From Thelonectria olida (Eukaryota > Ascomycota > Sordariomycetes > Hypocreales > Nectriaceae): DNA of 64,000 bases. The stretch spans positions 3,472,001 to 3,536,000 of the forward strand of contig JAGPYM010000001.1 in NCBI GenBank assembly GCA_020736575.1, given 5' to 3'. Numbering within the stretch: the first letter of the stretch is position 1; each line of letters opens with the position of its first letter. The position numbers were made by a program, and so were the translations under genes. Shown here in pieces: positions 1 to 64,000 of the stretch. The notes beneath the pieces were generated by a model. The model saw nothing but the letters and a program-made list of their open reading frames with translations. It had not been told where the DNA came from and ran no database searches.

Positions 1-3000
1 TAGCACAAAGACTAATAAACCTGCGACCGAGACGATAGGGTAGCTTCGTCTCGCGTCCTCTCACCATCCGTACACTCAATCCCACCCGGACTAGACTGCT
101 CGTATCACTCCGTACTCCGATCATGGCGGGCGATGAAAGCAGCCCGCCATCTCCGAATCACGAGGCGACAAGGGTGAAAAGCTGTATGACCATGCACAAG
201 CATCATCACGGCATCCACGGTCTTCCATGACCACTTTCACAGGGCACGCTTGTCGTTCAACTCTCGGCATCCAGGGACCCAACGAGCAGGCCCCTCCAGC
301 CACCGGTCCGCCCGCCTCAGGTCGCGGCCAGTGCCCAGGGGTCCATCCTACTTCTCCTCCTCTTATGTAAGGGGGAAAAGGGACTGAGAGGGAGTCCCTG
401 GGCCGGGCGAGATGAGGCCTACTTGATGATGGGAGAAAAGGCTGTTGAGCTCTCCATCTCCACCTAAACCTTGTCCCCTGAGGAGCTGTGGCAGAGGGTG
501 ATCGTGACGAGTTGAGGCTTCGTTAGCTTCTTTTCCCAGCTCCGGTGGGCTGGGGCTGGCGGCAAAGATTCACGTTGTTGCCATGCCCATCAAAGCCGAG
601 TCTTCTTCCCGTCTCTGTCGCAGAAGCAAACAATTCATTATTCTAGGCCCCAAAGGTCCGTTCCCTTGGTTCTGCTAGCTCTCCTGGCCCACTGCAGCGG
701 TCCATTCCGGGGGGGCAAGCTGAAAGAAGGGATGGCTTGAGATGGCTTGGAGGCTTGCTGGTTGCTTGGTAAAGTAGCAATGGACGATCATTGACGTCCG
801 AATCTCGACAAGCAACGTGATCGCTGTGGCTGGGGTGTGACTGGTCTCCGGTCCCTGTGGGAAGGGGTGGAACGCCTTCTGGGGGATTTATATTTGCTTT
901 TTTTCGTGCTTGTTCGCCCTGTCTATCTTGCAGAACCATGCGAGTGATGACTCTGATTGATGACAGGAGGATCGAAAGATGATTTCTCCGGAGAGGGTCT
1001 ATGCTGTCGATGGTGCTTTCATGTCGTAGACGTGAGGCAATGGTGCATATGTGTGAAGTACACAGACCCTCATCAACTTGACTCCATCATCATCTCGGGC
1101 AGTTTCTTCAGCACTTCTTCATCGTTATGCAAGGGGCGTCACCGTCGCCGTCACTGACAAGGGCGCCGATCTTCCACCTTTCTTTCCTCTTCACTGATCA
1201 GAAGGCCCCGCATTGGGATTTGCCCCCCTGTTCATCTCGCCGTCTCCGTTCGTCCCCCCTGGATGGGAACTGTCGACCCTGGAAGGTCACTGGACCGAGT
1301 TTGGGAGCCATAGACCTGGCCGCAATTGGTGTCCCCCTGGTTCGTTCACCACCACTGCCACCGGTCATGACCAGCACCGGCAGAGGGGACTAGCCTTGCT
1401 GAACCTGATGCGATCCTGAGTGTGGGTGGTGGACCCCTGACGAGTACCTCGCCCACCTGACAAAGGCGAGCGAGAGAAGAATTGATCATTGATGGGATCG
1501 AGAAAGAAGGCGAATGCCCAGGCACGGCGTAATGGGAGTGGCAGTAAGCCATGTCTCACTTCCCGGGATATTATCCCCATCCCGTCCCGTTTGTCCACCT
1601 GATGCAACCAGTTCATATGCTGTAGGAACTGCTTTTAGCCTGTGAGGCTTTGATATCCATCTGTTCCAATCCACGAATCAGCTTTGTTGGCTGGTGGTCA
1701 AGAGCCCGGACCCCTTCGCGGGCAGCGGCGGGTGAGATCGAAAGGCCGTGGAATCTTCTCTGCTGCAAGGTACGGGATAGCACCCCCCTTTCACACACAC
1801 TTCTCCCCAAAGTCGCCCAGTCCATCGGCTCTGACGCCAATGAGCACTATGGCGTATTAGTTACGTAGTACGTCTTGCCTAGCAATGGGAAGCCAGATGG
1901 GTAAAATTACACCGACATGCGTGAGTTCGGTGCTGTGGCAGCATCGTGTCCATCACAAGGGAATGGGAACTTTTCAGTTTCCGGTATTCTGTTAGTCTGG
2001 GTCGCCGACGATTGGCCTTTTCTCAATTGCCATGGATTCCCTGCAATTGTGACGATAGCTTCTTGTTAGACCGGCAGATTGTCAGTTATTTTCCATAAGG
2101 ACATGAGGGCGGCCGAAAACAATGGCTTGATCTGCCACTACCCGATATACGAGAAGTGAGCGTTCCGTCTGCGTTCCGTCTTCCTTGCCAAATCCGCCCT
2201 TTGACTTTTGACCCATGAAGTCAACCCGGCATCACCCAATCTTGTGAGACCTTCCTGCTGCCGCCACGCGGGAAGGATCCAGGTCCAGGCCTGAGACAGG
2301 TCTTGCTGTCTTGGAACGGGAATCAGCCCCCCTCATGTTTTCGGAAGCTCTTAGCTGCTGGCAACAAACAGCTTGAACACTGGAAATGGATGGACCATTG
2401 AGGTATGCAAACGCTCAGACGGCGAATGAAGGTCATGAACCTGTCAAACTCAAATAACGCCCGCCTTTGGACGCCCTCTTCTTGTCACCCAGTTCCCCTC
2501 CTCTCAGTCGATCCTCCATGACAAGCTCGGCTAGATCTCATTTGCTTCTCGCGCTTTTCCCTCTCGCGTGCAGGTGGGTTAGCTCCAATTCTAGCCTGAT
2601 CGCTCGGCAGGATTGGCAGATTGCAACCAGGGTAGAAATGGCATGGACCTTGGCCTTTGGCTCACGCCCAGCAGCACAAGGCGAACGATGCACGCTTGCA
2701 CTGGAGGGAGTCCTGTGTGCAACGAAGCTAGACTCAGCCCAGCAAAGTCCATTCCTCTCCACTGCACTCCGTATGCAACTGGGGGTGTCCTGGAGTGTCC
2801 TGGGGTGTCCTGGCAGCGGTGGTGTGTAGCGACGACTCATGCTCGTAGCTGTTCGCAGTGGGTTGGCTTCTTGCTAAGAAAAGTGTCCTTCTCGTCTTGT
2901 AATTACTCCGTCGCGCCCGTTGTCCCTGCAGCATTCATTATCTGCCTTGGCCCGCCTCCTAGTTCTCGACTTAACTCTTAATACTTCTCCCCCCCCTCTC

Positions 3001-3569
3001 CGGCAATTTGATCTTTCCCACCCTTCCCGTTTCCGTCTTGTCGTAGAGGTGATCCGACCTGAAATTGGTATTGTTCGGCAAGGAGGACGACTGAGGATCC
3101 GAAAGTTGGACGCCCACTCGGTCGAACTATTATGGTGCCAAATCCCTAGACCTCGGGAACGACGACTCCGATCGACGACGACGCCGTGTAAATCATTTGG
3201 CCAATTCTTTCTTCTCGCAAATCAGCATTTTGACGTCGACGACATTGTGTCTCTCCCGAGACATTCGGTTCATTCGCTCAATACCGAGTACCCGCTCCTG
3301 TTTCACTCTTCGCTCGCTGGAGAGGGGTATTTTCGGTGCGGTGGACCGTCTACACCGCGCATTTCGCTGCATCGGGATCGGTAGAGCTGCAACTGCAACT
3401 GCTGTATTGCATCTTGCACATGTCGTTCTCCACTTCCCTCTCTCGTTTGCTCTGACCGGTAGGAATTCTCCCAAGGGGAGTCTGTTGGAAATAATCGGGG
3501 CAAAGAGAAGGAATTCGAGCAAGGAAAGGAATTGCTTCTTTTGTTGCAAGACAAAGAGAAGGAGCCAAG
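1..3569. other. gene-free upstream region
   Basis: I see no convincing coding region here. The open frames are short, mutually overlapping, compositionally random and match no family I know. The last 600 bases before the gene at 3570 are rich in C and T, as is usual for fungal promoters and leaders, so this is probably the promoter and a long 5' leader of that gene. A short 10-base tandem repeat lies at 2785-2814. Confidence 0.5.
2785..2814. repeat. three tandem copies of a 10-bp unit
   Basis: The unit GTGTCCTGGR occurs three times head to tail without a spacer; only the last base of the unit varies. It lies about 750 bases upstream of the start codon at 3570. It is a minor simple repeat with no evident function. 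Confidence 0.8.
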
Positions 3570-6203
3570 ATGGGCAAGTTTTCATTTCCCAGCCGCAAGA
3601 AGCAGCCACCGCAGGTGCTCGTCACCGCTCCTGCCATGAGCAAGGCCCAAAAGATCCTCGGATCAACCGCCCTCAACATCGACGGCGATTTTTCCACATC
3701 CAAAGTCAGCCTCGCCACCTCCGAACGCTCTGTTGCAGCAGCCAGTTACGCTTCATCCATTCGCGGAAATGGAAACTCGAGACCTCAGCGTGAATATGGA
3801 GACGAGTCCGATATCGTCCCGCGACAATTCCGCTCCAATGCGCGACCAGCCACCGCGCGCGCGCGCACAAACGCCCACCCTCACGACGAAGACTACGATA
3901 GCTTTGACGAGTATGGCGACTTGACTTCTGACATGACCAGTGTGCTGCGGAAGAGGCAATCCTCATCTACTCTGGCTTCATGGTACGACAAATCTAAGCA
4001 ACCACTATCCATTTCTCAACAGACGTCAAGCTCCGCCATGGCCAAGGGTTTGCCCACTAAGGCGCAGAAGATGCTCGATATGGATCATACCTTGTCCAAT
4101 ACCAAGATAAAGAAGAAACCAGCCAAGTTGGATCTGTCTCACCTCATGTCTCGGAGAGGCAAGAAGAACAACCAACAAAAACAAACACCGCCATGGGAAG
4201 GGCCCATTCTTGGCGCTGATCAGCTGGTCAAGTCCCCGTCTCTAGTATCGCCCTCATCCTCAACACTCTCAATACGAGGGAGATTAACAAAACGCCCAAC
4301 TAAGGAGAGTTTACGATCAATGCAGTCGGAGCCCGCCAAGGCGGCTTGTCCTGACCCTTCCCATTCCCACCGTGGGCAAAATCATCTCGATGGATTGCCC
4401 AACTTGTATGAGCACTACGAGCAAATGTCTTTCCACCAAATCTTGAATCAGGACCTACGAAGTGAAGACGCCCTTGATGAGGAGAAACTGAATGAGCAGC
4501 CGGAGCCCCAAACTCAGAAGGCACAAAACACCACCGTCAACAAATCCGGCTCCAACCTTCACCTGCCACACCACGAAGCCCACGTCGTCTCACAATACGC
4601 AAAACGGACTCTTCCTCAAACTCCACAGGCCTCCCTTTTCACTAAGCCTGAGACATCTTCTCCTACTGACTGCGCAGCTAGCGTGTCGAGCCGGCATACT
4701 CGTACCTCCAAGGCCTCAAAGCGCACTGATCGCAGCTTCCAGGAATCCGACCTTCAGGAGAAGAGTGTTCTCTCACTCTCTTCAGACTCAGAAGATGAAA
4801 TGTACATCGACTCTTCATTCAATGGTCCCTCATCAGTTCCCGACTACCCAGCTTCCGATGCAGGCTCCCTTTTTGATCAGCGCCCTGCGACCTCACGAAC
4901 AAGCCAGAGCGCCGATAACAAGCGGTTCAGTAAGGCAAGCAGCAAGATGAGCCAACGGACAAGCCAAGCCACGTCAAGTAACTTCCTGACCATCCCCAAT
5001 GGCAATGTGAAGCCTCCCACCATCAGTGCTCGATCAAGCTCTCTCTCAGGAAGCTCTGCCAACACTATCCAAGAGGGCACCATTGCCCGCTCCCCCTCGC
5101 AAATGTCTTGCATTTCCAACACTTCTTCCGTGAACACAACCATGACCTGGCAAAGTAAGGCCGGCCTCGGTTTGTACCAGGCTCGTGCTATCACCATGCA
5201 AGCCGCTCAGGGGCCCTCCGAGAGCGAAATCGAGTCTCCCTTCGATGTGGAGGGACCGGAGAAGCAGCAACCCGGAGAAGATGACGAATTTGATACTTCA
5301 CACATTCAATACGTCCCTCACGATTCAATACTCAGCAATGGGGACCAGCCAACGCCACCCCTGAGCCCCAGCTCTGTTGACTTTTATATCCGCTCCGCTC
5401 ATTCCTCTATTGATGGCCAAGCCACAAACCATAACCGAATCATGGCTGTCACTCGCCAAGAGGAGATGCTCCTTGCTGCGCTTCGTCATAAGCGACAAGT
5501 CATGCGAGAGAACATCCTCAACGAGACGGAGGACAGCCCCGGTGCGGACAAGAGCACCTCTCACATGCCCAAGGGCCATGTCTCCAAACCGTCTGAGGCC
5601 ACTATTACCGAGTCCAGCTTTGATCTCGATTTCCCTGCACCACCGATGTGCAAGGACAAGACGACCGTCACGGCGGACGGCACGACTGTTATCGATCTTC
5701 GACATGGCACTTCTGGCCATCTGCAGGTTCCTACCAAGCCTGTTCCTGCTCTTCCCTCTTCCAAGAAGGCTCTCCTTAAAGCCCAGAAGAAGTTTCGCAG
5801 CGAGGGCCATGACCGCATTCTCTTATACCTTGATGACCCTGCACACGACGAAAATGGCTCCATCGAAGAGTCCGAACCCAGTCCTGACTTGAGCGACTTC
5901 ATGGAATTCGAGACCGAGGAGTCTGAGAGCTCCCGTGACGTCGTCTCCGAGGTCATTCTCTATCCGTCGCAAACTCGCCGTCCCTTCGCGGAGCGATCCG
6001 CCAGCATGCGCCGACCAGAGCCCGTCAAGGCTCACAAGGGCTTCAGCCGATCGCCTGAGCGAGCTGTTGAGCTTGGCGTCCCCCGCCCCGATAGCCCTAT
6101 CTCTCCGGATCCCCTGACAGCAATCCCGCGTCGGGGAACCGTGAACAAGAAGACGGCTCGACTGAGCGCTGTCGGCCCTGCTCGCTGGGGTTATGAGGAT
6201 TGA
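3570..6203 (+). CDS. large disordered fungal protein of unknown function
   Basis: This is a single uninterrupted frame of 877 residues that I do not recognise. The protein is dominated by Ser, Thr, Pro, Glu and Lys with many S/T-P sites and no predicted membrane segment, signal peptide or catalytic motif, so most of it should be intrinsically disordered. It starts with a basic patch (MGKFSFPSRKKQPP). A more ordered, possibly helical segment with the sequence RQEEMLLAALRHKRQVMREN lies near residues 630-650, and an acidic stretch near 770-800. Such composition is typical of cytoskeletal, polarity or signalling adaptors, but this is inference. The start was chosen because the frame opens with a compact basic N-terminus and the upstream sequence looks like a CT-rich leader. 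It is probably real because of its length and typical codon use. Confidence 0.75.
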   Translation: MGKFSFPSRKKQPPQVLVTAPAMSKAQKILGSTALNIDGDFSTSKVSLATSERSVAAASYASSIRGNGNSRPQREYGDESDIVPRQFRSNARPATARARTNAHPHDEDYDSFDEYGDLTSDMTSVLRKRQSSSTLASWYDKSKQPLSISQQTSSSAMAKGLPTKAQKMLDMDHTLSNTKIKKKPAKLDLSHLMSRRGKKNNQQKQTPPWEGPILGADQLVKSPSLVSPSSSTLSIRGRLTKRPTKESLRSMQSEPAKAACPDPSHSHRGQNHLDGLPNLYEHYEQMSFHQILNQDLRSEDALDEEKLNEQPEPQTQKAQNTTVNKSGSNLHLPHHEAHVVSQYAKRTLPQTPQASLFTKPETSSPTDCAASVSSRHTRTSKASKRTDRSFQESDLQEKSVLSLSSDSEDEMYIDSSFNGPSSVPDYPASDAGSLFDQRPATSRTSQSADNKRFSKASSKMSQRTSQATSSNFLTIPNGNVKPPTISARSSSLSGSSANTIQEGTIARSPSQMSCISNTSSVNTTMTWQSKAGLGLYQARAITMQAAQGPSESEIESPFDVEGPEKQQPGEDDEFDTSHIQYVPHDSILSNGDQPTPPLSPSSVDFYIRSAHSSIDGQATNHNRIMAVTRQEEMLLAALRHKRQVMRENILNETEDSPGADKSTSHMPKGHVSKPSEATITESSFDLDFPAPPMCKDKTTVTADGTTVIDLRHGTSGHLQVPTKPVPALPSSKKALLKAQKKFRSEGHDRILLYLDDPAHDENGSIEESEPSPDLSDFMEFETEESESSRDVVSEVILYPSQTRRPFAERSASMRRPEPVKAHKGFSRSPERAVELGVPRPDSPISPDPLTAIPRRGTVNKKTARLSAVGPARWGYED

Positions 6204-7026
6204 ATGATTTACCAACGCATGTAATACCACACACCTTCCGATATCTTTTTTATGTCTGCGATATACGGCGGCTCTTAGATGGGAGCATTTTCTCATTTCA
6301 CCGATCACGACGATGATCTTACACGCATTATAACCTCCATCTATTTTCCTTTGTCGACAAAGATTTATTTCTTCGTTTTCTTACCCCGTCTTGGGATACC
6401 TAGAGAACTTTCCGGATTTTACAATTGGGTTGATGGTCAACAAACCATCTTGGATCAGGGAGAATTTATCTCAACGTCTCCCCCTTGCCACGAAAACACC
6501 TGGCGGATATTGGCGTGGCGTTCTCATATCTTTGATGAAAGTTTTGCGCATCTTTCCAAACTTCCTCGTTGTCGATTTTCCAGAAATCCACACGACAAGA
6601 GGGAGGAGACGAAAGAAGAGCGACGGGAAGAGAGGCCGTGGACTTCATGAATGTGACGAACACAACAAGAAAGAACGGAATCAGGCTGGGGCGGCATACT
6701 TGTGACTTTTAGCTTCAACGAACATACGGCGGTTGGATATTTGTATCATATTGTAATATTTCTTTTCACGAGAAGTAATTTCGGTCGAATGCTTTCTTTC
6801 TCAAGCTTGTTGAGAAGGCGAGTTCGAAGAGGCGTGAAGGACACGGAAAGATGGTTAAGTCGTTAAAAAGAGTCTTGTCCTATTCATGATGTTTGATGTT
6901 TGCGTATATATGCCTTTTTCCCCCCCGCTGGTGACAAAGATATGTATTCGCTCCGTTTGCGCCGCTACCTATACGTGTACGTTCCAGGAGCGAAGGGATC
7001 GGCGAAGAGACGTAACGGTCAGGGCT
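6204..7026. other. intergenic, convergent 3' ends
   Basis: This is the space between the 3' ends of the plus-strand gene ending at 6203 and the minus-strand MMS2 gene ending at 7027. It is moderately AT-rich with small random frames. I see nothing else in it. Confidence 0.5.
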
Positions 7027-7771
7027 TTAGTCGTAGGTCTCGCCCTCTGCAGGCTGAGGGATCTTCTTATGCGCGGGGGCTGCCATGAATCTGTTTCACG
7101 CTGGTAAGTATCCCAGCATGACTCTTGTATATCTTTTGGATATTGAAACGCACCTTCGTAGCTCGATAAGAATGGTTTCGATAGTGTTCTCGCGCTTCCA
7201 GTTGGCCAAGCAGGGTAGGACGACGGGAATGACGTTACCGTTGTCGTCAACGCAGGGGAGAATGATTTTTGTGACGAACTTGATAGTTGGGGGGAAGTCG
7301 GGGTAGTCGAGACCGCAGTAGATCTGGACACTGTAGATGCGGTTCTCGTAGACGGACTATGGTGGATTGCGAAGTTGTGGTTAGCCGTTAAGTCGCCTCG
7401 GTAGTTACATGGTGACACTGCAGGAGGGGTAAGGGAAAAGAATATTTATTCCACTTGGATAATAGACTAAGGAGTGCTTGAGACTTGGTGTTTTGGAGTG
7501 GTATGTCAAAGGGGAGGTTGATTCCAAGGTGTATCGTGAGATGCGGGCGGGTGCTGTTTCCTCCTCAGCTGGAGATACTGTCTGTCGCCAATAGTGTGCG
7601 ATTCATGAGAAAGCTTACATGAGGGGGGCCAAGAATGGTTCCGTTCCAGTTCATCATCAACAGATCCTCACCATCTTCCAAGCCGTAACTGCAGGCCTCG
7701 GCTCCAAGACCCTTCTCGCCCTTCTCGAGCTCCTCCAACAGGCGGAAGTTGCGGGGGATTTTGGCAGACAT
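7027..7771 (-). CDS. MMS2: ubiquitin-conjugating enzyme variant Mms2/Uev1
   Basis: Exons at 7771-7619, 7356-7154 and 7090-7027 join to 420 nt, giving 139 residues, the normal length for this family. The protein begins [20 protein letters not shown] and contains the UEV hallmarks [31 protein letters not shown], and the C-terminal [12 protein letters not shown]. UEVs have an E2 fold without the catalytic cysteine. Mms2 pairs with Ubc13 to build K63-linked ubiquitin chains on PCNA in error-free post-replication repair. The introns are 262 nt (donor GTAAGC) and 63 nt (donor GTGCGT). The splice joins restore the conserved H-S and R-F junctions exactly. The gene is divergent from the stomatin-like gene at 8452. 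Confidence 0.95.
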
Positions 7772-8451
7772 GATTGTGCTGTGTCGCGTGTTGGTGAAAT
7801 TCAAGGGAGATCCAAGGGGCAAAGAAAAAAGAAAAGGGAGGGAATCAGGCTGCGAGGCGTTAGTGACCAAGGTTGGGCGGCCGGTAGAATGGCGGAATGA
7901 CTGCGTTTGGCGATAACAAGAGGAGGGAGGGATGGTCTTAGACAAACAACGCGGGGCACATGGCCATGATGGAGGGGGCACCAACCAGAACGAATGGGAA
8001 CAGCAAGCACAGCCACACTGACGCATGTTGTATAGGACTGGAGCCAGCCACACAAGGCTGCACTGCATTCAGCCACAATATTCCAATTGACCAGTCACAT
8101 ACATGATGGCAACAAGGGAGAGCGAAATACAGATCGCTAATAGTATGAACTTTGGGATAATGCAAGACTAATATATAAAACAATCGGGAGGTTATTCAAT
8201 ATTCTAATATGAACTAATGCTAAACCCCTATCTTCAATACTATACTAATAGTACCTATTTTTGCCATCCCTCTAAGTTACCACGTAGTTATTATACCTTC
8301 GTACGTATCCCCGGGAAAATCTCGGGCCCGAAGCTTCCCCCCCTGCTTTCCCAAGCTCTGGGTTAGTTTTTCCCTTCCTCCAACCCGGCGGCGTCATCTG
8401 GTTTTCAGTCCTTCTCCAGCTCCGCGACGAACTCCCCATCAACTCGCAACC
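7772..8451. other. bidirectional promoter region with AT-rich core
   Basis: This is the shared upstream region of the divergent genes MMS2 (minus) and the stomatin-like gene (plus). The interval of about 8105-8290 is clearly AT-rich, with many TAATA and ATATA words, against an otherwise roughly balanced background. It could be promoter DNA or a small remnant of mutated repeat. The last 100 bases are CT-rich, as is usual just before a fungal start codon. Confidence 0.4.
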
Positions 8452-9735
8452 ATGGCCATGTCCCTAACGAGGGCAGCCCTCCGCGCGCCCATGCTGAAGG
8501 TTCAGCCGCGCCTCCTCCTCGCAACCGCCGCCATCGCCTCGTCCACCTCCGCCCGCCGCTCCTTGACCACTTCGTCCCGCGCCCTCCTCCCCGCCGGCTT
8601 CGGGGCCCCCGTCGTTCCGTCGTACTTTTCCAAGCCTCGATTGCCTGCCAACACTGTCGTGCGCTTTGTGCCCCAGCAGACAGCCTGGATCGTCGAGCGC
8701 ATGGGAAAGTTCAACCGCATCCTGGAACCCGGTCTTGCCATCCTCGTGCCCTTCATCGATCGAATCGCCTACGTGAAGAGCCTCAAGGAATCCGCCATTG
8801 AGATCCCCAGCCAGAGCGCCATTACTGCCGACAACGTTACCCTTGATCTTGACGGTGTGCTCTTTACTCGTGTCTTCGATGCGTACAAGGCGAGGTGAGT
8901 TTTGAGAGTCAATGGCGTCATTCTAACTTGATCGACGATCTTGGACCAATTGCTAACTTGCGTCCCTCTTCATAGCTATGGTGTTGAAGACGCCGAGTAC
9001 GCCATCTCCCAGCTCGCTCAAACGACCATGCGATCAGAGATCGGCCAGCTGACCCTCGACCACGTCCTCAAGGAGCGCGCCGCCCTAAATACCAACATCA
9101 CCGCTGCCATCAACGATGCCGCCGAGGCCTGGGGCGTCACATGTCTGCGTTACGAGATCCGAGATATCCATGCCCCTGGTGCCGTCGTTGAGGCCATGCA
9201 TCGCCAGGTCACCGCCGAACGCTCCAAACGTGCGGAGATTCTGGAATCTGAGGGTCAGCGCCAGAGCGCCATCAACATCGCTGAGGGTAAGAAGCAGAGT
9301 GTCATTCTTGCTTCCGAAGCCATGCGTGCCGAGCGCATCAACGAGGCCGATGGTGAGGCCGAGGCTATCCGGCTCAAGGCCAGCGCCACCGCCAAGGGAA
9401 TTGATCATGTTGCCCAGAGTATAATCAGGGGAGAGGCTGGCGCCCAGGCTGCGGTTAGCTTGAGCGTGGCCGAGAAGTATGTCGATGCCTTCGGCAAGCT
9501 CGCCCGTGAAAGCACCGCTGTCGTCGTGCCCGGCAACGTTGGAGACATCGGTGGCATGATCGCGACCGGTCTCAGCGTCTACGGCAAGGTCGGCCAGGCG
9601 CAAGCCCGTACGATGGCCCAGGGGCTCGTCGACAAGTCAGACGCCAAGGCGCCCGAGAATGCTAGCGAACTTGATGGTACCAGTGTGAAGGACACGGTCC
9701 TGGAAACCTTCAACAAGACTGCCTCCAAGAACTAA
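8452..9735 (+). CDS. mitochondrial stomatin-like protein 2 (SPFH family)
   Basis: Exons 8452-8894 and 8976-9735 join to 400 residues. The intron has donor GTGAGT, branch GCTAAC and acceptor CATAG, and the join restores the motif YKASYGVEDAEYAISQLAQT of stomatin-like protein 2. The first ~50 residues are rich in Arg, Ser and Ala with no acid residues, as expected of a mitochondrial presequence. The SPFH/PHB domain follows from about residue 65 (VRFVPQQTAWIVERMGKFNR) to about 240, and then a helical region rich in Ala and Glu (ILESEGQRQSAINIAEGKKQ). Members assemble into ring-like scaffolds on the inner membrane that organise cardiolipin domains and mitochondrial proteases. I chose this start because it lies in good context (accATGGcc) and gives a complete presequence. 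Confidence 0.93.
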
Positions 9736-10470
9736 ACATGTTTACCGGCCAGATCGAATGCGATGATGGCCATTTTTTGAAGAAGAGGGAATTTTGGCAC
9801 CCTCGTCTTATTTACCCACTCAATTATGCACACATATTTCGTGCCACGGAATCACTCTACCTATCACAAAATCGGCGTTTAGCGGGTGTACTTACTTATA
9901 CGGCTTCTTCGGGATCTTTGTCAGACTCTTGGAGCACAAGAAGCACGGGTGGGAGCGGCAAAGGAGACGAGGAAAGGATGGGAGCGATACGTGTATTATT
10001 ATTAACCAAACCCTAAGGGAATAGGGGGAACATAAAACAATTGTCTGAATCAAGATCGCCTCGTCAATCAAGAAGTAGTTCTTATATGTGTACTATCAAG
10101 CCGCGTAGGGAAGGCCGTCTATGAGAGAACTTATTTTATTTTCTTCTCTTCATGTATTTGCTGGCTTGCATTGTGAACAGAGTCGACACATGCTTGCCAG
10201 TCTCCAAACCAAACCACCATGGAGGGAACGTAATCTCAAAGAGCTATCATTGAAGCTAAAGTACTATCTGGAAGTAAGTCACAATGGGCATATTTGGCAA
10301 GAAACATAAAGGCCGCCCCAGACTCCATACGAAGGAGTTCTCCTAAAAACCAGTACTCCTGCACGTTCTTTGGAGCAGGGAGTTACTCCCACTCTCAGCA
10401 CACAGGTATATCAAAGCAGTATTATAGACGCTCCTCAAGTTGTTTGTACTATATTATTTCCCACGCCCAT
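9736..10470. other. intergenic, convergent 3' ends
   Basis: This spacer lies between the 3' ends of the stomatin-like gene and the minus-strand Cys-rich gene. Small frames here are not convincing. I see nothing else in it. Confidence 0.4.
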
Positions 10471-11361
10471 TTAAAGCAGAAGCGGGATAAGAGCCAGGAC
10501 ACCGACAAACACGTTGGGACCGTTAATGGAGCCGGCGCCTCCGCTGCCCGAGTCGGAGCTGGACTTGGAGTTAGACGAGGAGTCATCGTCGCTGTTGCTG
10601 TTGTCGTCGTCGTCGTCAGGCCCGCCAGACCGAAGGCCAGTGGTAGTCGGCACAGCAGCAGAAGCACTCGCAGCGGTCGCAGCGGTCGCAGTAACAGCAA
10701 TACTAACAGTGGCAGCGCGAGTTGTGAAGGAGTAGCCATCGCTGTCGTCGTTTCCATCATCGTCGCCCGAGTCGGAGCTGTTCAGACTACAGGTACCGTC
10801 GCTCTCGCATGTCTCTCCAGTGTAGCAGTAATGGCCGTTGTCGCAGCAGACATTGCCCTCGGGCATGCAGCCGGTACCGCACGCCTCCTGGTAGGAGTAG
10901 CAGTCGCCGGAGCCCGAGTTGTCGTCGCTGCTTCCCGAAGAGCAGAAACCATCTGAAGTGCAGGTCTCGTTGCTGTCACAGTATCCAGCGCTGCAACATA
11001 CGGAGCCCTCGGGGATACAGAAGCTGTTGCAGAGCTCTTTGCCCTCGGAGCAGCCAGAAGCCGACCCAGTGCATACCTCGCCGTCCGGACAGCAACCTTC
11101 GCTAACGCAGTTGTAGCCGTCGTCACAGTAGGCGCCGTTGCCTTGGCTGCAGCAGGTGCCGGACGAGGGCATGCATGTGCTATCGCACACGGACTCGCCA
11201 GAGTTGCAGCTCCCTGTCAGAAGGAGGTTGAAAGCCTGAGAGTTTGTGCCGGGGAGGAGGAGATTCTTCTGAGTTCCTTTGTGGCCGTTGAAGTTCTTCT
11301 GGGGGGATTTGGCAGCAATGGCCAAGCCAGCGAGGCTAAGAAGCAGAGCTGATGGTAACAT
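10471..11361 (-). CDS. secreted Cys-rich repeat protein, probably GPI-anchored
   Basis: The protein has 296 residues. It starts with a signal peptide (MLPSALLLSLAGLAIAA). Then follow about three repeats of roughly 40 residues with the pattern C-x5-C-x3-CxP-x(4-5)-CC-x(4-6)-YC-x(4-6)-C-x(4-5)-C, of which the clearest end with MPEGNVCCDNGHYCYTGETC. The CC pairs recall granulin or chitin-binding knots but match neither exactly. A long Ser/Thr/Asp-rich linker comes next, and the chain ends in a hydrophobic tail (NVFVGVLALIPLLL), typical of a GPI signal. Function is unknown; a wall-attached or surface protein is likely. The frame extends upstream to 11493, but a TATA-like TTATAAGA lies between that Met and the one used here, so the start at 11361, which opens directly with the signal peptide, is preferred. 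Confidence 0.82.
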   Translation of the reverse strand: MLPSALLLSLAGLAIAAKSPQKNFNGHKGTQKNLLLPGTNSQAFNLLLTGSCNSGESVCDSTCMPSSGTCCSQGNGAYCDDGYNCVSEGCCPDGEVCTGSASGCSEGKELCNSFCIPEGSVCCSAGYCDSNETCTSDGFCSSGSSDDNSGSGDCYSYQEACGTGCMPEGNVCCDNGHYCYTGETCESDGTCSLNSSDSGDDDGNDDSDGYSFTTRAATVSIAVTATAATAASASAAVPTTTGLRSGGPDDDDDNSNSDDDSSSNSKSSSDSGSGGAGSINGPNVFVGVLALIPLLL

Positions 11362-12711
11362 TGTATTGGATATGGAAAGTAAAGAGCGACGAGAAAGAAA
11401 GGGTTCCGAGCTAGTCAAGATGATTAGAAGTGTAAGAGAGGTGTGCAGAGCCAAGTTCGAGATAGGGCTCGGTCTCTTATAAGAACTTGTCAACCGTGGA
11501 CAAGAGTACTAGCCTGAGGGTGTCAACTCTCCTGCATAATGAACAATAATTAGCGGCCTGCGCCATTCTTCAGCAAGTCCAAGCAAAGAGTCCAGACTAA
11601 GCCGGGATGTTCATGTATGACACGGCGCCACCAATATCTGAAGGGGAAAAGCTGCCTTCATGAGGTCTATTTCTAGAGTTGGCCATTCAGCAACAGGTTA
11701 TTGTTGTCTTCACCTATTATGGCCATGAGTTTCCTCTTGGGACTCGGTGATTACCTTTCCTCACAACCATCAAGAGATCTGCCCCAGAGCCAGTTACCGC
11801 AAACTGTTGAGCGTTGTAGTGTAATCTCAATCGAGGCACGAGAACATGTTGGGTTGTCAGACGGTCTAACCTCTCCCCCGCCCCTTGCAGAAGACAAGTT
11901 TTGCTTGTGGGGATGGGTTGCCTAGCTCATATGAGCTCTTTGCTATTTCTAGCCCCTCCTGAGAATGGTCGATCGGCAGATCAGGAAGGGCCAAGATGAT
12001 CTTCATTGAGTAACAAGTCATCTTCTTCTATCCCAAAGTTTAATATCAGGCTTGAGACTCGAAGCTCAGCCATCTTGAGGCTGCTGCGGCGTGCTATGTA
12101 CCGTCACAGCATGTTTTCCATGGCCCTCTGAAGCGATCACTACCTGTTTCCGAGTAAATGAAGGATTGCAATAAGTCGAGCTCAGGCCGGCTGCCAGGGC
12201 TGAAGATGAAACCACGGCGTCGACAACCTTAAGATTAAACTCGTTAGCATAGCCCGCAGCCGCCCAACGGCACATCAATAAGGCAGGCCAGCATTCTGGT
12301 GCCCGCTTTGATTAGTCGTATACGTCGTATCTGGCTTCCTTATAGGGCGGGTTTGAGCGACGTTTCTTCGGGAGTTTGAGCTGCAGGGGGGCGCTGATTA
12401 ACATGGCAAATGTGTCAGATCGGAAGAAGGCTCCTCGAATGACCACGGCCGGAAGGTCGGCCTCGCCCATTACCCTCGCACAGGCGAGACATCAAAATCT
12501 GCCTCACCAAGCAAGCCAATACCGAGTCAGCCTGGTTAATAACCCGATACCCTCGCCCTTACCATCAAGTTCTGGTATATGGAGTATGTTAGTGATGCTC
12601 AGTCTTGAAATTGCTTATTTGGGTCTGTTCGATCAGTTGTCAACTGATGGGTGGCTTGAGCACCCACAGATAGCTTTCCATTATGTCGCATCTGACACGC
12701 TAATTTGAGAC
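11362..12711. other. intergenic region
   Basis: The stretch from the promoter of the Cys-rich gene to the 3' end of the Sec63-like gene holds no frame with recognisable content. I see nothing else in it beyond the TATA-like element near 11480. Confidence 0.4.
11474..11484 (-). promoter_or_regulatory. TATA-like element of the Cys-rich gene
   Basis: On the minus strand the sequence TTATAAGA lies about 115 bases upstream of the chosen start codon at 11361. Its position favours the downstream Met as the real start because the first in-frame Met lies upstream of it. Confidence 0.4.
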
Positions 12712-13791
12712 TTACAACTGCAATGTCTCCCGGACCATGGTTCCAACAGTTTCCTCACACGTAAAAATAACCTTGAGAGCCTCGCCCTTGGAAGCCCTCA
12801 CGCCAATAACCATCTCTTTCCCCCCTACCAGCCTCTTGAGGCCGCCCCTCCAGAACCATACAAGCCTTCCGTCGTCGCCTACAATTACCAAGGATGACCA
12901 TGGTGTCTTCTTCTTCCAGCATGGCACTTGCTTGTTCGTGAATCCGAGGACAACGCGGATGATCCAGTTCGGACCAGACGAGGAGCCCACGGCGTCGTGG
13001 GCAACTTGTTCACTGTTGGTATGTTTGACGGATCCTATGCTCTGTGGTATGTATTCGCCCAATACCTCAAGACTGAGAGTTAAAACAGGGAACCCGGCTA
13101 GGTCGTGGCTTATTTTCTGGCCAAATGGTGGATTGCGACTCAGCAACCTCTCGATGTTGTAAAATTCCACACGGGAGAGTTGTTGGATTGTTTTGATGCC
13201 TGCCTCAATCAAACGGTTCATCTTGACCATTCCAATCCCTTCAACCTGCAGCAATTGCTTTTCGCTGCCTTCCCAGACTCCAGCCTTGACACTTCTCAAG
13301 ACATCCAGCGCGGTACTTACACCACTTCCGTCGTTTCTCTCACCGAGAATGTCCACTAGACACCTCAGAACTTGGTCCAACAGGCTGTATATGCGGTGGA
13401 GATTCTGGTGCAGCTCTTTATGGGCTGGTGCACCAAGCTTTCTGGGCCATCCGGTTCGCAAGAGATCGATTTGGACGAGCAGGAATATCTTATGCCACGG
13501 TTGCGACAGACTCTCGGGAATTGAGTAAGGAATGGCAGTGTGGTCATTAATCTCGCGGAAGAAGGCCTTTTCGGTCGGCTTGATTGGGAACGAACGAAAC
13601 TCGGTGGCGAAGCATGCTTTCTTGAGGATATCCTGACGGGACGGAGATTTGCCAATGGTACATAGGGTCCGGAAGGTTGTCGGGGCAAGATTGTAACGCA
13701 ACTGAATCTCGCGTGAGGCTTGAGAGGGAGCAGACGACTGTTGAGAGGTCTCGGATGATGCTTCGGTGCTTGAGGAATTCTGAATTGTCAT
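12712..13791 (-). CDS. stand-alone Sec63 domain of MER3/HFM1 helicase type
   Basis: This intronless frame of 359 residues matches only the C-terminal part of the meiotic DNA helicase MER3/HFM1. Seen motifs, from the start: a segment around ACFATEFRSFPIKPTEKAFF, then HKIFLLVQIDLL, then the helical run NLHRIYSLLDQVLRCLVDIL, a helix-hairpin-helix-like stretch VEGIGMVKMNRLIEAGIKTI, the strongly conserved LLSRNPPFGQKI, and a C-terminal beta-rich part with WIIRVVLGFTNKQ and VWFWRGGLKRL. In MER3 this block follows two RecA-like domains and a winged helix. None of these is present, and the 1.1 kb upstream before the next gene has no helicase motif. It is therefore a truncated duplicate or a free-standing domain gene. 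It lacks internal stops and frameshifts, so it may be functional. A GTAAG word overlaps the stop codon and could be a donor site, which would change only the last residue or two. Confidence 0.75.
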   Translation of the reverse strand: MTIQNSSSTEASSETSQQSSAPSQASREIQLRYNLAPTTFRTLCTIGKSPSRQDILKKACFATEFRSFPIKPTEKAFFREINDHTAIPYSIPESLSQPWHKIFLLVQIDLLRTGWPRKLGAPAHKELHQNLHRIYSLLDQVLRCLVDILGERNDGSGVSTALDVLRSVKAGVWEGSEKQLLQVEGIGMVKMNRLIEAGIKTIQQLSRVEFYNIERLLSRNPPFGQKISHDLAGFPVLTLSLEVLGEYIPQSIGSVKHTNSEQVAHDAVGSSSGPNWIIRVVLGFTNKQVPCWKKKTPWSSLVIVGDDGRLVWFWRGGLKRLVGGKEMVIGVRASKGEALKVIFTCEETVGTMVRETLQL

Positions 13792-14917
13792 GATGGACTT
13801 GAAACACAGGCTTCTGTGTTACCCAGTAACTAAGAGGTCGGTGAGATGTATCACGGAGAGAAAGGAGGAACGGCGAAAGATTCTAGAGGCGAATTTCTGC
13901 CTGGGAATGGGCGAAGCGAGCGCAAGTGCAACCCGACTTCATGCTAAAAGCGTGCCTTCCGCGAGGTGCGAAGGGACAAATCCGGGGAAGGAAGCTGCGT
14001 TTTGGCGATTGACATGAAAGGCGATGAGGATGTCACACTAGGAGTCGCATGCTAAAAGGCAGGTGCTACCTTCAAGCGAAAAGGACGCGCGTTCAGGTAG
14101 GTACCTGAGCCAACTTCTCGGTGTACTTTATCCGGTATTGTTTGGCTTTCAAAGGAGAGTCAAATAAGTGATTGATCGTCGACCTCAGAATGAATTCTGA
14201 TGTACAAAGAAGTATGCCTGCCAAGTCAAGGCTTCCGGGGCAGCCAAGAAACCGGGCATAATCCAGGTCGAGCAATGAGATATCGCAAGGGTGGCCTGGC
14301 GTTCATTATTTCAAAAGTCCGGTTGGTTTATGGTGCCAACTGTGCTCTAGTCTCGGAGAATAGAACCAATTGGACCATTTATTCCTCGTCCTGCTGTGCT
14401 GGCACCTCTAAACCAACTTGGTCAGTTCTCGGTGACGTCTCGACGCCCCTAACTGGGCGGGATTGACCTTGCCAACCCTGTCTGCCACTTCAATGCCGAC
14501 AGTTTCAGCAGCTAGGAGAAATAGCATAGTGCTTGCATGGACGATCCAATGATTGCTGAATGGCAGATCAGCTGGACAAGGCCCCCATATCTCATGTCTC
14601 ATATCACTACCGGATGCGTAGAGTGACGACGACGCTATGTCTATCAGTAGCTATTGTTCACGCTTCTAACACTAATCCGGGGGTTATAAACTTGCTCAAT
14701 GTTACGTGCCAGACGGCGATGAGGCCGCATGAGAGTCAGCTCCGTGTTGTCGGTGACGTAGCAGCTCGTTGCTTCATATCACCGTCATGTGCACAAAATT
14801 CGACTAATAATCATAGAGCATAGCATACTTCTGAAAAGACTGTCTTCTAGGACTGATCCCACCAAGAGCACCACGCGTTACCCGTCACAGGATAATGCAA
14901 TCCGAATCGTCTGTTTC
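13792..14917. other. intergenic region
   Basis: This region lies upstream of the Sec63-like gene and downstream of the metalloprotease gene, on the shared minus strand. I searched it for the missing helicase half of MER3 and found none. I see nothing else. Confidence 0.5.
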
Positions 14918-16334
14918 CTACTTGCCCCCGAGAACTCCAACATCAGTCCAGGCCTTGCGGACGATCTCGGCTGCTTCCTTGTCAAAAAGCCCCTCGGCCG
15001 TCTCGATGGTGATATCAGCGAAATGTTTGAATTGTGCTTTTGGCGCAATCTTGCCCGACTTCATCGTTTCCCACCAGATCTTTCCAGCCTTCTCCCACGA
15101 GTAACCACCGAAGGCAACTGACGCAAGTTGGAACGCCTTGTTCGGGATGCCAGAATAGACGTGCACACCTCCGTTGTCCTCGACCATGACTTTATAGTCC
15201 CTCATGTTGTCCGGTTGGGGATCTTTGCCCTGTGTCGTCGCGTTAATACCGGATTCCTCTTCCTTGACTTATCAATCTGTGAGGTGTTTGTTAACGTGTC
15301 AACTTACAAAGCGAGGGTCGTTATAAGCAGTGCCTGGGGCCTTCATGCTTCGCAGCGCAACCCCCTTCACGCCAGGCAAGATGCAATCTTCGCCAATGAG
15401 CCAGTCAGCTACTGCGGATTTTTCATTCTGAACTTGCTGCTTGATCATAATGCCAAAGACATCAGACACGTGCTCATTCAAAGCACCAGCCTGACCGTTG
15501 TAGTCAAGGGGACTGGTGTGCTCGGTCACAGCATGGGTGAGCTCGTGTCCGATAACATCAATGCAGCCAGTGAAGTTATTGAGAAATTCACCGCCATCTC
15601 CGTACACCATTTGCAACTTCTCGGAGTCCCAAACTGCAAAAGTCAGCATCAGGGGGGTAGCATGGTTGGCTAGGACAGAGCAATGGTGACCATCAATCAC
15701 TTACAAGCGTTCTCGTATTCCTCGCCGAAATGAACGCTGCTGACAACATCCATATTCTTGTTGTCGATGGAATTCCAATCAAACCGCTTCTTGTAGAATT
15801 CCAGAACGATGCCAACATTGTCATAGGCCTCATTGGCGGCCTTGTCCTTGGACTTGTCGCCACCCTCCTTGCGAATCAGCTTGCCGGGGAGGCCTGACTC
15901 GTCTGTGATATGATTGGCATCGTAGACGGAGCGTTTGGGCGAAGATTTCGTTGTCGCTGCAAGAGTCTGCTCTTTCTCGGTAGAGCCTTAAAGACTTAGC
16001 TTTGATCTCACAAATGGCTAGACAACTTACCTAGCTTCTTCTGCATGAGACCTTCGACGTGTTCATGATCTAGCTTAGCATGCTCACGTACACTTTCCTC
16101 AACCTCCTCTGATTGGGAAAGGTTTCGCAAAACATGAGGAGGAATGATCTGCTGCTGGTGCTGCTGCTCTCGTGGTGTGGCTAGAGCAGTGAGGCGATCG
16201 GCTCGGCACTTGATGTAGGCATCTCTGGCGTTTAGGGATCGGCGGGCAGCGTGTCGAATATGGTCCGCATTGGTCGCGCAGTCGGCAATGGCTCGAAGGA
16301 GATGAGGGGGAACAATGAAACACTGGCACGGCAT
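14918..16334 (-). CDS. protealysin-like M4 zinc metalloprotease
   Basis: Four exons (16334-16031, 15986-15705, 15633-15308, 15229-14918) join in frame to 407 residues. The N-terminus (MPCQCFIVPPHLLRAIADCA) is the short protealysin-type propeptide, not the long FTP/PepSY propeptide of thermolysin. There is no signal peptide, which also fits protealysin. The catalytic core has HELTH (residues 225-229), the third zinc ligand in GALNEH (E249) and the acid-base His in DNGGVHVYSGIPN (H327). The enzyme should cleave peptide bonds before hydrophobic residues. The PPxxL motif occurs twice: near residue 10 and again near 64 (IIPPHVLRNL). Introns are 44, 71 and 78 nt with GTAAGT donors in all three. The family is mainly bacterial with scattered fungal members, so ancient horizontal transfer is a reasonable inference. 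The first intron is short and its acceptor is the least certain boundary. Confidence 0.88.
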
Positions 16335-18872
16335 GATTGGAGTTGGTGGTAGATGTGTGATAGGTAATGAGGGGTCTAATGAAGAGGAATAGGAGAAGAA
16401 GATGCTGACAAGAAAGAAGAAAAAGAAGACGACATAAACCCTTTTGAACTTCCTCGGACTCGAAGGTCAAACAAGGAAGGTAGCATGATGGCGTAATCGA
16501 ACCTGCTTTGCGTGAGGCAAGAAGCAACACGGAATAGGTTGCAAGCACATGATGTTCAATGCGCATAGACTATCTAGGTAGGTAGGCCCCTGGCAAGCAT
16601 TAACTAGGTAGGTATATCATCGGGAGATACGAATCACGCCCGGTTTCTTAACTACCCCAGAAGCCGCCGTGTGTACACAATTCTTGTTTTCTTGGCAGAC
16701 GATGCGACATGATGATGTATTCTTAGATCGACGATCAATCACTTATCTATTCAGCTCTCCGTCGGAGGCATTGAGAAGATTCATGCTGCTTGTCCAATCA
16801 AGAAACGTGCCACGACCATCTGTCAATCGTAGCGGGAAAATGATACGGCACACCCTCTGGCTTGCCTCAGACTCTTGTTATGTATTGGGCAGTCCGTTGC
16901 TCACCGCAGCGTCACACCGAGAAGCTTCAAGTCAACCCTGGCACTTGCACCGAGAAGTTGACTACGCAGGTATCTACCCTTGGGCAGATACGATGTCATG
17001 ACCTTGTATAGGTGCTTTAGCAAACTACCTTACTTCTTTCATCAGAAATCGTCATGAATTGAGTTGGGCTGGCCGGAAGAGGTTGACTCAGGTGCTCATA
17101 CCATTTCGTCCTGTGAACGCGCGTCTTTTCGGCTGGAAGGTACGAATGGTCATCGCTGAGACCCAATTAGTAGCACCTGCCTTTTGGCACCCAGCATGTG
17201 ACTTATAAAGCAACGTCCTTCTTAGGATCGTCTCAATTGTTGAAATTCGGCCTCTCTATCTCTTGCGGCCTAAGATGTAAGTAAGAGTTGAACTGAGCTT
17301 TGTCGATAAGCGTTGATGTTCCATTGAGCACCTAATCACAAGTGAAACAACGACGACTCAGCGCGACTCTTTTGATGAACATCTCCGATAGCTCACTATT
17401 AACTCTGCCTTGCAACATGTTGACATGATCACTCTTCCACGGGAACATCAAACAAGCCAACATTGGCCCTTTCGCGGGGCTGGATCGCTCGCGCAGTTGG
17501 CCAGATAAGGCCTGTAAATTCAAGGGGCGGACCCGTTGAGGCTTGCGCCCGCTCGAGGAACCATGTGTGATGGGCTGGCAAGACCAATTCACCTCCCTTC
17601 GGCGACCTCTAGACCGTGGCCCAACAACAGCCGTGGAGTTGACAAAATAGTTCATCTTGGTACACTGGGCAGTCTTGGAACAATCTTATTTTGGCGCAGA
17701 ACACCCCGACGACGGGGAATCCCGTTCAACACCGTCAGTATCATCACAATCAACGTGACCTCGTGATCCGGGGTTGTCTATCCGTGATTCTTATCTTCAT
17801 CCATGTCAGGAACAATTTCACACACTCTCTACGCCCCTTAAGGGAGCCATGACATCAAAGAGTCTCTTCCCCAAAAAGAAGCCCGGCCCTTCTTAGCTCC
17901 CTAGCTTCACAGGTCCCTCGCATTCACGCGCTCAGATCCCGGCATCGAACCTGTTAGCCAGGAACCCGGCTTCAAGCTTAATCTGCTAACAGCTGCCGGT
18001 TCCTAAGAACAGCCGCCAACAAACACCTCTCACGCCCAAGAAGATGTCCGTTCGCTAGCGTCAGGCACGGGTTTACAAGGAGATTGGGAACAACTCTCCC
18101 CAGAGCCGCGACCCGAAACGAGATGAGTCGGCCGCTACTCTCTCGTGTTCAACCCAAATGGGACAAGAGCGCCATGTCCGCCAAGCTCATAGCTCTCCCA
18201 TACCAAAACAGACCTCATCAAGCCGCTCATGTCAACAAACAAAGCTTCACATTGGAGACAGACACGGGAAATGAAAAGTGTGAGAAAAATCATCGGCAGC
18301 TTTTCCAAGGCTGCCATTGCCGAATCTATTTGTATGCAGAACGTCTGTTCCTCTCTAGGTATCATTGAGCGTCATGAGCCCGCGATCCAAAGCAAGTATG
18401 TAAAATCCAAAGAATCCAAAACATTGTTCCTTCTCTCACCCTTTCTCGTGCAAGTGCGAGTGCAAAAATGTCACCATAATCCGTATCAAGGCATTTCCCG
18501 TGAATGCGATATGTCCTCCCGTAAACACCAATCAAATGTATAATTCGAACCAAGAATAAGTCGCTCCCAAGAATCGTGCCACGTGCTGAATGCCCCTTTG
18601 CTGGGCGGCGCCGGGATTCTTTGTGGCCATTTCTTTGAAGGGTGCGGGCCAGTGAGCAAGCCGCCATTACAACGCTGGAATCTCAAATGGATAATGGTTT
18701 GCCAAGTCCCCTTGTTCTGGGCTAAGGTTGCTGTTGTCTTTCCCGAGATTGACTGTGGATCAGCAAAGGGTGTGGTTCTTGGCAAGCGTAAGGAGCGTAT
18801 GGAAGTGTAAATTATATGGGCTGCTGTCGGCATGGTGAAGGTCTAAAGTGTTGTCAAGCCGCAAGCGGAGGC
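16335..18872. other. intergenic region
   Basis: This 2.5-kb stretch lies between two minus-strand genes. It contains two short runs of a TAGG repeat (about 16574-16587 and 16604-16614). No frame shows recognisable protein content. It should include the promoter of the metalloprotease and the 3' end of the Crh gene. Confidence 0.4.
16574..16614. repeat. CTAGGTAGGTA simple-repeat runs
   Basis: Two short runs of the tetranucleotide TAGG lie about 16 bases apart in the upstream region of the metalloprotease gene. Isolated runs of the same tetranucleotide appear elsewhere in the window (near 14096 and 38826), always outside genes. Confidence 0.6.
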
Positions 18873-20292
18873 TTAGACGAGGAACTGGAGAGCCAAGAGG
18901 CCAGCAGCAACGGCACCCATGTTGCCGACCATGCGGTTGGCAGCGCCGGTAACGGTGCTGGGAGTCTCATTAGGAGCAGAGCCGGTGGCAGAGGCAGAGG
19001 AAGAGGCAGAGTCAGCAGACTCGCCCTTCGAGCCAGAGTTGGAGCTGCCAGTCTCCTCGGTACTGGAGCCAGTGCTGGTGGCAGTGGCAGTCTGGAAGGT
19101 AGTGTGGTGAGAAGTAGTCTTGGTGGACTCCTCATCGTCCTTGGTCTTCGACTCGGTCTCCTCGGTCTTGGTGGACTCCTCGGTCTTGGTGGTCTCGTCC
19201 TTGGTCTTCGTCTCGGTCTCAGTCTCCTCGGCCTCCTCAGTGGTCTTGGTGGCCTCAGATGTCTTGGTCTTGGAGGGAGCCTCGGTCTTGGTGGTGGGCT
19301 TCTGAGTGGTGGTGGTGGTCTTATCGTCGTCGGAACCGTCACCCTTCTTAACCTCGATGCTCTCCCAGGTGCCGGATTCGTCGCCGTAGACGTACTCCTT
19401 CACATTGGAGTTCTTGCCAGGAGCGTCCTGGCCAGCGTAGTCCTCGATGGTAATGCTCTTGTAGTAGGCGTTGAAAGGAGCATCGTTAAAGTCTGATGTG
19501 TTGTTAGTACTTGTATCGGAGAATCCAGAGAGGCAACATACCAGTGTAGCCACCAGCCCACTCAACCGTGCCCTTGGCAGTATTCTTACCACCAGCAACC
19601 CAAGTACCAAGCTTGACCTGCATGGGAGTCTGAGGGAAAGCGGAACCACCCTTGGCATCAGCGGCGTTCAAGGTGCGAACAACAGCGTCGTCGATGAGCC
19701 AGTTGACAGCAGTAGAGGTCCAGACGACAGAGTACTTGTGGTAGGAGGTGAGAGGAGCAGCAACAGGGTGGTAGGCACCACGATCGTAAGTGCTGGTGTC
19801 ACCCTTGCTGAAGTAGTTGGTCTGAACCTGAGCGTTGTCACCACCAACCCACTCCCAGTCGATCTCGTCGAGATCATCGGACTGAAGGACAGCGCTGGTG
19901 ACGATGCCCTGGCCCTCGGCAGCCTGAACGACGACATCTACACGTCCAAAGAAGAGGTAGTTGTCGGTTCGGATGGTGGGAGCATCGCTCTCCTTGTTAA
20001 TCACGAAGTTGGCACCCTTGCCGTTGTAGGTAAGAGAGGTGCCAACCATGCCATGGAAAGCATCGCAAGCGCCCTTGGTGAAGTCACAGTCAATCTTGTT
20101 GGAGCCAAAGGCAGGATCGGCGGGGCAGGCTGAGGATTATTGTCAGTAGCTTGAAACTATTGAACATGCTGATGAGCAAGTTGTCCAACAAAACGTACAC
20201 TTCTTCAAAGGGTTACATTCGGTGTAAGTCTGGGCAGAGACCAGAGTCGAGGCGGCAAGAGCCACTGCGGCAGAAACGGCCTTGGGAAGCAT
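18873..20292 (-). CDS. GPI-anchored Crh-type chitin-glucan transglycosylase (GH16)
   Basis: Exons 20292-20199, 20129-19542 and 19492-18873 join to 433 residues. A signal peptide (MLPKAVSAAVALAASTLVSA) precedes the Crh N-terminal motif TECNPLKKSCPADPAFG, which is rebuilt by splicing across the first intron. The GH16 catalytic motif DEIDWEW lies at residues 119-125, so E120 should be the nucleophile and E124 the acid-base. The enzyme links chitin to beta-1,3/1,6-glucan in the cell wall. From about residue 260 a Lys/Thr/Glu-rich, then Ser/Thr-rich linker follows. The chain ends with a hydrophobic tail (MGAVAAGLLALQFLV) as GPI-attachment signal. Earlier in-frame Met codons upstream of 20292 would put charged residues in front of the signal peptide, so this start is preferred. 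The protein resembles yeast Crh1/Utr2; the exact paralogue is not assigned. Confidence 0.93.
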
Positions 20293-23200
20293 TGTTTGTT
20301 TTGGTGTGGTTGATATAACGGGAATTCTCAAAGGCGTTTATGAGGCGTCTGAATCAGAATTGATAGCGATGGCGGTGATGAGTTGGGGCGTGTCAGAGAG
20401 AATGATGAGACAGCCGTTGAGTTGAGTGGATGTGTATGCCACAACAACAGAGTTGTATAAGGTCAAAGCGAAAGACTGGCTGGAAGTGTGATGGAAAGAA
20501 TTGAGGTATCTAGGAAGAGCGGACGAGTTGGGATATTAATAAATGACTGGCTGAGAAAGACTAGAGACAGCCAGACAAGATGGCGGCGATTTATTGAGGC
20601 AGGGCAACGAGGTACCGACGCCTCAGCAAGCGCCCCGGAGCCATGTGGGCCGAGATGGGCAGCCCCCTGATGCCCCGTCTAGCCAAGACAAGGGCACCGG
20701 CCCAGGGGGAGTCCCTAGAATAGCAGACCCTGGTTTGCTGGTTTCCGAAGTCGAGTGGGTGTGCAGAGGGCGATAGAGTCAGAGTAGGAGCGAGCGAGAC
20801 AAGCCAAGACTCCTCCAAGAGTGAGGGAGCCACTCGCTCGTGGTTCGGCGGCGTCCATCGGTCCACGGGGGCGTTGGACGGTTGAGACACTGCAGGCTGC
20901 TTTGGGGATGCCACTGCCAGATGCGTTGCAAAGCGTTCTGAAATGCTGACAATGCATGCACTAATCAGCCACAGCCACGCTTGCGTTGTGTGCACGGCAG
21001 ATGGCTTACTCCGTACGACCGCATTGGGCAATGTGCTTGCATGTTCTTTGCATATGCCGTCTGCATTGGCGGCCAGCCCCAACGACGAGACATAGTCACG
21101 AGCCCGAGATCACAGGTGTGCCGTGATGCCTGGAGTCGAAATATCGTGGTGGAGAGGTTAGGACTCGGCAATGACGTTGTGGTGTTGGTGAGCTCAGATG
21201 ATCTCTCGTCTAGAACACGAGCCTCGCAAGCTCTCCGGTACGACTCTCAGGACCGTTTGGTGCCAGGAGAGGAACCGCAGGGTACGAGATGAGACGTGAG
21301 GTGGTGTCAACGGCTCTCTACCCATGACGACAAGGCTCCAGTTCTCGTGTTGGGTTCCGACTAACGTGAAGACATTTGGGATTTGGGAGGTGGTGCGTAG
21401 TGCGTGCCAGTCTGGGGCTTGTCACAAACTCACAATGAACGGGCACCGAGCAACGCGCACTTGGCAGGCTGACACAAGATAACCGCAAGCCCTGAGTGAT
21501 CGACAGGCTCCTCCACCAGCTTCCCCTCCTCAGACGTCCAGAATGTTCAAGGGTGTCCACATACGTCCACATGGCGGGATGCGCTCGTGCCGAAGCATAG
21601 CAGGAGGGTGGAGGGGCATGTGGGATACGAGAGGGGAGACCTTGCGTGTCTGACGTCGAAAAGGTAAATCACAATTATCGTATTGAAACTTTACGATGGT
21701 TGAAGAATTGGAGAAGTCTCTTTCGTCTGGTGTGGTTGTTGTGCAGTACGAGGTCGGGACGGTTGGAATGTGTTTGGTTGAGTTGTTGTTGCATCATCCA
21801 AAACGGAAGGAGCATGAAAACAGTTGTGACTTGGTGATGCCTCAGGTGTTAGCTGGAACAACCCAACTCCTCCGATATTCCTCCCGCCTACGACCGATGA
21901 CCACCAACACAAGAAAACTCGCATTTTCGCAACCCTCTTTGCACTGTGTTTCAACCCTACGCATATTGCTTCCACTGTAAAGTTGTGGAGACTCTGGTGT
22001 TATCCGCAACAGCGAGCCGACTTCACCGTCATCAATCATTAAATAAATGTCAGCACTCTGAAATCTGATGGACCTGTTCGAACTTCGCTCACTCCGCTAC
22101 CGAGGTACGTAGGCAGTTATCAGCCAGCTCACGCCCATGCATCGCGTTAGCCCTTTCAGGATAAGTTGCCAGGCTGAATCTCCACCAAAGAAGGCCAAGG
22201 ACCCAAGCCGAAGATCCCTGGCACTTTCTGACAGGAGTCCCCCAACGCCCGTTCATGCATTGCGTTGATTGCCCTTTTCACTGAGCCACGCCTCAGCAAG
22301 CCAATCCTCAGCTTGGAATCTGGTTGGTGCCGGCTCCCCTCATCGCCCGACGCTCGGTGGAGTTCGCCAAAGTTCGAGGTCACCGACTGGGCGCCCAGAT
22401 TCGCGGACGGCCCCAGAGGACGCAAGGGCATCCGAGAGTCAACCCGTCTTCGGATCTTTGCATAACAGTGCTGCAATGCAATGCGTTGCTTTGTCCTGCT
22501 GACCTTGACGCTGCACTCACTCAAGGTCATTCATCTTATCGCCCATCGCCTTGGCCGGTTTGGTGCCCTTCAGACCTCGTATTTCCCGGCTGTCCTGTGC
22601 CGTGGCGGGACTTCTTTCTCCCTCGCTATCGCCCCAGTAGAGGTCATTCACCCTTCAGTGGGGACGTCCATCGAGAACCAGATCAGTCGCCGGAGCTCAA
22701 AGAAACCCCGAAGGCGAATATCACTGATACAGTAATGGGAACACGAGGGAGCATTTCGCTAAGGACCCTTGGCAACTTTCATCCCAGAGTCGGTCGCTCA
22801 GGGAGAGACAAAAAAACATAGAACAGACACCACGACGACAGGCTGTGCAGACGATCGCTCATTTCAAACCATCGTATTTTCTCCCTTGGCTACCGTTAAT
22901 CTTGCTGGTAGTTGGCTCTAGACTCTGGGCACAGCAAACTGGACCTGCGCAGAGATGAGGCCTTACGGCGGCGGCTTGAGACTAGCGGCGCCTTGGTTTC
23001 CGTTACTCGGGCATTGGTTGGGAGAGAAATGAAAGCTGGACAATAGCGGCGTAGGGCTCTTCAAAGAACGCCCAGCTGGCTGATCGCTAGCAGCACCAGC
23101 TCGCTCAAGATGCTAATTGCCCTCGACTCGGCTCTCCACTGTTGGGCTATTGCATGGGGCATTGCATAACTAGGCCAAGGGTCTTGGAGCCCATAGACAT

Positions 23201-26200
23201 GGGCATTGGTCACTGCATGTCACTGCGAAGAAGGCAAGTCTTTGTCGAGCTTGGGTAAGCATTGGTGAGTGAGTATTTGGGCCTTTGGGGGTTTGCTGGG
23301 GCGCTTTAGGTAGGGACGAGCCCTTGTTCCCGGCCAGTGCCAATGCACTTCATCGTCCACAGGTCAGTCTCACCATCCCAACTTTTGTTGTGCCCTATCT
23401 CTTGACTCTTCCCTGGGTTTGTATCACATGTATTACCAGCAGTCTTGACGGCCAGGGTCTTCGTTGTTACGTTGTATTGCTTCAACTCGAACCAGCTGCG
23501 ATCCTACTCGGTGCAATTGACCAACCGAGCAGGGTGAATACGATACGAATGCAGTCGAATGTACACTTCGTCAAGCTCATCATGGTGATCATGGGTCTTT
23601 CTTTCCAGAGTCTCCACTTCATCATCCAGGCCGGTCTGTCCTCGCCTCAACCCTCGTCGGGGCGACGTCACATTTCCCGCTCATTCTTTTGCCGGATCGA
23701 CAAAATGACTGCGGCCGCCAGCTCGGACCAGAACAAAGAACGAACGACTTGCCACACGAGCTCAAAATAAACATGAAGAAGGAGTCCAAGATATTTTGTG
23801 CATCACGAGCCTCATTCCACTCTTCAACCCGGCCCAGACCGTCAAACTTCGCACTAACAAGCTCCGAGGGCCTGGCAACATCTTGGCTGTTTTGCTAATT
23901 TTATGCCCCTATCTTGCCCATCCTGGGCAAGGTCTCGGAGGTGCCATGTTAGCAACGGGTGCTCCTCCCACCAGCGAATTATGTCAAGTTTTTAGGGGTT
24001 TCTACCTGTGTGAGAAATCCGTTGTCAGGGAGGGTCGGAAAGCCCGCTGACAGGTCCCCGAGTCTCGTCGAAAGGCTTTTGGCTTTCTTCCTCTGCGACG
24101 AATGCCCACAAGGGCCGCCCACAGTGACATTCGCTCGCGAATCGCATCGGTTCCCGCCCCTCACACATGCAACGTTCGATCTCGAGACCCTCGTGGAGTT
24201 GATTGACGGGCCATCCCTGAGCGAGGGGCCTTAATAGGCGTTCTAAGCTGTTGGTTGCCGCCTACAACATGTGAGAACCCCTCCATCTTACCGCCATGGC
24301 TTACTCTATGGCTTACTGATTTCTTCACTTTAGGATGCTGACGACAGGTCTCGTTCCTGGAAGTCTCAATAACTCCCCTAGCTTGGCTGACGGCTTCCAG
24401 CCATGTCTGGCTCCCTTTTCACCGCTCATGGATCCTACGAATCTCATTGATTGATCTTCTGTTTCACCATGGCGGAAGACCCATGCGTCGCTTTTCGGCT
24501 TTCTCCAGCAGACTCTGGCTTGACCATCAACATTGGCTGTCACGTATTTCGCGCCAACACTCTGAGACGGCCTTGAAGAGTTGATGCTCTGGAATGTTTC
24601 CCGTCTTGGGCTGTTCCAGTCCAAAATAGTGGCTCGGAGGTTACAGATTCTTCTTCCGCATCAATTGCCTCTCCAAAGAGGTTAAGAAATACTGGAGAAG
24701 TTCCCCCCTCCAAGTCTTTTATTGGCCTTCTCGGTCAGATCTCCCACCCTCCATCGGAGCTGATGCCTTGCTTGGTCCGTCACTGTCACAGAAGTTCTCT
24801 GTCAGGTTATTCTCCTTGGCTCTCAAACTCCTTCACTTCTCCATCCTCGCCGGCTCGCCAAGCAGCCCCCTGCTTCAGAACTCTAATCCCCGAGTTTCAG
24901 AAGTTCAAGAGGATCATCGAACCACCTGGATCCCTCAGGTTCCAAACAATGCGATTCCAAACCGCGGAGCGACGATCATGCCGCGGGATTTTCTCTCGTC
25001 AATTGAGTCGAGGGAGGTCATTGATTTACACTTTGACATCACTGATCAACTGCTATGACAAGTAGCGAATCTATATCTGGTAGCGATGCACAGGCACAAG
25101 CAGGGGAAACTTCCAGGAACCAAAGATCAAACTCCACACGCAAGACGAGATGATTGTACGCTCCACTCGACACGAGATGATCTCAGTGAGGTGAGGTCTC
25201 CTTTTCACTTCATACGTCCGAACCAACAGACTGCTCCCAATGTTGTTTGGTGATCCACCATGTCGTCCACAGCATGGATCCAATGTATTCTCAATCCTTC
25301 AAAGTTTGATGGCCATCATGATGTGATGATGAACCTCCGCTTACTGTACCAGTGCACGCCGCGTTGACCTAGTCCGGCATCCAACCAGCTTGCTTTCGTA
25401 CCTTGACGGGCCGTTAGTCCCGTATCGAGATCCGACTGTGCGGCTTGAAGTGGTGATGGCAGCGGGACGCGCGGGCTGCGTCTGTTTCGTAACTGTTGGT
25501 TCCACAGCATGACACAGATCAGCACTCAAAGTCGGTCGAGTCGCAATTAGATTCGCTAATAATGCGCTCGGACGAACCAGATGCTAGAGCATTGCGATTG
25601 TGTTTCCATCCCATCCCATCGGTGATGCCACCCTAATGTGTCTTAATGTCGCAGTTGTGATCATCGTTCGGCATCCATCCGGGATAGAGCTTCTCCTTTA
25701 ATGAAGGGGCCTACGTTGGTCGTGGGTCGCAAACAAGTATCTACATTATGATGCACGGGACTTCCATGGGAGGATTCGCTTCCACCAACAAGGCGATTTG
25801 AACTCACAAACACCCCATCCTCTAAACATCGGAATCTAGATGAAACCGATATCATGCGCCCTAATCATTCCAGGACCACCGTCACACACAAGGCAGCTCA
25901 TTTCATCCAACTTGTTTGAGGGAAATGAACATCACGGTGTTTTGTTTTGTTTCTACTCTTTCATTTCACTGCGTTATCTATTCAAGACCTCTGGTGTAGC
26001 AGAGGAATGTATGCAAGTTGGTCCTACATACTACGCACACCGGCTTCTCGGATAACATGTTCCACAGCAGCAACGTACCGTTTTCCATCCAATGTTACAC
26101 TCGAAGCCCCGCAAGTAGCATGGCAAATGACCAGCAGATCCCCGCATTCCACTCCAGTGGTAACGAATTGTATGCGGGGTCCCTTACACAGCAGTCTGAT

Positions 26201-26707
26201 GCTATTCAGTGTTCCTGTCGATACTCGTAATAAACACTCTCAAAGGTCTGGGTAAGGTGCTGGCAGCTTTAAGATTTTTAGGCTGGAGTACGTATCAGAG
26301 ATTGAGGAGATTAGGTCAGTAGTTTCTCTCTTCCTTTCCATGAAGATTGAGTCCCCATGCGAAACTTGGTCTACGAAACAGTCAATGAGCTCTTCGTCTC
26401 GAACCACAACTTCATCTTCAAGAAAGGACATTTCTCAAGCAAACACATGATATTTCCACCATCAGCTCAATCAATCATCTACCATCACCTCTCAATGAGT
26501 CGTTTACGGAAATAGTCGTCAAAAATGCCCACAGCCAAGCTGCCCCTCTCATGCTTCACTCGGTGTGGTGTCAACCTCGGCAAGAAGGCGCTTATACACA
26601 TCATATTTATTTCAGATTTGTCCTTCCTAGAACATACAATTGAATTCATTCGAGAATAGATAGTTTATCTAGAGGTATTGATTCAAGAGTACCGGTTCAA
26701 GGGTATC
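20293..26707. other. gene-poor 6.4-kb region
   Basis: I found no convincing gene, tRNA or transposon in this interval. Frames reach 165 residues but are shadow-like, lack family motifs and overlap on both strands. There are no long terminal repeats or transposase motifs that I can see. It may be regulatory DNA, a site of non-coding transcription, or decayed sequence. The broken alcohol dehydrogenase just downstream fits a region under weak selection. Confidence 0.45.
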
Positions 26708-27862
26708 ATGACCGCACTGGATTACAAGTTCGAGGGCCGGCTCGGCCTCGATTCGGCCTCCGTCGAGGGCAACATGGTGTGGCAAGGGTTCGAGCCCAAG
26801 CCATGGGAGGAGACAGACATCGATATAAAGATCACGCATAGCGGTATTTGTGGCACTGATATCCATTCGTTATGCAGCGGATGGGTGAGTAGCTCACGCA
26901 TATCTCACGAGGGAGAGCCGTGACGGCTAGCAAGAACCATCCAGGGCCCATCCCCATATCCCCTCCGCGTTGGCCACGAAATCGTCGGTATCGCCGTCCG
27001 CGTAGGCTCTCAAGCAGAAGGCAACATCAAGATCGGCGATCGGGTCGGCGTCGGGGCGCAAAACGACTCCTGCCTGTGCCGGCATGGTGAATGCGACGAG
27101 TGCGCCGCTGGCCTCGAGAGCTACTGCCCCAAGATGGTTGTGACATACGGTTCGACGCACTTCAACGGCGGAAAGGCCATGGGCGGGTTCGCAACGCATC
27201 ATCGATGTCTCTCACACTTTGTCGCCAAGATCCTGACGGACTGGCCAGCGAGCACGCGGCGCCGATGCTGTGCGGCGGGTTGGCGCTGTATGCGCCGCTC
27301 GAGTACCACGGGTGCGGCCCGGGGAAGAAGGTTGGCATCGTAGGCACTTTGGGGTGTTGTTTGCGAAGGCTCTCGGCGCGGAGAGGGTCGTTGGGGTCTC
27401 GAGGGGGGCGGATAAGAGGGATGAGGTGCTGAAGATGGGGGTCGATGAGTACATTGCCAAGGAGGATGATGGTGGTTGGGCTATGAAGCACGACAAGAGC
27501 CTTGATCTGGTCATCTCAACATTGCCGTCTTCAAAGGTAAACCGACTCTCTCGTTTCCCGGGTCATTCATTCAACCAACTAACTCTCTGCAGGGTTCCCA
27601 TTACCGATTACATCAACCTCCTCAAGACGTACAAGTGGGCAACCTGACGACGGCGCATACACAATCCACCCAATCACTCTCATCGTGCGCCGTATCAAAT
27701 TCACGGGCTCGAGCATCGCGAGAAACGGCAGAGATGCTGCAGCTTGCGGTGGACAAGATGGTGCGGCGGCGGATACAGCAGCGGCCCGTGAGCGAAGCGA
27801 ACCAGGCAATCATGGATATGGATGCCGGAAAAGCGCGGTATCGTTATGTTTTGACTAATTGA
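26708..27862 (+). pseudogene. broken zinc-dependent NADP alcohol dehydrogenase (ADH6/CAD type)
   Basis: The start is intact (MTALDYKFEGRLGLDSASVE), followed by the catalytic zinc motif ICGTDIHS, an intron at 26885-26944 (GTGAGT...CCAG), then VGHEIVG and the structural-zinc cysteines (CLCRHGECDECAAGLESYC). At about 27230 a one-base loss breaks the frame after HFVAK; the family sequence continues in the next frame as DGLASEHAAPMLCGGLALYAPLE. At about 27345 a second break has removed the Rossmann glycine motif (GxGGLG) between KVGIVG and HFGVLFAKALGAERVV. Near 27537-27592 a plausible intron would shift frame by one. Near 27650-27700 another shift separates INLLKTY from MLQLAVDKM and the end ARYRYVLTN. 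With at least three to four breaks and loss of the cofactor loop, no working enzyme can be made. Related enzymes reduce aromatic and medium-chain aldehydes. Confidence 0.88.
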
Positions 27863-28100
27863 GAGTGGGATGAGAAGAGAGTTTACAATAGGCATTGTGC
27901 AGAGTCGAGACTTAGAAGTTGAGTGTGCGAGAGACCAAGAAGAAGAGCCTCGGACCAGTTGATACGGTAGGGAAACCATATATGCCAACTTGATGTCATA
28001 CCAATGCTCTCTCTCCCCTCTATTGTCTGAAGCAAAAAGGCAGATTATCGTGAACAAGAAGACCACGAGGACACTCATTGAGCGGGCTGCAAAAAGCAAT
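27863..28100. other. short intergenic region
   Basis: The spacer between the pseudogene and the tRNA gene. A run of five A on the plus strand (28091-28095) is the Pol III terminator of the minus-strand tRNA gene. Confidence 0.5.
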
Positions 28101-28181
28101 GCGTGATCTGGGAATCGAACCCAGGGCTCCCCGACGCTGCTCGGATGGCAACGGAGAATTTTACCACTAAACCAATCACGC
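28101..28181 (-). tRNA. tRNA-Gly (anticodon GCC) with 11-nt intron
   Basis: On the minus strand the sequence folds into a complete cloverleaf: a 7-bp acceptor stem (GCGTGAT/ATCACGC, all pairs intact), a D-arm with TAGTGGTA, an anticodon stem CTCCG/CGGGG, the loop TTGCCAT with GCC anticodon, and a T-arm CTGGG-TTCGATT-CCCAG. The A and B boxes of the internal Pol III promoter are recognisable. An 11-nt intron sits at the standard position one base 3' of the anticodon. A T5 terminator follows within ten bases. It decodes GGC/GGT glycine codons. Confidence 0.95.
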
Positions 28182-28521
28182 TTGTTTAGATATAAGCGGC
28201 CGAGGAAGTAGTGGTTATGCAGGGGTCGCTATGTTTGGATTTGGATCTAGGGTAGCCTAGTGCACGACGACTACAACGCGTTTCTCTCTCTTGGTTTTAA
28301 TAAAGAGTATTTGCACGAACATAATTGCTCGGGTTGGGCAAGAGTGTAAATAAGACATCCGCCCCCTGTTGAGAGTATTGCAACGAGAGCCTCTGACTCT
28401 TACGCCGAGCAAGCGGCTTTCGATGCCTTAGCTTTGGACCAAACACAGCCCGCCTGGGTTCCTAGGCTGCGAACACGAATGCAACAACACCAATTAACAA
28501 ATACAAGTCGAGCGGCCAACG
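28182..28521. other. intergenic region
   Basis: The space between the tRNA 5' end and the PARG start, probably the promoter of the PARG gene. I see nothing specific in it. Confidence 0.4.
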
Positions 28522-30093
28522 TTGGTTGCACATGCCAACCTCATCGATACCAACTTCAGTGGCTCATACGGTGCTAACATGGATGCACGAGCACCACACT
28601 TCATCTTGGCCAGCTCACCTTCATGTCGAGTTCTTGATCGCTTCAGCGACCTCCCCGACGACATTCCAGTCGACGAAGACGCTCTCGGTCGTTTCCCTTT
28701 TTGGCCCCTGCTAGGCCACCTTCTTCAACGGCCCATATCATCAACAAAACAGTTCATAGACGTGCTGCAAACCATAGGCGCTACTGCCGAAAGCACGCCC
28801 CGCAATGATTACCTCTTCCTGCAGCGTTTCCTCGCCAAGGCCCAAGTCGAGACGGAAGATGCCTTTCTCAACTCAACGTGGCCCAAGTTGCGCGACATTG
28901 CGCTGGACCTCCCGCATTACTTCCCCGAGGCCCGGCTCTGCCTCCTCGAACCAGGACAGCCGCTTCGTCTAAGCCGTGGCCAGGTGGCTTGCCTGGTCGT
29001 GCATCAGTTCCTCTGCTCGACCATCCAGCAGCGACATGATGGCGGATATCAGGACTTTGGCATCTGGTATTCGTCTGAGCAAAGGCACCCTTCTGCTGTC
29101 GAGATGTATTTAACAGCCCTGTTCGCCTACTTCTTGAGCCTTCCACCTGCCCTGGCGTTGATGCGCGAGCATGAATCTTGCCCCAGTGACGACGACGATC
29201 GGTTTGTTACCTATCTCCTCCACCAAGGACCGAAGAAAGCGTCGCTGGAGGGAGTCGCCCTGGGACCAGTTTCGGTCGACTATCTGAAGAAGCACAGCAC
29301 AGACTCTCACCTTCCGGAGGTGCAGGGATCGAAAGGCGGCGTTGTAGTATCTGCAAACAAGGTCATCGGATTCGGGCAGTCTGCCACGCAAGAAGAGGTA
29401 TTCGTTGGGATTGCGCCAGAAGCGTGTCCCGTGGTGCTTGTCGCGCCACACTTGACCAACGAGACTGTGGTTCGGGTATCTGGAGCAAGGGCGATGCTAA
29501 ACGTTGTCGGCCAGCGACGCGACATTGCATGGACGGTTCGACGTCTTGGCGACGATGGTAAATGGCACGGGGGTCGGTTGATCTTTATGGATGCTCTCGA
29601 AATGGACATGGCCGAAGCCGAAGCAGCCGAGTCGACGCTCCTCCCGGATCTGGTGCCGGGCAACATCGACCGCGAGGTGCACAAGGCGCAGACGGGATTT
29701 GAGACGTTGCGGTTGGGGCTTGGCCACCCTGCAGTCTCCTCGGAGGGCGGTGCCGTGACAGTACGGACAGGGCTGTGGGGATGTGGTGCGTTCTGCGGGG
29801 ACGCAGCTGTCAAGGTGCTGGTGCTGTGGCTCGCAGCGTCAGCGGCTGGAGTGCGGTTGAACCTGATGCTGAGCGAGGGAGATCAGCACGAGATAGGGCG
29901 TCGGTTTGAGGAGCTAGTCAGAGCCTGCGGCAGACACCGAGTGTCAGCAATGGCAATGCGACAATTGCTGTCCGAAGTCCCGAAAGGATTGCGCAGGATG
30001 AGCATTCTGGAGTGGAGCGTGTCAGCAATAAGCTGCAAGCTGAAGCAGGGGAGGGCTTGTGAAGGGGGCGGAGATGATTTGGGACGACTTTAG
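28522..30093 (+). CDS. poly(ADP-ribose) glycohydrolase
   Basis: This single-exon frame has 523 residues. It should remove poly(ADP-ribose) chains from proteins after PARP activation in DNA repair. Evidence: the catalytic double-Glu signature appears as IGFGQSATQEEVFVG (E291, E292), and the later PARG block as GLWGCGAFCGDAAVKVLVLWLAAS, which in animal enzymes reads NWGCGAFGGD followed by an LK-containing helix. The N-terminal helical half (SRGQVACLVVHQFLCSTIQQ) fits the PARG accessory domain. Two features are unusual: the normal GGG of the signature is GFG, and the loop before QEE is shorter than I expect for animal enzymes. The start could also be the Met at codon 20 (28579, MDARAPHF), which would drop a low-complexity N-terminus; the two cannot be told apart here. 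The last ~60 residues are basic. Confidence 0.85.
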   Translation: MVAHANLIDTNFSGSYGANMDARAPHFILASSPSCRVLDRFSDLPDDIPVDEDALGRFPFWPLLGHLLQRPISSTKQFIDVLQTIGATAESTPRNDYLFLQRFLAKAQVETEDAFLNSTWPKLRDIALDLPHYFPEARLCLLEPGQPLRLSRGQVACLVVHQFLCSTIQQRHDGGYQDFGIWYSSEQRHPSAVEMYLTALFAYFLSLPPALALMREHESCPSDDDDRFVTYLLHQGPKKASLEGVALGPVSVDYLKKHSTDSHLPEVQGSKGGVVVSANKVIGFGQSATQEEVFVGIAPEACPVVLVAPHLTNETVVRVSGARAMLNVVGQRRDIAWTVRRLGDDGKWHGGRLIFMDALEMDMAEAEAAESTLLPDLVPGNIDREVHKAQTGFETLRLGLGHPAVSSEGGAVTVRTGLWGCGAFCGDAAVKVLVLWLAASAAGVRLNLMLSEGDQHEIGRRFEELVRACGRHRVSAMAMRQLLSEVPKGLRRMSILEWSVSAISCKLKQGRACEGGGDDLGRL

Positions 30094-31190
30094 GAGGAAC
30101 CAACTCCAACTTGGACATGTTCGTCGCTACCTCGGTACTACAGAATCATTCTCACAAATGGTCACTTGGTAGTACAAGCTATCGAGTCTCTCTGTGTCAA
30201 GGAGTTTCAATAGTTTAAAATGCGGCATATCCGTTAAATTAGAGAGCGCTACACATGTCAGATTCGCCCCCCGACTTGCCAACGTATGTATGAAAGATGA
30301 GATGAGATTGTTGACTGCGGTTCGTTACGCGTTAATTTTATTTCCTCCGCGCATGAAAAGCGGGCTGCAGCTGGATATCTGCCTGCCTACGGATGGAACC
30401 GAGGGAGTTATTATTCGCTTGTAAGAAGCACAAAGTACTACGTATCCCATAGTTACTAGTATCCAGTGGCTCTCCTCGACCAACCCCATGCTTCTCTTTG
30501 AGACGCGTTTATTCGCTGGACCAAAGTGCCATTCTTCTTCAGCCTTTCAGCTGAAGGGGCCAGATATTACTGTAATTCTCCTTCCCCTCCCCCTGGATCC
30601 ATCATGATCGAATAAACCCCTGAAGACGGGTCCCGTTCTACCGCGTAGTACACATCAATACGCGCTTGATAGGGCTAACAGCCAACTAATTCTGCAGGGG
30701 CTTGCTGCTGTGAATAGGAAGGTGGGGTTGATATGCGTGGAAAGAGCAGACGGTTGGCGCTATTTCGAAAAAAAAATTAAGGGCAGATAAGGCTCAGCCC
30801 AAGGCCAAAAAAAAAAGAGAACCTTCGGAAGAGATGGATCTGACCCCCTGAATCCTTTCATCCTCTTGGCCTCGAGGCAACTATTCCCAATCAGGGGCGA
30901 ATCTAAGTGGTGGCTTTGAGGGGGGCTGCTTACTCTTTTTACCTTGCAGCATTCCAGCTCTGATACAATCACGCAATGATGCCTCCCTCTCCCTTCATTC
31001 CTACCCTTGGTCCCTCGTTTTGAGCTTCTCGTCCACCCCTGTCTGTCTGGTCTGGCTTGTCTTCAGACGAAGTACAAGCCTCAACGAACTTGTTTCTTCT
31101 TTCCCCTTCATCACGTCCACACACTTTTTTTTTTCTTCCTCATTCCTTCGTTTGCTTCTCACACCAGAAGAAACGAATCTCGAGCCCAAC
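30094..31190. other. intergenic region
   Basis: This is the 3' flank of the PARG gene followed by the promoter of the glycosyltransferase gene. The last 100 bases are strongly CT-rich (including a run of nine T near 31126), as is usual for fungal leaders. I see nothing else. Confidence 0.4.
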
Positions 31191-32748
31191 ATGTCGTCGT
31201 TGTGGTCGATTTGGTGCTTCAACTCGAGGCGGTTCTTGGCCTTTACCGTCTTCGCCGTCATAGTCGTCTTGATCTGGACTGCGAGCCCTATTGTACGTCT
31301 CCAAGGTGCATTCCATCTCCCTCCTCGTCGAAAGCTAATCATCCCAGGACTCGATAAAAGATGCCTACGAATATGTCTCCATCCCCGACTTCGCCACCAC
31401 CAAAACGTCGAGGCTTCACTATCTCATCCCCGCGTCGCAACCAAAGCTCAACTTTTGCGCAAATGTCATCTCGGTCCTCGCCAATCGATATCCCATTCCC
31501 GTCATGCTCGGCTACAAGGGCGAGGGCGAGTTCGATGCTAAAGCCACCCATCTCGCGAAGGTGCGGGCTATCCACCGGTACTTACACACTCTGCCCAGCA
31601 AGCAAGACGACGACCTGGTCATTGTCGTTGACGGCTACGATGTGCTCGCTCAATTGCCCGCCGAGGCCATGATCGAGCGCTACTTTGAGATTGTCGCGAT
31701 GCACGATAGGCACCTTGCTGACCGTTACGGCCTCACCGTCGACGAGGCTCACGCCCGAGGCATGCGCCAAAGTGTCATCTGGGGCGCCGACAAGGGCTGC
31801 TACCCCCCGATGTGGGATCAGCCTCAGTGTTGGGCACTCCCCCCGTCGTTTCTGCCTCACAACGTGTACGGCCGAAGCACCCACGACGGAGCTCTCCAGT
31901 ACAACGACCCCGTCTTCATCAACGCCGGCACCGCCATGGGTCCCGTCAGCGACTTGCGTCTCCAGATGGACCACGCTCTGATGTTGATCAACAACACGTA
32001 CAACGAGGACTTTAAATATAAAAACTCGGACCAGTACTATATGGGAAAGCTGCTCGCTCGCCAGGAGACGTCCCACACAAAGGCCCTCACCGGCGGCACC
32101 GTCCCCGGCCTCAAGGGCAGCAGGTGGCTCCCGCCGGCCGCCGACTTTGACTCCAACATCACCGACCTCCACATGGCCATTGACTACGAGTCCGCCTTCA
32201 CCTGCACCCAGTGCGGAAACGAAGGCTGGATGCGCAACCTGCAGTTCAAAAACCCCGACAACACCGCCCTCATGGACGCTGACGTCGGCCAGGAGAAGGA
32301 GTCCTTCAAGCCCTTCCCCATCCAGATGCCCGGAAATGTCCGAACCGCCCTGGTCCGCCTCTACGAGTCTATCGTCCACGATACCCCCGCCGAGGAGTGG
32401 ATTCGCAAGATCAAGCTCGGCACAAACGTCGCCACGGGACAAATCTACGGCATCTACCACGGAACCTGCAATAAGAACAACTTTAAGGACCGCTTCAAGG
32501 CTCTGTGGCTGTATGCCGACGCCCGTGCTCTGCTACGTGCCGCCACCGAGGCCTTTCACGCGAACAGACCTCTTGCCCCTCGCAAGATCGACGGCCGATA
32601 CTGGGTTGCGCCCAAGTACTACCCCAAGGACGACACTTTGTATGACCCCCTTGGAGGAGTCTACACTGACTACTATGACCCTAAGGAACAGTTCATTCCT
32701 TTGGGCAAGCTTTGCTCTGCGCACCTGTATGATTTATTTGGAAACTAA
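31191..32748 (+). CDS. type II membrane glycosyltransferase (PLOD-like fold)
   Basis: Exons 31191-31292 and 31348-32748 join to 500 residues. The intron has donor GTACGT, branch GCTAAT and acceptor CCCAG. The first exon encodes a short basic cytosolic tail and one membrane anchor (FLAFTVFAVIVVLIWTASPI, residues 16-34), so the catalytic domain should face the Golgi or ER lumen. A metal- and nucleotide-sugar-binding DxD-like site is seen in DDDLVIVVDGYDVLAQLPAE, followed by conserved Trp/Asp/Asn blocks (SVIWGADKGCYPPMW, FINAGTAMGPV, NSDQYYMGKLLARQ). This order (VDxYD, then GADxxCWP, then NSGxxxG, then DQ) is that of the PLOD/collagen-type glucosyl- and galactosyltransferases and their fungal relatives. 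The acceptor in fungi is unknown to me. The second exon could not be opened without the splice join, which places the Asp directly after the anchor. Confidence 0.82.
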
Positions 32749-34585
32749 AGGCCTGGGGCGGGGAGGGAAAAAAACCTTGGACAAGGAAAGAGATATCCCT
32801 TGTAAGTGTACCTGTATATTTTTTTTTGGGAATGATTCGAAAGCGAGATTCCTCGGAAGCATAAGGAGTCATCGAGTGGCGTTTCCTGGAGGTGTTGTCG
32901 GAGTGTGTGTCTGTCGCCTATATACCTAGATAAGAATGGCTACTGTTATTGTTCCTGTATGACTGATGGCCCTATCAGTGACTGGGGTTGCTGAAGTGAT
33001 CATGGAAGCGGGGGGCAGTAGTAATATCCTCGTCTGGGGACTCTGTTTAAGGGTATATATGAGAATAGTAGATGTGGTCTGATACCCTCGGGACATGTCA
33101 TGACACCAAACGTTCCACAGATACCTTGGTTCGGATATACGGTCTGCCATGTAAGGACCGCTCTGGCAATCCGGGACGCATTGATACGGCTTACTATGAG
33201 TTTGGTACGTTGCTTGTGTGTCGATTGGACACTCGCAAGTCATCGGAATCATCACAAGCCAAGTCGTTTTCTCAAATGGGAAAGACAGGGAACGCGCAAA
33301 GAATCATCAATCCGGCTTTTGATGGTGACTTTCAACACAGTGCTGAAGACGTCAATTTTGTTCATTCATAGCTCAGTACGCTGTCAAAGCATGTATGTAG
33401 CTCGGGTAAGCGATTTGAGAAGCGGTTCTGGGGAGGTCTCTTCCCGCCTGCTGGACACCATTAGAGAGCATCGTTTGGCCCTGTGAAAGGAATAAACTCG
33501 ACGGCAACCCTAGAAGTTATATGTGAGCAGAGTCATAAGCTAGATTCACAAGACAGAATCATCGACTAGTCTTTGAAGCGAGGTTGGCCTTTTCCTTCTT
33601 GGATTTGAAGTCGAGACACTTGTGCTTTCTTCGCTCACCGATACTGGGAATGAGCTGTCAACTTTAGGGATCCCATCGTGTGTACTACTTATACATGTGT
33701 CTTACTGATTGCCTTTCGGTCTCTTTTTTTATTTTTAATTTTTTATTTTTAGGATTGGTGGCATCCCTAGAGACCATGGAATCTGAATCCTGTCGTCAAC
33801 CGCCACAACGCGTGACGCGATGGTAGGATGGCATTAAGCCAAAGCTCAGCATGATAAATAATCACTCAACAGAGTTGTGGTTAGATGTTATAAGGGGAAA
33901 GAGGAACACGCGGCTGGCACGTTTTCTCGGCCTCGATACGTAGTCGTATTGGATGGAACTTTGGAGTAGCCGACGATGGACGCTTGAGTATTCCGGAGTG
34001 AGTTGAACCGCATGAAATGATTTATCCTTCAACTCTTTCGTCCTTTGGTAAGTATACTAAACAGGATGGTAGCACTGAGGGGGGTTCTTTAAAGGTGTTA
34101 AAAGTCTATAGAGGCTCACAACTCGACGCATATCGGACGTCTTCACATGCTCCCCGTACGCTAGTCGCCTGTTGTCCGCGTATGCCGGTGAATTTCTTGA
34201 GCCTAAAACCTAAGTTTAATAATAGTTAATAAGTTTGCCTTATATCCACCTGAAACCGAACACTTACGGCGGAGACAGCAACGTAATCAAAGGGGGGAGG
34301 GCAGGTTTGGCTGCGTTTGCGGTCCTCTGCCGAGCGTCGTTGTTCTGGCTCTCTTGGCATCCTCACCAAACTTGTGCCGAATTACCCGTCTTGACAGGTC
34401 TTGGGAGGGTCCTTTATTTCTTCAGCAGGGCTCGTTACGTGGTATCAAATGATCAGGGGTATCGGTGGGCATGGGCCATGTCCCTCCCAGAGCGGGTGTT
34501 TCCGTGATCCTGGAGGCTGGAAACCCGGTGATTGTTTCTATTTCAGGGCGAAAGGCTGTATATTAGAGTAGCTACCTGGTACGGC

Positions 34586-34614
34586 GTAGTAGTAGTCGTA
34601 GTAGTAGTGGTAAT
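34586..34614. repeat. imperfect GTA triplet repeat
   Basis: An imperfect run of GTA with single GTC and GTG variants. It lies outside genes and has no evident function. Confidence 0.7.
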
Positions 34615-35363
34615 AGTTTCGGTGGTATTGATGTCGTTCGGCATCCTGCCCATTCTGCTACGTAGCAGGTGACATTGAGATGGTGGACGATCTAGATCGC
34701 GAGAGAAACCTGGGCAACTTCATCCTCCGCAGTACCTATTTTGAAGCTACGGAAGAATGCATCTCCCTCGCTATTTCTCTTATTACTATGCATATCTTCT
34801 AGCGCAGGTTGAGGGGGGGCCTCCTGGACCTGGTCACCCCACACCTTGCCATGGCGCAATGTCGGTATTTCCACCTCCACGCGTCTCTTCGTGCATGCTT
34901 CGATGCCGTCGTCGACGATAAATCTTCCGTCCAGCGGCACATTGAGGACGATGCGGGCGAACGGGGGCGATGAGCGTGAAGTGCCGCATCTCGAAAGATA
35001 TTCGACAGCAGCCACGTGCTTGCTGACAAGATCCACCAGCTGGGAATCACACAATCCTCGAGCCCGCCGGCCGTGGACAAGATTAAAGGAGGATGCAGCA
35101 AGCCTTGGACGCAGCACGTCAGCCTGTGCCTCATTGGCCTGGTCCGCTACGGGGACGTGATCTAGGAAGCATGATCGATCAGATCACGAGCAACCCAAAG
35201 CGGCTTTGTCCATGACGCGGCGAGCTTCCGCCGTAACCACCTGAAGCTCCTATAACCTTTGAGGCGTGGACGGCCCTGTGGTCGAGTCCGGCCTCACGCC
35301 TTCTCGGCCGGGACGATCCTCTTCGGGACACTGACTCCGTCGTCCGGTGTCTTCGAGCTCGTC

Positions 35364-35375
35364 CTCCGGCCCCAC
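35364..35375 (-). promoter_or_regulatory. adjacent CreA-like sites upstream of pectate lyase
   Basis: Two back-to-back matches to the carbon-repressor consensus SYGGRG lie on the minus strand (plus-strand CTCCGG and CCCCAC) about 470 bases before the pectate lyase start. Paired sites are the functional arrangement in Aspergillus, and pectinase genes are commonly glucose-repressed. Single matches arise often by chance, so this is a weak call. Confidence 0.3.
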
Positions 35376-35624
35376 GTCCGTTTCATGCCCTGAGCCATTC
35401 TCTTGGGTTGCGTCTGGGCAGAGACGGTCCAGGCCTTGGGCGGAGAATTCTCCCATTCGTGCGTTCGTCGCCCCTGTTGCTGTCTATACGTGTATGCGTG
35501 CAGTTGTCGTTGGGGAGCCCTGTCCATCGACCCATTGAAACCTCCGTCTTCATTCCATCGTGGTGCTATGGGGCCGCAGAGACAAGAGGTAGATGGATCA
35601 TGGGCCTCATACCATGAGTTTTGA

Positions 35625-35632
35625 TATATAAA
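35625..35632 (+). promoter_or_regulatory. TATA box of pectate lyase gene
   Basis: A perfect TATATAAA lies 207 bases upstream of the pectate lyase start codon and is followed by a strongly CT-rich leader, the usual arrangement of a strongly inducible fungal gene. Confidence 0.6.
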
Positions 35633-35838
35633 GACCAAAGACATCCGCATGTCCTCTCGGCTCTTCTTTCGTCTCCATCCTCGTCGTTCACCACCTTTTC
35701 CTCTCCTTTCCTCTCCTTCTTTGCCATTTTCAAAGTGCTAGGACTGGTTCCGCACAGCATCACTATCGTTTATACATCAACAGCAATACCTTTTCCACCC
35801 TTTTTTGACTTGTTTTATTACGACCAAAAGAAGCAATC

Positions 35839-36840
35839 ATGAAGTTCTCCAGCATCCTTCCTCTCTCCCTCTTGGGCCTGGCCACCGCCGCCCCTACCCC
35901 CACCACCGATGAGGATGCCACTCACGCTCTGGACAAGCGAGCCTCCATCACCGAGACTTGCACTCTTGGCTACGCCACGCAGAACGGCGGCACCACTGGC
36001 GGCAAGGGCGGCAGCACCACGACCGTCTCGACCCTCGCCCAGTTCACAAAGGCGGCCACGTCGTCCAGCAAGCTGGTCATCTACGTCAAGGGCACCATCT
36101 CGGGCGCCACCCAGGTCAAGGTCAAGTCGGACAAGACCATCGTCGGCGCGTCGGGCTCGGCCCTCAAGGGCATCGGCCTGTACATCAAGGACCAGGAGAA
36201 CGTCATCCTGCGCAACCTGGCCATCTCAAAGGTGCTCGCCGACAACGGCGACGCCATCGGCATCCAGGCCTCGACCAACGTCTGGGTCGACCACTGCGAC
36301 CTCTCCTCGGACATGACCCACGGCAAGGACTACTACGACGGCCTGCTCGACATCAGCCACGCCTCCGACTACATCACCGTCTCCAACACGTTCCTGCACG
36401 ACCACTACAAGGCGTCCCTCGTCGGCCACTCGGACAGCAACTCGTCCGAGGACACCGGCCACCTCCGCGTCACCTACGCCAACAACTACTGGTACAACGT
36501 CAACTCGCGTGCTCCCTCTGTCCGCTTCGGCACCGTGCACATCTACAACAACTACTACCTGACCCTCGGCGCCACCGGCGTCAACAGCCGCATGGGCGCC
36601 AAGGTCCGCGTCGAGTCGACCTACTTTGACGACTGCAGCGACGCCGACGCCCTCACGTCTGTCGACTCCAAGACGACCGGCACCATCACCGTCAGCGACG
36701 TCTCGCTCAACGGCGCCACCAACAACGCTCCCTCGGGCTCCTTCTCTGCCTCCAGCATCCCCTACAGCTACACCAACTACGGCGCCAGCAAGGTCAAGGC
36801 CAAGGTCTACGGCACTGCCGGCCAGACCCTCTCCTTCTAA
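35839..36840 (+). CDS. secreted pectate lyase, polysaccharide lyase family 1
   Basis: This intronless gene encodes 333 residues. It begins with a signal peptide (MKFSSILPLSLLGLATAAP) and a short propeptide ending in the Kex2 site DKR (residues 32-34). The mature enzyme has the PL1 parallel beta-helix hallmarks: TIVGASGSALKGIGLYIKD, the VWVDHCDLSSD block with calcium-binding Asp residues, and NVNSRAPSVRFGTVHIYNNYY with the catalytic Arg region. The enzyme cleaves alpha-1,4-galacturonan of plant pectin by calcium-dependent beta-elimination outside the cell. Codon use is strikingly biased: most third positions are C or G, stronger than in its neighbours, which fits a highly expressed secreted protein. 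A TATA box and possible CreA sites lie upstream. Confidence 0.95.
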   Translation: MKFSSILPLSLLGLATAAPTPTTDEDATHALDKRASITETCTLGYATQNGGTTGGKGGSTTTVSTLAQFTKAATSSSKLVIYVKGTISGATQVKVKSDKTIVGASGSALKGIGLYIKDQENVILRNLAISKVLADNGDAIGIQASTNVWVDHCDLSSDMTHGKDYYDGLLDISHASDYITVSNTFLHDHYKASLVGHSDSNSSEDTGHLRVTYANNYWYNVNSRAPSVRFGTVHIYNNYYLTLGATGVNSRMGAKVRVESTYFDDCSDADALTSVDSKTTGTITVSDVSLNGATNNAPSGSFSASSIPYSYTNYGASKVKAKVYGTAGQTLSF

Positions 36841-37690
36841 GCGGTCTATTAGTGGCACGGTGTTGGCGTTTGCGTTGCAGAGTTGCAGTGTCGGCTGGAA
36901 AAGGTTGAGGGTGTGAATGGATGAGTTTGGCCGAGAGCGGCTGCTAGTAATTAACTTTTTGGTTGTATATTATATGTCTATATTCTTACTCTTTGATTGT
37001 CTTCGGCTGCGTGTCTCTGCAGGGACTTGCTGAAGACGGTCGCTTTGAAATTGAACTGCGTTGGCCGAGAATTTTTGTGTATACTGTTTTGATTTTGCTA
37101 TTGAGGGTGAAGTTGGATGATATCTTGTATACATGTAATAAGTCGAGGTCACAATCCAGCGAACCGAGGCCCTAACTTTATAGACCTAGGCTACGATCCA
37201 TTTGGTTACTCCCAGCCGGCAACTGCCTTCCTACATGAGACAGAATAAACTCATAGCAACTCAGCCCCTGCAGTGGTTCGATTTCTACCCCAACTGCCCC
37301 CCCGCATAACTTAGTTACAGGTCACCTAGAGGAGTTGTTGTCGAATCGACGTCATAGTCTAAGTAATAAGCGACGACCATTTCAGGCAATGATTCACACC
37401 GTCACGACCTTTGACAGGCAGGCAGAACAGACCTCCTTATAAGTCACGCATTTTATTGTTATCACCCCACGGCCCTCAACGTCGTGGCGTTGCGAACAAT
37501 AACCTAATTTGTGGAATACCAAGGAAGCCGTCTCCTCCTCAGCTAGTTGCTGGTTCCCTGGCTTCGTTCGGCAACCTACCTACCTCCTGATCGACCTGCC
37601 TTTGATCGCTCCCCTACCACCACTGTTGGTCCCATCACCGTTTGCATCCAGTGCCAGCTTCATCCGCCAACCACCGCCTGCAGTCCCAAA
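36841..37690. other. intergenic region
   Basis: The 3' flank of the pectate lyase gene followed by the sirtuin promoter. It is somewhat AT-rich directly after the pectate lyase stop, with a likely polyadenylation region. I see nothing else. Confidence 0.4.
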
Positions 37691-38734
37691 ATGGCCCCTC
37701 ACAACGACATCGAAGCCTTCCACGAGGTCCTCCGCTCCAGCAAGCGGATCCTCGCCCTCTGCGGCGCCGGCCTCTCCGCCTCGTCCGGCCTGCCCACCTT
37801 CCGCGGCGCCGGCGGGCTCTGGCGCAACTACGACGCCACGTCGCTGGCCACCATGAACGCCTTCCGCACCGATCCCGGCCTCGTCTGGCTCTTCTACGCC
37901 TACCGCCGCCACATGTGCTTGACCGTTGACCCCAACCCTGCTCACCATGCCCTCGCCGCGCTGGCCCGCAAGAACAAGGACTTCTTGTGTCTGACGCAAA
38001 ACGTCGACGGTAAGTTTCTGACACGACATCGGCTCGTCCATCATTCGTGGTGCTGTGCTTTTTTTTCTCATGGAGACGACCAGATCTTTCGCAACGGGCA
38101 AACCACCCGCAAGAGCAGATGCGATCCCTCCACGGATCTCTGTTCGACGTCAAGTGCTCCAACATGATGTGCGGCTGGATCCAGCACGGCAACTTTGACG
38201 ATCCCTTCTGCCCTGCTCTGGCTCCCGCATCCGTTGATTTCCCGCCGGACCAGAAGAACCCTCTTCTCGACCCCTACCACCGCATCAAGCACATCCCTGA
38301 AGAAGAGCTTCCAAAGTGTCCGTCGTGCGGCACCGGACTTCAGCGTCCAGGTGTGGTCTGGTTCGGTGAGAGCTTGGATCATGCCATGATCCACGAGGTG
38401 AACCAGTGGGTTAACAACGGTAAACTGGTGCGTTTGCTAAAACTGCTCTCGAGCGCCTGAGTATTCTAACCATCCACAGGACTTGATGTTCGTCATCGGC
38501 ACATCCGCAAAGGTATGGCCAGCTGCCGGGTACATCCTGAAGGCTCAGAACGCGGGAGCTCGCGTCGTCGTCGTCAACCCCGACGCTGAGACCCCAGAAG
38601 AACTGTTCAAGATTAAGCCAGGTGACTTTGCCTTTGGCCAGGATGCTGCCGAGTATCTTCCCATGCTGCTGGAGCCCGTCATTGGCAAGCTTCCAGAGGA
38701 GCAAATGAAGCGCAGCGCCACTACTAGTTCATGA
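37691..38734 (+). CDS. SIRT5-like NAD-dependent protein deacylase
   Basis: Exons 37691-38009, 38084-38427 and 38480-38734 join to 305 residues. Class III sirtuin motifs are clear: GAGLSASSGLPTFRGAGGLW (NAD binding), LTQNVDDL (the D-D join is rebuilt by splicing), catalytic His in SLHGSLFDVKC (H123), two zinc cysteine pairs (KCSNMMC and KCPSC), RPGVVWFGE, VIGTSAKVWPA and VVNPD. In WLFYAYRRHM, Tyr69 and Arg72 match the Tyr-x-x-Arg pair of human SIRT5 that binds succinyl and malonyl groups. The enzyme therefore probably removes acidic acyl groups from lysine rather than acetyl groups. There is no clear mitochondrial presequence from this start; the frame is open further upstream (to 37547), so a longer form with a presequence cannot be excluded. 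Confidence 0.92.
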
Positions 38735-39063
38735 ACATCGGAGTGGTATGAAAAGTTGAGACCTCTGTGGGAGTTGATAGATTACATCACACTGTTTGAG
38801 ACGACAAGCCCCATATCAGATATTAGGTAGGTAGAGTTCAATAGCAATAAGAAAGTAGCAGAAGATTAAGGTGCCATCTCATTGGCATTCACTTACATAC
38901 TACCTCCGTAGTACACGGACGGGCACTCGGCCAACATCGGCCCCACCATGACATGACGTCTCAACTCCTAAACCCGACATCCCCCACGAGAAGATTATCA
39001 AACACACCAACATCCACCAAACAACAACAACACCACCACCGCCACCCAACCAACTCGCCCATC

Positions 39064-40116
39064 ATGCAGGGCTTCAACATGGGGCGCTACGTCCCCCCGG
39101 ACGTCGAGGGCACCACCTCCGCCAACCGCCTCCACCGCAAACACCCCCTCGGCGCCCGCGCCTCCAAGCTCGCCTCCCACGGCCAGCTCGTCGTGCGCTT
39201 CGAGCTCCCCTTCGCCGTCTGGTGCGCCTCCTGCCCGAAGCCCACCATCATCGGCCAGGGCGTCCGCTTCAACGCCCAGAAGCGCCGCGTCGGCTCCTAC
39301 TTGTCCACCCCCATCTGGGCCTTCCGCTTCCGCCACGCCGACTGCGCCGGCGACATCGAGATCCGCACCGACCCCAAGAACACGGCCTACGTCGTCGTCG
39401 AGGGTGCCACCAAGCGCGACACGGGCGAAGACATCGTCCGCGACGGCGACTCCGTCATCCTGACCGACCAGGAGCGCGACGCCCTGCGCAAGAACGCCTT
39501 TGCCAACCTGGAAAAGACGATCGCCGACCGCGAGCACCTGAAGGAGGCGACGGCGCGCATCGAAGACCTGGCCGAGGCGTCGGCGCGAGACTGGGACGAT
39601 CCTTATACGAAAAACCAAATGTTGCGGCGGACTTTCCGCGCCGAGAGGAAGAGTCGCGAGAGCGCTGCGGCGGCGACGGAGGACCTCAAGGACCGGATGA
39701 GTCTCGGCATCGACATACTGCCGGGCACCGAAGAAGACACTCGCCGCGCTGCTCTCGTTGACTTCGGCCCAGTAGCTGAGCGAGATCCGTTGTCCAAACC
39801 GCTATTCGAAAGCAGCACCAGTCGCAAAAAGCCAATGGCAAGCACTTCAAAGTCCAAAATGCTCAAGTCGGAAAAGGAGGCGGCACGGAGAAAAGAGTCC
39901 TTGGTGTTGGAGCTCGTGGGAAACACCCGAGCAGCCAAAGATCCCTTCCTCCAGGATGTTGGAACCGGAGGTGGAAATGGAGAGAGCAGGCGGCCGTCTA
40001 GGTTTCCAGATGTGAAGAGGAGGCGGATAATGCGACATGACCCGACACCATCACCAATAGCACCTGCAAAGGAAGCAAGTGGCCCAACTGGTTTGGTGAA
40101 TTATGATTCTGACTGA
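39064..40116 (+). CDS. CWC16/Saf4 (CCDC130-type) splicing factor
   Basis: The protein has 350 residues from this start. It opens with MQGFNMGRYVPPDVEG, which is the conserved start of the CCDC130/Saf4 branch of the CWC16 (Yju2) family. Then follow the basic segment NRLHRKHPLGARASKLASHG, FELPFAVWCASCPKPTIIGQ with the first Cys pair, GVRFNAQKRRVGSY, and RHADCAGDIEIRTDPKNTAY. A long helical, charged region and a disordered tail with a basic patch (VKRRRIMRHD) complete it. Family members are nuclear and join or proofread the spliceosome. The frame is open to an earlier Met at 38953, but that Met overlaps a tiny upstream frame (ATG-ACA-TGA at 38948) and would add only low-complexity Thr/Pro/His sequence, so the family start is preferred. 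Confidence 0.9.
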   Translation: MQGFNMGRYVPPDVEGTTSANRLHRKHPLGARASKLASHGQLVVRFELPFAVWCASCPKPTIIGQGVRFNAQKRRVGSYLSTPIWAFRFRHADCAGDIEIRTDPKNTAYVVVEGATKRDTGEDIVRDGDSVILTDQERDALRKNAFANLEKTIADREHLKEATARIEDLAEASARDWDDPYTKNQMLRRTFRAERKSRESAAAATEDLKDRMSLGIDILPGTEEDTRRAALVDFGPVAERDPLSKPLFESSTSRKKPMASTSKSKMLKSEKEAARRKESLVLELVGNTRAAKDPFLQDVGTGGGNGESRRPSRFPDVKRRRIMRHDPTPSPIAPAKEASGPTGLVNYDSD

Positions 40117-40521
40117 TGATAAATGACTTCCGTACGACTTTTTTCCCTTTTGAGTAGACTTGGCGTTAGAACGAAGAGAGCACGATACCCAGGCGAGTTA
40201 TAGAGAATCGAATTGCAATCATACTAAAATTCAAAGCTTCTGTGACTCTGTCTGTAAACTCGCTGGGTAGAATGAGTGAGATGAACTGTGAGGACTTAAC
40301 CCACACATGTCCACCGAGATGCCCAAGGTGCAATGCCATATTCCTAGCTGCCTCATTCCAGGCAAAACAAAAATCCAATCCAACGAACCCCAGGGTCGAA
40401 CTGCCCCTCATGAGGTTGCTGCAACTCCGTTTAATGATAGCTCCGTACCGTTTCCTAATCCCCATTACGCCGTGAGAAGCCGAAAGCACTTCATGTTAGT
40501 TCACTCGTCCTTGGCGGTATT
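40117..40521. other. intergenic, convergent 3' ends
   Basis: Space between the 3' ends of the CWC16 gene and UBC8. I see nothing specific in it. Confidence 0.4.
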
Positions 40522-41529
40522 CTATACATCGTCCATTTGGCCCGCAGGCTCTTCGTCGTCGTCCCCAAAGCTAGCAACAGAAGAAAGGTCGTCATCATCC
40601 TCACTCTCGGCGCCCGCCTCATCTGCGGCGTCCTTATTGGCGTACTTCTGAACGTACTCTAGGCTATGTCAGCACCAGCGGCCATTCGCTCCTCATAATT
40701 TACACACCCTTGACTTTGGCGTCGTAACTCTTAGGTTCCCTTATCAACAAGGCCGCCGCTTCGCCGTTGAGTGGGTCGGTCGGGTTGGGGTATCGGAGGA
40801 GCTGTGGGAGGAACACTTCGAAGATGTTGATCATATCGAACATGGGCGACCAGGTTTGGTTAATGACGTCGAGACACACCGATCCGGACCTAGAAACGCG
40901 CCTCTCTTAGTATTTGCTGCCACACCACGACCTCTTCATGACTTACAGCTCATCGATGTTGGGGTGGAAAATGCGGTTAACGAATCCGATACTTGGAGAC
41001 TTATACGGGTATGTGTCAGGTAGCTCGACATGGACTTTCCAGATACCGCCCTCGAACGGAGCTGCCAGGCGTCAGTGGACACACGTAGTCAAAAGGAAGC
41101 TCCGCATAGTACTAACTCTCTGCCGGGCCCTTAAATCGGACGAAGAACTCTTGCCTGAAGGTAGAGGTTAAATTAGCTCGAACGGAAAGGGTCTGTGTCG
41201 GTGGCGGGGAAGCGGTACACTGTAAGTCATTAGCATGCTAACCATGGGTTTGCGTGTAGAGGAGGGTTTACTGTTGTCGTTGACTAGAGTAACCTCGTAG
41301 TCGCTCATGAGCCTGCGTTTGTTAGCATTTCGCCGGCGGGTTCGGTGCAACTGGATCGTACATCCTGTGGCATCATGTTAGCACGTCAGACCACAAGCGT
41401 TGGGACGTTGAGCCAGGGCATACTTCATGACCTAAATTAGAAAAGATTGTCAGTACACTCAGTAATAAAGCCTCTCCATGGATTGTCTCGACGTACATCA
41501 GTCTCAATCCTGCGGCGTGGGCTGCTCAT
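40522..41529 (-). CDS. UBC8: ubiquitin-conjugating enzyme E2, Ubc8/UBE2H type, with micro-exons
   Basis: Nine exons rebuild a complete 185-residue protein: 41529-41497 (33 nt), 41431-41424 (8), 41364-41362 (3), 41312-41272 (41), 41219 (1), 41154-41117 (38), 41061-40947 (115), 40889-40708 (182) and 40658-40522 (137). The sum is 558 nt, exactly 186 codons. The protein begins [20 protein letters not shown], has HPN at residues 74-76 and the catalytic Cys85 in [13 protein letters not shown], and ends in an acidic tail rich in Asp and Glu, all typical of Ubc8/UBE2H. In yeast Ubc8 acts with the GID/CTLH E3 to degrade gluconeogenic enzymes when glucose returns. Each of the eight introns is 49-181 nt or shorter with GT and AG ends; those around the micro-exons have strong GCTAAC or GCTAAT branch points. 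Without the 3-nt and 1-nt exons the family-conserved Met residues are lost and, for the 1-nt exon, the frame breaks. Confidence 0.92.
41219..41219 (-). other. single-nucleotide exon of UBC8
   Basis: On the minus strand a single T is enclosed by an acceptor (ACTTACAG, with branch GCTAAT 15 bases upstream) and a donor (GTACCG). The flanking introns are 52 nt (41271-41220) and 64 nt (41218-41155). The preceding exon ends with A and the next begins with G, so the exon supplies the middle base of ATG, the Met in NDNMQEF. Direct joining of the flanking exons would shift the frame by one. Confidence 0.8.
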
Positions 41530-43737
41530 GATTGCGGGTGTTGGCTTCTTTGGAAGGGATGTGGGGTTGGAGGGTGGCGGCTATCCAAAGAGATCGGAAG
41601 CGGCAGGGGAGGTTATAGAGAAAGCAAAGAGTAAAAGAGGTAGAAAAATGATGCGCGAGAAAGAAGAACGGGATTGAAGCAGTCCAGAAGGACTTGAAAG
41701 GATTTAATGCGACGAGGGAAGAAGTCAGCGCTGTGGTGGTGGTGGTGGTGTAGTAGTTGAGAGAATCAAGACTGACAAACAGCAGCAGGTGACGATGGGG
41801 GAAGTGGAGGAGAAATGATGGGCTTCTGGATCTGAACAGTCACGGAAAGTCACGAGGTGTCATGGGCAGGAGCTACCAAGGACCAAGACGGCATGGGACG
41901 GAGCCACCAAAGGGAGCACCGACGACGGACGTGGACAATCGTGATAAGCTGCTGCAATTCTGACGGGGAAAGATGGCGGGGGGGTTCCGAAGAATTAGCG
42001 GTACGTAGCCCGGTTTGTTTCAATGGGTAAAACGCAAAACGGACAGCCCACCGTTATGCAGTACGCACCTTATTAATCATGGGCCATGCTTGCATCATCC
42101 GTCATGCGCCTCATTCGTAGTTGGAAGAACTGTCATGGCACGGTGTATTTGCTTGCCTCTGGTTTTATCGTTGAATTATTGACGTATTCATGTAATCAAG
42201 TTGTATTCGATTCTTAACTATTTGCCCTGTCTTTCCGTCTGTAACTGAGATCCAACAGGAACGTATCAAAAACCGTTCCAGAGCCTCCATCCCACGCGAT
42301 GAACCTTGATGATTCCTACAGAGTAGCTAGAACCCAAATCCCAGCGCCACGCTCGGTAGCGAATAAAGCTCATTTCTTTCACAAAGACACGTCGGAATTA
42401 GCCAGATACCAAACATCCTTAGAAATCTTTACAGTTGCCGATACCAGGGACCTGAGCTAATAGCCGAGCTTTCCGATGCTTTGTGAGTGCGAAGCTTGAC
42501 GAGCAGAAATTGCCGTCATTCAGATCAAGGCGCATAATGTTGTGTGAAGTTTTAGGCAACGTGGGCCCATTATCTGCTTGAAACCCATGTTAGCCAGAAT
42601 GAGTTGTCATTGCGCATCAGTTTAAAACTCGAAACAATGACAAGACAAGCATCACGGCGGCCTGGATCGATCGACAAGGAAATCGGCATATTAGTTATCG
42701 AGTCTCTGACTGGGATTTGTTGCCTATTCCGTTGCCCCTGTTTCTGATTCGAGGGCCTGCGTCTCTGGCCTCGAAAAGGGCATCAACTTGGTTCGCATGA
42801 CATCCCAACAGCCAAACAGAGGTTGATGCACATCTCAATGTTCATACAGCCAGAATTAACATCTCTGGGGAAACCCTCTCGTCAGTCAGTCTCAGAGCAT
42901 GACTCCTATTCTAGGCACCTATACCGAATACCTTAAGCAAGTGCGAATACCAAGCCTCCAATATACAGGCAGATATTCGTACTCTCGGTCTCTATGTAGC
43001 TATGTGGACAGGAACTCACACGCGACCACATATGACATCTCCCGGCCCCCCTCTACAAAGTCCTCGCGCCTTGCTACGCCCTACGGCCGAACTGCCTCGG
43101 CTCCTCCTCCACCACACACCGCACGGCACGTCACAGCACAAGACATCGCTCTCACCTCAGCCCTTCCAGAGATGTAAGCCGAATCGCCTCCCAAATGTCC
43201 CATTTCTACTCCCCAACACCCCTCCATTTCTTCCCCCCTCGGTCCTTCGGCCCTGTTCATCCCCCCCCCTTGTTCGACCGAAGCCACTACCGGATGGGGT
43301 AAATATAAGTACGAATACGTACCTCGGACTCAGGGCGGGACGTGGGGCGCAATAGAAAAAAACACCAACAAAAAACGGTGTCCCGCAAATTGGGGCGGCC
43401 AAAGGAGAGGTACTCAATTCTACGATGTAGGAACCATCATGGTTGACCTTATTAAAAGCCCGCCGTGCCCCGTTCACGCGACAAACTTAGGGTTGAGTTT
43501 CTTTGTTTCTCACGACTGAGAGAGTTTGAAGAGTAACTGTCTTTTTTTATTTCTGGCCTTTTTCCCCAGCTTTTTTCCGTCTCAAATCATTGATCCCTCG
43601 CCTTCGGTGAATTCATTGAAAGACCCTGACAGAACTTCGCGTGTCACCAGGCTTGTTCACGCAAGACTTGACTACCATACCCCATATCCCAGATCCTATC
43701 TGCCTCTTTCACTACATAGATCTCCCCTCATACCAAT
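41530..43737. other. 2.2-kb divergent intergenic region
   Basis: The shared upstream region of UBC8 (minus) and the ketopantoate hydroxymethyltransferase gene (plus). It contains the TGG repeat near 41740 and CT-rich leader sequence in the last 250 bases. Frames of up to 117 residues near 43000-43350 lie on both strands and look random. I see no gene. Confidence 0.45.
41733..41750. repeat. TGG triplet repeat
   Basis: Six TGG units in a row lie about 205 bases upstream of the UBC8 start codon. A simple repeat without known role. Confidence 0.8.
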
Positions 43738-44818
43738 ATGTCATCGGCCTTGACGCCCTTTACAAGGTCGTGTGCCTCCATCCTGTCTCGGAGCACACGA
43801 ACCCTCCGGCCGGCCACATGGACCCTCGGCACCGCCACCCGGCCCCTCGCCGTGCCACATGTCCGACACAGTTCGCATTCTCCGATGGGTGCACCGCCTG
43901 CCAACCAGCGCAAAAAGGTAACCATCGGTACCCTGCGGTCAATGCATCGCAAGGGGGACCCCATTGGTGTCATCACCGCCCATGACTTTCCAAGTGCCCA
44001 CGTTGCCGACCATGCTGGTATGGATATGATCCTCGTTGGGGACAGTCTAGCCATGGTAGCTCTTGGCATGGAGGATACCAGTGAGGTGTTGGTTGATGAG
44101 ATGCTTCTGCATTGTCGATCTGTTGCTCGGGCCACCAAGTCGGCTTTCACTGTAAGTCCAACCAACCAATCATGTCCCAAGAACTTCATGTATTGATCCA
44201 ATCTAGGTTGGCGACCTACCCATGGGAAGCTATGAGATTTCTCCGGAACAAGCTCTTGCCACGGCAATTCGGTTCGTCAAGGAAGGTCGCGTCCAAGGCA
44301 TCAAGCTTGAGGGCGGTAAGGAAATGACCCCGACCATTCGCAAGATCACCGCCGCTGGTATTCCCGTACTCGGCCACATCGGCTTGACGCCTCAGCGTCA
44401 AAACGCCCTTGGCGGGTTCCGCGTTCAGGGGAAGACTTCCGACGGTGCTTTGCGCATTCTCGAAGATGCCCTTGCCATCCAGGAAGCGGGCTGCTTCGCC
44501 ACTGTCGTCGAAGCAGTCCCTGCCGAAGTTGCGGCTCTCATCACCGAGAAGTTGTCTATCCCAACCATTGGTATTGGCGCCGGCAATGGCTGTTCCGGCC
44601 AGGTCCTTGTTCAGGTCGACATGAGTGGTAACTTCCCACCGGGAAGGTTCATCCCCAAGTTTGTGAAGAAATATGGCGATGTGTGGGGTGAGAGCATGAA
44701 GGCCATCCAAAGCTATCGAGATGAAGTTAAGAGTCGAGCGTATCCAGCCCCGGAGCACACATATCCTATCTCGGCGGAGGAGCTTGAGAGCTTTACCAAA
44801 GCAGTGAAGGATGTGTGA
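43738..44818 (+). CDS. panB: 3-methyl-2-oxobutanoate hydroxymethyltransferase
   Basis: Exons 43738-44151 and 44207-44818 join to 341 residues. The enzyme adds a hydroxymethyl group from methylene-tetrahydrofolate to 2-oxoisovalerate, giving ketopantoate, the first committed step to pantothenate and coenzyme A. Family motifs are complete: VTIGTLRSMHRKGDPIGVITAHD, MDMILVGDSLAMVALG, VGDLPMGSYEIS (start of exon 2), IKLEGG, GHIGLTPQ, FATVVEAVPAEVA with the catalytic Glu, and IGIGAGNGCSGQVLV. The first ~50 residues are rich in Ser, Thr and Arg without acidic residues, as expected of a mitochondrial presequence, and the frame from 43738 includes it in full. The 55-nt intron has donor GTAAGT and acceptor CTAG. 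The 3' end faces the 3' end of ATG12 across about 230 bases. Confidence 0.95.
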
Positions 44819-45049
44819 TGGTGTAAGTAGGCGAGCGCTTCATTGGATTCTCGAGCTGTTGATATTGGTAGCGAAATGGGAGTTGGGATGCGAGCGGTCT
44901 TTCTGGTTATTTTCTTGGTTTGCGGCCAAGTGCATAGCATAGACTTAGCAGTCGGAGTTCCGGTGTTAGACTGAGCAAAAATATCCTTCTTTCGTTCGTC
45001 TCTAGCATCATCTCAATGGTCGAGCAACCCACTTGGGCATTATTCATGC

Positions 45050-45574
45050 TCATCCGAAAGCTGGAGTCAAAGAATACGCAACAATCAGCTGGCCATGGGC
45101 GTTCTTGAAACACTGTGATATCAAGTCAGGTTCCCCGTCCAAAGCCTCACCGTGAACAAAGAGCCATACCTGATGCAAGTTGCCCACCACCTCATCCAAC
45201 GACGGCGCAAACGAGCTGTTCACGTACAAAAACACACTATCCGTATCTTTGCACCTGAGCTTCCGCCTCAAGTATCTCACGACTTCTTCAAACTTGCGCA
45301 CCGCCGTAATCTTGCACACGTCCTGCGTGAGCGAGGGTGCCGACCCTACGGGTTTGAAGCGCACCACAACCTTTTCCACAGCGAAGCTGCCCGCCGTAGC
45401 CAGCGCTGCGCTCGCGTCTCGCGGGAGGTCAGCGAGGACAACAGAAGCGGACATGGTCAGTGGAAGGTCGGGAGACGCGGCGCGGCCAGATGCGTCTCCA
45501 TCGGGGTCGGCTTCAGCGTCTGGTGGAGATGGGGAGGTTGGCGTGGAATCTTGTGGTGGGGGAAGGTGCGACAT
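45050..45574 (-). CDS. ATG12: autophagy ubiquitin-like protein Atg12
   Basis: Exons 45574-45170 and 45112-45050 give 155 residues. The C-terminal ubiquitin-like fold is unmistakable: [51 protein letters not shown], and the end [20 protein letters not shown] with the exposed C-terminal Gly that E1 (Atg7) activates and that is conjugated to Atg5. The first ~55 residues are disordered and Pro/Ser/Asp-rich. The start at 45574 (MSHLPPPQ) is the first Met that gives normal family length; the frame stays open further upstream without conserved content. The single 57-nt intron (GTATGG...TCACAG) is a multiple of three and contains no stop, so failure to splice would insert 19 residues just before the last strand. 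The gene is divergent from MET22. Confidence 0.95.
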
Positions 45575-45968
45575 GGCTTCTTCTTGAGAACCAGGTGTTT
45601 GAAAAGGCGTTTGAGAGAGTGCGTGGCTCGCGAAGTTGGTGCGGTCTCTTAAACGATAAAAGCGAGTGAAAGGATGGTTGAGTGAAGTTGAGCTGCCTGG
45701 TGAGGCTGTCAGCTGTCTACGCTGCCTGAGGCTCAGCGGAAACAACATGAGATGGAAGTGCCGTTGCGAGTGGGACAGTGCGGGGCACCAGCTGCACCGT
45801 GCTCCCATCACCACTCCCACTCTTGGTCCCTGTGAGCTACGAAGATGGACATCCCACGCTCTCCTCTTACACGTCAATAAATTCGTCATCCCCTTCCATA
45901 CTCGCCCGACGACCCGCAAGACGAGACCCGCAAGCTCTGTTCGGTTTTGCTGTCTTGGTTGATGTTTA
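45575..45968. promoter_or_regulatory. bidirectional promoter ATG12 / MET22
   Basis: Only 394 bases separate the two start codons, so both genes must share or overlap promoter elements. The MET22-proximal half is CT-rich. I could not identify specific factor sites with confidence. Confidence 0.5.
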
Positions 45969-47234
45969 ATGCCCCTTCTTAAACCTCGCCTCTTCCTCCT
46001 CTCCTCTCTCCTCCTCATCATCCTGGCTGTCCTACTCTCGCCGCCTTTCCTCCCCCGCCTTCGCCAACTCTCCGCCCATTTCCTCGTCTTCAACAAGCCT
46101 CCTCGCTCCATTCTTCGCCGACCTTTCTCCTTGAACTCCAATTTCGACTCCACCATGGCTGACCCCGCCCCCGCCTACGCCTCCGAACTTCAGATCGCCC
46201 AGCTGGCCGTCCAGCGCGCCGCCATTCTTACGAAGCGAGTCTTCCACGAGAAGGCCAAGGGCACTGTCGATAAGAATGACAAGAGCCCCGTCACCATTGG
46301 AGACTTTGGCGCCCAGGCCCTCATCATCGCCGCCCTTCAGCACCATTTCCCCGAAGACGCCATCGTTGCTGAGGAGGAGGCTGCCCAGCTTCAAGAGAAC
46401 GCCGAGCTCAAGCAGACCATCTGGGACCTTGTTGGCTCTACCAAACTCGACGATGACGCTGCTGAGGAACTCCTCGGCGGCCCTATCAAGGATGCCGACT
46501 CCATGCTCCAGCTAATTGACAAGGGCAACAGCCCTGGCGGCGCCTCTGGCCGCATCTGGACCATTGACCCCATTGACGGCACCAAGGGCTTCTTGCGCGG
46601 CGGCCAGTATGCTGTCTGCCTCGGCCTCATGGTCGACGGCGACGTCAAGGTGGGTGTCCTTGGTTGCCCCAACCTTCCCGTGGACGACGCCGCCCGTTTG
46701 ACCACCGACATCGGCGCCAATGCCACCGACGAGGGCCGCGGTGTCGTCTTCTCCGCCGTCCAGGGCCACGGCGCAACCAGCCGAGCCTTGACGTCCGGTG
46801 CCCTTGCCCCCGAGAAGTCCATCTCTATGCGCGCTCTCGATGACCTCTCCCGCGCTACCTTCTGCGAGAGTGTCGAGGCTGGCCACTCAGCCCACGACGA
46901 CCAGGCCCTCATCTCCCAGAAGCTCGGCATCACCGAGCCCAGCGTCCGCATGGACAGCCAGGCCAAGTATGGCTCTATTGCCCGCGGCGCCGGTGACATC
47001 TACCTGCGTCTTCCCGTAAAGGCTACCTACCAAGAGAAGATTTGGGATCACGCTGCTGGCGATTTGATCGTTCGTGAGGCCGGCGGTCAGGTTACTGATA
47101 TCCACGGCAAGCGTCTCGACTTCTCGGTTGGCCGAACGCTCGCCAACAACAAGGGCGTCATCGCTGCCCCTGCGGCGGTCCACGACAAGGTCCTCCAGGT
47201 CGTCCAGGAGGTGCTTGGTGCGAAGCAGGCTTAA
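45969..47234 (+). CDS. MET22: 3'(2'),5'-bisphosphate nucleotidase (Met22/Hal2)
   Basis: The single-exon frame has 421 residues. The enzyme converts 3'-phosphoadenosine 5'-phosphate to AMP, keeping sulfate assimilation running; it belongs to the lithium- and sodium-sensitive Mg-dependent phosphatase family. Motifs are complete: [14 protein letters not shown], the metal-binding VAEEEAAQ (residues 134-140), [20 protein letters not shown] (DPID at 200-203) and [19 protein letters not shown]. Residues 1-62 form an unusual extension with a strong hydrophobic segment ([20 protein letters not shown]). A second Met at codon 63 (46155, [12 protein letters not shown]) lies in a near-perfect initiation context (ccaccATGG) and gives the normal cytosolic length of about 359 residues. 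Both forms may be made, one membrane-targeted or secreted-route and one cytosolic; the short form is surely the core enzyme. Confidence 0.9.
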
Positions 47235-47586
47235 AAGAAATAATCTAGAAATAAAGAAATATACGTTTTAGACATAGGACCAGGAAATACGGCAATTGAA
47301 TGTAGGTACTTTGTGTGGACTTCAACCTCAGTCATCCCATTTCACTTAGATTCCTAACCACCTTTCTTCTTTTAGCGTCCAATTGCTACATTGATCATAA
47401 CACCGACATTATTAAATACTACAAGGCGCGGGACCATGAAAGTTTCAACGTGCCAGGAAAGCGAGCTTGTCGTCCAAATCATTCATTCTTCGTGAGGTGA
47501 GATGTTCACTCCTCTCTACCTATAGCCCCTATTCCCTCTGATATGAATCTGTCCTGTCTACCCATTGTAGCATCTTTCGCCTTGTT
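47235..47586. other. intergenic, convergent 3' ends
   Basis: AT-rich spacer between the 3' ends of MET22 and the PAL gene. I see nothing else in it. Confidence 0.4.
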
Positions 47587-49833
47587 TTAGTTTCTTTCCA
47601 TCAACTTGCATAGTTCTTCGTACTCTTCCTTGGTCCGAGGTGCCCCCCGCGACGTCTCCATACCCTCCATAACCATGTCCATCAAATCGCTCTTCAAGCT
47701 CTCGTACACAATGCTGACCCAGCTTCCTATCGTCTTCTTGTTCTCAGTCGGAAGACCCTTGTGCAAGTTGTACAGCGGATCGTCATCAATTCCACACTGC
47801 GTCGGCACGCCCAGCTTGGACCGGACCCAGGTGTATAGTTGAGCCGGGCCATCGCCCAACATTGTAGCCACGTCGGCGGGACGAATGGCCGTATTGGGAT
47901 AGAAAATATGCGATGCAGTTTCAACGACAGCCTTGTGGAAGGTTGCTCTGAAAACCGCAAGGCTGGAGATTGAGCAGTCTACGCCCCCTGCAGCCAGGTA
48001 CTGAGTAACGGGCGCCATCGCAGCGTCCACCGCAGGCACGATGCGGTTCTTCCAGCAGCCGGCATTGTTATTATACCAGGCCAACTCGAAGGTGGGGAAG
48101 ACTGTTTCAGCAAGCTTTTCGGCCTGCATCTCGGTCAACCCAAACGTGTGGAACGGCCCATTCTCCGTGGTATCCTTCAGAACTCGGTCTCGCAAAGTAT
48201 TCAGGAACAACAGGTGGGCAACCCGAAGATCGACTGCCTGACATGACACATAAATATGACAAGCACACATGTGAGCAAGCAAGTCTACCGCCTCCATTGT
48301 ACGGCGAGCCGAGATCAGGGCGAGGGAGTTAATACCCTGATTGTGCATCTCTGCAGACATGACATGGGCAGAAACAGGGTGTGCCAGGGCAGCCAGTTCA
48401 GACATGTAAGCTGCCATGTTGACATCGATGCCCTTCATGGTAAAATTCTCCTTGTCGCTGACGTTGAGGTTGGCCTCGAGGCCGTTGTTCGTGGACGGGT
48501 GGATCATCTCGCCGACTTGAGAGAAGAGCATACGCCCAATCATCTGAAGTGCCAGCCGTGTCTTGTCCATGGCGGAAGTGACGACAACAGCCTGGAAGTT
48601 GCCTCCAGAATACACCTCTCCCACGCCTCTTCCATTCTCCTCTGACGCGTCAACCAGGGGGTTATCCGAAGTCGAATTTAACTCGACGGAAATCTGACGC
48701 TGGGCGAGAAGGAGATCCTCGAGATAGGGGCCAATCCACTGTGGGCTCGTTCGCGTCGAGTACCGGTCCTGCCATAGTCCTTCGCCCGTCCTCTTTCGGT
48801 TGTCAAGCCCACCAACAACAAACTTGGATCCTCTCAGGAAGCTCCGGATGTTCGCCGCCGCCTCGATCTGTCCGGGATGCGGTCGCACGGCATGGATAAA
48901 TGGCGTCGACCACTCGACGTTGCCCGCCATGCCTTCGGCCGCAAAAGCAGTTAACATTTGGGCGAGAACGGCGAGCTGCTGTGTATCATGCAGCACCAAG
49001 CTCGCAAGAGACACAGATGGTGCCGTCCCATTGATGAGGCCCAGCCCTTCCTTCGGCCCAAGACCACTGGCAGAGATGCCACTGCTTTTGAGCGCCTCGC
49101 AGGAGGGCATGACCCTTGCCGCCTCTCCGCGACCAACCTGCACAAACACATCGGGATTTCCGGTTACCGCGCCAGCAATGTATGACAAAGGCATGAGGTC
49201 TCCGGACGCCGAGATGGTTCCCCGTAGCGGGACCAAGGGTGTGATGTCATGATGCAGCAGCTTCACCAGTCTCTGCAGCACCTCGAGCCGGACGGCGCTC
49301 TGGCCGCGCAAGTTCTGGTTTGCCCGGGCGAGAATGGCTCCGCGAACCCACTCAGGGGGCATGACATGAGAGGGCTCGCGCTCCGAGTTGTTTCCCGGCG
49401 CCTTGTCGAGGGATGTGATGATGGCGCTCTGAGTATGCTGCAAGAGACCAATCTGCGTCTCAGCAACGTCGTCGGTGCGCACGTCGGCGCTGCCGCCAAA
49501 GCCAGTATTCACTCCGTACACGACATACTTGTTGGCCAGGTAGTTGTTGAGAGCGTCCACACTCAGGGCAATGCGACGGGCCAAGTCTTCGTCGTCACTG
49601 ATCTCAGGCTTTGCGCCGTGACGAGCCACTGCGATCAGCGAGGAGATGTCGAGGCTGTTTCCGTCCAAGACGATGGTGGTCTTGCCCTGTCTGATATCCC
49701 GGAGGCGACGCCACAGGTCCAGCGTCGAGGTCACGTGGGCATGGGTCTCGAAGCCTTCAATGGCGGTACTTGAACTGAATGAGGAATTGCGAACCCGCAT
49801 ATTGACCTCGTCTAAGTGAAGGGGGGGGTGCAA
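47587..49833 (-). CDS. phenylalanine ammonia-lyase
   Basis: This intronless gene encodes 748 residues, the normal length for fungal PAL. The Ala-Ser-Gly triad that cyclises to the MIO cofactor is at residues 209-211 in PLRGTISASGDLMPLSYIAG. The catalytic Tyr is in YGVNTGFGGSADVRT (Y106). The substrate-selectivity position is His133 in LLQHTQSA, as in yeast-type enzymes that accept both phenylalanine and tyrosine. Other conserved blocks include GLGPKEGLGLINGTAPSVSL, QDRYSTRTSPQWIGPYLEDL and SDNPLVD. The product is trans-cinnamate plus ammonia; in fungi this serves phenylalanine catabolism and sometimes secondary metabolism. The start at 49833 (MHPPLHLDEV) and Met12 (MRVRNSSFS) are both possible and add no conserved sequence. 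A homologous histidine lyase is excluded by length and motifs. Confidence 0.93.
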   Translation of the reverse strand: MHPPLHLDEVNMRVRNSSFSSSTAIEGFETHAHVTSTLDLWRRLRDIRQGKTTIVLDGNSLDISSLIAVARHGAKPEISDDEDLARRIALSVDALNNYLANKYVVYGVNTGFGGSADVRTDDVAETQIGLLQHTQSAIITSLDKAPGNNSEREPSHVMPPEWVRGAILARANQNLRGQSAVRLEVLQRLVKLLHHDITPLVPLRGTISASGDLMPLSYIAGAVTGNPDVFVQVGRGEAARVMPSCEALKSSGISASGLGPKEGLGLINGTAPSVSLASLVLHDTQQLAVLAQMLTAFAAEGMAGNVEWSTPFIHAVRPHPGQIEAAANIRSFLRGSKFVVGGLDNRKRTGEGLWQDRYSTRTSPQWIGPYLEDLLLAQRQISVELNSTSDNPLVDASEENGRGVGEVYSGGNFQAVVVTSAMDKTRLALQMIGRMLFSQVGEMIHPSTNNGLEANLNVSDKENFTMKGIDVNMAAYMSELAALAHPVSAHVMSAEMHNQGINSLALISARRTMEAVDLLAHMCACHIYVSCQAVDLRVAHLLFLNTLRDRVLKDTTENGPFHTFGLTEMQAEKLAETVFPTFELAWYNNNAGCWKNRIVPAVDAAMAPVTQYLAAGGVDCSISSLAVFRATFHKAVVETASHIFYPNTAIRPADVATMLGDGPAQLYTWVRSKLGVPTQCGIDDDPLYNLHKGLPTENKKTIGSWVSIVYESLKSDLMDMVMEGMETSRGAPRTKEEYEELCKLMERN

Positions 49834-51549
49834 AAGGAGAGGGCTTTCCCCAGACGAATGCTAGAAAGGAATTGTTCGATGTCTGCTTCCGGGGTGTCAG
49901 TATAGGAATGAGAACCAAATTCCTTGTTGAGTCTTGAATATCTCCAAGTAGTTACTCATTCACGACTTGGCAAAGGAAGAGCCTTGGGCGGTGAGAAGAA
50001 AGATGCCCAATTGCCCCTTGCAGTAACTAAAAGGAAAAGGGAAAAAAGAAGGGGGGACGGCGGGATCGGTTGGGGCCGGCGGACGCCCGTAACACGGCGT
50101 CGGTGTGAGCGTAATAAATTAAGTACATACAAAGTCTCTCTCCGGTGGCCGGCCCTCCCTTCCTCCGTCCCGGGAACCAACGGAAGCCAGAGATTTTCAC
50201 ATGTTGGGAACCGTACGAGTTGTAATCCATGACTGTTAGGGCTAAGAAAGAATTGCTTGCCCACGGCTTCTAATAAGCACCCAAGAGGGAAGGGTCAAGG
50301 AGCTGCGTGAAACACACGCACAAGTTTGAGACCGTGTCAAGAGCAATCCATCTCCAATGCCAAAGATGTGCTTCGTATCCGGACTTCTTTCATCCAGCCA
50401 GCGTGCGTTACACATGGCGCACCGTAGCGTTGTGTACTAGGTCTACTTGGTAGATAGTCAGTTCACTCCCTTGCTGTTGGGAAAAGCAAGACGCCCTCTA
50501 TGACTGCTCATAAATCAACTGCAAAATATCAGCTAATTTCCTAGCATGAATGGCCAAGTTATTCGTAATTTTTACTACGAGGCGTGAACCGAAGATCGAG
50601 TACGAAATGGAAGAAATCTGACCTTTGTTTTGACAAAATCAGTAGTGATATTGCTCACTTCTCAACAAGACCAGCCATGCTACGTCACCAACTACCTCCT
50701 TGCATTGGCCTAATGCATGGTGTTCGTCAACATGTCTTACAAGACCCTTTCCACACAAGGACAGCTTGGGCTTGATCGATAGTTAATGTGAGATATTGAC
50801 CGCGTGCCACTACAGCAAAGCAGGGCCTATAACGATTCACACCATACCAAGGCTGAGACATCAAGTTGTTGTTCAAAAGTGTTCATGATTGTAACATGTA
50901 AGGTACATATACATGACCTAACCGTATATCTACATCAATCGACGCTTATTTCGTCGCTTGGGCGATTCTTTCTCTGTCGCCTTGTTCTCTCTTCATATCC
51001 CATGCCTCCCTCTCAGACCTTCCCAGTATCATCTCAGACCTTGAACCATGCGATTCCATGCTGCCCTCGTTCCTTGTTATACTTGTTTGAATGGACCACG
51101 ACAAACGCCCCGTTTCTAGTATATGCAACTTGACAGACAAAATAAAGCAGAAAGAAGGAAAGAAAAGGTGCCAAACCATGCCGCTAGACGCCGTCGCATG
51201 CAGTTCATGTAGTTGGAAACGAAAGGAAAGGAAATGAGTCGAGGAAGAATTCATCCTCTTAAAACGAAAGACCGCTCGGAAAATGCCACCATCAACCGCT
51301 GTGTAACCAAGCCACAAGGTATATTCGTTGCATTAACTGTACTGCAGATAGGAGTCTGTATCGAGATGCGTAAAGTGAGCTGAAAATAGAGGCTCTCCTG
51401 GAAAGGGGCCTATTGTCGTGGGTTCGTGGTGCTGAAAGAGTTCATGGTAAGGCCCGAGTAGATGTAGTCGGCGCCTGAGTTGCATTATGGGATCGTGTAG
51501 GTATCACGGCATGTCGTAGAGAGTGTTCGCTCATAAGGTGTGGGACGTC
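49834..51549. other. intergenic region
   Basis: This covers the PAL promoter and the 3' flank of DBF4, both minus-strand genes. The open frames (up to 123 residues) have no recognisable content. I see nothing else. Confidence 0.4.
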
Positions 51550-53638
51550 TTAATACCACGCTGCCTCTTCGTCTGAGGTGGAAGACAGCTTGGGCATTCG
51601 CTTCAACTGTGACAATAGAGAGTCCAACTCGGTCCAGTTGTCATCGCTTTCAGCAAACCGCCGATGTTTTCGGGACACAATATGCTATGACATGTTAGCG
51701 CAAGCTGGCAATCACAACAGGCAATCAAAACTCACCTCGTCAAAGTCTCTGAACTTGTCCTGACAGTTCTCGCAATAACCGGGCTTAAGGTCCTTTTTAC
51801 TCTTCAACGGCTGCGTGTGTGTCTTCCTCTCTCTGCTCTCCGTTGCCTTTTGGCTCTCCTCCTCTTGAATCTCGGCAGGACGCGAAGTGTGTCGACCCAT
51901 CGTTGTCGATCTGCTAGAAGCAACTTCCATCGACACTTCGGTGAGGCGGCGTGAACTGACATCATGTGATGCAGGTGTCGTCGTCTTCTGCAACACTTTG
52001 CGTTGGAGGCCATGAATCTCCTTGCTGGTTCCAGCCTTCGCTCCGTTAACCCCTGAGGTTGAGGAAATCATCTGTGACCGAATAGCTGATGTGATATTAG
52101 ACGGCTGCACACCTGACGCCACAGGCTCGCCAGCGAGGAGGCGGGCGTTGCCAGCAGCACGGCTGGTAAAGGCATTCTGTGCTCGGCCATCTGCCTGTTT
52201 TGATAATGTCGCCTTGGCTGGGTTGAAAATCTCAGTCGGTGTCACCGCACGGGCTCGATTGTGAGCATCTTCCATCTCCGTCAAAGATCGCTTTCCTGTC
52301 ACAGGCTTTGGTACCGGGATCTGTGGAGGCTTGAGGACAGGGACTTCCTCCCGCTTGGCCTCTTCTCGCTTCGCAGCGCGAGCCTTTTCTTGCTCTCGTT
52401 GCCGACGGTGTTCCTTCTCTGCCACATCGTTATCTTCCACGAAAGGACAACGGCCGTTGCCAACGCTTCGGAACTGAGGCCACTCTCCATCAGCCTTGTT
52501 AGCCACCTTGGGGTACTCTCGGACCATGATGGGCTTTTGCTTCTCATCCATGTCCCAGATATAGATGTAAGGGCCCTTGAAATAGCAGAGTTCGCGGTTG
52601 TTGGCAGTCGGGTCACGGTCTGAAGGGCCGTTCAGACGCTCATTATGTAGCAGCTGAAGCAGATTGGGCTCATGGGATCCCTTCGAGGTTCCATAGTGTC
52701 GAGTGTTCGACGACCTTGAGCTGTAAGAGTTGCTGTGACCCATTTCCGATTCGAGAAGAACCGCCAACATGTTTTGGAACTTGTCCAACGACCAAATCTT
52801 CTTCCCCATCTCACGGGCCTTGTGAAGAACATCATTGTTCCGCGTCTTATTTCGCTTCGTGGGGTCATCGAGCTGCTGTGACCGTGACGGTCCATTTCGG
52901 AAATCGAATAGAAGTCTTCTTCGGGCCTCTCCAGTTCGGTCCAATAACGAGGGGTTGATGGTCTGTGGCTGCTCTTCAGGTTCGGGCTCCTCATGGTGTG
53001 ACTGCCCAGGTGTTTGGTCAATATCAGATTGAGAGACCTCGGGGGGGATCGATCGGGTGGTGACGACGTGGGTGACGGCAATGGAAAAGAATGGTTCCTG
53101 GCGCTATTGGGCGGTCAGTAAGGATGCAATAACAGGTTCGCAGTGAGATATTGCAACTTACAGCACCAAGATAGGTAACCCTCTTGGTTAGTCTGGCCCG
53201 GATATCGTCAGGGATACTCTCAAAATAGAAAACCATCTTTGGGAACTTTGCCCGATGGTGTTTCTTCCACATCTCCTTCTCGACATCGACATCCTGGGTG
53301 TTCTTGGACGTCGAGACGGTCCGGGACGATCGTTCTTTCGTTGAAGTACGCGTCGAGGCTCGCTGAACGAGGACTTGGTTGCGGGTCGATCTCGTTGGCG
53401 ACCGCACTGCGCGCTGGCTGCCATTGTCGAGAAGCTGCTTCTTCAAGGGCGGAGGCTGGCCATATGTTTCCTCCCGCTGGATGTTGGCGTAGGAGCGTTT
53501 CGACTTGGCATAGGCAGCCAGTGTGGAGGCGCCTCGCAGGGGCGAATTGGCGACATTGGGGTTGTTTGTCAGCGGGCCCCGTCTCGAGGACATGGCCGAG
53601 ATGGAGGCAGGCGAAGGCGATAGAGATATGGTTGCCAT
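51550..53638 (-). CDS. DBF4: Dbf4-type regulatory subunit of Cdc7 kinase
   Basis: Exons 53638-53162, 53103-51736 and 51684-51550 join to 659 residues. The protein activates Cdc7 kinase (DDK) that phosphorylates the Mcm2-7 helicase to fire replication origins. The strongest evidence is the C-terminal DBF-type zinc finger PGYCENCQDKFRDFDEHIVS, with Cys603, Cys606, His616 and His622, which is rebuilt across the last intron. A BRCT-like N-motif begins in the first exon with FPKMVFYFESIPDDIRARLT and continues after the intron with FFSIAVTHVVTTRSIPPEV. The M-motif region is visible as LCYFKGPYIYIWDMDEKQKP and RPIMVREYPK-like sequence around residue 375. The rest is disordered, with many S/T-P sites. 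Both introns are in phase 0 with good donors (GTAAGT, GTGAGT). The orthologue in Aspergillus is nimO. Confidence 0.93.
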
Positions 53639-55269
53639 AAAACTAAGCCGTCAACATGCTCTGCGACGAAAGAGATATGCGGGGCGGGAGACGACGCTGG
53701 GGTATCAAGGCGATTTCAAGGGTTGTGAGTTTGTGGAGGGAGGTTGTTCTGGACGTGGCGAGGAGGGGCTGGGGACGAGCAGCTGGTGAAGAAGCACGCG
53801 ACGCGGAGGGTCCGACACGTCGGAATTTTTATGGGCGAGGCGGCAGCGAGGGAATAAAGGTCGTCGAGAATGCTACCAAGACATGTGTCGGCAGATGAGA
53901 GACAATGGACCAGAGAAAGGAAGAGAAAGAAGGACAGTGACTCGAAGAGAGAGGAGCCTTTTCAGAGTCGAGTCGAGGATGTGGAAAGAGAGGAGGAAAC
54001 AAGACCAGCCAGGACCGTATGTTTTTGTGTGGTGGTCAACGCAGCTGCAGGCCTGTGGTTTGGTTGGTTGAGTGCTGTGCTTTTGCTGGAGCTGGCTCTC
54101 TCTTCGCGCTTGGTCACGGACTCACGGCCAGTCTCTGCCCAAGACCACAACAGCGCTATGCCTGCTTCGGCCGCCTTGCCCAAAAACATGCACGGGCCCG
54201 GGCGGCTGCACCAGCAACCACTTGGTTACCCAGGTCTTTAAGGGCCCTTGAGTAATAAACAAAGCGAACGAAAACAACTGAAACTGGGTCTTGCCTTGGT
54301 TCCATTTCCGAAAACCGGTCATAATACCACTCTGCCAGTCCATTAAAGAGAAAGAGGGGCGGAGAGGAGAGGAGGGCAACCAGAAAAGAAAACAAGGGAC
54401 AAGAAGTGTGAAATTACTTTTGTTGTTGCTGTGCCGAGCAACTGTAACTTATCCATACTGTCCTACCTACCAATGTATATATGTTCTGTCCACCCAGCCA
54501 TACAGTGCCTACATGATATCACCAACAACCTTGTTATGTATCTCATGCACGCCATGTCAACACTGCATCCGTTTCTTCTTCCCTTTCCCGCGACTAATCT
54601 CCTCACTACTGCACCTCGCCCTCATCATCCATCTTCACCGCATCGTACTTCCCCGTAAACCGGCACCGAAAAGAAGAAAGCAAGTTGACGTGGTGCCTCT
54701 GGTGTGGCGGCCCGCGGGGACGGTTGCATATGCTTCACATTGACAAATTGCATCTCGTTATTCCCATCATGCTCGTCATCTTGAATCTGCGCACCTATGA
54801 CTCGCTTTTACCTTCCCCTGCTTGGCCAATTGCTTTTCGGGTCTCTGTTGACTGGGCCAGCCCTTGTTGTTGTTGACTTGTTGTTGTAGTCGTACCCTGG
54901 ACCTTTTCCCCTCCACTTTGAAAGCGGCAGGGGCGTCCAAGCGTTGTAGTCGTAGCCTCGGCCACGACCGCCAATTACAGTAATTACTAGCAAACACCAC
55001 TACACGCCAATCCCACCCTTGGATAGCCGCATCTCGGCCCATCTGATATTCACCACCACCAGCAATATTACCCAATTGCGTCTGCAAGGGACTAATCTGA
55101 GTCTCTATTACAGCATCGAGTCGCGTACGTACCCTTCCAACCTCCCATCACTCAGACCTTGCTTCTCTGCCATTACACACCCTCATTCTCCCCAATCCAT
55201 CCTCGTCATGATGAATTTTTTGTCCCTAATCTCCAATTCCCACAGACGTCATCCCACGTCCTCTCCAAC
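53639..55269. other. 1.6-kb divergent intergenic region
   Basis: The shared upstream region of DBF4 (minus) and the ICP55-type gene (plus). Small frames on both strands look random. The last 200 bases are CT-rich leader sequence. I see nothing else. Confidence 0.45.
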
Positions 55270-56854
55270 ATGAGGGCCCCCCGAGCTCCGTTACGGTGCC
55301 TCGAGCCTCAGTTATATCTCCCGCTCCGAAATATAGTCCCTCGACGAACGGCCGTGAACCATTCAAAACTCCCTGCATCGCGCAGCTTTCCTTCTCCTCT
55401 CCGCCGGCAATCCTCAACCCAACATCGCTGCTATGCCACCGTTTCCGCCAGTGACCTCCGTTTCGGCCAACCCGTCTACGAAACCCATCCGCATATCCTC
55501 AAGCCCGGCGAACGTTTGTCTCTCCCCTGACAACCCCCAATGGCTCTTTGCTGACGTTCCTCTTCCTTAAGTCACACCTGGCATCACAGCCCAAGAATAT
55601 GCCGACCGCCGCGCCGCCCTCGCCCATTCTATGTCTGAAGGCAGCGTTGCAATCCTAAACGCCGCGTCCCTCCAGTACAAGTCCGGTGCCGTCTTCCATC
55701 CCTATCGCCAAGAGTCCAACTTCCTCTACCTCACCGGCTGGCAAGAAGGCGACGCCATCGCCCTCATCCAAAAGACTGGCCCTCAATTGGGAGACTACGT
55801 CTTCCGGCTCTTCGTTAAACCAAAGAACCCGCGCGAGGAGCAGTGGTCAGGCTATCGCAATGGCATAGAGGCTGCCCGCGATGTTTTCAACGCCGACGAG
55901 GCTCATTCTTTTGACCAGGCCAAGACCTTGCTCCCCAAACTCCTCGAATCTGCAAAGCTGATATACGCCGACTTCCAGCCCTCCAAAGCCAACCCCTCAA
56001 GTTGGCTATGGCGCTTCTTCTCCGGCCGCGACTCAAGGCCCAGTCGCACACCTCTCTACTCCGTCATGAACAAGCTTCGTGTCGTCAAGAGCCCCGCCGA
56101 AGTCGCCAACATGCGCCTGGCCGGCCAGATATCCGGCCGTGTCATCACTGACGCTATGCGCCGGCCATGGCAACGCGAAAAGGACTTGCACGCCTTCCTT
56201 GACTACCAATTCATCATCAATGGATGTGACGGCCCTGCCTACATCCCCGTAGTAGCCGGTGGCGATCGCGCAAACTGCATCCACTACACAGTCAACAATA
56301 GCACCTTCAAAGAGGATGAATTCATCCTCATCGACGCCGGTGGCGAACATGGCACTTACATCACCGACATCTCACGCACATGGCCCGCCTCTGGCAAATT
56401 CTCCCCTGCCCAGCGCGACCTGTACGAAGCCGTCCTCAAAGTCCAGCGCACCAGCATCTCGCTCTGTCGCGAAAGCGCCCGTCTCTCCCTGGAAGACATC
56501 CACAACATCACGGCTCGCGGCCTCGTCGATCAACTGCGCGCCATCGGCTTCAACGTGAGCACGAGCACCATCGACCAGCTCTTCCCGCACCACGTTGGCC
56601 ACTACATCGGCCTTGACGTGCACGACTGTCCCGGCTTCAGCCGCCGCGAGATCCTGCGTCGCGGACACTGCGTCACAATTGAGCCGGGCGTATACGTCCC
56701 AGACGACGACAAGTGGCCAAAAGCCTTCAGGAACATGGGTGTGCGTATCGAGGACAGCGTGTGCGTGGACGACGATTCACCATACATTCTTTCTACTGAG
56801 GCTGTGAAAGAGGTGGCGGACATTGAAGCTCTGCGGGACGACGAAAAGACTTAG
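55270..56854 (+). CDS. ICP55: mitochondrial Xaa-Pro-type aminopeptidase (Icp55)
   Basis: Exons 55270-55513 and 55572-56854 join to 508 residues. The intron has an unusual GTTTGT donor and TTAAG acceptor; the join gives KPGELTPGITAQEYADRRAA, the normal start of the aminopeptidase-P N-domain. The M24B pita-bread metal ligands are all present: LIDAGGEHGTYITDISRTWP (two Asp), PHHVGHYIGLDVHD (His), VTIEPGVYVP (Glu) and VRIEDSVCV (Glu). The first ~65 residues are rich in Arg, Pro and Ser and contain no acidic cluster, a mitochondrial presequence. In yeast Icp55 removes one residue after MPP cleavage to stabilise imported proteins. The frame is open upstream to 55159 but the extra sequence is hydrophobic and would spoil the presequence, so the Met at 55270 is preferred. 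Confidence 0.93.
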
Positions 56855-57512
56855 AGACATAGACATGAAGATACCTTATGCACAACATTGTAAAAAATAA
56901 TGAATAAGGGGGGTAAGATATCATGACGGAGCAAAACCGCGACCCATTGTATATTCTTTTTGTAACATCGCTGTTTCGTTGCTTCATCATGAGTTCATGA
57001 CGTATATGCTCTTTCCTTCATGGCTCCCAACGCAAATGAGAATAAAACAACATCACTCCATGACCAAAGAGCCAACCTTTCCAGGTAATACCGCCCAATC
57101 ATAGACTCTGTATAACTCATCATTTGCAAGTCATGCCCGCTCCAGGGTGGTAACCCTCACCTGAAGGCCAATCCCGTATTGAGACCCCTCAGATACGTCG
57201 TGAAACACAAACCCTCGCTTCTAATAAAACAAAACAGCCCATATAACGTCTCATCACCTCTCGCTCTATTCATGCACGCAAGGGTGGGGGTTACCATGAG
57301 AAAAAGCCAGATGCCACCGATACATAGAAAAAGCGCGAAAACAAATCACACCAAGCGGCGTGAGACAAGCTGCAAAACAAAAAGCCAAAGCAAAAACAAC
57401 AAAAAAAATATGTACGAGGAAGCAGGATGAGCAGTGTTTTGATAGCACGAGTCATCGCCGGGGTATATTTATACACAATCCCAAGCAACCTTGGAACAGA
57501 ACATCGTCTATT
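56855..57512. other. intergenic, convergent 3' ends
   Basis: Spacer between the 3' ends of the ICP55-type gene and the bHLH gene, with A-rich stretches near 57380-57415. I see nothing else in it. Confidence 0.4.
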
Positions 57513-59166
57513 TCAACAGAAACCTCTGGGGTCGAAGAGCGTTCTGCTGTGGTTGGGCATGAGGAACGGCTGTCGGGCCGAAGCACTGAGCAACTGCTCA
57601 AACGCCTGAAGTCGCCGTGCTAGCTCCTGGTGTTCCTTCAAGATTGCCTTATTGCGACGTTCTAGGTATTGAATATATTCGGTAGCCTTCGTCAGAACGG
57701 TTCCCTAGAAAGGAATGTCAATCGTCATGAAGGCAGAAACGAGTGAATCAATGGGAATACTGACCTTGCTCACTTTGGGGGCTCTTTGAGGATTTGAACT
57801 CTCTTCTTCATCTTCTCCACCATCCTCGGGTATAGACTTGAGAGCTGGCACCGCGTCGCGTAGCTCTGCAATCTTATCCTTCAGATTTGTTCTATATTTC
57901 CGCTCAATATCGTTATGAGCCGTTCGATCACCTGACTTGAGCTTGTCCTTGCCCTTGTCTGTGGTGTTCGTGTTGGTGCGCTGCAGTTGTGGCCGAGAAG
58001 AACTCAGAGCCGCAGAGCTTCCACCGTCGTTGGACGAGGTTTCGTGCTTGATTTGAGTCGCGGTCTTGGAGCTGTCAGCGGGCGTTGGGGTTTGACTTGG
58101 ATCTTGGCCTCCGAGGATGGAATCTATGCTGGCGTTAAACTCTGGTGGCAAGCCAGTTCCCAGACCAGCTCCGAATCCGAGACCAAATCCACTCGGGGGC
58201 ATGAAGCTCGCCGGAGTCCGGCCCGTGTTCATAGCAATTGCGAGAAGACGCCGCTGCTCTTCGTTGCTTAGGACTTGATTGATTTGGGAACCAACTCCAG
58301 GCATGGCCTGCTGATATCCTCCTGGCATACCTCCGGGGCTTTCAAGACCAAAATTTGGCTCCATCCGCAGGCCTGGTTCGGGCTTCTCCCAACTGAGGGG
58401 CGTAGAATAGAGGCCCTCCCGAGGAGGAACTTCTGGTGGGGGCATCGAGTCAATCTTGGCCAGATGCTCCTCTAGGTTAATTGAGTCAAGCCCCTCTTCA
58501 TCGTCAGATAGAGCATTGTCGAGAGCATTGTCATCAAAGAAATCCGTGCCTTTAAACGGAGGCGCTGAAGCGTAAATGTTGGTTCCCAGACCCGGTGTTG
58601 TCGAGTTGGATACATAACTGGGTCTTTACGGAATTGATCAGCGTTCAATGTCCTCGTAGTAAGGGAAATGGTACGAACCGGCTCGGATTAAAATTGTCAT
58701 AACGCTTCGAAAAATCAATCTCAAAGCTACCTGTTCTGTCGGCCTCCTCATCGTCGAACTGAATCCAATAATCAAGCGACTCCAGAGCAGACTCGGTATC
58801 AACCTTGGTGCGCTTCCGATCATGATGCGCGTCCTGTTTCCGTTGACGTTGGTGGGATCGCGGGTGTCCCCGGGTGGGTAGGACTGTTTTGTGTTGGGTG
58901 TAAGGGGACGGCATGGGTGCTTGTGTGAATGATATGTCGGTCGGGGCAGTTGAAGAGTTGTCAAACGAATTCATGTTATTGTTTGCCGACGGCGCAGATG
59001 TGCGCTCAGACATGCCCATTTCGCCGTCCATGCTGTTTTGGCGCCATGACGAAGGATCTTGCTGTTGCGAAGGACCCGCGCTGGAAGAAGCTTCGGCATT
59101 CTGGTCGACTGGGTTCAGCGTCTGGTTGTTGGGCACCGAAAAGAAACTGAGGAGATTGGGATCCAT
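57513..59166 (-). CDS. SREBP-like bHLH transcription factor (Sre2/SrbB type, no membrane anchor)
   Basis: Exons 59166-58679, 58617-57765 and 57704-57513 join to 510 residues. The bHLH region is at about residues 365-465: basic part and helix 1 TAHNDIERKYRTNLKDKIAE with the Tyr in RKYR that defines SREBP-class factors, then a loop, then helix 2 GTVLTKATEYIQYLERRNKA in the last exon, followed by a short leucine-zipper-like helix. No transmembrane segment follows, unlike SREBP/SrbA, so it should act directly in the nucleus as do Sre2/SrbB relatives in lipid, iron or hypoxia control. The loop is long and acidic (SIPEDGGEDEEESSNPQ). The N-terminal 360 residues are disordered, Ser/Gln/Asn-rich and acidic, probably an activation domain. 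The start is the ATG in MDPNLLSFFSVPN; an upstream GTG-led extension is not used. Confidence 0.9.
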
Positions 59167-61965
59167 CGCTAACACGGTATCCCCAAGCCTACAGAGGCCC
59201 GATCAGATGTCAATGACGGGGGGAGCTCGTGTCAGCGGCCCGGATATAGGTCACGCCGGCTCAATTCGCGAAAGGTCGACAAAGAAGAGGCGACGAGAAG
59301 GCGTCGGGAGGTGATTGCCTCAACAGACCAGCTGGCTCATTCGCGGGAGGGACTCGAAGCGATCGGGTGAGGTGTCGCGACAGCGATCAGGGCGTTGAGG
59401 GAGTTGTTGGAGTTGACGGGAGGGTTTCGGGAGCCGAGCCGTCGAATAATTGTCGTTGAGAAGAGTCGGCGGGACTAACAGCGTCGGCGACGGAGAAGTA
59501 TTCGGGTTCGAAGTCTGAAGGTTACTGCCGATGCTGACTGCTGACGGGAAAAGGAAAGACGACGGGGGAGAGGATGGGGAGAGACGAGAAGACGGAACAG
59601 CGAGGTGGGGTGTCTTGTCGCTAAGATTGAAGGTAGATCTGGATAGGAAGTTTTAACGTTCAGAGACGCGAGACGGCAAGAGAGGACAAATGCGACCGAA
59701 ATTTTTTAGGCTCTCGCAACGGCTCCAAGCAACAGCGTCGGGGCGGCGAAAATTGATGAGGTCGGCAAGGTTGGGCCAGAACCACGGGATTCGCAGAGGG
59801 TGAAAGGTTTTACAGCAGTATCACTGAGATCAGTCGACAGGACGACGGGGGTGGGCGACCGGGGTGGGTGAGAAGGGTTAGGGACAGGATTTGGGATTGC
59901 GGCTCCCCAATTCGCAGGAGACGAGATGCGAGACGCGGGGGACAGGGAATGGGGAGAGGAAAGAGGAAAGACGGAGTGGCAAGCAAGCAGCGCAGGCCAG
60001 CTCTTCGTAGCGAGGCAGGTAAAGGTGAGGGCGAGGGTGAGGAATAACCGGGCTGTCCGCTCTGCGTTCTGTGTGTTGTTGTACGAATACTGCCCAAGCC
60101 AAGGCAAGGATCTTGTGTGTGGGCAGCGCGCGTGTTTGCCGAGTGGGAGTTTTTGGCGGCAACAGGCTTTCTTTGGGGCAATGATGGGATTTCCGGGAGG
60201 GGTCCACAGGCCGTGTGAAAACGCTGACACCTGGGCTTTCAGAGGTTCAGCGAGAGCGTGGTTTTTGGTATGGAGGAATGTTGGGTATTGGGTATCCCGT
60301 TATGCACAGTACACGCAGGAAAAGAAAGGGTTCAGGGCAAGCGTCAGGTCCGTCACCCACTGCCGGCGGAAGAGGGAACGAAGAGAATGCAAGTCGTGAT
60401 GTTTGTCGGCCGCAATGGCGTGACTTTGGACATGGCTCTGGCCGTCCGTTACCCTCTCCCAGGGGCCCTGAACCCTGGCGTAGCAGAAATTGTCCACTGC
60501 CTGTCGAGATCGTATGATGGGCGAGGCTGCGGAGGGGAATTGTACGATGGCCAAGGCTGAAGTCTATTGGTGGTTAGCATGGGGGCGTGCAGAACCCGGG
60601 GCGCCGTAGCGAAGTGGAGAAGGCAGAGGGGGCGTGGCTGTATTGGCAGGGCCCTCTTGGCGCGACTTCCATTTGGGCCCTGCAAAGGGAATCATGGATG
60701 GGAAAGAGCACCCTGGGAAAGAAACGGATGGGCCAGTCGCCGCACTTAGAAGCCATGTCGATAAACAACACGGGCGTCGTTTTTTCCATCAGCTCCCTGC
60801 TCTCAACGAAGCTGCCCCCCATGTTGCCACATTCAACGTCGCCACTGGTTTTCCTCGACCAAGGCAAGCCTATCCGTTAGACGTGCCAAAGGTGCCCGGT
60901 GCCCGCTGTCACCAGCACGCCAAATGTCATCCTTGTGCGGCGCTTGGCAACGGCGCCCCCTCAAAAAGATGGGCCACCATGGGAAAGGGCCTGGAAGCTT
61001 TCAGCCTCGTTCTAGCCCGCAGTGTTGGAGCATGTCTGTCTGCTAAACACACACCGCGATCCTCAGCCAGACACGTCGAGTTGTGGACCCGATTCGTCGG
61101 CTCGTTGGCAGCTTGCACGCCCAGTCTCGGTCCGCTGCGGCTTGCCGTTGGTCACTTCACGTTCTCGACTCTTTTTTATTTTTTTGCTCCGAGGGGGGTG
61201 TGGTTCTTGCCATGTGGCCGAGTGGATTTTCTCTTTCGTTTTTCTGCTCTTGTTTCTTTTTCCGCCATTCAACACAGGTCAAGACTTCAGACTTCGATCG
61301 TTGATAGCGACTCGGACCTCGTGCCTGTGCTTCATGAGCATGCTTCATCTCGGTGAGTCTTGTGCATACGAATAATTCCTATCTACATCAACTTGTTTTC
61401 CATTCTTTTTCCTTTTCTTTATTTTTTTGCGCACTTGACCTGTGGCGTACGAACGAACCCCAACCCCGTGCTCTTTGTCTAGCGTTTTCCCATCAATGTC
61501 AACCGTTGCAACCGTCGTATTCAGGTAGTATATCTTTATTCCCGCCTAACCCCAGCTTTTTTTTCTTTGGCCCTCGGCCGCTTGGCCTCGTGAATGATCG
61601 ACGTTTGGTTCGGTTCTATTTCCAGACAAAGCGGCCAATGCTCCTTGCGACTTTGCAACGATTACTTACAAGATCTCTTTGTGATTGGGTGTCGGTGTCA
61701 AAGGCTGCTCAATGGGGAGATGCCCCAATCAGCCTCACACATTTATTGAGCGATGTACTTCTTATAGCTTCAAACACCCAACGACCTCTACACTTGGGTA
61801 TCAATAACTATTCGCGATGTTGACGACCGTATTCGTCCTCTTGAAACACAGCGTTCGTGGTTCTTCTTAACTTGACGATATAAAATTGCCTCGTAGTTCC
61901 AGCTTTACCATGATACTACTAACACTCCATCACCATCAACCTGACTCTGTCCCATTTACTTCAAG
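59167..61965. other. 2.8-kb divergent intergenic region
   Basis: The shared upstream region of the bHLH gene (minus) and the LysM gene (plus). It is G-rich on the plus strand near 59200-60300. Frames of up to 240 residues (60634-61356, plus) are long but show no conserved motif, have no clear start context and overlap several others, so I do not call them. A TATA box for the LysM gene lies at 61879. Confidence 0.45.
61879..61885 (+). promoter_or_regulatory. TATA box of the LysM gene
   Basis: TATAAAA lies 87 bases upstream of the start codon at 61966, a good distance for a short fungal leader. Confidence 0.55.
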
Positions 61966-62715
61966 ATGAAGGACTTTCCCAGAACCCTCACTGCGGGCGC
62001 TCTTCTAGCAGCGCGGACATCGCTTGTCATAGCAGCCAGTATCCCCATCAACACTCCCAGCCCAATGCTGCAACCCACATATCCCGCCTGCGAGCAATTC
62101 CACATGGCCCTCCCCGGCGAAGACTGCAACGCCATCATCACCGCTGCCTACCTCAACCGCTATGAGTTCTTCCGCATCAACCCCGCCGTCGACGGCGAGC
62201 AGGGCTGCAAGGACAACATCCTGGCCAACACTTGGTACTGCGTCAAGTCCAAGGGCGGTGCGGTCCAACCCGCCGCCACCGCCAGCTCGGCCCAACCAAC
62301 AAACACCCAACACGCCGTCGAGTCTGCCCTCGGCGGCAAGGACTCCGAAACAAAGACGAGCAAGCCAAAGCCCACCAGCACAAGGGACGAGATGAAAATC
62401 ACCACCATTGCCCTCCCCAACCAGGACCAATGCCGCTTCGGAGACTGCTGGTACGCATTCGGCACCCTCAGCACTAGCAAGGAAGAGAAGCTCGCCACGG
62501 CGTCGAGCATATGCAACAAGCTCCTCGTCCACGGCTGCAACAGCAACTTTGATTGGCCGGGCCACATCGAAAAGCTCTGTGGCGACTGCACGGAACTCAG
62601 CTCGGCCTGTCCATGCTTCCTTGCAGGGCATTACCATACCAGGACCCTCAACCCAATGTACTCGCGGCCATGGGACGGCAAGGATTGGTACTGGCCCGGA
62701 GACGATGGCAGGTAA
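61966..62715 (+). CDS. secreted LysM-domain protein with Cys-rich C-terminal domain
   Basis: This intronless gene encodes 249 residues. An N-terminal signal peptide (about residues 1-25, with ALLAARTSLVIAAS) is followed by one divergent LysM-like module at about residues 42-94: CEQFHMALPGEDCNAIITAA, FFRINPAVDGEQGCKDNILA, NTWYCVKSKGG. The pattern PGEDC, NPAV and W/YC is that of fungal LysM domains, which bind chitin oligomers and can act as effectors or wall-bound proteins. After a Thr/Lys/Ser-rich linker a second, unrecognised domain (about 155-249) has eight to nine Cys, as in QCRFGDCWYAFG, ICNKLLVHGC, LCGDCTEL, SACPCFL, and it ends rich in Trp and Tyr. No GPI signal or anchor is present, so the protein is probably released. 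Confidence 0.82.
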   Translation: MKDFPRTLTAGALLAARTSLVIAASIPINTPSPMLQPTYPACEQFHMALPGEDCNAIITAAYLNRYEFFRINPAVDGEQGCKDNILANTWYCVKSKGGAVQPAATASSAQPTNTQHAVESALGGKDSETKTSKPKPTSTRDEMKITTIALPNQDQCRFGDCWYAFGTLSTSKEEKLATASSICNKLLVHGCNSNFDWPGHIEKLCGDCTELSSACPCFLAGHYHTRTLNPMYSRPWDGKDWYWPGDDGR

Positions 62716-63180
62716 ATCGCCCCCAACCACCTGCCCGACCCATTCGCCGTTTCTTCATAGTCCCTTTCCACGCTTTTGGAATGAAGGAAAAGGCATCATG
62801 TACGTGTATGTACGGCGAACCATGGACTCGGGAGTGGACCTCCGTTAGCAGTCCAAAGCCCGGGAAGGCTAGGCCTGGCGTCTCCGGGGATTATGCCGGT
62901 TGTATTCTTATTTTCACTTCTTTCTTCTCTTCATTTCTTCACTCGGCAGGGCATCGCTTTCAGCCGGAGCCCCTAGTCGTTTTGTTTTCAATTCTCTCTC
63001 TCTATAGGTAACTATAACTCAATACACCGGCTGCAGTGCTGTTGAACCGGTCGCCGATGCATCAAGAACATTCCTCATTAATGCGATTCGCTGCCTTCGT
63101 AGTCGTCATGGCATGTAGGTCGTATCTCGTGTTTCCCCTGCATCTCTTCAACGGCCTGCTTTCCCACCGTCCGTTGTCCT
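62716..63180. other. intergenic, convergent 3' ends
   Basis: Spacer between the 3' end of the LysM gene and the small minus-strand Cys-rich gene. I see nothing specific in it. Confidence 0.4.
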
Positions 63181-63366
63181 TCACTTCATGTCGAGCGGAG
63201 GAGGAAGCGTGTCCCTTCGGATGCAGTCGTCGCACTTCGCTGCCATGTACAAGATCTCGTGCTTAGCCCCGGGTCCCCTACACCCGTTTAAAGCCTTTGA
63301 ACACCAGTTGATCTTGTAGTATCCGACATGTCCACAGGCCCATTGCTTATCCACTTGGACACACAT
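63181..63366 (-). CDS. small Cys/His-rich protein, possibly the last exon of a longer gene
   Basis: The 61 residues from the Met at 63366 read MCVQVDKQWACGHVGYYKIN and continue with WCSKALNGCRG and YMAAKCDDCIRRDTLP. The spacing of Cys and His (C, CGH, WC, GC, KCxxC) looks like a small zinc-binding module of a kind I recall among uncharacterised ascomycete proteins. The frame is open upstream to 63720, but that part is basic, low in complexity (including KKKKKR) and contains potential splice sites, so the true start and any upstream exon are uncertain. The minus-strand upstream region contains an 18-base A/T run at 63722-63739. I do not know its function. Confidence 0.5.
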   Translation of the reverse strand: MCVQVDKQWACGHVGYYKINWCSKALNGCRGPGAKHEILYMAAKCDDCIRRDTLPPPLDMK

Positions 63367-64000
63367 GGTGCAAGTGTGTTTTGTCTTCTGAATCGCGATC
63401 CTCTTCTTCTTCTTTTTCGTCGTCCTGCGAGAAACGCATTCGTTCTCAGTACAGAGTTGAATGGAGAGTTGTCGTCGTCGTGTGCCTATATAAAAAGTAA
63501 GTTTTGTCTGACAACGGGGAGGAAATCTAGAGAAGAGAAATGTGAGGCAATTTGTTTTATAGCTTGAATTACCTTTCCAGTGTGGTTCATTGAAAACGGT
63601 GGTGTTGATAGCACAGCGTTGCCGTTCGCCATGTGCTCGTGATGACCTCGGCCCGGATCTCTGATTAGGCCACGGACTGGCTCCTCGTCCCTGACGTTTG
63701 AAGCTGCGGTTTGACGACACCTTTTTTTTTTTTTTTTTTCTTTACCTCTCCTTTGCACGGCACTTATTAAGCTGACTGTCTAATAACAGCACACGCGCGG
63801 CCGGCAGAAGGATGGCGAATTGGTGTCACAAAAACACGGGGAGGGGAAAAAAGAGCGAGCGGTTGATAGGTAAGTAGTTATTTCGCTCCAAAAACTGACT
63901 GATCAACAAAATCTGTGGTTGCCGTTTCGTTATTATTGGCGACCCATCTGGAGGAAGCAGCGAATCACTGGCAACCGGGCGCAAGTTGCTAAGAACTGTC
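63367..64000. other. end of window, upstream of small Cys-rich gene
   Basis: Apart from the poly-T run at 63722-63739 and the uncertain upstream part of the small Cys-rich gene, I see nothing with clear function. Confidence 0.35.
63722..63739. repeat. poly-T run
   Basis: Eighteen consecutive T on the plus strand (A on the minus strand), located upstream of the small Cys-rich gene. It may act as a nucleosome-free promoter element or may simply be a slippage-prone run. Confidence 0.9.

Follow-up and report, generated by a model that had tools for sequence, protein, structure and literature searches.

The single UBC8 orthologue of Thelonectria olida, an E2 of the UBE2H type, appears to contain a constitutive exon of one nucleotide, a T at position 41219 of the 64,000-nt stretch of DNA that was analysed (the window), and we put the probability that this exon is real at about 95%. 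The genomic sequence, the logic of the reading frame, a Met in transcript-like homologues, and database entries whose flanks supply only an A on one side and only a G on the other are observed directly, and from them we infer that T. olida itself includes the T.

The UBC8 gene and its one-base exon

T. olida is placed by its taxonomy record in the Nectriaceae, Hypocreales. The gene runs from 41529 to 40522 on the minus strand of the window and comprises nine exons (Table 1) that sum to 558 nt, or 185 amino acids and a stop, which confirms the 186 codons counted in an earlier, sequence-only reading of this DNA. All eight introns have GT-AG ends and are 49 to 65 nt long. An assembly-wide search with UBC8 returned 16 matches, of which three fall at this locus and the other 13, located elsewhere, have identities of at most 48%, and the T. 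olida assembly has one UBC8 locus with a single orthologue. The gene was named from its product, which carries a UQ_con domain (PF00179; 129.9 bits against a cut-off of 27, run on the near-identical protein P0007), and from its nearest solved relatives: the structures that rank first for P0007 are 8pmq, 8pjn and 2z5d, with chains named E2-24 kDa and E2 H, which we take to be yeast Ubc8 (8pmq) and human UBE2H, respectively. The E2-24 kDa chain of 8pmq reads NDSMQEF at the Met site. UBC8 and UBE2H act in ubiquitin transfer together with the GID ligase, a putative role for the T. olida product, and an NCBIfam search gave no family match. The convergent neighbour of UBC8, on the plus strand at 38851-40116, encodes a Saf4/Yju2 domain (PF04502, 228.7 bits), which we take to denote a splicing-factor family; that such a gene adjoins a gene with a one-base exon is probably a coincidence. 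The sole tRNA found in the window, in a search run with the bacterial code, is a tRNA-Gly (gcc) at 28100-28181 on the minus strand.

Table 1. Features of the modelled UBC8 gene, in window positions
Feature	Position	Strand	Description	Basis
UBC8 exon 1	41497..41529	-	33 nt	sequence
UBC8 exon 2	41424..41431	-	8 nt, GTCATGAA	sequence; transcript-like homologues read DVMKM
UBC8 exon 3	41362..41364	-	3 nt, GAT, the gene's second micro-exon	sequence and read-through entries
UBC8 exon 4	41272..41312	-	41 nt, phase-1 end with A	
UBC8 intron 4	41220..41271	-	52 nt, GTAAAC...TTACAG	sequence
Intron 4 branch-like GCTAAT	41229..41234	-		sequence
UBC8 exon 5	41219..41219	-	one base, T, middle of the Met29 codon	
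UBC8 intron 5	41155..41218	-	64 nt, GTACCG...CTTCAG	sequence
Intron 5 branch-like GCTAAT	41172..41177	-		sequence
UBC8 exon 6	41117..41154	-	38 nt, first base is the G of the Met29 codon	
UBC8 exon 7	40947..41061	-	115 nt	sequence and assembly search
UBC8 exon 8	40708..40889	-	182 nt, includes SVCLDV	sequence and assembly search
UBC8 exon 9	40522..40658	-	137 nt, with stop	sequence and assembly search

Exon 4 terminates ...AAC GAC AAC A at 41272 and exon 6 opens G CAA GAG at 41154, and between them the T at 41219 lies in the context ACAG-T-GTACCG, with an AG before it, a GT after it and canonical introns on both sides. Intron 4 is in phase 1 and intron 5 in phase 2, both within the codon of Met29 and one base apart, and the codon is built as A-T-G from exons 4, 5 and 6. 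The modelled spliced sequence over 41312-41117 with the T included contains AACGACAACATGCAAGAG, and the junction reads AACGACAACATGCAAGAGTTC with the T and AACGACAACAGCAAGAGTTC when it is skipped. The sequence-only reading had given these same exon boundaries, with flanking introns of 52 and 64 nt and GT/AG ends, and all of its coordinates hold. It had further placed a GCTAAT branch sequence about 15-25 bases before each acceptor, which is correct for intron 5 (18 nt after the branch A) and incorrect for intron 4, where the distance is 10 nt.

The T is needed both for the frame and for the conserved protein sequence. We enumerated one- and two-intron GT-AG paths from exon 4 to exon 6 with introns of 40-130 nt and cuts reaching at most 15 nt into exon 4 and 12 nt into exon 6. 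Fourteen open, in-frame solutions resulted, only one of which, the A-T-G path with introns of 52 and 64 nt, yields NDN-M-QEF, and no other canonical solution of that kind was found among these paths. Where one cut leaves just one codon, that codon is Arg (AGG) or Ser (AGT), never Met, and the intron ends are not GT-AG. Allowing GC donors adds other open solutions; one of them closes with S-MQEF, yet 12 foreign residues still follow its NDN. The frame also shows what each slip in splicing would cost, as skipping the T leads to a computed stop at codon 99, keeping intron 4 to one at codon 54, and keeping intron 5 to one at codon 44.

The pentamer AGTGT is common in the window (94 observed against 107 expected), and the motif by itself is therefore no evidence. 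To assess its placement, the 117-nt interval (52+1+64) was shuffled 20,000 times by dinucleotides with its ends kept, under criteria that were set post hoc. An AGTGT flanked by two introns of 45 nt or more appeared in a fraction of 0.0098 of the shuffles and any such AGNGT in 0.039; when these post hoc criteria also demanded a CTRAY site in each intron and a pyrimidine ahead of the inner AG, the fractions were 0.0001 and 0.0008.

The junction in homologous proteins

Three protein searches, each represented by its top 120 out of over 5,000 hits, yielded 249 different proteins. Four were dropped before counting: P0001 and P0098, which have plant names and lack the motif, and two that have it, P0050, for which there is no contig, and P0049, whose source is mixed. 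This left, among the matches listed, 42 transcript-like and 203 genome-derived entries. Transcript-like entries are those from lgn, jgi and ena sources whose frames cross the intron sites unbroken; their RNA origin is our interpretation of the source tags and of how long the contigs are, with 40 of the 42 on contigs shorter than 5 kb (the exceptions being P0033, at 7,280, and P0218, at 5,261). The entries are clusters, related to one another, and do not stand for independent genomes. Searches for fungal DNA of the same gene returned none from a viral contig collection and only three distant prokaryotic E2-like loci from a genome contig collection, so conservation was derived from the protein entries. 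The three loci (L010, L011 and L012) are on contigs of a Micrarchaeota archaeon, a Planctomycetota bacterium and a Phycisphaerales bacterium and have E2-like stretches 28-36% identical to UBC8.

The predicted Met is what transcript-like homologues contain. Among the matches listed, 37 of the 42 read D[NS]M[QS]EF, and P0223 starts at MQEF. The remaining four have no in-frame reading of the site: P0214 and P0218 stop short of it, and P0135 opens with residues that match intron 5 of a related genome entry and continues without introns 6 to 8. The fourth, P0150, seems from back-translation to carry the expected bases of the T junction in another frame, which a shifted intron 6 donor then restores. 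This supports the sequence-only reading, in which the T yields A-T-G and NDN-M-QEF, the sole canonical solution found with the conserved Met. The closest of the listed transcript-like homologues, the Ilyonectria-like P0007, differs from our model at one of 173 residues and is identical to the genome-derived Ilyonectria destructans entry P0009 at 156 of 156 residues after the site. P0007 reads MKM-LMSD and NDN-M-QEF, whereas P0009 lacks the exon 3 Met and has 17 foreign residues at the site of the one-base exon. The frame of P0007 starts at Met13, and if intron 1 is kept the window has an in-frame TAG, at the end of that intron, one codon upstream; the P0007 contig may thus retain intron 1.

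The genome-derived entries tell the same story through their errors. Among the matches listed, the NDN-M-[Q/S]EF motif is missing in 190 of 203 and intact in 13 by a strict pattern (17 by a looser one that counts four NDN-S-MQEF entries). In the first 139 genome-derived entries of the listed matches, indels affect 3/132 at residues 1-10, 95/133 at 11-16, 25/137 at 17-26 and 106/139 at 27-32, followed, each out of 139, by 12 at 33-39, 15 at 40-43, none at 44-77, 3 at 78-82, none at 83-138 and 6 at 139-143. The corresponding counts in 31 of the listed transcript-like proteins are 0/28 at both 1-10 and 11-16, 1/31 at each of 27-32, 33-39 and 40-43, 2/31 at 78-82 and 0/31 in the other bins. Many database entries thus probably misrepresent this highly conserved protein, mostly by inserts or losses at the two micro-exons, and one-base exons elsewhere may be overlooked in the same way.

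What the faulty models keep at their edges indicates the phases of the junction. Among the 190, all 135 entries that keep NDN follow it with a residue codable by ANN, which means that exon 4 contributes only an A. On the other side, the residue before [QS]EF[YF]V is codable by NNG in 132 of the 133 faulty entries that keep it, against a background of 0.73 in inserts (p ~3e-17 on the assumption, not valid for related genomes, that entries are independent), so that exon 6 contributes only a G. The middle T must then come from between the two. Neither flank is kept in 8 of the 190.

A set of twenty entries, drawn from the matches listed, points to the next splice site. These entries read NDN-M on into the expected intron 5. 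A TNN codon could encode the next residue in 19 of 20 (background 0.32), and the second residue is codable by GNN in 17 of 20 (0.23) and is Val in 12 of 20 (0.03). The respective p values of 5e-9, 7e-9 and 7e-14 treat entries from related genomes as independent, which they are not. Back-translated, the read-through entries would mostly spell T-GTNNG(T), with a 5' splice site right after the T. P0163, P0226 and P0227 apparently keep the whole of intron 5, at 51, 57 and 63 nt by count. P0163 and P0249 fail the GNN test, and P0059 (Mollisiaceae), which reads M-H-P, fits neither TNN nor GNN; it would call for a GC donor or a different structure.

The 3-nt exon 3 lies between introns of 59 and 49 nt. 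Among the matches listed, 44 of the 203 genome-derived entries skip it in frame (VMKLMSD), a form found in none of the 42 transcript-like homologues, and 20 genome-derived entries read past VMKM into Tyr or Cys, as an exon GAT followed by GT would give. A 21st match to this last pattern, P0201, is not a read-through.

The UBC8 protein deposited for T. olida, P0019, matches our model from QEF to the end and is most likely wrong at the site of the one-base exon. Exons 2, 3 and 5 are missing from it, and portions of introns 1 and 5 have been translated into it, with a 13-residue stretch that is translated intron 1 and an insert, TNLTSTFR, that is the translated end of the window's intron 5. If P0019 were right, a single 95-nt intron would lead from exon 4 to an acceptor, TTCGAG, within intron 5, with TNLTSTFR in place of Met, and this join is indeed among the 14 in-frame solutions. 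However, it would put the branch-like site of intron 5 into an exon, and its residues are absent from all 38 transcript-like homologues that read the site (the 37 with D[NS]M[QS]EF and the one starting at MQEF). The entry's loss of exons 2 and 3 also speaks against it, and related genome entries have many different inserts at the same place, the mark of a gene-finder workaround. We therefore consider the 95-nt intron very improbable.

A genomic sequencing error is another conceivable source of the pattern, since one lost base could give a single ordinary intron the appearance of being out of phase, one base would mend the frame, and one assembly was read. However, the 190 of 203 genome-derived entries without the motif show the same A-only and G-only phases wherever their flanks are kept, so a shared error is not credible, and we give this explanation almost no weight. 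Arg, encoded by AGG, could also replace the Met if one non-canonical intron were removed to give NDN-R-QEF. That join is in frame, and four of the 190 faulty entries are deposited with plain Arg for Met and nothing inserted (P0061, P0099 and P0194 as NDNRQEF, P0213 as NDNRSEF), where the Arg may be real or a forced join. Such an intron would need the ends AG..TC, GT..CA or TA..AG, and Arg is absent from all 38 transcript-like homologues in which the site is read, making such an intron exceedingly unlikely. Lastly, a stwintron, in which one intron is nested in a splice site of another so that no sequence remains between the two, has a negligible chance of accounting for the site, for although stwintrons occur in Pezizomycotina they leave no base behind, and nested GT-AG excision here gives nine distinct open in-frame products, none with NDN-M-QEF.

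A proposed order of splicing

Fungal introns are short, and this is read as a sign that they are recognised across the intron (PMC6616335). Introns 4 and 5 would each be recognised as an intron by its own ends and branch site, and the length of the exon between them would then be irrelevant to recognition. In CAG-T-GTACCG the 3' splice site of intron 4 overlaps the 5' splice site of intron 5, and the two are unlikely to be occupied both at once, which would make crowding, and not recognition, the problem. Because of this overlap, the introns would leave one after the other, and removal of either would leave a complete splice site for the other. Were intron 4 to leave first, the donor of intron 5 would change from AGT-GTACCG to CAT-GTACCG; were intron 5 to leave first, the acceptor of intron 4 would become ACAG-TGCAAG.

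We favor a sequence of events in which intron 4 would be removed first, as it is transcribed first and the joining would give intron 5 a slightly better donor context. On a crude donor scale, a noisy weight matrix with flat weights built from 36 unique introns (a rule-based finder gave these and 69 clusters in 264 kb), the score of the intron 5 donor goes from 2.57 to 3.63 upon removal of intron 4, a small gain for so noisy a scale. This donor, GTACCG, has no G at +5 and moves from the 8th percentile of the noisy 36-intron set in the pre-mRNA to the 39th after intron 4 is removed, and the intron 4 donor is at the 3rd percentile of the same set. Both donors are weak, and beyond that point the crude weights are untrustworthy. 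The transcript-like P0135, in which intron 5 is kept and later introns are gone, fits a slow removal of intron 5 and is no proof of the order.

Age of the exon and comparison with known one-base exons

The read-through entries that fit the T junction include Fusarium, Beauveria, Cordyceps, Thyridium, Alternaria, Plenodomus, Aureobasidium, Diplodia, Botryosphaeria, Coniosporium, Paecilomyces and Lasallia. By class assignments that come from six names looked up, with Coniosporium placed via another species of the genus, the entries cover Sordariomycetes, Dothideomycetes, Eurotiomycetes and Lecanoromycetes, the last two through one entry each of the 20 (P0244 and the GNN-failing P0249, respectively). 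Back-translation of these faulty protein models suggests that the one-base exon is present in the DNA of relatives, and the exon is probably old, being common at least to Sordariomycetes and Dothideomycetes. The 13 intact genome-derived entries may reflect loss of the intron pair in some lineages or models that were correctly made. The sequence-only reading had proposed a check of whether the pair is conserved in other sordariomycetes; apparently it is, as seen indirectly through back-translated protein entries, and the conservation would reach beyond that class. It is conceivable, though in our judgment doubtful, that the exon predates the split of the leotiomyceta classes and has since been kept as an obligate two-step site because it is useful, with the E2 level set by splicing of the pair. 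If so, the early stops at codons 99, 54 and 44 that follow each slip are what would allow the cell to set that level.

The sequence-only reading named the one-base exon of Arabidopsis APC11 as a precedent, which is in print (PMC4674806), and knew of no established fungal example, a statement that does not stand, since such exons have been described in CYP621A of Fusarium (PMC12940212) and in snoRNA host genes of Candida (PMC5033589). Among the open-licence PMC papers listed in searches for one-base exons and micro-exons, titles and abstract openings name no such exon in UBC8, and those listed for introns and exons of UBC8 in fungi are by the same measure not relevant. Two other papers came up as possible earlier cases and were set aside, PMC5306281 because the wording was unrelated and PMC8208691 because the passage seen held only a citation.

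Several systems resemble the UBC8 pair in part. The stwintrons of Pezizomycotina (PMC6616335, PMC5639578) also involve two short introns that are removed consecutively, yet they leave no exon base, unlike UBC8. At ratchet points (PMC8605326) an acceptor and a donor lie side by side and the first joining presents a 5' splice site, as would happen in UBC8; there, however, the AG is directly joined to the GT, whereas UBC8 has one coding base between them that would be kept in the mRNA. One base also separates introns in placozoan cox1 (PMC5436844) and in a fungal rnl (PMC12308204), but these genes are organellar and the rnl pair consists of group II introns.

The one-base exons of plants are comparable as well. 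Consecutive removal under intron definition was proposed for APC11 (PMC4674806), and VPS55 has a further one-nucleotide exon (PMC8831610); like that of UBC8, these are one-base coding exons missed by annotation, with wide conservation among land plants. They differ in that they are plant genes, that the APC11 interval is 422 nt, and that they were proven by reporter constructs, while the UBC8 case comes from sequence (PMC4674806, PMC8831610). The snoRNA host clusters of Candida, for which a 2016 paper gives alternative removal orders inferred from RNA-seq and a first step that would regenerate splice sites, are, like UBC8, fungal, nuclear and spliceosomal, with one base between introns; those hosts, however, are non-coding, with G as the base and no frame at stake, whereas UBC8 is coding and has a T (PMC5033589).

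There is also a likeness to CYP621A of Fusarium, for which Nelson and Syed (February 2026, PMC12940212) report a one-nucleotide exon in 20 orthologues with RNA reads from two species. It too is a fungal nuclear coding gene in which one base, placed between AG and GT in the middle of a conserved codon, is essential for the frame, and nearly all of its deposited transcripts are wrong according to the authors (PMC12940212). The base in CYP621A is a G (AGGGT), which the authors consider favoured on both sides, whereas that of UBC8 is a T, and CYP621A is a P450 of one genus, whereas UBC8 is a conserved E2 with signs of the exon in several classes (PMC12940212). The one-base exon as a kind is thus already known, and what appears to be new is the gene, the spread over classes that the protein entries suggest, the adjoining 3-nt exon and how large a share of the entries is faulty. 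The short list of nuclear genes with one-base exons would gain an E2 gene that is widely conserved, and its case suggests that such an exon can persist across fungal classes. The UBC8 pair would also be a natural and widely available substrate for the study of how the spliceosome handles introns that share one base.
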